A stretch of 64,000 nt of DNA from Citrus sinensis. Its lineage: Eukaryota; Streptophyta; Magnoliopsida; Sapindales; Rutaceae. Every line of letters starts with the position of its first letter. Position 1 is the first letter of the stretch. Positions 1-64,000 of the stretch are shown here, in pieces. The stretch is from positions 35,799,001-35,863,000 of the forward strand of contig NC_068560.1 of assembly GCF_022201045.2 (NCBI RefSeq), written 5' to 3'. The notes beneath the pieces are model-generated. The model did not search any database, was not told the origin of the DNA, and saw only the letters and a program-made list of their open reading frames with translations. Both the position numbers and the translations under genes were made by a program.

Positions 1-265
1 AAGAATAATGATGACAATTTGAGTAATTAATAATAATTGTATTAATTTTATGAAGAAAACGCGAAAATGAAATATCCAAAAGAAAATATAAAGTTGAAAA
101 CAAAAACAATTTATGCAAACACAAACTCTTATCGTCAACTATGTTTATAATTGAAGTGACTTTCACATTTGTACATGATCCCTCAATGTTATATTTTTCA
201 TTGAGTTAATAGCAATTAAATTGGAAATCGGGTCTTTCAGTTCAATCATGGTACATGTCCACATG

Positions 266-993
266 TAGGGGTAGGATTGTGTTGGGTTGGATTAGATTCA
301 TGAAACTCAACCCAACCCACTATTGATTAAGTTGATAAAAATTCAACTTAACCCAATTAAAAAAATATATTCAACCCAAAACCAATCAAACTCTTAAATC
401 ATCAGATTGAGTTGGGTTGGGTTGAATTGATCAGGTTATTGAAATTAAAAATTAAAAAAATTAAAACATAGAAAAAGATTAAAAAAATTATTTGGTACTT
501 AAAATTAATTCAAATAGTAAAAAAAAAGATAAAGTAATTCTCTATTATGATATTAAATGTTGTTCGTTGTACCTAAAAATTCACCAATAAACAAAGCGAC
601 AAAAATAAGGATTTTCTATTAACAAAAAAAAACTATATGATATAATGTTTAAAAATTTGTCAACTTACTTTTAGTAAAAATTCAATTTGATTTCTACATT
701 TTTGGATCAAGAGAATTCAATCAATGTCAAGTTTAACAAAGATAAATTAAAAATAGTCTCTTTTATAAAAGAATAAAAAGGGAGGTTGACAGTTGGCATT
801 AATTTTACTATTATTTTCATTATTATTAGGTTGTGTTGGGTCATATGAGTTCATTAACAATTTAACATGAAATCAACTCAATCAAATTATTAATTAGCTT
901 GAAAAAAATCAATGCAATCAACCCATCCAAATTTAGTTGCACGAGTTTGATTGGGTTGAATCTATTAGATGGGATTGGGTTTACCCACTCCTA
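266..993. mobile_element. hAT-like non-autonomous element (MITE) with 8-bp target duplication
   Basis: The element starts TAGGGGTAGG and ends with the imperfect inverse CCACTCCTA. It is flanked by identical 8-bp repeats TCCACATG at 258-265 and 994-1001. An 8-bp duplication and a TAGGG-type short terminal repeat are typical of hAT transposons. The interior is AT-rich with scattered 'aacccaaccc' and 'gttgggttgg' words in both orientations and has no coding capacity. The intact target duplication suggests a fairly young insertion. It resembles three other elements in this window (19223, 33376, 45290) in its ends and internal style. The superfamily is inferred from ends and duplication length only. 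Confidence 0.75.
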
Positions 994-2150
994 TCCACAT
1001 GTGAGTTTTTAAATTTTGAGCAATTGATTTAAAAGTATAGATAGGGTGATTAGATAATTGAACACCAATGAATTGAAAAGATAATTTTCTTTGAACTTTA
1101 ATAACGTTAGATATTTTAGCGCTTATTTTTATTTTGAGATTTTTCCGCTGATTGACATTAGTAAGTAAAGAAATTGTTATTGTTTATGTTTTGAAAGCCA
1201 AAATTTGGTGGTATTAAATTGATTTTGATCAAATTTTATGATGGTGGAACTTTGGAAGAAATCGATGGTGAATGTTGGTGGCGTGATGGTGAGAGCCGGG
1301 ATACATATCAAGAGAAGCAGAAGGGTGGGGGGGGGGGGGGGGGGGATGAAAAAAAGAATGCAAATAAAGAGAAACCGGTGATGTAATTATAATCTCAAAT
1401 CTTTTTTTTTACACGTGGCCAACTATTTTTACCACCCATCCCATTACAGCCGTTGGATTTTTCTTCCATTCTATCTAACGGTAAAAACAAAATAGGGGTA
1501 TGTTGCAACGGTTGCAACACGCCCCAAGTGAGTGTCCACAATTCCACGGACTAAAATTGCATAGTGCCCCAAAAAAACAATACCCACCAGTTATAACTAT
1601 TTATCGTTAAATTAGGTGATTAGGATCCTTATCCATTTATATTGAAATGGTATAGACCCGTGAGAACATCAAACATCGATTATTGGATAATATCGTAGAC
1701 AAAACATTACCTAAAATAGAACGGCTAAGGATTTTTAATTCTCCATTTTCTTCAGCTATCAACGACCACTGCACGCGATTGAAACAAAAATTTAAAAATA
1801 AAAAGAAGAGAAAAGTGTAAGCATAAATTTCCTACTTTGCCCATTAAACATTAGCGTTTCATTGATACCCCATAATGCCGGGACTCACGTGAAAAAAAAT
1901 ACAAAACTGTACTACAATTTGTAATAATTTTAAACACCAGGCAACCCAATGCTATTTATTACCCAGTGCCCCTTTCCTCATTGGGTACGGGAACAGTGGT
2001 TACGCGTTCTCAATAATAGATCTGCTTGCGGTCGTGGCGGTCACTTTCTGTAATTTTAATGAGGCCGTGTGGTACACGCAATTGAATAATGAGTGGGAGG
2101 AAGATGAGTGTTGGAATTTGCTTGATTGGACAGCATGCATGACTATGAGC

Positions 2151-2183
<33 letters not shown>

Positions 2184-5100
2184 CGACAGTCCAAGACCAA
2201 GGCATATCTAATGTCTCACCTAATTTCCACCGACGAAGAGGATTAGATTTTCTGATGTCTAGTTAAAGCCCTTACAATATATTTTGTGACATTATTGTCC
2301 TTGATATTTAATTCATTCCGGCATGATCGTACATGCTATTTAACAAAGTCTAATTATTAATTATAAATTAATAAAAGACGGTGCAGTACGATGGACATGC
2401 GGTTGTAATTGTATGGCCTTCAGTTTTCGAGCGATTAAGTCAATATTACAAAATTGGAGTGATCGATAATTTATGTTAGAGAAAACGCAAAATATCCAAT
2501 TAATTGAAGTTTGGTAATCTTTTTCACCCAAAGCCAACAGCCCAAAAAGACCAAAACGGGAAAAAAGTTGCTATTCTGGCCTTTATCACATAATCCAAAA
2601 TAGATTATTTAAAATGAAGGTAAAGATGTGGGGTTGGTTGTTTGAAGATTTAAGCCATCTTTTACACAAATACAAACTGTTTTATTATCACGCCCATTAA
2701 GTGAGTGCAGTAAACTTTTTAATTTCTTTTTTGAGAATTAAGACTGCAAATAATTGTAAATGAAATGAAGCAGTTAGATGCCTGGCGAGCTCTCATTGAA
2801 TGTTGTGAGCCCACAACAAAATTCTGCCAACGAGATTGCTCACTAGGCGCACTGCACATAATTTACCATTACTAAATGAATGAAAGTCCTTGCCACCTAA
2901 AATGTCTGTGAAAGGTACGGTCAGATAATTCAAAAGAATTATATAAAATAACACCATGTAACAGCAAGATAAAAGCCTGAAGTAACATCCCCTCTTGCCC
3001 AAATTTGATTAATCATTTGTTCACATGGACGTCAAAATCGATTACATTTCGTCATATACGATCAAAATTTGTTCTAGAAAATTGGGAGCTTTAGCCCTTC
3101 GTTAATAGGTTAGTGGGTTGACGTCCAGGAAAATGTGAGGATCACGTGTCGAGTTATTATGCCATAGAAAGCAAATAAATGGACCTTGTGCGCTCCACAT
3201 TAACTCAACAGCCGTCCAACCAATGCCTGCGTTGTCGCTTCCTACACGTGGTGCGTTTTTGGATCCTCAGCATCCTAAGCCGGTAACCGCAGCATCTGTT
3301 TTCACAAAGGGAGCCTCTCAATTTTCCAACGCGGAGAGCCAACAAGAATATGAAAGTTAGCCCACGTGTAAATGCTAGAACTGACAATAGATCGTATTTA
3401 AGTAGTTTCGTATTATATTTTTTATTATATTGTATTAAATTACACATATTTGAACCCGCCTATTAATTTATTAGGTCAAAAAAAAAAAAAATTCCAACCC
3501 AATTGATATTATTATCGTATTACTCAAATCAGCTCATTTAACTCCCTAATTTTAAATATTATATGTCTAGTTTAAAACAAAAATAGATATTTGTAAAACA
3601 AAGTTCTTTAAGAATATAATACTAAATAAAAGAAAATATTAATGTTCTTCATGTTTAACATCATCAAATAATATAAAAAATGTCAACTATTTAGTTCTAG
3701 GCATTGATGTGATTGATTAAAATCTTAAGAGAAAAAAATTATAGAAGGAGAATTACTTTACATGAAAGATGTAAATATACAACAGTGACTTCAAATTTTA
3801 CAATAAACACATAGAAATTTGAAGGTTTGTTGTGACTTTACTTAAGTAGTCAATTTATTTATTGTTCGAAAATGTAAAATTATAAAATTTATTAAATATT
3901 ATTTGAGCTTCAACTTAAATCCGACCCTTATCAAATAAGTTTTAATGGGCTGACCTATTCACAAACCGACTGACCTGGTGATCTGACAATTATTTTTACA
4001 GCGTGGATTCGCGCTTTGTCAATGAATCACATCAACTTTTACCCGGCCTAGCAATTGCTTTATTAAACATTAATTCATTGCTTCGTTTAACAACTCTAAA
4101 CTGGCCCTATCAAAAAAACAACTCTAAACTGGCATACGTTTAACCTTAGCCAACAAGAATACGAAGCTTAGCCCACCTGCAAACAGTGGAATTCAAATAC
4201 ATAGCCCACCAGCAAATAGTGGAATTCAAATACATACTCTCTGCGCGCATAGGTGTTTTGGATTCCAGTCGAAACAAATCAAATCAACTGATCTAATTTG
4301 ACTGACTTTCTGTCACTTGATAGTATTGAATTGAATCCTTTACATTAAAAGTCCTATCACACTGGATCGATTTGTAATTTGTGAATATCTTTTTCAATCC
4401 AATACCACTAATTTTCTAAAGGGCAAACAAATATGCTAACAATTACACTGACAAGTCACAATAATCCTCCTGAAAGAACCAAACCTATTTTGTTTTCTAA
4501 AAGTTAACCTTTTTACCAGCTCTCAAATCCTTAATTTCATCAAAATTTTGTTAAACTTAATCAAAGGAAATTCTTTAAATTTAATTACCTCTGCTTGATG
4601 AAACCCAAACAGCTTTAAAAAAATGTCTTAGCAACACATGCACTCCTGGGAAGAGAAGCAGTGGCCAAAGAAGCCCAAAAGTAATAACCTCCCTTCTCTA
4701 GAGATCTGTAACAGCGTTTGCATTTTAACAACTCTGAATTTAAATCTAGCTAATTGCTAATGACTAGGGTTGGGTTAGTTGGAATCACAATTGCAAAGAA
4801 ACCATGCTTATGGCTAGGTGTGGTACTAGGTAGGTTCATCAGTTGCAGACAAACTTAGGCAACTGAATTCTGCATGCAGAGGATTGCCAAGTGGACATAG
4901 TTTTCAAACTTCTTATATGAAGAATATTGTAGCGCATCTAAACATGTAGAATCATAAACTTATAGCCTTAGTTCAGTTTTTATTTTTTATTTTGATTTTT
5001 CCTTGCAGTTGACAATAGAACAATTCTTTTTGTAAATGTTAACTCTACGTCTCAAGGCCGGGCACTCTCTTTTGTAGGTATCTTAAGCATCATTATATCA

Positions 5101-5407
5101 TACGCCAAAAAATAATAATTCAGTCCAGTTTGGCCAAATCTAAGAGAGAGAGAGGGAGTGCTCATTCCAAACAATTGAAAATCCAGAATATGAATTGTGC
5201 CCAGCACAATATACTATGGATTAAGAGCATATAAACATTTAGTGTGAAAGAAATAGACCAATTTCCAATCAAGTTATTCTGCAGTATTCACTTCCACCCT
5301 CTGGACATAGATACCTAAAAACTTCCTCCAGAAATACTATTTGAGCTCATAGACATTACATAATTCAAAAAATAAGAAAAATTGATTGGAGGTGGTACGA
5401 GTTTAGA
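994..5407. other. Gene-poor stretch with simple repeats
   Basis: I see no supported gene here. It holds a G-run near 1327-1345, an (GAT)11 microsatellite at 2151-2183, and AT-rich DNA with short A runs. At about 3450-4000 there is repeat-like DNA with 'gacccttat' and 'gctgacct' words that may be a decayed element. The right end (about 5100-5407) is probably the 3' UTR and flank of the minus-strand DCL gene. A short acidic reading frame around the GAT repeat begins only at a GTG codon and is not believable as a gene. Confidence 0.6.
2151..2183. repeat. (GAT)11 microsatellite
   Basis: Eleven perfect GAT units. They give a poly-Asp run in one plus frame and poly-Ser on the other strand, which explains the low-complexity reading frames here. 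Length polymorphism is likely. Confidence 0.95.
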
Positions 5408-6829
5408 CTAATACCGTCGCCCACCCTGCCTATGCCGCCATCTGAAATGTCTGAGAATAAAACTATCTGCATAAAGTGGGTAGTTCTTCCTGATCAAGCC
5501 CTTTATGCACTTCCAATACGAAAAATCAACCAATTCTCCATCTTTTCGAACTATGAACAAACATCTTGAGCTTTCAAAATCAGGATGATATCCAATCTGT
5601 CAACAGGAAATAGGAAACTTTAGAGATCCAACACAATTCCTTCAATTGCATTAAGTAGAAGAAGCTGACATTTTAACTCAGAATAAATTGTTACACATGA
5701 GAAAACAATTGCTGCAGCTGCAGAGGGCTCACAAGTTGTGATACCATGTTGTATGGATTGCGGGATCAAGTCTAAGCAAGACCGTTGCATCCCCAAACTC
5801 AATAAATAAGTTTCCTAGATACCATTTTTCACGAAGCATGAGTGAATTCATTTTAACATTGAGAGAATAATTGCTTCCAGACTTTGTTAACTAACACTTC
5901 AATCTTCTCAAAACATTTGACAGCAAGCCAAAAACTTGGCCCAAATTTTCAACTACAGACACTTGACACTACCATTACCAACTTATCTGTATGTTGTTTC
6001 TGCACTAAAGAAAACTAACGAATGCTTTTACACAAGCAATACAGGAAATTTGAAGCCAAGGCATATAGTAACACACTTGATACCATACCATCATTGCCGA
6101 TACTAGTAATACAAGGCATCCAGAAGACAATCATTCTGATGGGTAAGGCAGGATAAAGTAACGCAAGAAAAACAGCACTTTAGCCTATAAATAGAATGTG
6201 ATCTTAGCAAGGAAACATACTGTAATGTAATCAATTCCACAGCCAATCTTTTTTTCGAACTCTGGATGATATGGAAGTAACCTCTCAAGTATTGTCCTTT
6301 CGTGCTCTGGACTCAATCTAACTCCACTTTCATATCTGCAACAAGAATATCCAAATTCGGCAACATAAACACAGATAATTAAACATTACTTCAAAAAATG
6401 GGAACCATTCAGTTTCAATTCAATAATGGCCATACTTATTAGTACTTACCTTCCAGAATGAAGAATCATCCTAACGAAGCCTACGAGTGGAACCGTGTCC
6501 TCCAAAATCTTATCCTCCCAGTCAATCCATCCCTCATCGTCTTCGCTCTCCCCTTCTTCTTTCTCCGAATTTCCATCCAAGTCCCTACTCGCTGGCGAAA
6601 CTACCGGTTTCCTAAGCAAATTAAAGCCCTGCGATTCCTGGCTCCCAATTTTATCACCGTCCGATCTTAAGGCTGCAGAGACACGTAGGTGAAGAAACGA
6701 AGTCATCCGATAGAATGGAAAGGATAAGATAACGGGAGATAGAAAGAGCGAGGTCGAGGTAGGGTTTGAGTGGTTGTGGGAGCTACGGTGAACCAACGGC
6801 GTTGGTTTAACAAGGGAAGCCATGCTCAT
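5408..6829 (-). CDS. DCL: DCL (defective chloroplasts and leaves) protein, chloroplastic
   Basis: Three coding exons on the minus strand: 6450-6829, 6221-6335 and 5408-5596. They total 684 bp, or 227 residues, and stay in frame. The N-terminal ~70 residues are Ser/Thr/Pro-rich like a chloroplast transit peptide. An acidic linker follows, then the conserved DCL core: WIDWEDKILEDTVPLVGF, the YESG..LSPEHERTILERLLPYHP block, CGIDYIT, and a C-terminal HPDFESSRCLF...FSYWKCIKGLI block ending in a basic tail (RHFRWRHR). Tomato DCL is a plastid protein of similar length needed for 4.5S rRNA processing, plastid development and embryo development; this role is family knowledge. A second in-frame ATG at 6823 gives MASLV, the usual family start, so the true start may be two codons downstream. 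This is unrelated to Dicer-like genes that share the symbol. Confidence 0.93.
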
Positions 6830-7775
6830 GCTAGTAACTTTATAGTATTTTGCAGCTCTGTCTGTTTCAATCGTTAGTTCTCACTCATTGTATCTAGGGT
6901 TTTGGTGAACCTTTTGGCAATGGAAGAAGAAGCAGTTAACGGTTACTCAAGTGAAGTGAATTAGTGCCATGGAAATGGACAAGGGAAAAGGAAAAACCAA
7001 TCTGACAGGATAATTTTGCCTCTACGCTGCGTTTAGTGACTGAGCCACAGTTGTGATTGTGAGTTGTCCACCTCTTTGTTTTGCCGTTTGGGCCTTGGTC
7101 CATCCAATCCAGGCCCATTCGACCTTCACCCATCACTATTATTAACCGTGAATTTCGAATTTGCTTCTTTCTAACATCAATGAAATTTCTCAGCAAATGT
7201 TGTGTTGCAACTACTGGTTTGAAGTTTGAACTATTCTTCTTAGTCAGTTTGTCATTATTTTTAAATCTACGTAGTTATTACTTATTAACGGGTGAATATC
7301 TAAATAATACATTCCAGGTGCTATCTATTCTCGGTGATTGCATCACAACTACCCAAAAAATATATATGTGTGTATGTTGTGTTGCGTTGAACTTAACTAA
7401 CGAATTGAAAAATAATAATAATAACATTTTAATTGATCTATTTTTTTAAACTCAAATTATGTGTAATCCATCACTTAAATGGGTTATATATGTGATAAAT
7501 TGTTGTGAACTTGTAACATCATTTACAATAAGAAAAAGAAAAAAAAAACTAGAAATTATAAGGTTGCTTAATATGACAGTTGTTAGTTTGTTACTCTTAA
7601 AAGAATAAGCTAGAATTTTTGTTTGTGTTGTTTGATTTTTCAAAATTTACTTCATTTCACCTCTTTGAAGGTTAGAAGTGACTGGGAGGACTGTGCAACT
7701 TGCAACACATTTGCATAAGTTGAATAATATTTATTTCGATAGATCACAGAGTCAAGTCATTCAGGTGAATGTTTA
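6830..7775. other. Intergenic region between DCL and the GLR relic
   Basis: The DCL and GLR starts diverge across this 0.95 kb. The left part should hold the DCL promoter and 5' UTR. No RNA gene or further coding region is supported; short reading frames here show no family signature. The right part (7270-7680) is AT-rich. Confidence 0.55.
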
Positions 7776-8599
7776 ATGGAGAGCAAAATGTTGTCTCATG
7801 TTCTTTCTTTCCTCTTGCTTCTGTTATTGTTCGTGGGATCCAAAGCCATGGCCAATGCCAGAGAGAATGAATGTCCAGTGACAATGACTCCAAAAATACT
7901 GGGGCATGCTCGATGGGGCAGGGGGCAGAAATCAGCCATGGAAATAGCTGTCCAAGATTTTCATCACTCAACCACCTGTTCTAAGCAGCTTGTTTTGCAT
8001 TTCAAAGATTATGATTGGTAAAGTTTTATTCTTTCCTCAAACTGGCATATTATTCTAACCACGCTCATATGTTAGGGCCTTTTAACAGGTGATTCCTGAG
8101 CTTTATGACTGAAGAGGCTTATTAGTTAAAATATTGAAAATAAAGTCGATATAAGCATAAACTTGCGAATTTTGTTTTTCTTAATTTATTTAATTATTGA
8201 CTCTATTACAAGACTTATGAATTCTATATAAATGGTTATAAACACGAGAGTTATGATCCTTTCTTCATTTATCTTCCTCCTTATCTTTCCTTACCTTCAT
8301 AATTTAGTGAAAAAATTTACTTGATTGTCATCCAATACTGAATTTTAATCGTTCATCAAGTAAGGAGAGGATCCTTAGCCGTAAACACCATCTCATGTGC
8401 CAATTGTAGTAGTGGTAGATTATGGCCTTATGGGTGTGTGGTACATATTGTTAATTATTTCCAACAGATCTTAGAGACTTGAACTAGTTTTACAATTATC
8501 GATTCAGTAACAGTGTAACCTGCATAAATAATTTACTGAATATACTTTCTGAAGATCATGCTATGTAATTTTGCCCTAAGCTTTTTTCACAATACAGGA

Positions 8600-8652
8600 T
8601 GTTAATAAGGAGGCGAAAAGAGAGAGAGAGAGAGAAAAGAAAAGAAAAGAGG
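8600..8652. repeat. GA-rich simple repeat
   Basis: Runs of AG followed by AAAAG units inside the gutted GLR relic. Non-coding. Confidence 0.8.
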
Positions 8653-8996
8653 GTATGAAAAATCTTGCTCACATTTTGGATTTTTTCAGGCTAAGAGGGC
8701 ATGACAGCAGTGTATGACAACAGTAATGATTTTTCAACTGATCCATGGTAGATATTAAGACACATCAGAGAAAAAATTACAGCAATGATGGCGAAAAGTT
8801 ACGGCAAGTCTCACCTCAATGTTGACTGTCTCACGCCTCCAACCATCCACAGTAGATATTAAGACACTTCAGAGGAGAAATGCAGCCGTTGGATGCAATG
8901 GGAATTCGTTTATTATACGGTATTTGATAAATGTTTTAAACTTCAAGCCAGGGAGTAATAAGAAGATTAACGCAAAAAATGGGTACTCTGTGACTG

Positions 8997-8997
8997 T

Positions 8998-9063
<66 letters not shown>

Positions 9064-9064
9064 A
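8997..9064. repeat. Palindromic compound microsatellite (CA)n(TA)n(GT)n
   Basis: (CA)11 at 8999-9020 is followed by a 25-base TA tract (9021-9045) and (GT)9 (9046-9063). The CA and GT arms are reverse complements around the TA core, so the whole tract can fold into one hairpin or cruciform. Reading frames through it are artefacts. Confidence 0.95.
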
Positions 9065-9410
9065 GTCACTTACACCACACCACGTGTCCAACAAACATTA
9101 TAAATATGAATTCCGAATTAGAAATTAGTAACTTATACAAATCGTCAAAAGATGATTAATGATCAAATCAGAAACTTAAAATTCAAGCTAGTGTATTAAC
9201 TTCTTAAAATTCAAGCCAATGTATTAACTTAAGAGTACCTTGGATGTGTTAAAAAAAAATAATCACTTACACCACATCACGTGTCCAATAAATATTATAA
9301 ATATATATATTGAATTAGAGATTAATAACTTGTACAAAAAGTCTGGAGATAATCAACGATCAAACTTGAAGATCTAAACAATAAGATGTTACACCAATAG
9401 TGTATCTATC
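9065..9410. repeat. Diverged direct repeat
   Basis: The block from 9065, which contains 'cacttacaccacaccacgtg' and goes on through 'attagtaact', recurs from about 9262 with substitutions and small indels, as 'cacttacaccacatcacgtg'. The two ~150-180 bp copies flank a short segment with its own duplicated phrase 'ttaaaattcaagc'. This is likely an old local duplication in the GLR relic. Confidence 0.7.
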
Positions 9411-9960
9411 TATATAAATAGAGCAAAAAGAATCAAGAAATGATTTTTCTGAATAGTTCTAATTTAAGTAAAGGGAAACTCAAAATCTAGATCCATAAAT
9501 TCTCTAAACATAAATACAGACAAAAGCATCCAAGTACCTTTTGTAGGTACATGAAGATTCTCACGAATAAAGGATTGATATTCAAGCTAGTTGATTGAAC
9601 AGGTATAATTCTATCACTTCATACCCAATGGCCTTTGAGAGTGGTGATATTGCTGCAGCTTTCTTGGTTCTTCCTAGTTAAGTTCTGCAAATGCTACATT
9701 GGAGCAGGGAGAACCCAAAAGCTTGGAGGATTTTGATTTGTAAGTTCTTGTTCTCTCCTCATTTGCATTTTCACTACATCTATGTCCATTTTTTGATCTA
9801 ATTGAGGATCTTATTTGAGCATTAATTTTCGGTCTTAGGTGTTCCCAAGAGGTTCTCCTTTGGCACTTGACATTTCAGAAGCAATCCTTAAAGTAACCGA
9901 GAGCATTAATTTTCGGTCTTAGCTCTTCTCGTTTAAATGTTCCTCTTCAACCGACATGAG

Positions 9961-11473
9961 TGATTGGCCTGGCATTAGGAGGTTATCATTTTGCGTCTGG
10001 CAGAAAGGGATAGAGAAATGCAAATTCTTGACTTCCTAGACGGTGCATTGCTGCCTAAAAGTTGCATCTCAGTGTTTGATAGTTTAATTTTGACGCTACC
10101 TCATATGGCAAAAGTAAGACAACTGTTGAACTTTTCAAATCTGCCCACATTCAAATTCAAGCGTGGTAGTGGTTCTGCTGCATGACTAAGACTAATGCTT
10201 CCCTTGTCTACCATATTGTAAATACCTTCACTTGTATGTGTTAATTCAGATGCACCCTCTTGGATCGTTGAAGCATGTAGTAATATGTTTCCATACATGA
10301 TAAAACAACCATAACAAAGGCATTATCTACTTATAATAATGGAACAGGTTGGATTAGCACTCTCTGGCGTCGTACAAGTTATAAAGTTGAAGTGGGTTAG
10401 GCTTCAACTGATAATTACACTTCGATGCAATTAAAATCATCATTAAATGTATTGGCAATAATTGCTTTTTCGAAGAGTACTGATGGTGTAGGAGTTCCCA
10501 AATCAAATTGAATCTTTGATAGTAGACATGAGATAAAAAAAAAAAAAAAGTTCATCTATGTCACCGTGATTGGAAGTAATCAAGTAATGGATCATGTTCT
10601 AGATGAAATACCGTATCTTGCAATAGCTGTCCCATTTAAGACGATTATTGAATGTGTTTTACAGCTTAGCACATGGATCACATAATTACTCCATAGAATA
10701 TGAAATCAATGGACCTTTTTCTAGAACCCACGTGGCATGCCCTTGCTGCCTCCAATCCAAGCCGGCGGCCTTGCTGAATGAAGTACCAACATCTTTCGCA
10801 GCGTGATTCACGAACCACTTACTACTCCACGATTTCAGTGTCCACTTCCTGATCCCTGGACCACGCAAAATTTGATGAGTCAATTAATCAAATCTTGCTT
10901 CGCAGAACACCTTTGACACTGACTAGACTGCTGGAAATGCCACGTGGAACCGTACTATGCTGCGCGCGTGATTCGATCGTGCGGAAAGCCAGCTCAGACT
11001 TATTTATAATTTTCTATAGATCTCCGCCGACACTGACCGAGAAACAAGCCACTCAGCCGATTGTAATTTCGTTTAAAAGTCAGAAATAAGTAAATGAATT
11101 TTTTTTTTTTTTAATTTTCAAATTGTGCTCCGGAGATTCCAGTTCATGCGAGAAAACGAAAGTCTGAAAATCGCTGGCGTTGATCGCACTCAATTCCCTA
11201 TAAATTAAAAGAAAAGAAAAGAAATGACAAATTAAAATCTTAACAAAAAGGAAAACAGATAGCAGATAAGACAGCCCTGCGTGCCATATAAATTATCAAC
11301 AAATGAAGTTACATGCCAGTTCATTTCTCTCTTTCTTTCAGTCATTTTCACAAACACAGACTGACACTGACTCCTAAGATCTCTCCTCGAAACTCTTCGC
11401 TTCCTCCTAAGCTTTGCAGCAGATGTATCTCTGATTTAGGATAATTGCAAAAACTGATCTGATTTCGGCGAAA
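9961..11473. other. Intergenic region and NDR kinase promoter/5' UTR
   Basis: No gene is supported. The stretch from 9961 to about 10300 may be more decayed GLR 3' sequence, but I could not align it to the family. The last ~150 bases before 11474 are CT-rich, as expected for a 5' UTR. A T-run lies at 11100. Confidence 0.5.
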
Positions 11474-17082
<5,609 letters not shown>

Positions 17083-18180
17083 GTGGATCATTCTGTTTTA
17101 CTTATTCGGGAGTTCCGTTCCTATTTTTATTCCATTGCGTGTATAACCTTCAAAAGCAGGTTTTGTATAAAAACCGATTATGGCAAAGAACTGTGGGGAG
17201 TAACGACCCGAGAATAAGGAGGTCAGCCTAAAAGTCGATGTGATCTCAAGCGTAATTCTTTTTTTTTCGTACTGCAAATGTCATCTATCAGAGTTACTGT
17301 GAAGCCCCAAATATGTTCAATTCTTTCTTATACTGATATAATAAATAAGAGCTAATGTAAAGCCTGGATTAAGCTCAATTCCTTGTCAATGCCAATTTTG
17401 CTAAAAAAATCACATTTGAAATAGAGTTCATATAGTTTTATTAATGTCCTGTAATAGAATTTTTAGCTGGCTACACCTACATTGACGCGCTGGGCTCATT
17501 TTGTTTTGTTTGATCACTACAGTGAGTCTGAGATCCCCCCATTTGTTAAGTATCCAATAGCATTTGTAAGTGGAAGCTATGACTCTATGAACATGAGTGG
17601 CCATTTTAATTTTCAACGCCTATTAGAGAGTGTATGTATGCACGTGTTTGCTGATGATTTTGATACGGGAAACAGAACGGCACGTTATTAAGTGCAGAAC
17701 CCATTTGTCTTGTTTATGCTATCAACTAGGTGTGGCAGGACAAACTTGTCCAGTTTTCTTCGCCTGCCCCTTTCTTGGAAATAATGTGCTGATCTTTTTG
17801 TTGCGGAGATATTTTCCTTTTGGATTACTTGCGTTTTCAACCAACTATTAATTATATTGATGGGGTCCTGTTGTTTCTGTTCCACTTCCATTTCAGTGGA
17901 AATGAAATTCCTATGTTTTTAAATAAAATCGTTGGCAAAGGAGCGGGACACAAACAGGTAAGAGATTAAAAGAAGAGCGAGTAGGAGTAACGGCGTTAGA
18001 CGTTAGTAATGAACAGTCGCTGTTAAAGTACATAATCTCGCAATGAAATAAGGTGTATTAGCCACGAGTTTCTTTAATTTAAATATACCCTATTTATCCC
18101 AAAATGTTAAATTTACTCCCTGTTACATAGATATGTCAAGAAAAAGAAGAAGAAAAAGTTAAAATAGGCCCAAAAAAGTA
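17083..18180. other. NDR kinase 3' UTR and flank
   Basis: The 3' UTR starts at 17083. AATAAA-like signals are near 17340, so the transcript may end around 17350-17420. No other gene is supported; short reading frames near 17480-17850 show no family motif. Confidence 0.55.
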
Positions 18181-18194
18181 TCTATCGAATAACA

Positions 18195-18950
18195 AGTTAA
18201 TTAAGTCGAGTATCTAGTTAAGTAAAAAGTGAAGTGAGTGAGTTCAGTAAATCGAGTATATAGTCGAACTAGAAGTGAGTCAAGTAAGTCAAGTAGTTAA
18301 GAAATAAGTAAAGTGAGTCCAGTATGAAGTCGAGTAAGAGTTGAGTAAGGGTAATTGTAAGTTGATTAAGTCTAATAGTAAATCGAGTAGCATAAGAAGA
18401 CTCAAATAATTAGTTGAGTAAGTTTTTTGAACAAGTGGAGCATGAGTCGAATAAACATCTTGAAAAAGTGAAGGGTCAAGTAAGAACAAGTCGAGTAGGA
18501 GTAGGGTAAATTCTTGAACAAGTTGAATATAAGTCGAGTAAGTCTTTTAAATAAGTTAAATAAGAACAAGTTAATTAGAATTCAAGTAAGTTTTGAATAA
18601 GTGAGTAAGAGTTGAGTAAGAGTCGATAGGAGTCAATTAAGTTTTTTAATAAGTGGAGTAAGGGTCATGTAAGTCTTTTGAATAAGTCAAGTAATAATAT
18701 GTCGAGTAAGAGTCATGTAAGTTATTTTAATATGTCGAGTAAGAGTCATGTAAGTTTTTTTAATAAGTCAAATAATTTTTTTTGTACAAGTCAGATGGAG
18801 TCGGGTAAGTTTTTGAACAAGTCGAATAGGGGTTGAGTAAGTCTTTTAAATAAGCCGAGTAGAAATCTAATAACCTTTTGAGCAAGCCAAGGAGAAGTTG
18901 AATAAGTTTTTGAACATGTCCAGTAGGAGTATAGTAAGTTTTTCGCTTGA
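18195..18950. repeat. Degenerate minisatellite based on GTCGAGTAAG
   Basis: About 750 bases are built from imperfect copies of a ~10-base word (aaGTCGAGTAAGag), often combined into longer units such as 'agtcatgtaagtttttt'. It is strand-asymmetric: G, A and T dominate and C is scarce on the plus strand. Copies vary too much and spacers are too irregular for CRISPR. No coding potential is seen. Confidence 0.8.
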
Positions 18951-19035
18951 CTTTAAGATATTTTATCTAATTTTGTGAAGATTTAATTGAGGGTATTTTT
19001 ATATTTTTTGTAGGTTTTTTGAGATATACATGCAC

Positions 19036-19222
19036 AATATTAAAGGGTCAAAATAGTCAATGCATATTTCGTGTATTTTAAGCTAATTGGAGTATATTCC
19101 ACGCAATTCCTTCATTTGACACACTATTGTAATATTGAAGGGTCAAACTATTCAATGCATATTTTGTGTATTTTGAGCTGTTGGAGTATATACTACACAA
19201 TTCATTTGTTTAACATGCTACA
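19036..19222. repeat. Tandem duplication of a ~95-bp unit
   Basis: Unit 1 (19036-19130) and unit 2 (from 19131) share 'gggtcaaa', 'tcaatgcatattt', 'gtgtatttt' and 'ttggagtatat' in the same order, with roughly 15-20% divergence by eye. The second copy runs up to the left end of the next MITE. Confidence 0.75.
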
Positions 19223-19686
19223 GTAGGGTTGGTAAAACTTGGGTTCGGGTCCTAGTATCGCAATGCCCGGATTAGGACCGAATGTACATTTTTAGATGCC
19301 TAAGCCAAGCTTAAAAAACCAGCATCGGGCTGGGTTTTAATTTGAATACCCGAATTTTATACTTTTTTTTAATATTATATAAGTATAATTTTTATTATTT
19401 TTTTTGTAATTTTAAATTTTTTAAATTTATTTCAATGAAATTAGACATGAAAATATAAGATTTAAATGTTTAAAACTTTACATATATATAATAGATGAAT
19501 TAAACAAATATAAAAACTTAAAATAATATATATATTTTATAATATTTTTTAATAAAATATGGGTTCTAGGCTGAGTCCTGGATTTATTAAGTGATGTTCA
19601 GGAACGATCCAAACCGAGTATTACTCGACCCACATTGCCCAAGCTCAATCCGAGTCCAGAATAGATGGATATTTTTACCACCCTTA
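19223..19686. mobile_element. hAT-like MITE, degenerate target duplication
   Basis: The left end (TAGGGTTGGTAAAA) matches the inverse of the right end (TTTTACCACCCTTA) with few mismatches. The flanks ATGCTACA and ACACTACA agree at 6 of 8 positions, consistent with an aged 8-bp duplication. The interior contains 'gggttcgggtcc' and 'cccgaattt' words and no coding capacity. It is similar in style to the element at 266-993. Confidence 0.6.
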
Positions 19687-19960
19687 ACACTACATTACAA
19701 TTTACATGAGATTATAATGCAATACAATTTCATGTTTGGTAAATTATTAATAATGCATCATAGTGCATTATAATATACCATAACAGCACACTGTTCACAT
19801 TAAACAAAGCCAGAGGAGTTTTTTGTAATGTAGGTACTATTCACATTAGGTTTTTTTTTTTTGGGTTTTAAAATTCTTTTATTAAAATAATAAAAAAATT
19901 CAGAAATAATGCCGCGGTATTTCTTAACTATCAAGTCAAGGAGTTGAAAGGAAGCGCAAG

Positions 19961-20053
19961 AGATATTTTCGACATTCCCAAAAATATCTGCTTACGATCC
20001 AGTTCTAATAAGCGCGGGCGTTGACGTGGCAACATGATGGCCCATGACACGTG
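19961..20053 (+). promoter_or_regulatory. Evening elements plus ABRE/G-box upstream of COR27
   Basis: Two exact evening elements lie 11 bases apart in opposite orientations: AGATATTTT at 19961-19969 and AAAATATCT at 19981-19989. Downstream are an ABRE-like ACGTGGC (20024-20030) and a G-box CACGTG inside ACACGTGT (20048-20053). In Arabidopsis, evening elements with ABRE-like motifs drive cold induction and circadian gating of COR27, so this set sits where expected, about 210-300 bases before the start codon. Function is inferred from motif identity and position. Confidence 0.8.
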
Positions 20054-20262
20054 TAAAAGCGGTGACAACTGTAACGTTCTTTGATCTCACCCAAGGCCAC
20101 CTCCTCTACTTTCCCCCTTCTTCTTCTTCTTCTCTTTTTCTCACTCTGTTTGTCAAATTGTTTGTTCTCTAAAACAGAATTAGAAAAAATAAAATAAAAG
20201 AAGGAAAGAACACTCTTTTTATCTTCTGAATAAAGGGCGGGCTTTTAAAATTGTGTGTTTGC

Positions 20263-22554
20263 ATGGATGGTTTAGGGAGCAATGAAAATCAGACGACTCC
20301 TCGTGCATCTGATCAATTGGGTCCTGACAAATCAGGCGATAAAGAGCCTTGGAGCCTGGTATGGTATCATATATCTCTTCTTCCTTTGATGTCCTTTACA
20401 AGCGCTAATAAAATCATGAATCCTGACCAAGCTTTTATGCATAATATTAAGAAAGACCAACAATTTTGAATATTTTGTCAACTTTCCTTCGTGATATATT
20501 TGGTTTCTTTGATGAACTAATCGTGATTGAATTGGGGTTACCTGAAGGAATAGGTAAAGTTGCTTGGTTTATTTTCATAAGGGTTATCAGATTAGGTCAA
20601 TGACAGTAGTTTGATTACGTCACCATGTTAAGGTCCCAAGGCCAGTTTAGTATTGAGGTCTGTCGTGGGAAAAAAGAAAAGAAAAGAAAAAAGTTGTAGT
20701 TTTTAAATGAAAATCGGCAATGTAGGGTAAATGTAATTTTTAAATAATAATTGCGATAAAAATAATAATATAGGCTTTTCATTATGCTTAGTGTGGAAAA
20801 ATTTAACTTTAACTTTCAAATTACAGGAAAAATTTAACTTAACTTTCAAATTACAATACGTGTTTACCAAATATTTTAAAATTACGGCTTCTCAACGACA
20901 CGTTTGAATGGCTTTAAGCTTTGTTTAGAAGAAAGTAGATAAATAAAAATGCAATTAAGTGCCAAAATCGATTTATGATGTTAAACCTTTACATGTATTT
21001 CTTAAAAGTGCTTCTTGCTCCCATGTTCTCAGTTGAAATCTACCTTGTTTGTTTAAGGGTTTCTGATCACAATGTTAATTGCATATCAGGATTCACGAGT
21101 AACAGAATGGACAGATGAGAAGCATAGTTTGTACCTTAAATCCATGGAAGCATCATTTGTTAACCAGTTATATAGTGCTGCGGATATTCCTGCTCGGAGC
21201 GATGTTACATCATCTAGGAAAATGCATTGTGCTACTTCTGGCCAGGTTTGTTTGAACACGACTCTTGTTTGAAGGACTGTCGACTCTGTTGCTTTTGTAC
21301 ATGTTCTGTGCTTACAAAAGTGTGGTCTTTGTTATTTTTATTGTTTCTTTCTATCTTTATTCTAGTTTAAGATTCTTCGACGTGGTTGCTGGCAGAAGCT
21401 CTACTTAGAGAGACCTGAATTTCAACCAAATAGGACATGCAATTCTCATGGTCTTTCGGCAAATCCGTGGATCCGGCATTTTAAATCTGAATGCAAGCCA
21501 AAAACATTTGCGTCTCCATATCCTCCAGGTATTGCTGGATCAAAAATAGTAATCAATATTAGTGGGAAGAAGGCAGTGTCCTATGAAGCAGCTACTAGAT
21601 CTGAACACCTTGATGCGTCTCATTTGTGTCGTCATGATTTGTCTGGCAGTAGTGCAGGTGCTGACAGCTATACTTTAATCTAAGGGCAAATATTTGTTAC
21701 TTTACATCCATTGCTTCACACCTCCTTTTTCCTGTATCTTGCTTGTTTAATGTCATCACATGAGTGAAGTAAAATTTATCACCGGTTCCACAATGTGAAA
21801 TTATCGGTTAATCACATTAAATGATCCGCATCTTTGATTTATTCTATAGTTTATTTTGGGTTCTGTTCTCTTCTAATTCGTCAATCATAAAAGTTCTTAG
21901 GAGGCTGAAGGTGGCAATATGCATTGATAAATATGGGTGTACAAGAGTTCAGTAATAGATATATCTGGTATATACTTGAAAGAATAAGATAAAGATTTAG
22001 TCATGGGGGATTAAAAATTTTCATGAAGCCACCTCATCTAGTCCAGGGTAAAGTGTGATCGAGTTGAGTACAGAGTTAGAGGAAGAAGAGCAAGAAATGA
22101 TTTCATGAGAAATTTTATTTTCTACAATAAGATTCGTGTTGCTGTTACAAATTAGAAGGTTCTTTAATTCATTGGCAGAGAGGTGATGGGCTATGTTGCA
22201 TATAGCTTACCAACTCTCTGAGACTCTGACGATGCTTTGATTTCTTGCAGAGGTGTCGGATCAGAACTTCATTGATGAAGAGAGTAAAGGTGAGAAAGCA
22301 AGCTGTACATGTAGCTCAAAAAAGATGAAAACTGAGAAACCTGATGCTTCAAGCCATGATGATCAGGTAACATGTACACTTAATTCATAAGCAGCTTTTG
22401 TGAGAGCTAAGAAGTAAGATTATGATATTGTCTGGGCGATCTTAGTTTAACATTGTCCATCTTGGTCATGCTCTTTTAGGTTGTCCCACGCCAGCAAAGC
22501 AAGCGTACCATGACAGAAAACTGTCCTGAGAAGTGTGTTTTTCCAGCCAGATGA
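20263..22554 (+). CDS. COR27: COR27/COR28-type cold-regulated, clock-associated protein
   Basis: Five coding exons: 20263-20358, 21090-21245, 21366-21657, 22251-22366 and 22480-22554. They total 735 bp, or 244 residues, in frame. The start is the ATG giving MDGLGSNEN; codons upstream in the same frame lack an ATG. Diagnostic blocks are EWTDEKHSLYLKSMEASFVNQLY (from residue 38, given here only as the family signature), RRGCWQKLY (about 89-97) and NPWIRHF. A Val-Pro pair, QVVPRQ (residues 220-225), lies near the C terminus, where COR27/28 carry a COP1-binding VP motif. Arabidopsis COR27 and COR28 are small nuclear proteins that link cold, light signalling (COP1/HY5) and the circadian clock. Length is close to theirs (about 240). 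Assignment to COR27 rather than COR28 rests mainly on the neighbouring SCP2 gene. Confidence 0.85.
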
Positions 22555-23825
22555 GATGAAGAACAAGAATGCAAATGGCTTGCTTATCTACTCCTCTTCT
22601 AACAAAAGGAGTGCTTGCGGGGGACTCTGTGCAGATCAATTATGCTGACTTAACCCAAGATTATAGGAGCATTTATGCATTGCTGGGGAGAAATGACTTG
22701 CTATTTCCATCTACTGTACTCTCTGCATCTAAGCCTAAAGCCCACTATCATGTTGTTGTTGGTGGTTTTTTTTGTTTTTTTTGGCTTTTTTATACTATTC
22801 GTCATTATGTTTGCTGAAATATCAGATTTTCTTTTTGTTTTCATTTCTTTTAAAATTTAAGGTAAATGGGAAATGCTAGAGATCGCATCGAGTCTATTTT
22901 CACTTACATTCTATGTTTCATTTTTGCGAATGGGCATATCATTTTGAAAATTATTTGGTTGCATCAGTTTAGCATTACAGATTCTTCCGAAAAATCAATG
23001 CGTATAAATGAAGCCATCCATCGGCGCCAAATGAAGGACATTCATACATGGAAATAATAAGTCAATGATCTGAGAAAGAAAAGTTAGCATGAATATTTCC
23101 GTGAAGTTAAAAATTTGAATAATTGTAATTGAACATTTTTAAATTCCGTTTTATTAGGTTAAGATCATATTGCTGGCAATTCTAGAAAAATTGAATATTC
23201 CTTTACCAGTCTCTCGATTCGGTATTTTTGTACTTTATATATATATATATAAACGATACAAAAAAGAATACTAAATATTATTTCGTTTTTTAATAGAGCG
23301 AGAGTCATTTAAAAAAAGAAAGAAACAATAATAAAATACACGTCTGAGTAAAGGAACCGGAACAGCCGTACAGCTGTTATCTCGGCGGCGACACCAAAAT
23401 CATGGCAAGAAAATTAAAGGCGACGTGTAACAGTCTTAATATTTATAATTATTAGTACAAGAATTTTTCTTTTTAAAAAAAAAAAATTATTTTCTTTTTC
23501 TTTCTTTACAACTTTCTAATTTTTAAAGAAAGACGACACGCATCTCCTCAGATTCCTCTCATTGTCCAATTTATTTCATTCCTCAGAAAGTCGCCTCGCT
23601 GGTTTTGAAAGGTAGGCGATGCTCCTCGCTTTCCTTGATTATCTCGACTCGATCTCCAGGGTTTCGATTTTTCCCTTTTTATATTTGTTCGATTTCCTAA
23701 CTAATTGATATTTTTTTTTTCAATAGTTATAGCTTGCTTTGGTTTCCGGGATTTGTGGAATCCCGGTTCTGTCCATAATTATAACCAATTGTTGGAGTAG
23801 GGCTTAGAAATTGTGAGATATTACA
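22555..23825. other. COR27 3' flank and COQ10 promoter/5' UTR
   Basis: The left part is the COR27 3' UTR; short frames there (22569-23057) carry no family motif. A short TA repeat lies near 23240. The segment 23380-23825 should be the COQ10 promoter and 5' UTR. A GT at about 23612 and a T-rich acceptor ending near 23726 could bound a 5' UTR intron, but this is uncertain. Confidence 0.5.
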
Positions 23826-25934
23826 ATGCCGCCATTCATGCCGGTCTCAAAAGCCTTGGGTTCCTTAGTTTCACGCACAACGGGCAGTAGACATTTGATT
23901 AGTTCTGCCAAAAGCGATGGGCAGCTACGTAAGCTCAATCAGTTTCGACGATTGTGTGGAATAACAGGGATCGAAACATCTTCAGTCCATAAATTGATTG
24001 GTGCTCACCAAAATATTAGTTCTTCATTAGCTAATTTTTGCCAAAATAATGGTAATGTTCTGCAAAGGAGGCGGTTTCTTGGTGTCGGAGACGGGGAAGA
24101 GGGTGATGTCTTATCCAAAGTTTATGAAGAGCGACGTGTTTTAGGGTAATTTTGCTTGAAACTCTTTTGTTTTTGTTTCTGGTAATCCACTTGAATTTCC
24201 TTGTTCATTATTCATTTCCTAAGTTTAATTCTTCAGTATGCATGATTGTGGAAGAAAATTCTTGAATTTACTTCCTCATGGTTGCAGCATATATATTTTC
24301 TGCCCCTTAATGATTTTTTGTATTGGATTTTCATTAGCTGATATATCTTTTCAATTCCAGCTACTCTCCGGAGCAGTTATTTGATGTAGTTGCTGCTGTT
24401 GATTTGTATCACGGGTTTGTCCCCTGGTGTCAGCGGTCAGAGATACTGAAACACAACCCAGATGGATCTTTTGATGCCGAGTTGGAGATTGGGTTTAAAT
24501 TTCTTGTTGAAAGTTATGTTTCCCACGTGGAGTTAAACAGACCAAAGTTCGTTAAGGTAACAAGATGTGAAACTGTTTATTGGGTTTTCCTTTTTCTTGG
24601 ACTCCATTTTTGTGATGCACAGAGCATTCATTCTCGTCTTTAAAGAAAATGTGCCATTTTGAGACAAGCAGGACATGCATTTCGGGGCTGTGAACATGTT
24701 GTTCAAATGATTGCTTCTTGCATAGCTACTGCTTAAGTCCAAACTTCTCATTAATTTAACTTTGGTCCTAGTAGATTGTTGTACTATAATACACTGATCA
24801 TTCATTCTTGTATTTATATAAATGCTCTACTTCATACCAACAGGATATGCAGTTAAGAGTTGTAAACACGGTGTATCAATTGGAGTTCTTCTTGTGTACC
24901 TACTGCTTTAGTTCAAACTTCTTGTTAACTGTGCAATTCTTGCTCTATACCTTTTTGAATTGAGATCGAGATGAAAGTCTTAAATGTAGGATATTGCTGC
25001 TAGCTTTACCATGAAATGGAATAAAAGATGAAATATGACCACCTACTCCGAGCCAGTATGTGCAATGGTGGAGTCATTTGTTGGTCATTTCATTTTTGCG
25101 ATATCTTAGAACTCTGAGACGGTCCTTACTGTAGGTGATTTTGATTTCCAAATGTTTTCTCCTTTTGGCTGTTGAATTTTTATGGTCTTAAATTTTTGTT
25201 CTGCTTTATTTTACAGACAACCGCATCAGACAGTTCCCTTTTTGACCATCTAATAAATATTTGGGAATTCAATCCTGGACCTTCTCCTGGAACTTGCAAC
25301 CTGTACTTTTTGGTGGATTTTAAGTTTCACTCACCACTTTATCGACAGGTAATGGTCCTTCATTTGGTTTTTCATATCATGCTTTGCCAATATTGAGGAA
25401 CAAAGTTGGAAGGCAATTCAGCAATTTAACTTCTAGAGGGATATGAATTACCAAAATTCCATAGGTTTTGCAAAAAATTGAAAGTAATTGTGGGCATGCT
25501 CTTTTAAAGTAGTTCATAGGATCAAGTTAGGAATAATCTTTCTCTCTCTCTATCTTTGTTTGGAATGAACTGAAACCGGAGGCAAACCAATTGCTCGGTA
25601 AAAAATGGAAACAAAATGTTAACCAATTTCTGGGGAAAAACCAAATGGAACTACCAGTTCAATTCAGTCCTATCAGTTTAGTTTGGTTGTGTGTAAACTT
25701 TGTCCACCCCCTCTTGTAACTTGAAAGGATATTAGCATTGTTGAATCTTTTACTATACTTATGAAGAGAAGCATGAAGGATGCTAATTTTGCTGAGGGCT
25801 CTGCTTAACAGGCAGCGTCTATGTTCTTTAAGGAGGTGGTCTCTCGATTGGTTGGCTCGTTCAGTGAACGCTGCCGGTTGATTTATGGGCCAGAGGCCCC
25901 AATCCTTGAAAACACTTACGAACAGAGGGTATGA
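23826..25934 (+). CDS. COQ10: Coenzyme Q-binding protein COQ10, mitochondrial
   Basis: Four coding exons: 23826-24145, 24361-24556, 25217-25348 and 25812-25934. They total 771 bp, or 256 residues. The first ~95 residues are basic, Ser-rich and poor in acids (for example FLGVGDG after QRRR), which suggests a mitochondrial presequence. The START/polyketide-cyclase fold follows: YSPEQLFDVVAAVDLYHGFVPWC, SEIL..NPDGSFDAELEIGFKFL, then HLINIWEFNPG, NLYFLVDFKF and a C-terminal helix FFKEVVSRLVGSFSERC. COQ10 proteins bind ubiquinone and are needed for efficient respiratory electron transfer; they are not biosynthetic enzymes. Length is typical of the plant family. Nothing is broken. Confidence 0.93.
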
Positions 25935-28900
25935 AGATTGGTTTTTCCATTCAATCAGGTTGCTGCTGATTGAATGTCATCCTCCAAAGAGCAGTCTGAA
26001 TGCTGGTGAGATCAAACAAAAAATGATCTGACAATGTGAAACTGGCACTGGGTGGTTTTAGTTTTGTATCCTTCCCAGCTATAGATCTTTTATGATTGTA
26101 TTCTATCCAGCTATTGATCTTTCAAATGGTCATAAATGGCTCTTAATCAGTCATTTCTATTTTTCCCTTGTCAATCCACCTTTTATTGATAACTTAGATG
26201 TGGCATCTTCGATATGTGCGACGGTAAACCCTACTTGGTTTTTTTTTTTTTTATCAATCAATATTGAAGTATTAATTGTCGCATAAATGAAGCTTTGATG
26301 TGAATCTTCTAATATAAGGCAAATACTAAGTTATATTTAATGTAACTTACACCACTCAAACATATTATGCAGGTTCCACACAGGTATTACTGTTCTTGTG
26401 AGTGGTGTAAGTGACATTAAATGTAACTTAGGGGCTCCCTTAATATAATATGCTTGTGAAATATTAACAGTAATTACATAACGTGGTGGAGCATCCAATT
26501 GCTTCTTATTGAGACGCGATTTGCAGCTTGTGTCCAGAGGGATTGGGGATTTGGCGGCGTTGGGCCGGAGTGGATGGCCCAATGACCGGTACCGATGCTT
26601 TCTGGAGTTCAGGCCTATGATGGTCACGTTGGCATGGACCAAAGCTTCTTCATAAGACGTTAAGAAGATCGAGGAGTAGTGTGATTATTTGACTCTTCCG
26701 AGTTCCGACATCCGTTATAAGTCTCACTTTTTAATAAATCTCATTTATTTTACAGTTACATAAGTCATGTGTCCTTTCTAAATTCAAACTTTTAATGTAA
26801 ATGGAGGTAATTTTTTTTATTAGAGGGGTCAAATAAATATTTTTAGATTTATTTTTTAACAAATAATTTGCAAGATTTTCAAATACCTTGGAAGAAAATG
26901 ATTTTTTGGTGGCTAATCTCAATTTTAAGAATAACTTGTAAGATTTTCAAGCATAAGATAGAGCAACAACAACATGCAATTTGTCAAAATGAGTTTATAA
27001 TTATCAAATTAATTGTTGACAATTTTTTTTTTGGAGGGGGTTGTTTAACTAGAGATTAGTCCAGTTACGCAGTTTAATCAAACAAAATGATGGTTGATGA
27101 TGAGTATCTAAGTGCGTCTTCTTGCTAATGCATGAAAGTAACACGGTTTAGTTAATTTCTCGAGGATGGAAGGAAAAGGAAAAAGAAAAAAAGGAGGGAG
27201 GTCGCGGCTGAAGATAATTTGGAAATAGTTGATGATGACCATTGACCAGGCCGAAAATAAAAGTGAAAAGGAGGAGCACAAAATCCTGCCATCACCATGC
27301 AACATTACCGTCACCAATGACGCTGTTCGAGATTCGCACTGATATCATGAACCTGTGGCTCTGCTAGCCAATTCATGACAGTGTGAACGCGTATGTCGAT
27401 ATACTTACCAGTTACCACGCACCCATAATTCCTGAAAACTATAGTAACTAAAGACAATAAATACCGGACATGATTACTCCGAGGGAAACAAATATATTCG
27501 CATAATAAAATAATTAAAAGATAATATAACAATGATTTGGGAGTATATGCATGAAGGATGAACCCTCACTGCAGAGACGTCAAGTGCGTACTTTACCTAG
27601 TAATCAATGATGGAATAAGTGGGTTGAAGACCTGTCGTGATCTTGTAAGATTCTTGTTAATTTGTTTTTGTTTATTACCTCGATCCTGTAGCCAATAATT
27701 GAAGCGCCTTTTGGAGAACCTCCAGCTGTGTTGATAGTTATGTTAACATCGACCCTTCGTCTCTCTCACTGCCCAATCTCACCCTCAACCACCAATTTCT
27801 TTTCTTTTTCTTTTCTTTTCTTTGTTAATTTGACTACATCTATGTGTATGTATCTATACCTGCAAATTAATGACGAACAGCTAGCTAGCTCCATAGAATC
27901 TATATCTCTCTTTTCCGCTAGTCAATCCAGTTGCGTCGTTATCTTCGCCTCTATATATGTAATTACAAAAGTAAAGTATGCAGTGGCCAGTGGCTTATCT
28001 TTCTTTCTTTCTTTCTTTTCTTATTTTTGCTTTATCTCCCCCTTTGTTTCCACTCATTTTCGCAATCATTTCATAGAAAAAAAAAAAAAAAAAATTGTTT
28101 AGCCTAATCTTAAATTCTCTATCGTTCATTTCATTTGTTAGCCCATGGAGCTCAATCGGCTAATTACCATTATGTATACATTACTTAATTTCTTCCTTTT
28201 TGATAATCACCTGCTGTGTTGCGGCCGTCACATAGGATATTCTTGAACAACAAGACAAAAGCTACAAATTTTGAGAAACTTGATGATGTGCTTGAGGATT
28301 GGGTTGTCGATCGATGAAAGAGATGGCAAAGCCTATCGGAACATAAAGAATGATATAATTGAGAAAAGAATTGAAGAAAAAAAAAAATCTGTAGAACGTA
28401 TATTCTTTTTCCAAACCTTTTTAATTAATTATTGGGATCCCTTTTGACTCTTCGGTACGTGAATCAATTTCAAAAACCATATTGGTAGGGGGGGGCGGGG
28501 AGGGGTGCTGATGGATACAAGTTGCGATGCGATGCGATGGTAGTCCATACCGGGCGCCGTTGGCTCCACAATATGCATAGACAAAACAATGAATTGATGA
28601 GGAATTCAAATGCTACTTTAATTGTGATCATTAGTTTCTTTCATTCTCTTTTTAGATAAATTATTATTCTCTTGCCTACAAAAAAAAAAAAAAAAAAAAA
28701 CAGCGTCAATAAGCTTTCAACACTAAGTGGGGGGGGGGGGGGTTGATGGGGGTGTCATTCACAGCTTGTCTTTGATTGTTCATTTTTATGCCAGGCTGTC
28801 ATGCAAAAATTTGTCTTAAATCTTAATGCTCAAAATATGTGCTAGCTAATAAACTGATCAGAATCCTAAAGATTAACGTGTAGTCTAGAAGCTGACATTA

Positions 28901-29280
28901 GAAAAGAGCATCTTTTCAATTATCTACTCAATTAAAGCATCGTTTCAAATAAACCCGTATACGGCAGCGGACAGAGGGCATCATTAATTTCAGATTCCTT
29001 TTACTACGCTGAGGATATGGAATCTCGGAGATAATTTTGTTGCAAATAAAAAGTAGCCTTCAAAGGTGCATATACGAATACGACAGAAAAGGAGGTGGCC
29101 CCAAAAGTCATACGTATTTTTTGGCTTTAACTACGCTTATGAGAGTTAGAACATGTTTGAAATAGTCGTACCTCTAACCCTACTTTGCAAACACAGCAAT
29201 TCTTCCCTTTTTGTTTTTGTTTTTTTTTTTTTGTTTTTAATAATATTCCAACGTATGAACATCTAGCTAAAATGGGACAG

Positions 29281-29311
<31 letters not shown>

Positions 29312-29910
29312 AATATTAAAATACAAATCTCTCACCTATAAGCACAAAAATTTTGGTTATAGAATAAAATCTATTTCCATATAATTGGAGAAAACAAGTC
29401 TCTCTCATCTATGACATTAGACTTGAACTCTTAGGGTTCATTTAGTGCTCCTCATAATATGAGACTGCATTGCATTATGCAATACAGTTCATTTGGACTT
29501 AGCTAATGCGGTAGTTTGCCGCATTCTTTTTTATTATTATAATAAATAAATAAATAAAATTTTATAATTTATTATCATAATATAACATAATACAATACAA
29601 TATAGTATAATATTCTTTTTTTCTTTTATTTTTACATTATAACAATTAATATAAATTTTTTTAATTTATTATTAAATAATATTATCTAATAAAACAAATT
29701 TTTTATATTAATTATATTAAAAATATAATTAAATAATGTATAATTTGATTATATTATATCATAATAATTAATATATAAAAATAGACTATCATTTAATAAG
29801 TTAATATAACTAATAATAGATACTTAAAATAATATATAAAAAATATAATAAAATGTAACACTAGGGCCTGTGTTTTGCCCTTTTTCAATGTGAACTAAAA
29901 TTATTTATGT
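25935..29910. other. Gene-free stretch downstream of COQ10
   Basis: Apart from the MITE at 26316-26441 I see only simple repeats: an A-run at 28078-28094, G-runs at 28489 and 28728-28742, an A-run at 28680-28700 and an (AT)n at 29283-29308. A 124-codon frame near 27728 is a low-complexity Ser/Phe artefact of CT-rich DNA. The segment 29440-29880 has MITE-like AT-rich sequence with 'atgcattatgcaatac' words, but I could not set its ends. Confidence 0.55.
26316..26441. mobile_element. Foldback MITE, copy 1 (apparent 5-bp target duplication)
   Basis: The arms are long inverted repeats: TAAGTTATATTTAATGTAAC at 26327 onward against its inverse ending at 26430, continuing into 'cttacaccactca'. The outer ends are AAGGC...CCCTT. 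Flanking AATAT repeats (26311-26315 and 26442-26446) look like a 5-bp target duplication. It is 126 bp long with no coding capacity. Its ends and size match the element at 41684-41810. Confidence 0.7.
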
Positions 29911-30523
29911 CCCGTTTGGGATTGCTTTTCAGAGGTTCATTTTGAAAAGCTAATAGCTAATTTTGGTATTTGGTAATTTTTTTTTTTTTTTTACAGATCA
30001 CTTTTGGCAAAATGATCCCATTTTACAATAGATTTTGAAAAAGGAGGGAAGGAGTAGCTTTTGAAAATCTGATTTTAATAATTAGTTTCATACTTAATAC
30101 AATTTCATATATATTCTCATATAATTATGAAAATCCAAAATTATCCATATTAATTAAGAAATAAAATCATTAATTTAAATAGATTATTATTGCCAATTAT
30201 ATTAAGATAACATAATAAAAAATAAAATTAATAATGTAAAATTATTATAGTTATCAATTATTATATATACACCCAAAAAAATTTATATATATGTTTATAA
30301 ATGTTTAAATAAATTTTATTCAACATTATGTCTAATTCAATTATTAATATTCTTACAATAGTTTAACCGTAAGATTTACCAAATATATATAAATGCTTTT
30401 GAACAGCACTTTTAAAAATAAATTTTATCAGACATTTAATTGATTCTCTTCATGGCTAATTATTTTAACAACACAATTAACAATAATTATTTTAAAACCT
30501 ACTGCATTACCAAAATGACCCTT
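29911..30523. mobile_element. Possible MITE with GTTTGG-type ends
   Basis: The left end (GTCCCGTTTGGGATTGC) and the inverse of the right end (GGGTCATTTTGGTAATGC) share about two thirds of positions. The AT-rich interior with 'gcttttcagagg' and 'agcacttttaaaa' is typical of short plant DNA elements. No clear target duplication was found, so both ends and class are tentative. Confidence 0.4.
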
Positions 30524-33375
30524 AATCAGTCATGCTGCATGCACTGCGCTAGGTATATTTACCACTATATTTCATTGCAATAGTATCTTGCTTGCTAGGC
30601 TTGTTAATGTAGAAATTGAAAAATTGCAGAGTTGTAGTAGAGATAATTTTATTCAGACGCAAGTGTGGTTTATGTTTGGTAAAGAATAAAGAGACTCTGT
30701 AACGAAAATAAAAGGAAAAATAAAGCGTAGTATTCTCCTAAACTGATGTTCAGATGTGTACAGCGAAGATTGACTCAGTTATGGCAGTAAAATTTTTTTT
30801 GATTTATTCAAAAATTAATCTTCATGAATTTTCTGGGAGAGTCTCCTCGAGTAAAGGGTTCGATAGCACTGAAACTTGCAAGCTACTATAATTCATCAAT
30901 TGATTTCCTGCAGTAGTAGAGCGGAATTCTAGATCCTATCCTATATCCTAAACGCACCACTATGATCTAAATTCTAAAGTTTGAGAAAAACTTGTGTACA
31001 TCCGAAGTATGTACAACCTGCATGCAGCCAATAGAATTCATTCTTCGATATTTGGATAGAGTTGTCCTCACTTGACAGTGAGTGCAGTATCCTTAATCAT
31101 CTCAAAAGCTAACTCAAGAATTAAGAGTGAAGAGTTGCCTCAAGCTTATATTTATTTTTAGTCTATGAGAATTTTCTCCCTAACGAAAATATGTAATTTT
31201 TTTATAGTATATTGCTCATCCGGAAAACAAAGATCGCAATAATATTTTGATGATCAATTTTTAGAGAGTACGTGGGCAATTAATATAACCATACAGCAGC
31301 GGAGACGAGCTACTTTTCTTTTCGCCCTTCACGAATGCACGTACCCTTACCGTATGCAAGGCTACGTGGACACTGCACCCACTCGACTTGAGGACAATTT
31401 AGGCCAAATATTGGATCATGCCTTTCGGACGTTGAATGGAGGATCAAATAGTGTAATTTTCATTATAAAAAAGAATGAAGCAGCTTTTCAAGACCGGGCT
31501 GTTCGAATCTGTGCTGTATTATTTACTGATGGAAGGAGCATCAACAGCATTGGAGAGCTTAAGCTAACTTCGTCTTCAAGCTGTCACGTAAATGTAATAG
31601 TGGGAACTTGGGGACCACTGAGTGCTCACCAAACACAATGCTGTTGCATGGTGGTTCTCTCGTACCCGTAAGCTCTAGTAAGCAGCGGACACCTGCCCAT
31701 GCAATTAATAAATCTAGTATCTCGATCTAGATTTTCTTTCCACGTGGAGCCATCGAAATCAAATCAGCATTGAGCAGGTGTTGAATTAAAGTCTGAATGA
31801 GAAACACTCAGAAGTTCGACACGTCTCAGCTGGCCCCCTGTCGAAACACGTTCTAACTTCCTTTCATGTATGATTGCTTACTTTGAAAAGGATGCCACTT
31901 TCTAAATAAGGGCAAACCAAGTCATCATGCGTGTGTGTCGCTAACGACCTTTCACCGCATGTATATTGTTTAGCTTGTGATAGCGCACGTGACAATAATG
32001 GAGAGTGAGACTTACCAAAGAATATGACATTCTTATATATGCATATAGTAGTGAAATTTGGATAGTGCACAGTTGCACAAGAAATCAATTTATGATATAT
32101 TTGCTTCCCGATTGGCATATCTTGGACAAATGCCTTTACACGTGGTTACCGTTTGCAGCATAGAACATTAAGCTACAATATATGACCATGGGATTGCTTA
32201 TCAGATAAAGATGGATCAATTATGACCCATGGTATACATGTACAATCACTTTCAAGATACTTATCAATCCTTCTCAGAAACCACAGTTAGATGCGAGCTG
32301 TTATTCAGAAAAAAGGTAGCGGAGAAGCTAGGGTTGCTGCATTGCATTGAATCATCGCAGTACGTTCATATTTTTATTTATCGAAGATTATGAGGTGATT
32401 TTACATTCAAGGATTGCATGGTGTGTTGAAGGGAGAGAATCTGGTCAAAAGCAAATTTACGATCGAGCATCTGTCCAGATAATAATTGCTTACGGAGTCT
32501 GGAGCAGTACAATTGTTCTGGCCACAATTGATGATTATGGCTTGGGATTTGTGGGGTGACAGGTCTTGACTCTTCAATGCCCATTTTCCACCTAATAATT
32601 CAAAATAAGGGAGACGTACTTATTCACGTGGATACAGCAAATCGTGCCACATTCCTATAGGTCTGCTTTACCTCTGAGGTTAAACTATTTATCTGCAAAA
32701 TGTTATCGAAATAATGGATTCCCTCACAACAACATCGCCATTGGAACCCATTCCCGTAAATTTAATTATTTTCTAAAAATTGCTGATGATCATTAATTAA
32801 GAGTTTATGTGTGAAAGGAAAATTTATTTTGATCCTGAATCCTGACGTTTACAAAGGTAGGTTAGGTTTGTAAAAGTTTCATGAGCATGTATTGCTGTAG
32901 GAGTCATTTTCAACCTTATGGCTGTCAATTAAATTAAACTGCACACCCTGTTGTTCCTTTGGCTTTCAAAGATTCAGACTTCTGAAGGATACATTTTCAG
33001 GTGACTCATTTTTCCGTCATGATCAAAACGTTTTCTGTTGTTACGTACGGATAAATCCTGAAAAGGATGACGTGTCCGGTGACTCTTATAAAAAAATATA
33101 TTTAGATTAAAGCTTTGATAAATTCTGGATAATGCACTCTCTTTTTCTCTCGTTCTTCCCCTTTTTTGGGAATAAAAAGTTTTTTAGCTTTGGGAATTTA
33201 TGAAGTTTGTACGAATAGTCGAAACTAGCTACTTAAAACGTGTAACCAATAAGATTTCTCGATGACATTGAAGAAGCGGGTCGGGGCAGAAGGGGCCTTC
33301 TCGTGTCAGAAGGCTCTGGAAATGGACCATCGGGATTGAGAAAAGTCTCAAAATCTAGCTCGGCCATGATATTGA
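30524..33375. other. Gene-free stretch
   Basis: No gene is supported. A 105-codon ATG-initiated frame at 31354-31671 matches no family I know and has no visible domain or splice context. No tRNA, snRNA or known miRNA sequence was recognised by eye. Confidence 0.5.
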
Positions 33376-34109
33376 CAGGTTGGTGATCATAATTTAATCC
33401 GATCCGTTTAATATGTCTTATTTGTATACATCTGATATATAGATTGTTGAATTGAATTATATTGAAAATTTAAAAATTTGTAGTCGGTGGATTAGATATG
33501 AATTTATTTATGTAAATCCTTAAAAATCAGCGAATTCGTAAAATATATATATATAAAATTAATTAATTAAATAAAAAATAAAACTTATAAATGTGGCATT
33601 ACTACTTACTAATAAATAAATTAATTAAAATATTGTTACATTAATATTATACATATCTTATCTGATAATAATATATAATAAACATCATTAAATAAATTGA
33701 ATAATTAAATAAACAAATATAACTTTCTCAACAGTTAATTTTTATAATTTTAGTTAATTTTCATGTATCGATTTAAACAAATCGTTGTGTTATATTTTGA
33801 GACTTTGAATGTATTATTTTATTTTTATTTAAATCTTATTCAATTTTGAATTTGACCGGTAATAAAATTATTTTTGTATAAATTTTTTTTATTTAATTCG
33901 TTCGTAGAATGAATAGAATTAAAAAATTTTGATCCATAAAATGGTCAATTGGATATGGATTGGGTCAAATCCGTATATGATCTGCAGACATATAGATTGA
34001 ATTCGCCAATCCGTCAATTGTATTAGATTGAAAATTTATAATCTATAAAATCGTAGATCAGATATGAATTGATATTCAATCCATAAAATCCGATCTGCGA
34101 ACACCCATA
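33376..34109. mobile_element. hAT-like MITE related to the 45290 element
   Basis: It shares with the 45290-45959 element the left phrase 'aatccgatccg', interior phrases such as 'ggattagatatgaattta', 'taataaataaattaattaaa' and 'gaccggtaataaaattattt', and the right end 'aaaatccgatctgcgaacac'. No matching target duplication remains, so it is probably the older copy. Ends are set by comparison and may be off by a few bases. Confidence 0.65.
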
Positions 34110-34190
34110 TAACAAGCCTATTTTTTTTATGAGTGGAAGTGGAATTAGAAATTGTAGCTTAAACAAGGAGAAAGTGTACGATTTAGAGGA

Positions 34191-34370
34191 GATAATATAA
34201 TTAATTATTGTATGAGTGAGATATGTAATTGAATTTAATATAATTACTATTTACATATTAGTATTTTAAAAAATAAATGATATATGTGATAATATCATTT
34301 ATTTATTGTATGACTAACATGATACGTCTAATATATTCTAGATTCTTCTTTAAATAAGATATATCATAGA
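34191..34370. repeat. AT-rich dispersed repeat, uninterrupted copy
   Basis: It matches the two halves that flank the MITE at 41684-41810: 'taatttaatataattactattt'-like sequence, then 'tatgtgataatatcattta', 'ttattgtatgactaacatga' and 'attctagattcttctt'. It works as an empty-site comparison for that nested insertion. The family is unknown. A further inverted repeat pair ('taatacatatacgacat' and its inverse) follows at about 34396-34490. Confidence 0.6.
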
Positions 34371-37300
34371 GCGCCTCTATTAAACTATGCCCACTTAATA
34401 CATATACGACATACATATATGAATTAAATATGACTATTAATTATATGATGATTTTATATTTATGTCATATATGTATTAAATAAGTGCAGTACAATATAAG
34501 TACTCTAAAATTTCTCCCTAAATAACGTGGAATGTAATCACTAATGTGCTTTTATTTTTAGTTGATAAATTTTGTATGTTTTAAGTGAATTATTTATACT
34601 ATTTGTGCTTGGGTTTTGTACAGGCACAAATAGTTGCGCATCTTATATTGTGCTACTGTGTGTATGTAAAGATTTTACGATAAAAAGCTGTAAGTCGTGG
34701 GACCCATTTCTCTCTTCCAAATCTTAATAGTGTGCAACTGTGCGCACAAAGCGATTCCTCATCTATTAATTACAAATGGTTCTTGGTGCATTGAAATATA
34801 ATCGAGTTCCATGTTTGTTCGGGAGAGTTCCACGTTTGCACTAAACATGGCTCTCCGTATACAATTGACTTGGATGGGCCCACAACGAAACCAATCAGGA
34901 CCACTAATCTTGTCATCGGAGATCCTAAGAATTCTGAGCTGGATGTCACTCTTTACCACGTCGGCCCCGCCCCCAAAATTTCCTTTCACGCTCGCATATT
35001 TTTTCGTCCATCTTTTTTGTATCACTATTTTTTTCCCCCCAAAATTTACCTATCATCTACCTGGATAACTTCGAAGTCGAGCAGTTCAAATCTCCTCGTC
35101 TAATTATTATGAAATTTTATTATATTTTACTTCTTTAAAAAAAAAAAAAATTATCTAACGGTTATTAAATCTCTTATCCACCCATGTGAACGGGATTCAC
35201 ATCACATAACTCTTATTTTTAACACAAAATATTGAATCATCTCAACTGCGTAACATACTCTTATATATATATATTGGTGAATGGTTAACATATTATAATG
35301 TCAGTTTTTATTAAACAATTTATAGTAAATGCTCATTTGATTCCTATAGTTTAAACTAACTATTCTATTAGTGCTTGTATTTTCGCAAATAACCTAAAAC
35401 ACTCATGTAGATACTATTCTCGAAGCTGTTGGATCTACAGCTCAAACTAGCATTTTCTGCTTAAAACAACTTAAATTTTTAAATAAATCTGATATACAAC
35501 AGGTAAAAAGTATATGATAAGTAAGTATATCTTAATGAAAACATATGTACAATATGGACTTTTTGGTAATTTTTTGAAAATTCAAGGTACTCCAGCAAGG
35601 TTATAAGTCAAATTGTTTTAACTAAGATATAATATGTAAGCTAAACGCAATTATTTTTCAAATCAACGTCAAATTTAATGGATGAAGTTTGAAGAAAATA
35701 TTTGAAAATTTGAGTCAAAATTACGAACGTCATCTGACGTTGGTGACATTTTTTATGGTTGCTTCGTTAAGGAACGAAGATTCCAACAATACAAAATTGA
35801 TTTACAAATGTTGATGGTTGGCGACAAATGACAAATAAGTGTGGTCGCGATGAGTAATACTAATCATAGATGAAGTTTTTATTTTTAAACAAAGAATTAA
35901 TGTAAATAGCACATTACAAAATATTAAGATATTAATTTACGTTGTAAAGACCTCATTCTACACCAACAATGATACACAACTCGGTTGCCCATAGGAGCAC
36001 TATTCATACAATGCACCGAAGTTTCCTAATTTCTTTTTTTTTTACTACAAAAATATTTCTTCAAGTGAAAAAAAAAAAATTACTACAGATGGCTTTTTAT
36101 AGTTTATGATGAACAGATGAAGCGTGTCTTGATATTATGGTTGGGTCCACATCTATTACTTTATTATTACTATTATTTTTAATATTTTCGGTAGCATGGT
36201 AACTATCACATCAAGGACTCGTATTTGGTTCTTCCTTTAAACTCTTGTTTATCGGCTTATTATTACATGCGGCGCAATAATCCATAGAATGCATGATACA
36301 CGAGTTACCGTTAAATCTTGAATTTTCCCTCAATATCGGCCTAAGCCAACACCCTTTCACACATCATCATCTTTTGTATTCTTCTTTCCAATTTGAAGAG
36401 TTTAATTTGTTCTCATCTGTCCGTAATGTCTCCAGAGACCACCAGATATATGTATCCTGTGCTCCTCAATATATAACTGTGCAATTGCGTGTTTCTTGCA
36501 TCAAATATGAACCGTTTCAAACAAATCTAATTAATCAGCAAGGTGAACTTAATTAATAATTTAATATTCGAAATGCGCCCAGTTAGGAGAACTAATTAAT
36601 ATTTAGTGGTTCAAAATTCAAACTTTTGTTTTCCCGTCTGAGAAGTTATGGCAATTAGGCCAAGGTCAATTAAGAAACCGCTAGTTGTTTCTTGTGATTT
36701 ATCGATTAAGTGAATGGTCGACGACTTTTAGCCTTATGTTAGATTACCTGTCTAGACTGCAAAATAAAACGGCTGATTACAGTATCCCATTTTGTCTTCA
36801 AAATGTTTAGAAAGTTTTATCTTTTGAAGCCTTAATTTCTTCCTGATTTGATGTGTATACATACTCCTTGAATTAACGAACATTCAGGGCCAGGATCCTT
36901 CACAATCTCAAGAGCAGATTTTTGTCGTCCTTGACTACATTTCTAGTAAAATCAAGAAAACATAACGGGGTAGTTAATTTGGTGGCAAATTAGATCACGT
37001 TTGTGTGTTCCAAATTCGAACCTCTGTTCCTCAAATGTAATTATGATCCGCAAGTCATTTTCTCTGGTCCAGGACGTATTTGTTTCACTAATTTTTTTTT
37101 TTATTAGAAAAAAGCCATGAGGAGTTTTGCATGGAAACCATTAATTCGGTACCAAAAACCCTGCCAGCTGCGGCTTAAGAGAATCTACGAAACAGGGGCT
37201 GTAGATTGTTTTAGTAAACAGCTGATAACAAAAAATCAGTTGAAAAAGAAAAATATGTGTTTAAAAAGGCTTTTTTTTTTTCTTTCTAAAACTTGTCCGG

Positions 37301-37733
37301 ACCATACTAATCAGTTTAAATTCAGTATATTACTGGAATATGATGTAAATGAACAATAAGATTTTGTTGCGCGACATATTGTATCCAAGCCGTAATTTCG
37401 GGAAATCTAAGTATAGATAGTGGGGACGATCATTTAAAGATTTGGATTTTATCATATCTGCTTAAATGGAAGAAAATACTACGTGTAATATTTATGTCCT
37501 GTTGGTTGGATTTGTATGAATTTACCGTATATACATAAATAAAGGGCCAAAATTTTCGGACTCACATTTATCTTTTGTCCTTATCCTCGCTCTATATTTC
37601 CTTTCTATATAAACCAACATTCGGCTTCTCGCTTCAGTGACTCAAAACACACCAAAGCGCAAATCCTTGGCCTGCATTTTAACTTGGATTCGTAAGCTAA
37701 ATCGCCTACTGAAATAATAAGAAAGGAAGAGAT
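34371..37733. other. Gene-free stretch and CYP707A promoter
   Basis: No gene is supported. At about 34620-34752 there is a weakly palindromic block ('gcacaaatagttgcgca' against 'tgtgcaactgtgcgc') that may be a short MITE. Poly-A lies at 35137-35150. Frames at 34811-35103 lack family motifs. The last ~130 bases are the CYP707A core promoter and 5' UTR. Confidence 0.5.
37606..37613 (+). promoter_or_regulatory. TATA box of the CYP707A gene
   Basis: TATATAAA lies about 125 bases before the start codon and is followed by a 'cttctcgcttcagtgactca' region suited to transcription start. This is a textbook plant TATA and the only good one near the gene. Confidence 0.7.
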
Positions 37734-40672
<2,939 letters not shown>

Positions 40673-41628
40673 AAGAGGCAGCATGGTGCTACTATAATTC
40701 TACAGTCGAGATGCCATTATTAGTCTCCACCATTTTCTATAATTTTATTATCATTGTATTTTTGGGTAAGCAATCTGTAATTTGATTGAAGAGACTATAA
40801 CATCCCTTCCAAGCATCTAGGAATATAATATGATTTCTTTTCTGTTATATCTCTTCACACATTCTGTAATTTGTATTTTGCAATCTCTAATTAGCTAATA
40901 TATGTAGTTTATTTCAATTGGAAGTATTCTAGGGGAACAGACTGAAATTGAAACATGTCTTGTTTTTCCCTTTTTTTTTAAAGAAAAAAAAAAGCCAAGA
41001 AGAAAAAGATTTGCTCACTCAATATTAATAAAAGGAAAATGCTAAGTATAAAAAAAACGAAAGAAGGACGAGAGAATTAAGCATGTGGTGGGAGAAGAAA
41101 GAGAAAAAAAAAAAGCTGACAAGGGAGAGAGAAGAGGTAATTCTCTCATTTTTCTCTCGTTGTTCTTGATATTTAGCAGCCCTCTTAATAAAATAGACAC
41201 TTTAAAGGAACACAGAAAAATAAAAAATGTCTGCTTAGGTATGGAATGGAGATTGGATTGCTTCTACCCCACACTAATTTGAATCGGCTGATATTATGTT
41301 TTTTAAGCAATCCAATTCACCATGACGCCACGTCTCCGTCTTTGAATCGCCGCAGCGCGTGCTCCTTGCTCCCTACCACAGGCTGCAAAAGTAGCAGCCA
41401 TGTGTCATTGAGCGACAGGCCAAAAAGAAATGGTGGTGTCTCCAGGCTCCGGCTGAAGGGTACCCTCCAAAATGACAAAATCTGCTAACTGCTGCTTTTG
41501 CAACCTTCCTCCCTAATGGACCCCACTAACTAGTAAACGTGGCTAATTGAGTTTGGTTGTCAAAACTATTCAAACTTTCTATATTTTACCTTTGTTTAAA
41601 TTTTAAAATACCTCAGGTGTATTATATT

Positions 41629-41925
41629 TAATTGATGTATATATGACATATATAATTAAATTTAATATAATTACTATTTATATAAGGCTAATGTTAAGTT
41701 ACATGCATGTAACTTACAACCCTCTCACATAAATAGTAAATAGTGTGGGTCCACTCACTATTTATATGAGAGGGTTATAAGTTACATGCACGTAACTTAA
41801 GAGGATCCTTTATATAATGGTGGTTCAAAATATATACACATATGTCATGATATCATTTACTTATTGTATAACTGATATAATATCTCAAATGTATTCTAAA
41901 ATTTCTTCTTAGTGAGATATCTGCT
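41629..41925. repeat. AT-rich dispersed repeat interrupted by a MITE
   Basis: The halves 41629-41683 and 41811-41925 together correspond to the uninterrupted copy at 34191-34370. The break point falls exactly at the ends of the foldback MITE, showing the order of insertion. Confidence 0.6.
41684..41810. mobile_element. Foldback MITE, copy 2, nested in an older repeat
   Basis: It is 127 bp. The arms pair over about 45 bases: 'ttaagttacatgcatgtaac', then 'ttacaaccctctcacataaa', with their inverse. The outer ends are AAGGC...ATCCTT. TATAT flanks lie at 41679-41683 and 41811-41815. The same ends, arm start (TTAAGTTACAT) and size as the 26316 copy define a family. No coding capacity. Confidence 0.75.
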
Positions 41926-42677
41926 TATGGGTTATTGCAATGGCCAGACGCACTCCAAATGCAGCATTTTATGATTTCGTAGTAGAGTATGATTTCAATT
42001 TCATAGCTCATCGATGTTAATTTCCAAATCAGCCTGCATGTTCGGGCCGTCATTTCAGCGGCAGATGCTTCTCAAAGAGGCACAGCCTATTATCCAGTGA
42101 CATCTTTGCACATTTACGTTAGGGTAAATTTTGAATTCTCTCATGAAATTGTCTTTAAATTATTCTTTTTCTTTTAAAAACTTCGACTTACCCTAATTTT
42201 GTTCAAAAAATAAGAAAAAATTTGAGGTGGATTGACGTATTTTCTTTTGTCTTCTAACAAAAAATGAGAGTTTAATTAAGATTTTCAAAAATATGAAAGT
42301 GATTTTAAGATAATCAATTCACAAGAGTAATAATCCGTAATTATCCCTCTGTTAATTTGATGTCAAGCTCGCAGTAACTTCCACATTCAAGTGAGCTCGA
42401 GAGAAACTGTGTTTGAATAACAACAGCAGCTGCTTTATATGAATGCACTACCGCAATGTTTATATTAAACGTGTAGCTCAATCAACGCACAGAAAAAAAA
42501 GAACAAGCATTGATATTAGTGATAATAGAGAAAATGAGAACAAGTATTGGGACACTCTAGTTTTTCACTCACAAATACAGACTTATAGATGTTGTATAAT
42601 CAATGAAACTTAAGCTTAAGTTTCACACTCGCTATTGTAAACCAGAAGCAAAGTTGTGAAAACATAATCAGATTAAC

Positions 42678-44206
42678 TCAATTGTCGTTAGAGGTTGTTG
42701 ATGTGTATTTAAGAATTGCTGCATCAATTCTTTCTTTGTCTCGGGTTGGAAATGCTTCCACTAGAGCTCCATTTTTGTAGAAGTGGAAGAGAGGAACTGT
42801 CTGCATCATTTCAAGGTTATCTTATAGTCAGTGAAGGACAATCGAGTAAAAACAGAACTCAGAAATGCTTTGTAGACTACTTCAGCGTTCAGGCATATTT
42901 CTTTCAAACAATGTTGAGAAGAAAAAGAAAACTTATGAAAGCAAAGAAAAGAAATTTGTGCAATAACCACAAAAAAGTTATTGCACAAATTTCTTTTCTT
43001 TGCTTTCATAAGTTTTCTTCTCCTTCTCAACATTGTTTGAAAGAAATTTGCCTGAAAGCTAGTCTCTTTACTCCCCCCAGTTATCTTAGCAAGCTGCATT
43101 TTGTGATTAATCATCAGAATTGTGGAAAAATTTAACAAAATCTAGTGAAGGATTTCCTAGAAAAGAACCTGAATTAGCCGCAAATAAAAATTTCCGAAAG
43201 CACCCCAGTCAGTCAGTTGATCGAAATTTTAGAATCTTTACTTTTCATACTAAGTGATGTATATAACACTTGCCATCAAAATAAATTCATTGAAGGTAAG
43301 GAACAGTACGAAAGAAAAGTTTACCTTTATTTTAAGACGTTCAGCGACCTCAGATTGTTCATCATACTCATCAATCACCTGTAAGAAGACAGCATATTAG
43401 CAATTGTCTGTTCCAGAAAATATAGAAAGTTGCAATGAACTATAAAAAAACTAAAAAAGAAGGGACAAAAGCTACTGGGAACCCAAATTCTGTTGGCTAT
43501 TTGTAAGAATACTCCATACTCAGCCTAATTACCAATCGACTAGCAAATTGAATTCTGAAAGACCCTATTAAACAAAAATCAACATTTTCAGCTCAAAACC
43601 TTTGATGCCAAGGTTATCTAAGGAAATCGAATAAAAGAAAACTAAAGTTAGTACAGATGATGAAAAATTAAACACAGATATGCGTAACTTGAATACAGTT
43701 TGGACAAGTCAAGCTTATAAAGTACTCACATTATGTTTTAAGAAAATTACTGGAGCTTCCTGATCACCGGATCCCTTGCATAATTTTGAAAACCCCTGCT
43801 CTATATACTTGCAGCTTCCACAAGAGGTGCGATAAAAATCTACCACAACTAAAGACCCAGTTTCTTTGGACTTTTCCAGTATTTTGAAGAACTCCGCATC
43901 AGTCTTAAATTCTCTAACACATTCAACAGGACAAAGATCATCATCTTCATCAGATTCCCCTTGAGTTGCATCAATGAGACCTTTGACTTTTCCATGTCTC
44001 AGGTTATGGTTACTTTTTAAAGAGGCTAAACCTGTACTTTTACTTTCAAATGGAATTCTGTTTCTGGTCCTCATGCAAAAAGATTTAGCACAAGTTCTAT
44101 CACGATGCAAGCTGGTTACCATACAGGGAACTTTAGAACTGAATTTTCCATCTGCATTTCTCCCCCCAAACAGGGCGCCTTTGTAAAAAATATTCTGCTT
44201 TTGCAT
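42678..44206 (-). CDS. Thioredoxin-like 4, chloroplastic
   Basis: Three coding exons on the minus strand: 43730-44206, 43325-43378 and 42678-42800. They total 654 bp, or 217 residues, in frame. The start (MQKQNIF) is the first ATG after a stretch lacking one; the extension upstream in the same frame uses no ATG. A non-coding first exon probably lies at about 44965-45070, ending at a CGAG|GTAAGCG donor. The basic, Ser-rich N terminus suggests plastid targeting. An acidic run and CPVEC (92-96) follow, then the thioredoxin fold SLVVVDFYRTSCGSCKYIEQ with active site CGSC (129-132), and VPLFHFYKNGALVEAFPTRDKERI with the cis-Pro of VP. The usual WCGPC is replaced by SCGSC, as in the At1g07700-type proteins. 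This predicts disulfide exchange, but the client is unknown. Intron 2 (42801-43324) holds a large hairpin. Confidence 0.9.
42891..43053. repeat. Intronic hairpin with 77-bp arms
   Basis: Arms 42891-42967 and 42977-43053 are reverse complements at 74 of 77 positions, separated by a 9-base loop (CCACAAAAA-type). The structure lies wholly inside the second intron of the thioredoxin-like gene, so the pre-mRNA can fold it. Pairing is continuous, without the bulges usual in a conserved miRNA precursor, which resembles a young MIR gene or an hpRNA that could feed DCL enzymes. Apparent reading frames on both strands here mirror one another and are artefacts. Confidence 0.9.
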
Positions 44207-46823
44207 GAAAATATATACAGCAAGTTTCCACAACAACGGCCTATATAACACTTAAAACAAAAATTTATAATAAATTCTTGACATGTTCCTTAATACTTTG
44301 CAGGATAGAACAGCCACCTTCCAACTTGTTCCCAATTCTTCGTCTCATTCCATCAGCTGGGTTATATATAGCATGATAATCATCACTGTTACGAAGGGGA
44401 AAAGTAAAAGGAGAATCTCTATATAGTAGGCAAAGTATAGAGGATATTCACAAACCAAGCCGAAAAATTATTCATTTTAGACTAAAGCATTCAATGGTTC
44501 TGAAGAATCTGCATCAACAAAATATAAAATTAATGAGAAAAAAATAGTTTGATACCCATATAACATCATTTTTTCAAAGTCAAAATCTTTCACTCAAATG
44601 GCATCCCAGAATTATTGAAATATTGAAAGTTAATGTTAAATTTATTCGGCATTCTTTTAAAAGAATTTGACCGTAGAAGCTAATTTGAGATGTTGAATGG
44701 TTCGCTGAACTTGTAGTGCGGAGTATGCATTTACGCGGATGGCAAAATAAGATGACAGTATAGAGATTTGAGGTAATCAAATTGGCATTCATTATTCAAT
44801 TCAAGGAAGCAGAAAACTTGAATGGCGCCGAAGGATATGAACAGAAACAAAACTATGCACACTAGAATAGAGTAGAAACAGTTAAAAAGAGATGAAGAAA
44901 AGACGGGCAGGCCAAGTTTCGGTTACTTGAAAGTTCAAAGAGTGATTCATCGGTCAGCGCTTACCTCGGGCAGTTAAGGCTGCCACTGCATTCGCTATAT
45001 CATACCCCAGTCTCAGTTTCACGCTCAACTCTCAACTGGAGAAAGAAGAAAGAAAGCTTTGCTTTGCTTGGAATGAAATGACATTCACCGTAACCACTAA
45101 CAATCAACCATATCCATCCAAACTCTAATCCCTCTATTCGAAAATATCGTTTTCCTTTGTTGTCATTCATCAACTTGTCCGGTTCACGAAATTGGGCCTG
45201 AAAGCCCGTTTTATGAGGCCCATTCTTATGAACTTATATGCTGGGCCAGGTATGCCAGGTCCATTTGCAACTAACGATGGGGTGTGTATTAGGGAGTTCA
45301 GAATCTAATCCGATCCGTATAAATCTGATCCGTGGATTGGTAGATTAGATATAAATTTACTTTTGTAAATCTGTAAAAAACTGTGAATCCGTAAAAAAAT
45401 AAAAAGTATTTATTTAATTAAAAAACTTGTAAATATGACATTATTACTTACTAATAAATAAATAAGTTAAAATATAATTACATTAACATTATATTATATC
45501 TTATCCGATGATAATAAAAAATAAAGAATAATTAAATAAACAAATATAGTTTCATAAATAGTTAATTTTCATGTACTGATCTAAACGAATGAGATTTTAT
45601 TTCGTTTTGCTGTGTTATATTTTTAAACTTTAAATGTATTTTTTAGGTTTATTTAAATAGTTGATTTATTTAAATATTATTTGATTTTAAATTTGATCGG
45701 TAATAAAATTATTTTAAATTTTTTTATTTGGTTAGGTCGGGGATTGGACATAATTAAAAGTTTTTTTCAATCCACAAACTAATCTGCAAAAGGGTGGTTG
45801 GATATGAATTGGGTCAAATCCGCATCTGATCCGCAAATGTATGGATTGAATTTCATCAATCCGTGGATCAGATTAGATTGAAAATTTATAATTCATAAAA
45901 TCATGGATTGGATATGGATTGATGTCAAATTCGTAAAATCCGATCCGCAAACACCCCTAGTGTGTATGTGTGTGTGTATACGTATGCACGTACACACACA
46001 GAGACATTTCAGTTAGGCTCTAAGCACGCTTTGCTTGTGATAACAAAATACTCCTAAAATTTTAAAAAGACAATAATTGATATTCCTAAAATATGATATT
46101 GTTTTTTAGAATAATTGATAGTACTAATATGGATACTCCTGACATTTGCAATTAACATTAGGATAATTCCTATTGTTTTTTCATATAGTCTCAACCACTA
46201 TATGACTAAAACGAATTTAGTTGTGTAATACTACGTATGTATGATAATTGATGTTTTAAAAAAAATTGTTTTTGATTATAACATGTCATGTAATATGCTA
46301 TGGAAATAACCGGATTTGATTTTCAAGCTTTAAATTGCCCAGTTCATAAACTATTAAGTATATTGCTGCAGAATAACAAACATATTCCCTTATAGTGTAA
46401 GTGTAGGCAATTTTTATGTTATAAAAGCTTTTATAAAAAATTAATTAATTAATTAATTAAAATGTCGGCAAGAGTGGGGTGATTACAGAAAATGGACCTA
46501 GCTCATAAAGTACAAAAACTTTACGAGATAGGCCCATAGGCCATTGACCCAAAAAGCCAACTCAACTCTATCTCAATTACTAACAGAAATTTTGGGAAGA
46601 GCGTCCGTTCACCAACGCCTCATCCGACTCCTGCAACTGCAAATTTAAATATTTACGACATAATCAGCACGTCACCCACCTACCTGTCACTCTCTCTTTC
46701 AACGATAAAAGGCCATATTTATAATTAGCTTCTCGAATTGCGTTCGTTGTCTTTAGTTTTTATACAATATTTACCTTTTATTTCGTGTAAGCTGCAATTG
46801 CAAAGATCAAGAAGTCATTATTC
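44207..46823. other. 5' region of thioredoxin-like gene and flank to SCP2
   Basis: 44207-45070 is the 5' UTR, a probable first intron and a non-coding first exon of the minus-strand gene. Beyond lie the hAT-like MITE at 45290-45959, a (GT)n/(AC)n patch at 45960-46008, an (AATT)n at 46440-46460, and the SCP2 promoter (about 46500-46823). No other gene is seen. Confidence 0.6.
45290..45959. mobile_element. hAT-like MITE with perfect 8-bp target duplication
   Basis: The ends are TAGGGAGTT and the imperfect inverse of AACACCCCTA. Identical GTGTGTAT repeats flank it at 45282-45289 and 45960-45967. The interior repeats 'aatccgatccg' and 'ggattgg' words near both ends, giving subterminal inverted repeats, and has no coding capacity. 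It is related to 33376-34109. Confidence 0.75.
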
Positions 46824-47641
46824 ATGGCTGACTCAACTCAACTCAAGTCGGATGCTCTGCTAGAACAGATGAAACAACACCTCAGCACCGATGCCGGTAA
46901 AGCCGTTGTCAAGAAATTGGGCCTTGTTTATCAGATCAATATTGCACCCAAGGTCACGCTCACCCCCTCCCATCCTCTCGCTCTTTTAATTTTTATTTCC
47001 AGCACTACCCGACCGTTGTAATATAATAACTTTTATGATTATTTTTTATTTTTTATTTTCTTCATAAATTGCAGAAAATGGGATTTGATGAGGTTACTTA
47101 TACTGTTGATCTTAAGAAAGGAGAAGTCACCAAAGGTTTGGACTTTGATTCTTCCTCTGCTTTTTGTTTTTTGGTTCTATTGATTCACGCTGTTTTGGGC
47201 ACTTAATTTTAAACTCTGCTCTTGTGCTACATGGATATTGGATTCGCCTCTTAGGATTTTGCGAAAATTAGGAATGTAGTTATATCTAATGATTTTGGGC
47301 TTCTTGTGGCTGCTCGCTGAGCTCATTGGTTGTTCAAGTAATTTGTTCTAAAAATTTTAGGTTCTTATGAGGGAGGAAAGCCCGATGCTACGTTTACCTT
47401 CAAGGATGACGATTTTGTCAAGGTTGCCACTGGAAAGATGAATCCCCAGATTGCTTTCATGAGGTACACTCTCTTACGATTTCATCATATCATTCGTTCG
47501 AAGGGAGCTGATTGGTGGTCTCTTTTGTGATATTCTTTTCTGATGTTTGATGGTTGCAGGGGTCTAATGAAAGTTAAAGGCAGTCTTAGTGCGGCACAGA
47601 AGTTTACCCCTGATCTTTTCCCTAAGCCTTCAAAGATGTGA
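46824..47641 (+). CDS. SCP2: Sterol carrier protein 2 (SCP2), peroxisomal
   Basis: Four coding exons: 46824-46952, 47075-47135, 47361-47463 and 47560-47641. They total 375 bp, or 124 residues. It is a single SCP2 domain: LLEQMKQHLSTDAGKAVVKKLG, YQINIAPKKMGFDEVTYTVDL, KKGEV, KPDATFTFKDDDFVKVATGKMNPQIAFMRG (the lipid-pocket region) and LMKVKGS. It ends in SKM, a peroxisomal PTS1 variant (SKL in Arabidopsis). SCP2 binds and moves lipids, including sterols and acyl-CoAs, between membranes. Plant SCP2 is a stand-alone protein of 123 residues, so this is full length. It neighbours COR27 in Arabidopsis, as it nearly does here. Confidence 0.95.
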
Positions 47642-49419
47642 GCAGATACCTTAAAGAGGGTTACTTGCATTACAGTTCTATCATTTTGGCCTCTGAAGTG
47701 GTACATTTAGGCTATAGATTACAAGGATAGCAAATATCTCTGGAACTTGTCCATCAGAATGAAGAATCTGTCAGTTGATGATAAATCAATGGTACCTTAT
47801 GTATTTGTTAATCAATGTTGCACTTGTTTATTGGATTAAAAATGATGTCATATGATGGACTTGTCGTATCATTGATTTATTTTCTTTAAAATAAAATTCC
47901 ATTACGATTCTCAGATTTAATGTTTCCTCAACTATCTTTCTGTGGATTGTTTATTCTTCCCTGATTAGACTTGTTTAAACTTATCATTGTTCACCATGCT
48001 TGATATTTATCTCGGTCCTATTGCATGCAAACCTTGCTTTGACGCCTCCTTTCAGGGGTAAAATCCCAAGCTTAGCATTTCAGCATTTACCATTGTCCAT
48101 AAGCCAGTGCCTCAGACACCACTTTTGAACAAACATATCATCGTCATTCAGGTCCCCTCTTCCTATCTCTTGTTGAGTCTTCGTTGTTAACCAGGATAGC
48201 CATGAGTTTTCTCATTAGAATTATTTAGCTTATGCCTGATCGAATGATCTGGGGACTTTAAGTAAATTTTAATTGAAAGTTTATAATGGACAGTGGATAA
48301 TTCATGAGCACATATTATATCTCTGCTAAGAGATCCGTCTCTCTTGGAGATCCAGCAAAACTGGAACTTGCTGGGCTATGATCTATAGACTTGGTAGATT
48401 ATCAAGTTGATGACTTTGCTGAATCTGACATGCTATCAGTTCAGCTTTGAAATTATAAATTGATGCTATTGCAAAAGGCCCATGATTCTCTTCTAATCTG
48501 AGACCCAAACAACAAAATACAGATATTCAGCTCGAATAGCAAAGCGTGTCAAACGGTCGATCGCAAGAGTCAAATGTGAATAATCTTTTCCCCTCTATTA
48601 GTTTTCTCATTATCCTGTCTTGCATTATGTGTCATTATCCACATTTTTGTAGGATACGATAAGATATTAGATCATTGTGCCTTGCACGCCATCTCCTTCC
48701 TCAATTTTCTATTTCTTATCTTATTATCTGGTTTAACCAGTTGTATCACTATAATGTAGAATTACTAATGGTTTAACACTCGCAACTTAGCGTACGTTCA
48801 ACTTCAGAGGCAGAAGTTATTTGCGTTATTCCATCTTCTACCGCAATATCATGTATAAGTGGATGTGATGTAATTATCAACTTCTGGTGTTTCATTAAAG
48901 CGTGATGTTAGTTTTTGATGCACAATAAAAGCATGACAAAGAAGTTCTGACTCAAGTTAGTGTTGCACAAATAATATGAAATCAAATCTAGCTCTTTTCA
49001 CATAGTACACAACGAATGAGATAGAATTGGGTGATTCATACTCCCAAATACTCTCTCAGTGAACGATAGGCAAAGTTAGAGATTAGGGGTACAAAATTGT
49101 TACTTTCAGTTGCCAATTTGAAATGATGTGACACTGTTGATGGAATTCTATGGTCTCAGATATTTAAACGAATATGGATGAAGGCAAAAGCTCTGCATCT
49201 ATGTGAAAGTTTGACTTGCATTTCCAGATTAGCACAAGGGAAATGATTCTTTCCATATTCACAAAAAATGATTCTTGTCATGTTTGCATGTCATCCACTG
49301 TGTGAAGGGGAGAAATTTTTGTCAGCTCCATATCTATTGGGAAATTCCAAAAATGGGCCAATGATCTCTAATAAAAGACAACTGAAACAATCACCAAACG
49401 ATAAAGATAGACAAAGAAA
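47642..49419. other. SCP2 3' flank and alpha-amylase promoter
   Basis: No gene is supported. The left ~250 bases are the probable SCP2 3' UTR. The rest is moderately AT-rich unique-looking sequence. I could not identify convincing gibberellin or sugar-response boxes upstream of the amylase by eye. Confidence 0.5.
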
Positions 49420-50996
49420 ATGAGTACGCTAAAGTCATTCTGCTTCCTCTCTTTTCTTCTTGCTATCTTCCTCCCTTTCACATCTCCAGCCTTATTGTTC
49501 CAGGTAAGAATTTACTTTTTGAAAAAAAAAAAAAGGCACATGTATCGGTAGCGTACATACAACTTGCAATCTAATTTGTTGAAGAAATTGATGATGCGTA
49601 GGGATTTAACTGGGAATCAAGTAACAAGGCAGGAGGATGGTACAACTCTCTGAAGAACTCCATTCCTGATCTTTCTAATGCTGGAATTACTCACGTCTGG
49701 CTTCCTCCACCGTCTCAATCCGTTGCACCCCAAGGTACTTCTTGTACTTTCAGCATTTGCTTACTGAGTCTTCATAATCATAATCATGTTTATCCTTTGA
49801 TCTCAATGTCTCTGACCCAAAACTTCTTCCAGGATACATGCCGGGGAGGCTATATGACCTTGACGCATCAAAATACGGATCTCAAGCTGATTTGAAGTCT
49901 TTAATTCAGGCTTTTCGTCAAAAGGGAATTAAATGCCTTGCTGATATGGTCATAAATCACCGAACTGCAGAGAGGAAAGATGGTAGAGGCATATATTGCA
50001 TTTTCGAGGGTGGAACATCAGATGACCGTCTGGACTGGGGTCCGTCCTTCATTTGTCGTGGCGACAAGGAGTATTCTGACGGCCAAGGGAATGATGATAC
50101 AGGAGAGGACTTCCAACCAGCTCCTGACATTGACCATCTCAACCCGAGGGTACAAAAAGAGTTATCCGACTGGATGAATTGGCTGAAGACTGAAATTGGA
50201 TTTGATGGATGGCGATTCGATTTTGTTAAAGGATACGCCCCTAGTATCACCAAAGTTTATATGGAAAATACCTCCCCAGATTTTGCAGTCGGGGAGAAAT
50301 GGGATTCCCTTTCTTATGGGCCTGATGGAAAGCCTGATGCTAATCAGGATGGACACAGGGGAGCACTCAAAGATTGGGTTCAAGCCGCTGGAGGGGCTGT
50401 CGCAGCTTTTGATTTCACCACGAAGGGTATCCTCCAAGCTGCTGTGCAAGGGGAGCTGTGGAGATTAAAAGACTCGAACGGCAAGCCGCCAGGATTGATA
50501 GGAATTTTACCACAAAATGCTGTGACTTTTATTGACAATCATGACACAGGGTCCACTCAACGTCTGTGGCCATTCCCATCGGATAAAGTCATGCTTGGAT
50601 ATGCTTACATCCTCACACATCCCGGCACCCCTTGCATAGTAATATCTGTTACTTATCCTCTGTTTCATCCGTTAAATGTGTTGGAAATTTAGCTGCAGAA
50701 TCTGTGTTTGTGCTAAAGTATATATGCATGGTCTTGTTGTGCAGTTTTATGATCACTTCTTTGACTGGGGTCTGAAGGAGGCGATTAGCAAATTGGCTGC
50801 TGTCAGAAATAGGAATGGGATCAATACGGCAAGCAGAGTTAATATTTTAGCCTCAGATGCCGATGTCTACATTGCTGCAATTGGTGATAGAGTCATTATG
50901 AAGATTGGACCAAAGATGGATATTGGAAATCTTATTCCTTCTGACTTCAAAGTGGCTGCCGATGGAACCGACTATGCTGTCTGGGAAAAAAACTGA
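49420..50996 (+). CDS. AMY1: Alpha-amylase (EC 3.2.1.1), secreted, GH13
   Basis: Four coding exons: 49420-49503, 49602-49734, 49833-50638 and 50745-50996. They total 1275 bp, or 424 residues. A signal peptide spans about residues 1-24 ([18 protein letters not shown]), and the mature protein begins near LLFQGFNW. GH13 motifs: DMVINHR (110-116); [10 protein letters not shown] with nucleophile Asp202; AVGEKW with acid/base Glu227; FIDNHD with Asp310. The plant C-terminal beta-sheet domain ends [12 protein letters not shown]. It hydrolyses alpha-1,4 links in starch; a signal peptide and lack of a plastid peptide place it in the secretory (AMY1) class, with Arabidopsis AMY2/3 non-secreted or plastidic. 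SQSVAPQ at the exon 2 end replaces the usual SQHAAPQ. Length is standard. Confidence 0.93.
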
Positions 50997-51454
50997 ACTC
51001 AATGAAGATTTTATTTTCAAGTTATTAGAATAATAATGTTCTGAAAGGCTATTGTTTAACACGTAAAAGAGCTCTTGTGCGAATAAAATGCAAATATTCT
51101 GTATTTATGTAAACATATCTCTCGCTAAAATAGTTATTTGAAAGAAGATAATTTTATGGGTATTGGAAGAAATGAGTGGGAAGCCGTTCAGATATCAGGA
51201 TTAACATTTTTCCGATTGCGCACTTTGGTTAGAGATAATATTCCTCTAGTCATCCATTTGCAAGACTTGAGACTGCAACGACCTTGAACGGTTCCACAAA
51301 AGTTAAAAATGATTGAAGGTTGACTCGAAGATTGAAATTTGGAGGGCAAGAGTCATCACTTGTACAGGGCTACCACAATTAATTCTCTTTGAAGGTTTAA
51401 GGATGATGCCGACTGCTTGCAACTGTAACCATGATGTTTTGAAAGATTAATCTT

Positions 51455-51530
51455 GCATTTAGTCTGTTCAGTAACCTCATATTGGTCATCATACTCATCA
51501 ATTAACTGCAAGTAGATCTCATGAAATAAC
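51455..51530 (-). pseudogene. Fragment of a thioredoxin-like 4 gene (exon 2 copy)
   Basis: The minus strand at 51461-51510 reads LIDEYDDQYEVTEQ after a CAG acceptor. This matches VIDEYDEQSEVAERL from the 43325-43378 exon, and the intron bases next to it are also similar ('aagtagatctcatgaaataacaatt' against 'aagaagacagcatattagcaatt'). No other exon of the gene is recognisable nearby. It keeps the same orientation as the intact gene. Confidence 0.75.
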
Positions 51531-51914
51531 AATTAATTTCATAAATAAATCAAGTGAGGGGAAGTCAAATTGCATGGCCTTTGATTCTGGGAAAAGAAAA
51601 AGAAGAAAACCCACTACAGGAATTAGCGAGGACCAAACCAAACATCTGATACTTATGACTGCGAACAAGAATTCCAATTTCCATCCTTCCTTTTTCTTAC
51701 TTACATTAACGTGTGGAAAGGAGCACAAAATGGCCAATGATGCCTATAATATAAAAGACTCAGAATCCCCCACCCAACTACACGAGACTAACCAGAAGAA
51801 TGAGTCTACTCAATTTAATCTGTTTCCTCTCTGTCTTCACGCCTTTCACGTCTCCGACCATGTTATTTCAATTAAGGCATTCAATTGTCAAACGAATGTA
51901 TGTAATTGCCAATC

Positions 51915-52110
51915 GAGCAAAGGCTGAGTGGTGGACCGCTTGCTCTTCAAGGTTTTAAGACTCACTTTCTTTCAATTAAGTATGATTGAGTGGAGTCAAT
52001 TATTACGAAATGTAAAAAAAGTAAACAATTCTCGAATATTTGTGAGGAGTAGATAATCTGGGTAAGTTGAAATAGCAGTTGTAAATAATTGGATTATTAA
52101 TATAAAAAGA
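51915..52110 (+). mobile_element. Older degraded SINE copy
   Basis: The phrases 'ggctgagtggtgg', 'ttgagtggagt' and 'ttctcgaatatttgtgagga' follow in the same order as in the intact SINE just downstream, where they read 'cgctgagtggtta', 'gtgagtggagt' and 'ttctcgaatattagtgagga'. The B box and tail are lost or unrecognisable. Limits are approximate. Confidence 0.55.
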
Positions 52111-52178
52111 TGTGAGTGGAAAGAATAATTCGTTGAAATATTATATAATAAGTATTAAAAAATAAAAGATTTGTTGAA

Positions 52179-52471
52179 GCTACTTGGGCGCTGAGTGGTT
52201 AGGGTTGCTGCTCTCTAACTTGGAGGGCAGTAGTTTGAACCCCTATAAGTGCAATGTGGGGGTATTTTCTTCCTTAATTATATTATATAATTGAGTGAAA
52301 ATAATATTCTCCCTTACCCAAGAGTGAGTGGAGTAGACATTTCTCGAATATTAGTGAGGATTAAAATCTAGGTAGAGCTCCATAAATATTGATGTAAGTT
52401 GGTCTCAGTAACAGTCAGATTTGTAATATGAGTTGTAATTTGAGCAATAATCTCATGTAATAAAAAAAAAT
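52179..52471 (+). mobile_element. tRNA-derived SINE with target duplication
   Basis: Identical flanks GATTTGTTGAA lie at 52168-52178 and 52472-52482. The head carries an A-box-like TGAGTGGTTAGGG and a B-box-like AGTTTGAACCCC about 40 bases later, which is the spacing in tRNA genes. It ends in a short A tail (52462-52470). It has no coding capacity and sits inside the dead amylase intron. The clean duplication marks a fairly young insertion. Confidence 0.85.
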
Positions 52472-52930
52472 GATTTGTTGAAAAAATTTAGTTAAATAAA
52501 GTGACAGGGTTTCAACATGTAACAAGAAAGGAGGATGGTACAATTTTCTGAAGAAAAGAATTCCTGATATTGCTAATGCTGGAACTACTCATGTCTGGCT
52601 TCCTCCACCTTCTCAGCATGCTGCTCCCCAAGGTTATTTTTATTCTATTATTAATCAAGCATACTCCCATGGAAGCTTTGTTCTTTCATATATGTTGCTC
52701 ATGTTTCTACTGATGCTTGTTATGGCTTCAATTAATTATATATGACTATGCTACATGAGAAATCAGCGCCACCAATCCTCAGTTGACTAGCTAATAATAC
52801 ACCACTGATATCTGGAAAAGACTACGCTGTCTGACAGAAAAAGTGAAATCAAAGTTATTAAGTTATTAATTAATAAGCATCTACGAGAATGTAGTATTAA
52901 TATTTGATATTTCGAAGACTATGCTAATGA

Positions 52931-53026
52931 TAAGAGTGAGTCCTTTTGTGTGCGCGTAAACATGAGTAAACCAAACTAAGTTATTATATAATAACTCAGT
53001 GAATTATACACGCGCGCGCACTCTTA
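52931..53026. repeat. Small palindromic block
   Basis: The outer TAAGAGTG pairs with CACTCTTA at the other end. A perfect 18-base palindrome AGTTATTATATAATAACT sits in the middle (52979-52996), with a (CG)n/(GT)n patch between. It may be a tiny MITE; no clear target duplication was seen. Confidence 0.45.
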
Positions 53027-53315
53027 AGAATGTATATTAATTTTTTCCCAAGTGAGCATCCCCCTAATCTGGGAGCTATACTTCAAACTGGATCCGGATC
53101 TCCAAATGGTACCGAATGCTGGGTAATAGGCGGTAACCGGTGGACTTCAATTAAAAAGTCAAAACCCTAAACAAGAAAAAAAGGAAAAAGCCAAAAACCG
53201 CAACGCTCCGATTTCAAATTTCGAACTTGGCGCCCTTCGCATCCCCAAATCAAATCTACTCTCATTGCATTTGCACCAACAGACACAGAAGGCAAAATCA
53301 ACCGAGAAATTGAGA

Positions 53316-56300
53316 ATGGGTGGGTCTCACAGTCGCGAAGATCTCGATATCTCAGACTCCGAAGATGAATATGAAACGGAACGTGAACATGAAGAAGAAG
53401 ACAACTACGAGGACTGCAAAGATGAAACCCCGGATAGGTCCTCTTCTTCTTCTTCGAGACGCAGACCCAAAACGCCTTCGTCTCTGGACGAAGTGGAATC
53501 TAAGCTTAAAGCCTTGAAACTCAAGTACCCATCAGCTGCTCAAAACCCTAACGCCGTCAAGCTTTACCTTCACATCGGTGGCAACACACCAAAAGCCAAA
53601 TGGGTCACTTCCGAGAAACTCACTTCTTATTCGTTCCTCAAAACGTCAAGAATCGACGGCCGTGGTGAAGAAGAAGAGGATGATGATGATGGAGAAGGCG
53701 AATGTGAAGACCCTTTTTGGGTATTGAAAGTTGGTTTTAAGATTCGAGTCAAAGTCTCCGCGGAGATGCAATTGAAGACCTTTAAAGATCAACGTCGTGT
53801 TGATTTCGTGGCACAAGGTGTGTGGGCTATGAAGTTTCTTAGTGACGACGATTACAAAATTTTTGTTACTAAGTTTCAAGATTGTTTATTTGAGAACACT
53901 TATGGGTATGAATCTAATGAAGCAAACAAGCTGAAGGTCTATGGCAAGGATTTTATTGGGTGGGCTAAGCCTGAAGCGGCTGATGATTCGATGTGGGAGG
54001 ATGCAGATGATAGTCTCTTGAAAAGCCCTGGGTCAGCAACTCCATTAAGGGCTAATCAAGATTTGACAGAGGAGTTTGAAGAGGAGGCCAACGTAGGGAT
54101 ACAAAGTTTGGCGTTGGGTGCACTGGATAATAGTTTCTTGGTAAGTGATTCCGGTATCCAGGTTGTTAAGAACTATAGCGATGGCATTCATGGGAAAGGT
54201 GGTTTTGTGAATTTCAGTGGTGGCAATTATAGGAGCAGTTCCAATTTGGTCCATTCCACACCTAAAAAGGCACTTCTTATGAGAGCTGAGACTAGTATGT
54301 TATTCATGAGTCCAATGAGTGATGCAAAGCCTCATAATACTGGGTTACATCAGCTTGATATTGAGACAGGAAAGATTGTTACAGAATGGAAGTTTGAGAA
54401 AGATGGGACTGATATTACAATGAGAGATATCGCAAATGACAGTAAAGGGGCACAATTAGATCCTTCAGGTTCCACATTTTTAGGATTGGATGACAATAGG
54501 CTTTGCAGATGGGACATGCGTGATAAAAATGGCATTGTTCAAAATCTTGCAAATGCTGGCGCACCTGTGTTGAATTGGTCGCAGGGGCATCAATTTTCCA
54601 GGGGGACTAATTTTCAATGCTTTGCAAGTACTGGTGATGGCTCAATTGTTGTTGGGTCTCTTGATGGAAAGATTCGGTTGTACTCGAGCAATTCTATGAG
54701 ACAGGCCAAAACAGCTTTTCCTGGCCTGGGGTCACCTATTAGGTACGTGGATGTTACCTATGATGGAAGGTGGATATTGGGGACTACTGACACCTACTTG
54801 ATCCTTATCTGCACACTTTTTACTGACAAGAATGGTACAACAAAGACTGGTTTTAATGGTCGTATGGGAAATAAGATTGCTGCCCCGAGATTGCTGAAGC
54901 TGACTCCTCTGGATTCACATTTGGCTGGAGTTAATAATAAGTTTCATAAGGCTCAGTTTTCTTGGGTAAGCATACTTATTTCTTTATTGAGCTGTTTACA
55001 TGTGGTTGTTTAGCCGTTGCACTACCAATGAATCTAGTATGATTTACATCTGTCATGCTATGCTCAAATGGTCATTGGATATGAATTGAGGAACTCTTTT
55101 CATATTTCTTCATCTGGGGTCTTGCACACTGCTACTGGATTTTTGTGGTGTTATTCTTGTTTTTCTTTTTCAGTGCTTTGAAGTTGTGCGTTTTTTCTGT
55201 TTAATGGTTCATGTGCCTGCCTTACTGTAGCGGCCAATGCTGTGTTTTGGTTGCTATAATTGTTTTGTAGATTAGTTGGTTTTAGTAGGCTGTTTCCTTC
55301 TCAGTTTGCTAAATGTATTATGTTATCAGATAAGGTTTGCAAAGTTTTATAGTTATGGATTTATTCAAACTAGGCAGACATGAGCCATGGTCTAAACTTT
55401 TAAGTGATATTTTGCATTATTGTTCAGTTACTTCACTGGAGAATTACTCAAGGGAGATGTGCTTTTCATGCTCAGAAATTTTGACCATTTGACCTGCCTC
55501 AAGTTGCATAAGTTTGTTGTCTCTTTAAACTATAATGGTTTTTATATGAATGTTTTACTGAGTTTTGGTTGCTTAATTGTTTTCTGGATTAGTTGGTTGT
55601 TAATGATGTTGTTTCCTTCCCTATTTGCTAAATCCCTTATTTTAAAATATAAGATTTGCATATGATATGTTGTTATGATGTTTCTCCAAGCTTTTAGCAC
55701 TATGATTTTTGAGAGAAGAAAGAAAGAAGGCTAAAAGGTTGAGGAATGAAACAGTTGGCAAGTCAGAAAAGAATTTAGATTTTGTTTTTTTTTTAACTTC
55801 TGCAAAATAAGACCGGCATTAACTACAACGAGAATAAACAATTAGGTTAATTGTCAAAAATGAAGAGAAATTTTAGGAAGCCCAGAGCCCACCATGGCTC
55901 CGCCTATGCAAACATAATTTTATTAATATGGTGGAAGAGTCTCCTTTCCTACAACCTCACAGTAAACTTGGATGATCATGCCCTATACTTGCTGCTCATT
56001 CTTTTGTTAATTTTGTATAATGAACATGCTTTGGTCATTCAAAGTCCTATGGACATCTTAACTGTTTTGTGTCTCAAATTTACATAGGTCACTGAGAATG
56101 GCAAGCAGGAACGCCACCTGGTCGCAACTGTAGGCAAGTTCAGTGTGATATGGAACTTTCAACAGGTGAAGAATGGTTCTCATGAGTGCTACCAGAATCA
56201 GGAGGGCCTGAAGAGCTGTTACTGCTATAAAATAGTTCTCAAGGATGACTCCATTGTTGATAGTCGTTTCATGCATGACAAATTTGCAGTCAGTGATTTG

Positions 56301-56372
56301 CCCGAGGCACCCCTGGTCATAGCAACACCCATGAAAGTCAGTTCCTTCAGCATATCTAGCAGGCAGTGCTAA
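53316..56372 (+). CDS. VID27-like / CYPRO4-like protein
   Basis: Two coding exons: 53316-54965 and 56088-56372. They total 1935 bp, or 644 residues. The start is MGGSHSRED; codons in the same frame upstream have no ATG. The N terminus is highly acidic with Ser-rich patches (residues 10-55). A PH-like VID27 region follows, with [26 protein letters not shown] and [15 protein letters not shown]. The C half is a WD/beta-propeller-like VID27 domain: [81 protein letters not shown] and [20 protein letters not shown]. Yeast Vid27 was linked to vacuolar import and degradation, but the plant role is not established. The Gly2 after Met could be myristoylated (MGGSHS), which is inference. Length equals the Arabidopsis homologs as I recall them (about 645). 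Confidence 0.92.
55230..55665. repeat. Diverged duplication inside the VID27-like intron
   Basis: The block 'attgttttgtagattagttg...gtttccttctcagtttgctaaat' near 55257-55320 recurs near 55575-55633 as 'attgttttctggattagttg...gtttccttccctatttgctaaat'. The copies lie about 320 bases apart in direct orientation in the single intron. Confidence 0.65.
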
Positions 56373-56789
56373 GCTTGTCTAGCGCCCCTTTTTTTTTTTG
56401 TCTACTTTATGTTTTTGACGAATTTTCAAGTGCTTGATGAAGAACTTATCTATTATATTTTAAGTTGTTAATTATCTAATGTTTTGACAATGATTCAGAG
56501 ACTGATAATTTCTTATTGTACTCCTAGGCAGTTTTTAGATCACGATGCAACTTGCAAGTGAAAAAGCTCGCGACTTTATTGTTGTATAATTTGTTAACAA
56601 AGCAGATATTGCTTCCTTCATAGAAAAATGGGTCTTTTTTAATTTTAATTTTAGTTTTTTTTTTTGTTTAATTGTTTGTTAATTGCTGGCTTCCATGAAT
56701 AATTCCTCTTAAATCTGGTGTCAGAAATCATTGTGAACAGTGAAAAAGATGCAGAACTCTGAATTTCAATTGGGCATGCAAAATTGGGG

Positions 56790-56920
56790 CAAACCTTAGG
56801 TGTAACTGTGACACCATGTTACAGTTGTATTTAACCGTTGGATGTCAGTAAATCTCACTAATCTAATTACATTCAACGGCTAGATGCAATTGTAGTACGG
56901 TGCCACAGTTGCATTGTAGC
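56790..56920. mobile_element. Foldback MITE with imperfect long inverted ends
   Basis: The left arm 'gtaactgtgacaccatg' onward through 'aaccgttggatgt' pairs with the inverse of the right arm ('acattcaacggctagatgca' onward through 'gtgccacagttgc') at about three quarters of 44 positions. The divergence of the arms suggests an old copy. The target duplication was not resolved. Confidence 0.6.
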
Positions 56921-57212
56921 ATGATCCACAAAATTGAGAGCATATTTAGAAATATTTAGGGTAAAGTAAATCACTTATCTATTTATACATGCAGATGCTT
57001 TGTAGAGATCGTTACCTCTGAAATCCGGCCACGTGGCTTTAGGTTTATTTGCAAAAAAGTTTAATATTTGTGTTTTTTAATGTATGAATTTGATAATTAT
57101 TAAAATCCGCTGCAGTAAGATTATTTTAAAAAGATAAAACTCAACTACAGGTTATGTACGGATTTATAATTTTTTTTTTTCAGCTGTGGGTATTGCTATC
57201 CGTGGTTAAGGC

Positions 57213-57233
57213 GATAAGTGGGGCCACGTTATC
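57213..57233. promoter_or_regulatory. I-box and ACGT light-response motifs upstream of LHCA5
   Basis: GATAAG (57213-57218) is followed by CCACGTTATC (57224-57233), an ACGT core fused to an inverted GATAA. Paired I-box and ACGT motifs form light-responsive units in LHC and RBCS promoters. They lie about 120-135 bases before the LHCA5 ATG. Function is inferred from motif and position. Confidence 0.55.
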
Positions 57234-57349
57234 ACGATTTTCAGTTAGAGACTTCATTTCTTTTCATTTTTCGGGTAGTTGGTTAAATCTTAAATGAATG
57301 CGTGGATGCATACCTGAACAAAAACTAGTTGATAGAGAGAGAAACAAAA

Positions 57350-58997
57350 ATGGCAGTTGCAGTTGGAAGAGGCTTCCTCCTTCAGCCTTCCTCTTCATCG
57401 TCCTTCATTTGTAACGACGTAAATAAATCGTCAATAGGTATCACTAGCGCATTTCTGCCTGCCAAATCAGGAACCACTCGACGTTATTTGGCAACTGTGG
57501 TTCGAGCCCAGCAGCGACCAACATGGCTCCCTGGACTCGACCCTCCTCCCTACCTTGATGGAACGTGAGCCTTTTGTAGTACTATATAATATTTGGACAT
57601 ATCACTTCATATCTGTTTACTATGATTTGCTTGAATTTCAAATATTTTTTGGATTATTGAAGTTTGGCTGGAGATTTTGGATTTGATCCACTTGGGCTTG
57701 GAGAGGATCCGGAGAGCTTAAGGTGGTATGTGCAGGCAGAGTTGGTGCATGCCCGTTTTGCTATGGCTGGAGTTGCTGGAATTCTTTTCACAGATGTGAG
57801 TGAAATCAAACACACTCTTCCTGGCCAAACGAAGTTTCATTTGTTACTATCTCTTTATCCTAATATATCCACCTTATGGTTTTCTGATACTATTGAATTG
57901 TTGAACACTAACTCTTAAAAATCAAATATGTAAAATCAAGAGCCAATACGGAGCACAATAATCTAACAGAGCATGCAAGGAAAATGGCACACGCAATAGG
58001 AATTAGAATTTGTTCATCCCAGGAATAGATGAGTTCAACAACTATTTATAGAGTTTGAAGATTATCCATTGGTTTAATGGTATTTATGCTTGATTTAATG
58101 CTGTGACATTGAACTGCCCTGAGTCTTTAACCACAATGGCGCACTCATTTGATCAATGGAAAGGTAGAAGAAAATGTAATATTTATTGTTTTACAGTTTC
58201 CAGATTGCATTTTTGGTGAACTTACAGTAGTTTGTTACAGTTACTCCGCGTAACGGGGATCCGAGAGTTACCAGTCTGGTATGAAGCCGGTGCAGTTGAA
58301 TTCAAGTTTGCCAGCACAAGAACTTTGTTCATCGTGCAACTACTATTGATGGGGTACCATGTTTACTAGCTTACCCACTTTCCACAAACGATCTGCTGTC
58401 ATGCTGCTTTTTTTTTCCCTTTTCCTTTCCATCTTCCGTAGCAAATAAAATTCGAATTTGTTTTATGCACAGCTTCGCTGAAACCAAAAGGTATATGGAT
58501 TACATTAGTCCTGGATCACAAACCAAAGAGGGATCCTTCTTTGGATTGGAAGCTGCGCTGGAAGGTTTAGAACCTGGGTAATTTTCTGTGACTCACATTA
58601 CTTATAAGTTGCCAACTGCACTAAAACTGAATAAAGTTTTGAATTACTATTGTGACTTATGACAAACAGCTACCCTGGAGGTCCTCTGCTAAATCCTCTT
58701 GGCCTGGCTAAAGATATCAGAAATGCTCGCGAATGGAAGCTTAAAGAGATTAAGAATGGTTTGATTTGCTTAGTTCTCTGTTAATCACTACTAATTTCCC
58801 TTCTGAATGGTTATTATTTTGAAAGGGTTTTGATTTGCTTAGCGTTTTTGACAGGACGACTTGCAATGGTAGCTATGCTTGGTATCTTTGTGCAAGCTTC
58901 TGTGACTCATGTTGGTCCAATTGATAACATTTTGGAGCACCTCTCCGATCCATGGCACAAAACCATTATCCAGACCCTTGCTAACTCTGGCTCATAA
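57350..58997 (+). CDS. LHCA5: Photosystem I chlorophyll a/b-binding protein 5 (Lhca5), chloroplastic
   Basis: Six coding exons: 57350-57564, 57663-57795, 58241-58353, 58473-58577, 58670-58758 and 58855-58997. They total 798 bp, or 265 residues. The start is the ATG of MAVAVGRG. A Ser-rich transit peptide covers about the first 52 residues, then [20 protein letters not shown], first LHC helix [20 protein letters not shown] (chlorophyll-ligand Glu and His), [17 protein letters not shown], second helix [30 protein letters not shown], and third helix [21 protein letters not shown]. The block [26 protein letters not shown] ends the protein. Lhca5 is a minor PSI antenna that, with Lhca6, links PSI to the chloroplast NDH complex. 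It converges with WEB1 (gap ~0.9 kb). Confidence 0.95.
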
Positions 58998-59893
58998 ATG
59001 TATTTTACAATGAAGTTGGAAAGTAATATAAATTGCGAGGCCATTTGCTATTCCTCCTCTGTTTATTTTTCTCATAGATCTTCACTTTAGGCTACGCTGA
59101 CCTTCCTTTCATTCCATAGGAACTGGTCCCTCAGATTTCGAGGTAGAAGACCGAGACAAAGCCCCACGGCTATTGGAGAAAGATCAATCGCCCTAGATAG
59201 ACAATTAGATAGAGGATCTCTGCAAGCCTATATATTCTTTGATTTCGTTCCCCCGTAAGAGATATCACAACGAATGAGGCTCACTTGAATAAAATAGTTT
59301 GGGGTGCAAAGAATATTCCATTATCAAGCACAGCGGTAAGTGAAGCAGGATACTGGTATTTTCTAGGCATGGAACAGGAAAAAGTTATAATCCCCGTTGG
59401 AGGGAGTATAGAAACCATGTCATAAGATAAGATTTGAGAATGAACTTTCTACTCTTGAGTGACTTTCGTTACTTCTAATGAAGTTAATAATACCATGGCA
59501 TACAAAACAAAAATAATAATGATTTTACTGCGAATTCCATAAGAAACAGAAGTCCCAAATCCTTTCACTAGCTCAAGCATATCTTCTCAGGAGCTTTGGT
59601 TCAAACATTCAATCCTATACATCATTGAACCATCTTACTCATTTTTCCTAACCCAATCAAACACATTACAGACTTATTACATTCTCCAGAATCCAACCAC
59701 CATACAAATAATTTCTGTGAGGAAAAAAAAAGTATAATTCAATATCATACATACAACAATCACCAGCATTTACATCCGAGTAAAACTCTTCATATATCCA
59801 GCTCTCATGGTCACTGCAAGGAGAAATGTTCCCCAACGAAAAGAAAGGTAAAATCACAACAGAAAATAATTACATATATTTTTTTGTGAAGCT
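58998..59893. other. Convergent 3' ends of LHCA5 and the WEB1-like gene
   Basis: Holds both 3' UTRs. AT-rich in the right half (59460-59890), with no further gene or repeat recognised. Transcripts could overlap here but nothing in the sequence proves it. Confidence 0.55.
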
Positions 59894-62800
59894 TTATGTT
59901 GATGATGACTTAGATGCATGTGATCTCCTTCGAGCCAAAAACATAAAAAGCCTTGGAAACAATGACTTCTTCTTTTTCTTTGGACCCTTGGCTTCTGGAG
60001 ATGATTCAGTTTCAGTGTTACTTCCTTGCATAGATGCCTTTGGGCTTGTCATATTAGGAACAGCGGCAGCCGACGACATGCGGTCATACTTCTTTGAATC
60101 TTTCTTCTCCTCCAAACTTGGTGTCGGGATTTTTGTGGAGTTTACACCTTGACCAGATTCACCGGCTTTTCTTCGTTGCTCATGTTCTGCCCTCCACTTT
60201 CTCAACTCCTGTTCTATACCCAACTTGCCTTCCTTGGCCTTCTCAGCTTTCTCCATCGCAACTTTCAGCGCTTCTTTCCTTGTTGCTATCTCCTTATTGA
60301 CTTCTTCCAACCTCTCCAAGCTTCTCAACTCAGATGCTTTTGCTACCTCAATTTGAGAGATGGCAGCAACCACCCTCATGTTGGCCTGTTCCTCTGCCTC
60401 ATGGGCACGCTTGCTGAGCTCATAATACTCCTCTAAAGAAAGTGTTACACCAGTAGGAGAATCCACATCATCAGTCCTTTGAGCTGATTCACTCTCTTGC
60501 AATGCTTTGATAGCAGCTAAAGCTAACTTTTCGGATGCCCTGGCAGCCTCTATCTCCTTTCGTGCGGCAGTTAATCTACTCTCGATGGTACTTGCTCCAG
60601 CCTTTGCCTGCTCTGCTTCTTCCTTTGCCTTGTGAAGCTCTTCACCAGCGGCCTGAGCAAGTGACTTGGCCTGGTCAGCCTCTTGGGCTGCTACCTGTAG
60701 TTGCTTGGGTAGCTCTACTGTCTTCTCCCGAGCTTCTTTCTCTTTCATCTGAACAAGAGCTATTTCAGACCGAGTCCTGTCCAGCTCAGCTTCCAAAGAA
60801 GCAACTGCGACTGATGCCATTCCTTCTCTCTGCCTAATGGCAGCAAGGGCCGATTTTTCCCTTTCAAGCTCTGATTGTAAGGATGTGGCTGCCACCTTCA
60901 AGCAATTGACTTCAGCAGTAGCTTTCTCAATGTTTAGCTTCACTTCTTCCAGTTCCTTCTTTGCGGAAGCAACCGCTGCTTGTATATCAGTATGAGTTTT
61001 CCTCTCTGGTTCCTCCAATTCACCATTTGAATGTCCTTCTTCATTGGATTCTTCTTTCAGTTTGGATTCCATATAAGCTGATAATTCAGCTTTCAAATCA
61101 AGTAGCAAGGCTGAAGCAGTGTCTAGTTTTGATCTAAGGTCCTTTGCTGAAAGAATTTGCTGGGTAAGTTTCTGAAGTTCCTCTTCTGCCTGCTTCAATT
61201 CCTTCTCCCAAAGGTGAGAATCTTGATCTCTGGCCATTGCTGCCCCTATTCTTTGCTCTTCTGCCTCCAGATGAGCAGCATGTGCAGACTCTAAGGACTC
61301 CTTGGTAGCAATTAGCTCAATGGTCAGTTCCTCCACTGTTTTCTCAACTTCCTTGGATGCAGAAATAGCCTCTTCAGCCTTCTTTACAGCTATGTCTTTT
61401 TCAGTCACCAAAGAAGCATAATCCTTGCGCAATGATTCCACCTCGTCTTTAACAGATTTCAACTCAGAAACTGCGGCAACATGCCTGGCTTTGGCAACCT
61501 CAAGCTGTGCCCTGGCTGCAACACTGGCATCATCAGCAATGCCTTGCTCCATCTCCTCCACCCTGAGCTTGGCTAATTCAGAGTCTTGTTTTGCCTGATG
61601 TTCTTCGGTCTGTGCCCTCTCCAGATTAAGTTTTAGTTCCTCTACTAATCTCTTAGTTTGGTCCAGCTCCTTGAGTACTTGGTTTTTTGCCACTTCAGCG
61701 GCCTCAGACCTTTTCCTGTATTCAGGCATCTCCTCATGTGACCTTTCCAGTTCTTGCTCCACATATTTGCGCCTCTAAATGACCAGAGAAGGAATTTAAT
61801 AAAAGTCAATTTTTGGAAGAAACAATTTTTTTGTAAATCACATTGCTATACAATGCAACTTTCAAAGTCAAGTCTTCACATTAGCATTCCTTGAAACATT
61901 TAAGAAGATGAAGAAGAACAAAATGGATAAAGAAAGTGGGGAAATAGCAAGATTCAAGAAATAAACTTTTGACAATAAGTCAAAAACTGAGTACTCTTCT
62001 CATTCTTAAAAATGGTAAAATAATATTAAATAAAACATCAGAAAGAAATCATTTTCCATAAGCAGAGAAACAGAATGCTTTCTTTCTGGTTGATATCAAG
62101 CATATGTTTAGCCCTTGTGTCATTCCAACCACCAAACATACCCAGCACTATAACCTCACAACTATAACAACTCCCACCTCAACAAGTGACAGAAGTGCTG
62201 CTGCAGACGATCACATAACCCTAATATGCAAAGAGTAATTTCCTTTAATTTGTATCACTGTAATAATAAAGCTGCCTTTAATGATACCGTATCTCTTAGG
62301 AAGATGGACTCAAAACAGAAACATATTATCTGTAGTCCTCACAAGGCACCTAAGTTCATTTCCATGATATCTCAGCAAGTAATCATTCATTAATTCCCCC
62401 GTGTCACAAATCTGTTAAGGTGGAATGCATCCTTACACCAACTTCAAAAATCCTAGCCAGTTTATTCAGTAAAATTAATAACAAAACACACACCTTAATT
62501 TTATTTTAATTGTGATGTTGAAAGCAGTAAAGACAAAGTGAAAATGATATTAAGTTGAGACTTCAGAAAAAGAAAACTTGAGATCAAGGACAATTAAACC
62601 AAAGAAATGAAAGGTCCATGAAATTTCAACAAGGGCATCTACAGGTATTCTGGCTTTGAGAAATCTTCTCTATCATCGCCACCTTCACAATGCCTAGCTC
62701 CTCACCACTAAGATACCAATATGGCCTCCTTTACCTTCTCTATAGCTAACACATCTCATAAATGCAACTAGCCAACAACTCATCACCATTTTATTCAGGT

Positions 62801-63935
62801 CATTGCCTTTACAACTGCCATCATTGCACCATACTTCACAATAGCTCACCAATTTAATGACACGCACTCCAATTATACATAATCACTTTGACAATTGCTG
62901 TATACGAAACAAACTTATTGTTTTAGCTTTGCAGCAAGGCGCAACAAAAATATCATGACCAAATATTAGCAAGCATTATTAGAGTGCATACAGTAGGTCA
63001 ACCACGCAGTGGTATAAAGGAATCATAATTAATACAATGCAGCAAAATAAGTCAATCTAATAACAAAGCCAAAAGACATATACCTCCACAGTTTGCATTC
63101 TATGGGCTTTCCAATCAACAATTCCACCAAACTTTGACACAACTTCCTTAACTGACTCAAAAGGTGCTGTTGTATCAATAAGACCTCTCTTCATTTCACC
63201 CTGCTTCGCAAGTTTAGGAGAACTGATACCATATCTAGGAGAACCAAATTGTTTAGGAGAACCAAAAACATGCTTGGGGGAATTGACGAGATGTTTAGGA
63301 GAATTCAAAACATATTTAGGAGAATCACCAGATTTAGGAGAATCCAAAACATGTTTAGGAGAATTCAAAACATATTTAGGAGAATCACCAGGTTTAGGAG
63401 AATCCAAAACATGTTTAGGAGAATCGACAGTTCCTGGTGCTCTCACAGCAATACTGGCCAGCTCTGTATGGGGCAGAGCAAGCTTATCTGATGGTTCAAT
63501 GCGTTGGTCATCTCTAGAATCATGTACCTGAGGAGAGGAAACAGAGGGTATATCGCTGTTATCAGTATGAACATGGGAATCAATGACAGAACCATCATCT
63601 TGAGATTGCTTTCCATTAGGGTTATCTTGCGTGGCTTCAGTTTTAGAATCTTCCATCACAGTATCCCTATGGTCTGTCTCTGATTCATCAATTGCAACCG
63701 CTGAATTTGAAACTGAATTGTCTGCTGAAAGGACTTCATCCTGTCCCCCAACCGGGACATCAGCAGTATCTTCTACGGGTTTTGGTTTAGAAGTTTCCAT
63801 ATTTGACAACTCATTAGATACTTTTCTATTAGTAACTGGGTCTTCCGGAAGCTCACTGGAAGAACCATTATCAGCTTTGGGAGATAAAGTAGACTCTGGA
63901 GGAGGCATCTCTTCAGCGATTTTAACATCCTCCAT
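59894..63935 (-). CDS. WEB1: WEB1-like protein (weak chloroplast movement under blue light)
   Basis: Two coding exons on the minus strand: 63084-63935 and 59894-61774, joined across a 1.3 kb intron. They total 2733 bp, or 910 residues. Exon 1 (residues 1-284) is an acidic, Ser/Pro-rich disordered region with repeated SPK motifs (about 170-243), then the conserved [21 protein letters not shown] and [11 protein letters not shown]. Exon 2 is an almost uninterrupted coiled coil (DUF827): [10 protein letters not shown] at the junction, [62 protein letters not shown] and [21 protein letters not shown]. It ends with a basic [22 protein letters not shown] tail (start of tail about residue 880). WEB1 works with PMI2 in blue-light chloroplast photorelocation through actin. 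Arabidopsis WEB1 is shorter (about 800), and most of the surplus is in the N-terminal region. Confidence 0.93.
61775..63083. other. Single intron of the WEB1-like gene
   Basis: A 1309-bp intron with ACC..AG-type minus-strand borders (GT donor at 63082-63083, AG acceptor at 61775-61776). No coding exon, inserted element or structured RNA was recognised inside. Confidence 0.75.
63205..63428 (-). repeat. In-frame coding minisatellite (SPK repeats) in WEB1
   Basis: Tandem units of about 30 bp encode variants of [19 protein letters not shown]. The largest event is a 60-bp direct duplication, 63301-63360 against 63361-63420, identical at 59 of 60 bases, adding 20 residues without a frame change. 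Each unit offers a Ser-Pro-Lys site of the type used by proline-directed kinases. Confidence 0.92.
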
Positions 63936-64000
63936 TCCTTACGAATTATTAAGGAGTGCCCCGAAGATGCTGAAATTTAAATAATAAGGACTTAAATAAT

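Follow-up and report, generated by a model that had tools for sequence, protein, structure and literature searches.

The second intron of a thioredoxin-like gene of Citrus sinensis contains a long, nearly perfect hairpin, found in a stretch of 64,000 nucleotides (the window). Established here are the hairpin itself, where it lies, how stable it is predicted to be and that the reading frame of its host gene is intact; the structure is genuine and far beyond chance. We read it, with a probability of about 0.55, as a fairly recent intronic foldback of ~180-190 bp that would be transcribed passively with its host and diced into mixed siRNAs. An intronic foldback is an already known kind of feature. 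The parts of the hairpin and of its host gene are listed by position, with the basis of each assignment in parentheses.

42678..42800, minus strand: exon 3 with the stop codon (boundary sequences, joined frame)
42801..43324, minus strand: intron 2, 524 bp, GT...AG (boundary sequences; the joined exons form an open frame)
42874..42883, no strand assigned: likely outward continuation of the left arm, AGACT with five unmatched bases (gapped alignment)
42884..42967, no strand assigned: left arm, 84 nt (repeat search, mismatch count)
42968..42976, no strand assigned: hairpin loop, 9 nt (repeat search)
42977..43060, no strand assigned: right arm, 84 nt, 80/84 complementary to the left arm (repeat search, mismatch count)
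43061..43065, no strand assigned: likely outward continuation of the right arm, AGTCT (gapped alignment)
43325..43378, minus strand: exon 2, 54 nt (boundary sequences, joined frame)
43730..44206, minus strand: exon 1, coding from the frame's first ATG onward, with a CGSC motif; start codon putative (translation; Pfam)

The original prediction had described two 77-base arms (42891-42967 and 42977-43053) that match at 74 of 77 positions across a 9-nt loop, and the repeat was recovered exactly so. The full ungapped inverted repeat is somewhat longer, with 84-nt arms at 42884-42967 and 42977-43060 (80 of 84 matching, same 9-nt loop), which adds seven bases on each side for one extra mismatch. The four arm mismatches fall at 42887/43057, 42896/43048, 42922/43022 and 42924/43020. 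In a gapped alignment, AGACT at 42874-42878 pairs with 43061-43065 past a 5-nt gap, and the element may span 42874-43065.

Folding of the intron had also been called for in the original prediction. The region 42830-43120 was folded on both strands and is stable on each: the minus strand reaches -144 kcal/mol, where its shuffles average -61.8 (z -16.1), and the plus strand -134.4 kcal/mol (z -21.2), and equally good folds appeared in 0/200 dinucleotide shuffles of either strand. A search of the window for arms at most 600 bp apart gave 132 inverted repeats; the hairpin heads the list of the 25 longest, followed by one with 54-nt arms at 87%. The ungapped inverted-repeat score of intron 2 is 72, while the maximum is 11 in 60 mononucleotide shuffles and 35 over 122 window tiles of 524 bp; since the tile grid happens to split the hairpin in the loop, these tiles serve as background.

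When the exons at 44206-43730, 43378-43325 and 42800-42678 are joined, the frame stays open up to a stop codon and codes for 217 aa, counted from its first ATG. The encoded protein matches Pfam PF00085 (Thioredoxin, E 2.2e-12), in agreement with the thioredoxin-type host that had been proposed. Among the best 60 of 86 matches to solved structures, a thioredoxin (8ys1, E 1.9e-11) comes first; of those called chloroplastic, thioredoxin-like 2-1 (6lyw, E 5.1e-11) ranks highest. The host may be TRL4 (thioredoxin-like 4), the name used in the original prediction, which agrees with the Arabidopsis protein. Pfam gave no match for the two open frames of at least 100 codons (111 and 140) that run through the hairpin.

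Placement of the hairpin wholly within a 524-bp second intron, likewise claimed beforehand, holds: intron 42801-43324 encloses it on both sides, as expected of siRNA-generating introns or hairpin-siRNA loci. Between the hairpin ends and the splice sites there are 73-83 nt on the 3′ side of the intron and about 260 nt on its 5′ side. Because the hairpin leaves the splice sites free, splicing should go on. We rejected a mirtron, which shares the location in an intron but has ends made by splicing; here the hairpin ends (42874/42884 and 43060/43065) stand apart from the splice sites of intron 42801-43324.

The two strands of the hairpin differ in pairing. Of the four differences between the arms, two are A/G transitions, which pair as G-U only in the sense transcript and leave A-C mismatches in the antisense transcript. 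The longest unbroken helix is therefore 72 pairs on the sense strand and 43 on the antisense strand. With just two informative sites this is only a hint of selection for sense-strand pairing, which we do not claim. The sense stem would suit a substrate resembling long dsRNA, being free of the bulges that would set a single miRNA register; as judged from the predicted fold, such a long stem points to mixed hairpin siRNAs more than to a single, precisely cut miRNA.

The preferred reading starts from either a palindromic miniature transposon with unrecognisable edges or a local inverted duplication, which would have left the foldback in the intron. The hairpin would ride passively in the host pre-mRNA, itself presumably transcribed, and would fold into a stem of ~80 bp. 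Dicer-like enzymes would process this stem, at a low level, to mixed siRNAs of 21-24 nt, and the siRNAs may direct CHH methylation of the same intron. The hairpin may also be lost with the intron and degraded, with zero small-RNA output.

Published hairpin figures are priors on the class and not data on this locus; in the extract of the maize study used here (PMC10760457), 76% of predicted genic hairpins are intronic, and the genic hairpins show a small-RNA density about 89-fold above non-hairpin regions together with CHH methylation peaks, the median length of the predicted hairpins being only 25 nt. For Arabidopsis, an extract of a review (PMC12595863) counts 885 inverted repeats, of which 634 lie no more than 3 kb from a gene, with 24-nt siRNAs from around 486 of those 634 and a likely transposon origin for about 68% of the near-gene repeats. 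Local inverted duplications can yield uniform miRNAs, heterogeneous siRNAs or anything in between, and 16 Arabidopsis MIRNA loci are of recent inverted-duplication origin (PMC1790633, in extract). In rice, inverted duplication is assigned as the source of 93 of 290 miRNA genes (PMC3237417, in extract), and 153 miRNAs are intronic, with methylation via their 24-nt forms proposed (PMC3661559, in extract).

The closest known systems share some features with the hairpin. Sirtrons (siRNA-generating introns; PMC5545994, in extract) also have a hairpin in an intron of a protein-coding gene that can in principle be diced without an RNA-dependent RNA polymerase; siRNAs from introns are their known product and would be only a predicted one here. 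Near-gene inverted repeats and the MITE-derived hairpins that give 24-nt siRNAs (PMC12595863, in extract) are likewise short and genic with near-perfect arms, but the present hairpin has no convincing target duplication and no family in the window. Young MIRNA genes born by inverted duplication (PMC1790633 and PMC3237417, in extract) have the same long, nearly perfect foldback; they differ from the present hairpin, which has no Rfam family at the cut-off and no parent gene in the window.

Two accounts of the origin overlap with the preferred reading, one of a degraded MITE, the other of an inverted duplication made locally; we hold them about equally likely, each at a little under even odds. 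Under the first, the hairpin belongs to a multi-copy family of MITEs or foldback transposons and consists of two long terminal inverted repeats. Its terminal inverted repeats and short length are those of MITEs, two related foldbacks with 9- and 8-bp duplications (41684-41810 and 26315-26442) occur in the same window, and about 68% of the near-gene Arabidopsis inverted repeats are attributed to transposons in the extract of PMC12595863. Against this, the longest in-register flanking repeat is 2 bp, and a 7-9-bp duplication should stay recognisable at about 5% divergence; nor does the 64 kb hold a second copy. Under the second account, template switching or snap-back synthesis produced the inverted duplication locally and no transposon took part. 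The short 9-nt loop, the uneven outer ends and the results that tell against a MITE, namely the lack of a convincing target duplication and of related copies within the window, favour such a duplication, but none of these points is specific to it.

The original prediction had seen no obvious target duplication at the edges of the hairpin, and two scans bear this out. When flanking direct repeats were sought in the two arm registers, tolerating one mismatch from 7 bp and two from 9 bp, the longest was 2 bp and none reached at least 3 bp. Seven in-register flanking matches of 2 bp were found, one of them TA; chance could produce these. In a scan with free edges (at least 5 bp) the sole match was a 5-mer, with its right edge well within the right arm. 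A transposon that makes a 7-9-bp duplication was rejected, as neither scan found one, and a 2-3-bp duplication of the TA or TTA type is possible from the flanking bases. A comparable free-edge scan (exact, 6-10 bp) found 9 bp and 8 bp at two control foldbacks, 41684-41810 and 26315-26442, and so is able to detect duplications in this window; it is an imperfect control since their AT-rich, partly palindromic ends give several overlapping matches and make chance matches likelier.

Many near-identical foldbacks elsewhere with target duplications of their own had been named beforehand, together with an absence of small RNAs, as grounds for regarding the hairpin as a mere MITE. A BLASTN search with 7-base words found no second copy within the 64-kb window, only short weak matches; the best other match to the arms is 37 nt long at 78% (E 0.004) and lies in the purine-rich arm part. 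Exact 20- and 22-base arm fragments were absent from the viral_contigs and genome_contigs collections, which are viral and prokaryotic and uninformative on plant copy number. A 17-base arm fragment occurred in 10 viral contigs and was taken as a chance match. The alternative already offered in the original prediction, a tiny foldback element, fits at least as well as its young miRNA gene.

The Kimura distance between the 84-base arms is 0.049 (about 5% divergence). At substitution rates of 1.3e-8 to 2.5e-9 per site and year the distance suggests an age of about 2-10 million years for the hairpin, a figure that arm-to-arm gene conversion could make too young.

The original prediction had favoured a young miRNA gene or a hairpin-siRNA locus. 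Its siRNA part is plausible, on structure and on the published behaviour of hairpins; its miRNA part gained no support from Rfam, the literature or a parent gene in the window. We consider it unlikely that the hairpin is a young MIRNA gene, from which DCL1 would release one defined miRNA of 21-22 nt with a regulated target in trans. The hairpin does form a foldback precursor with few duplex mismatches, as plant MIRNA genes do. Its fold, length and intronic position are permissible for young plant MIRNA genes, and there are precedents for miRNAs of inverted-duplication origin and for intronic miRNAs (PMC1790633, PMC3237417 and PMC3661559, all in extract). The sense stem, however, is without register-fixing bulges.

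Many sub-threshold Rfam MIRNA matches, with E down to 1.2e-15, could also be counted in favour of a miRNA, but none reaches the cut-off and control palindromes show them to be unspecific. Rfam 15 gave 0 matches for the whole window at the gathering score and 149 listed matches for 42860-43080 at E up to 10, none of which reached the cut-off, a family match being no requirement for a young MIRNA gene. Among the matches listed, the best by score was MIR841 (73.1 vs 200 bits, E 1.2e-15) and the one nearest its cut-off was MIR1888 (55.3 vs 72 bits); the 149 also include bacterial, animal and viral families. Three control regions were searched at E up to 1e-5. A foldback (41660-41840) gave 8 matches (best 7.8e-12) and a simple-repeat palindrome (8960-9100) gave 22 (best 1.2e-12), none at the cut-off in either case, and a weaker foldback (26290-26470) gave 0. 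Since two of the three control palindromes give similar matches, the sub-threshold E-values of the hairpin mostly reflect pairing. Known MIRNA families were ruled out at the Rfam cut-offs.

Twenty-four arm fragments of 13-14 bases (23 distinct), which cover the arms in part and were sought in DNA and RNA letters on both strands, occurred in no plant paper among the main texts of 5.39 million papers. The one paper with a match, on AdipoR2 of humans and C. elegans, matches a single pyrimidine-rich fragment and was taken as chance. Within the window there was no parent gene or target-like similar sequence.

The hairpin could also be a newborn intronic silencing locus, whose abundant small RNAs would target either the intron of its own host or a different transcript, with selected sense pairing; we regard this as improbable. 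An assembly artefact from a fold-back read is least credible of all. Chimeric reads can create near-perfect palindromes, but four arm differences, uneven outer ends and a proper surrounding intron are unlike one sequence read back.

Intronic hairpins are one proposed route to small-RNA production from a gene without a prior silencing signal. With one hairpin of datable age, this thioredoxin-like gene could allow the process to be traced cleanly across relatives, but only if small RNAs are found; at present the hairpin is an ordinary, well-formed example.

Some other features of the window were recorded. The foldbacks at 41684-41810 and 26315-26442, with 9 bp (TTTATATAA) and 8 bp (TAATATAA) duplicated at their flanks, are related to each other, have GG...CC-like ends and form a MITE family, perhaps of the Mutator type. 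An AT-rich repeat links 34233-34257 and 34428-34513 to 41598-41684 (25 bases at 96%; 87 bases inverted at 72%). A long palindrome at 8990-9069 is made of CA/TA/GT simple repeats, and at 18622-18943 units resembling AAGTCGAGTAAGAGTC are repeated in degenerate tandem fashion with several periods. Pfam identifies as neighbouring genes an alpha-amylase (49784-50692), DUF7135/VID27 (53307-55013) and WEMBL (59897-61774), the last named for weak chloroplast movement under blue light. Nested tandem repeats with periods of 21, 39, 60 and 81 lie at 63212-63425, within a long minus-strand open frame of repeated peptides.
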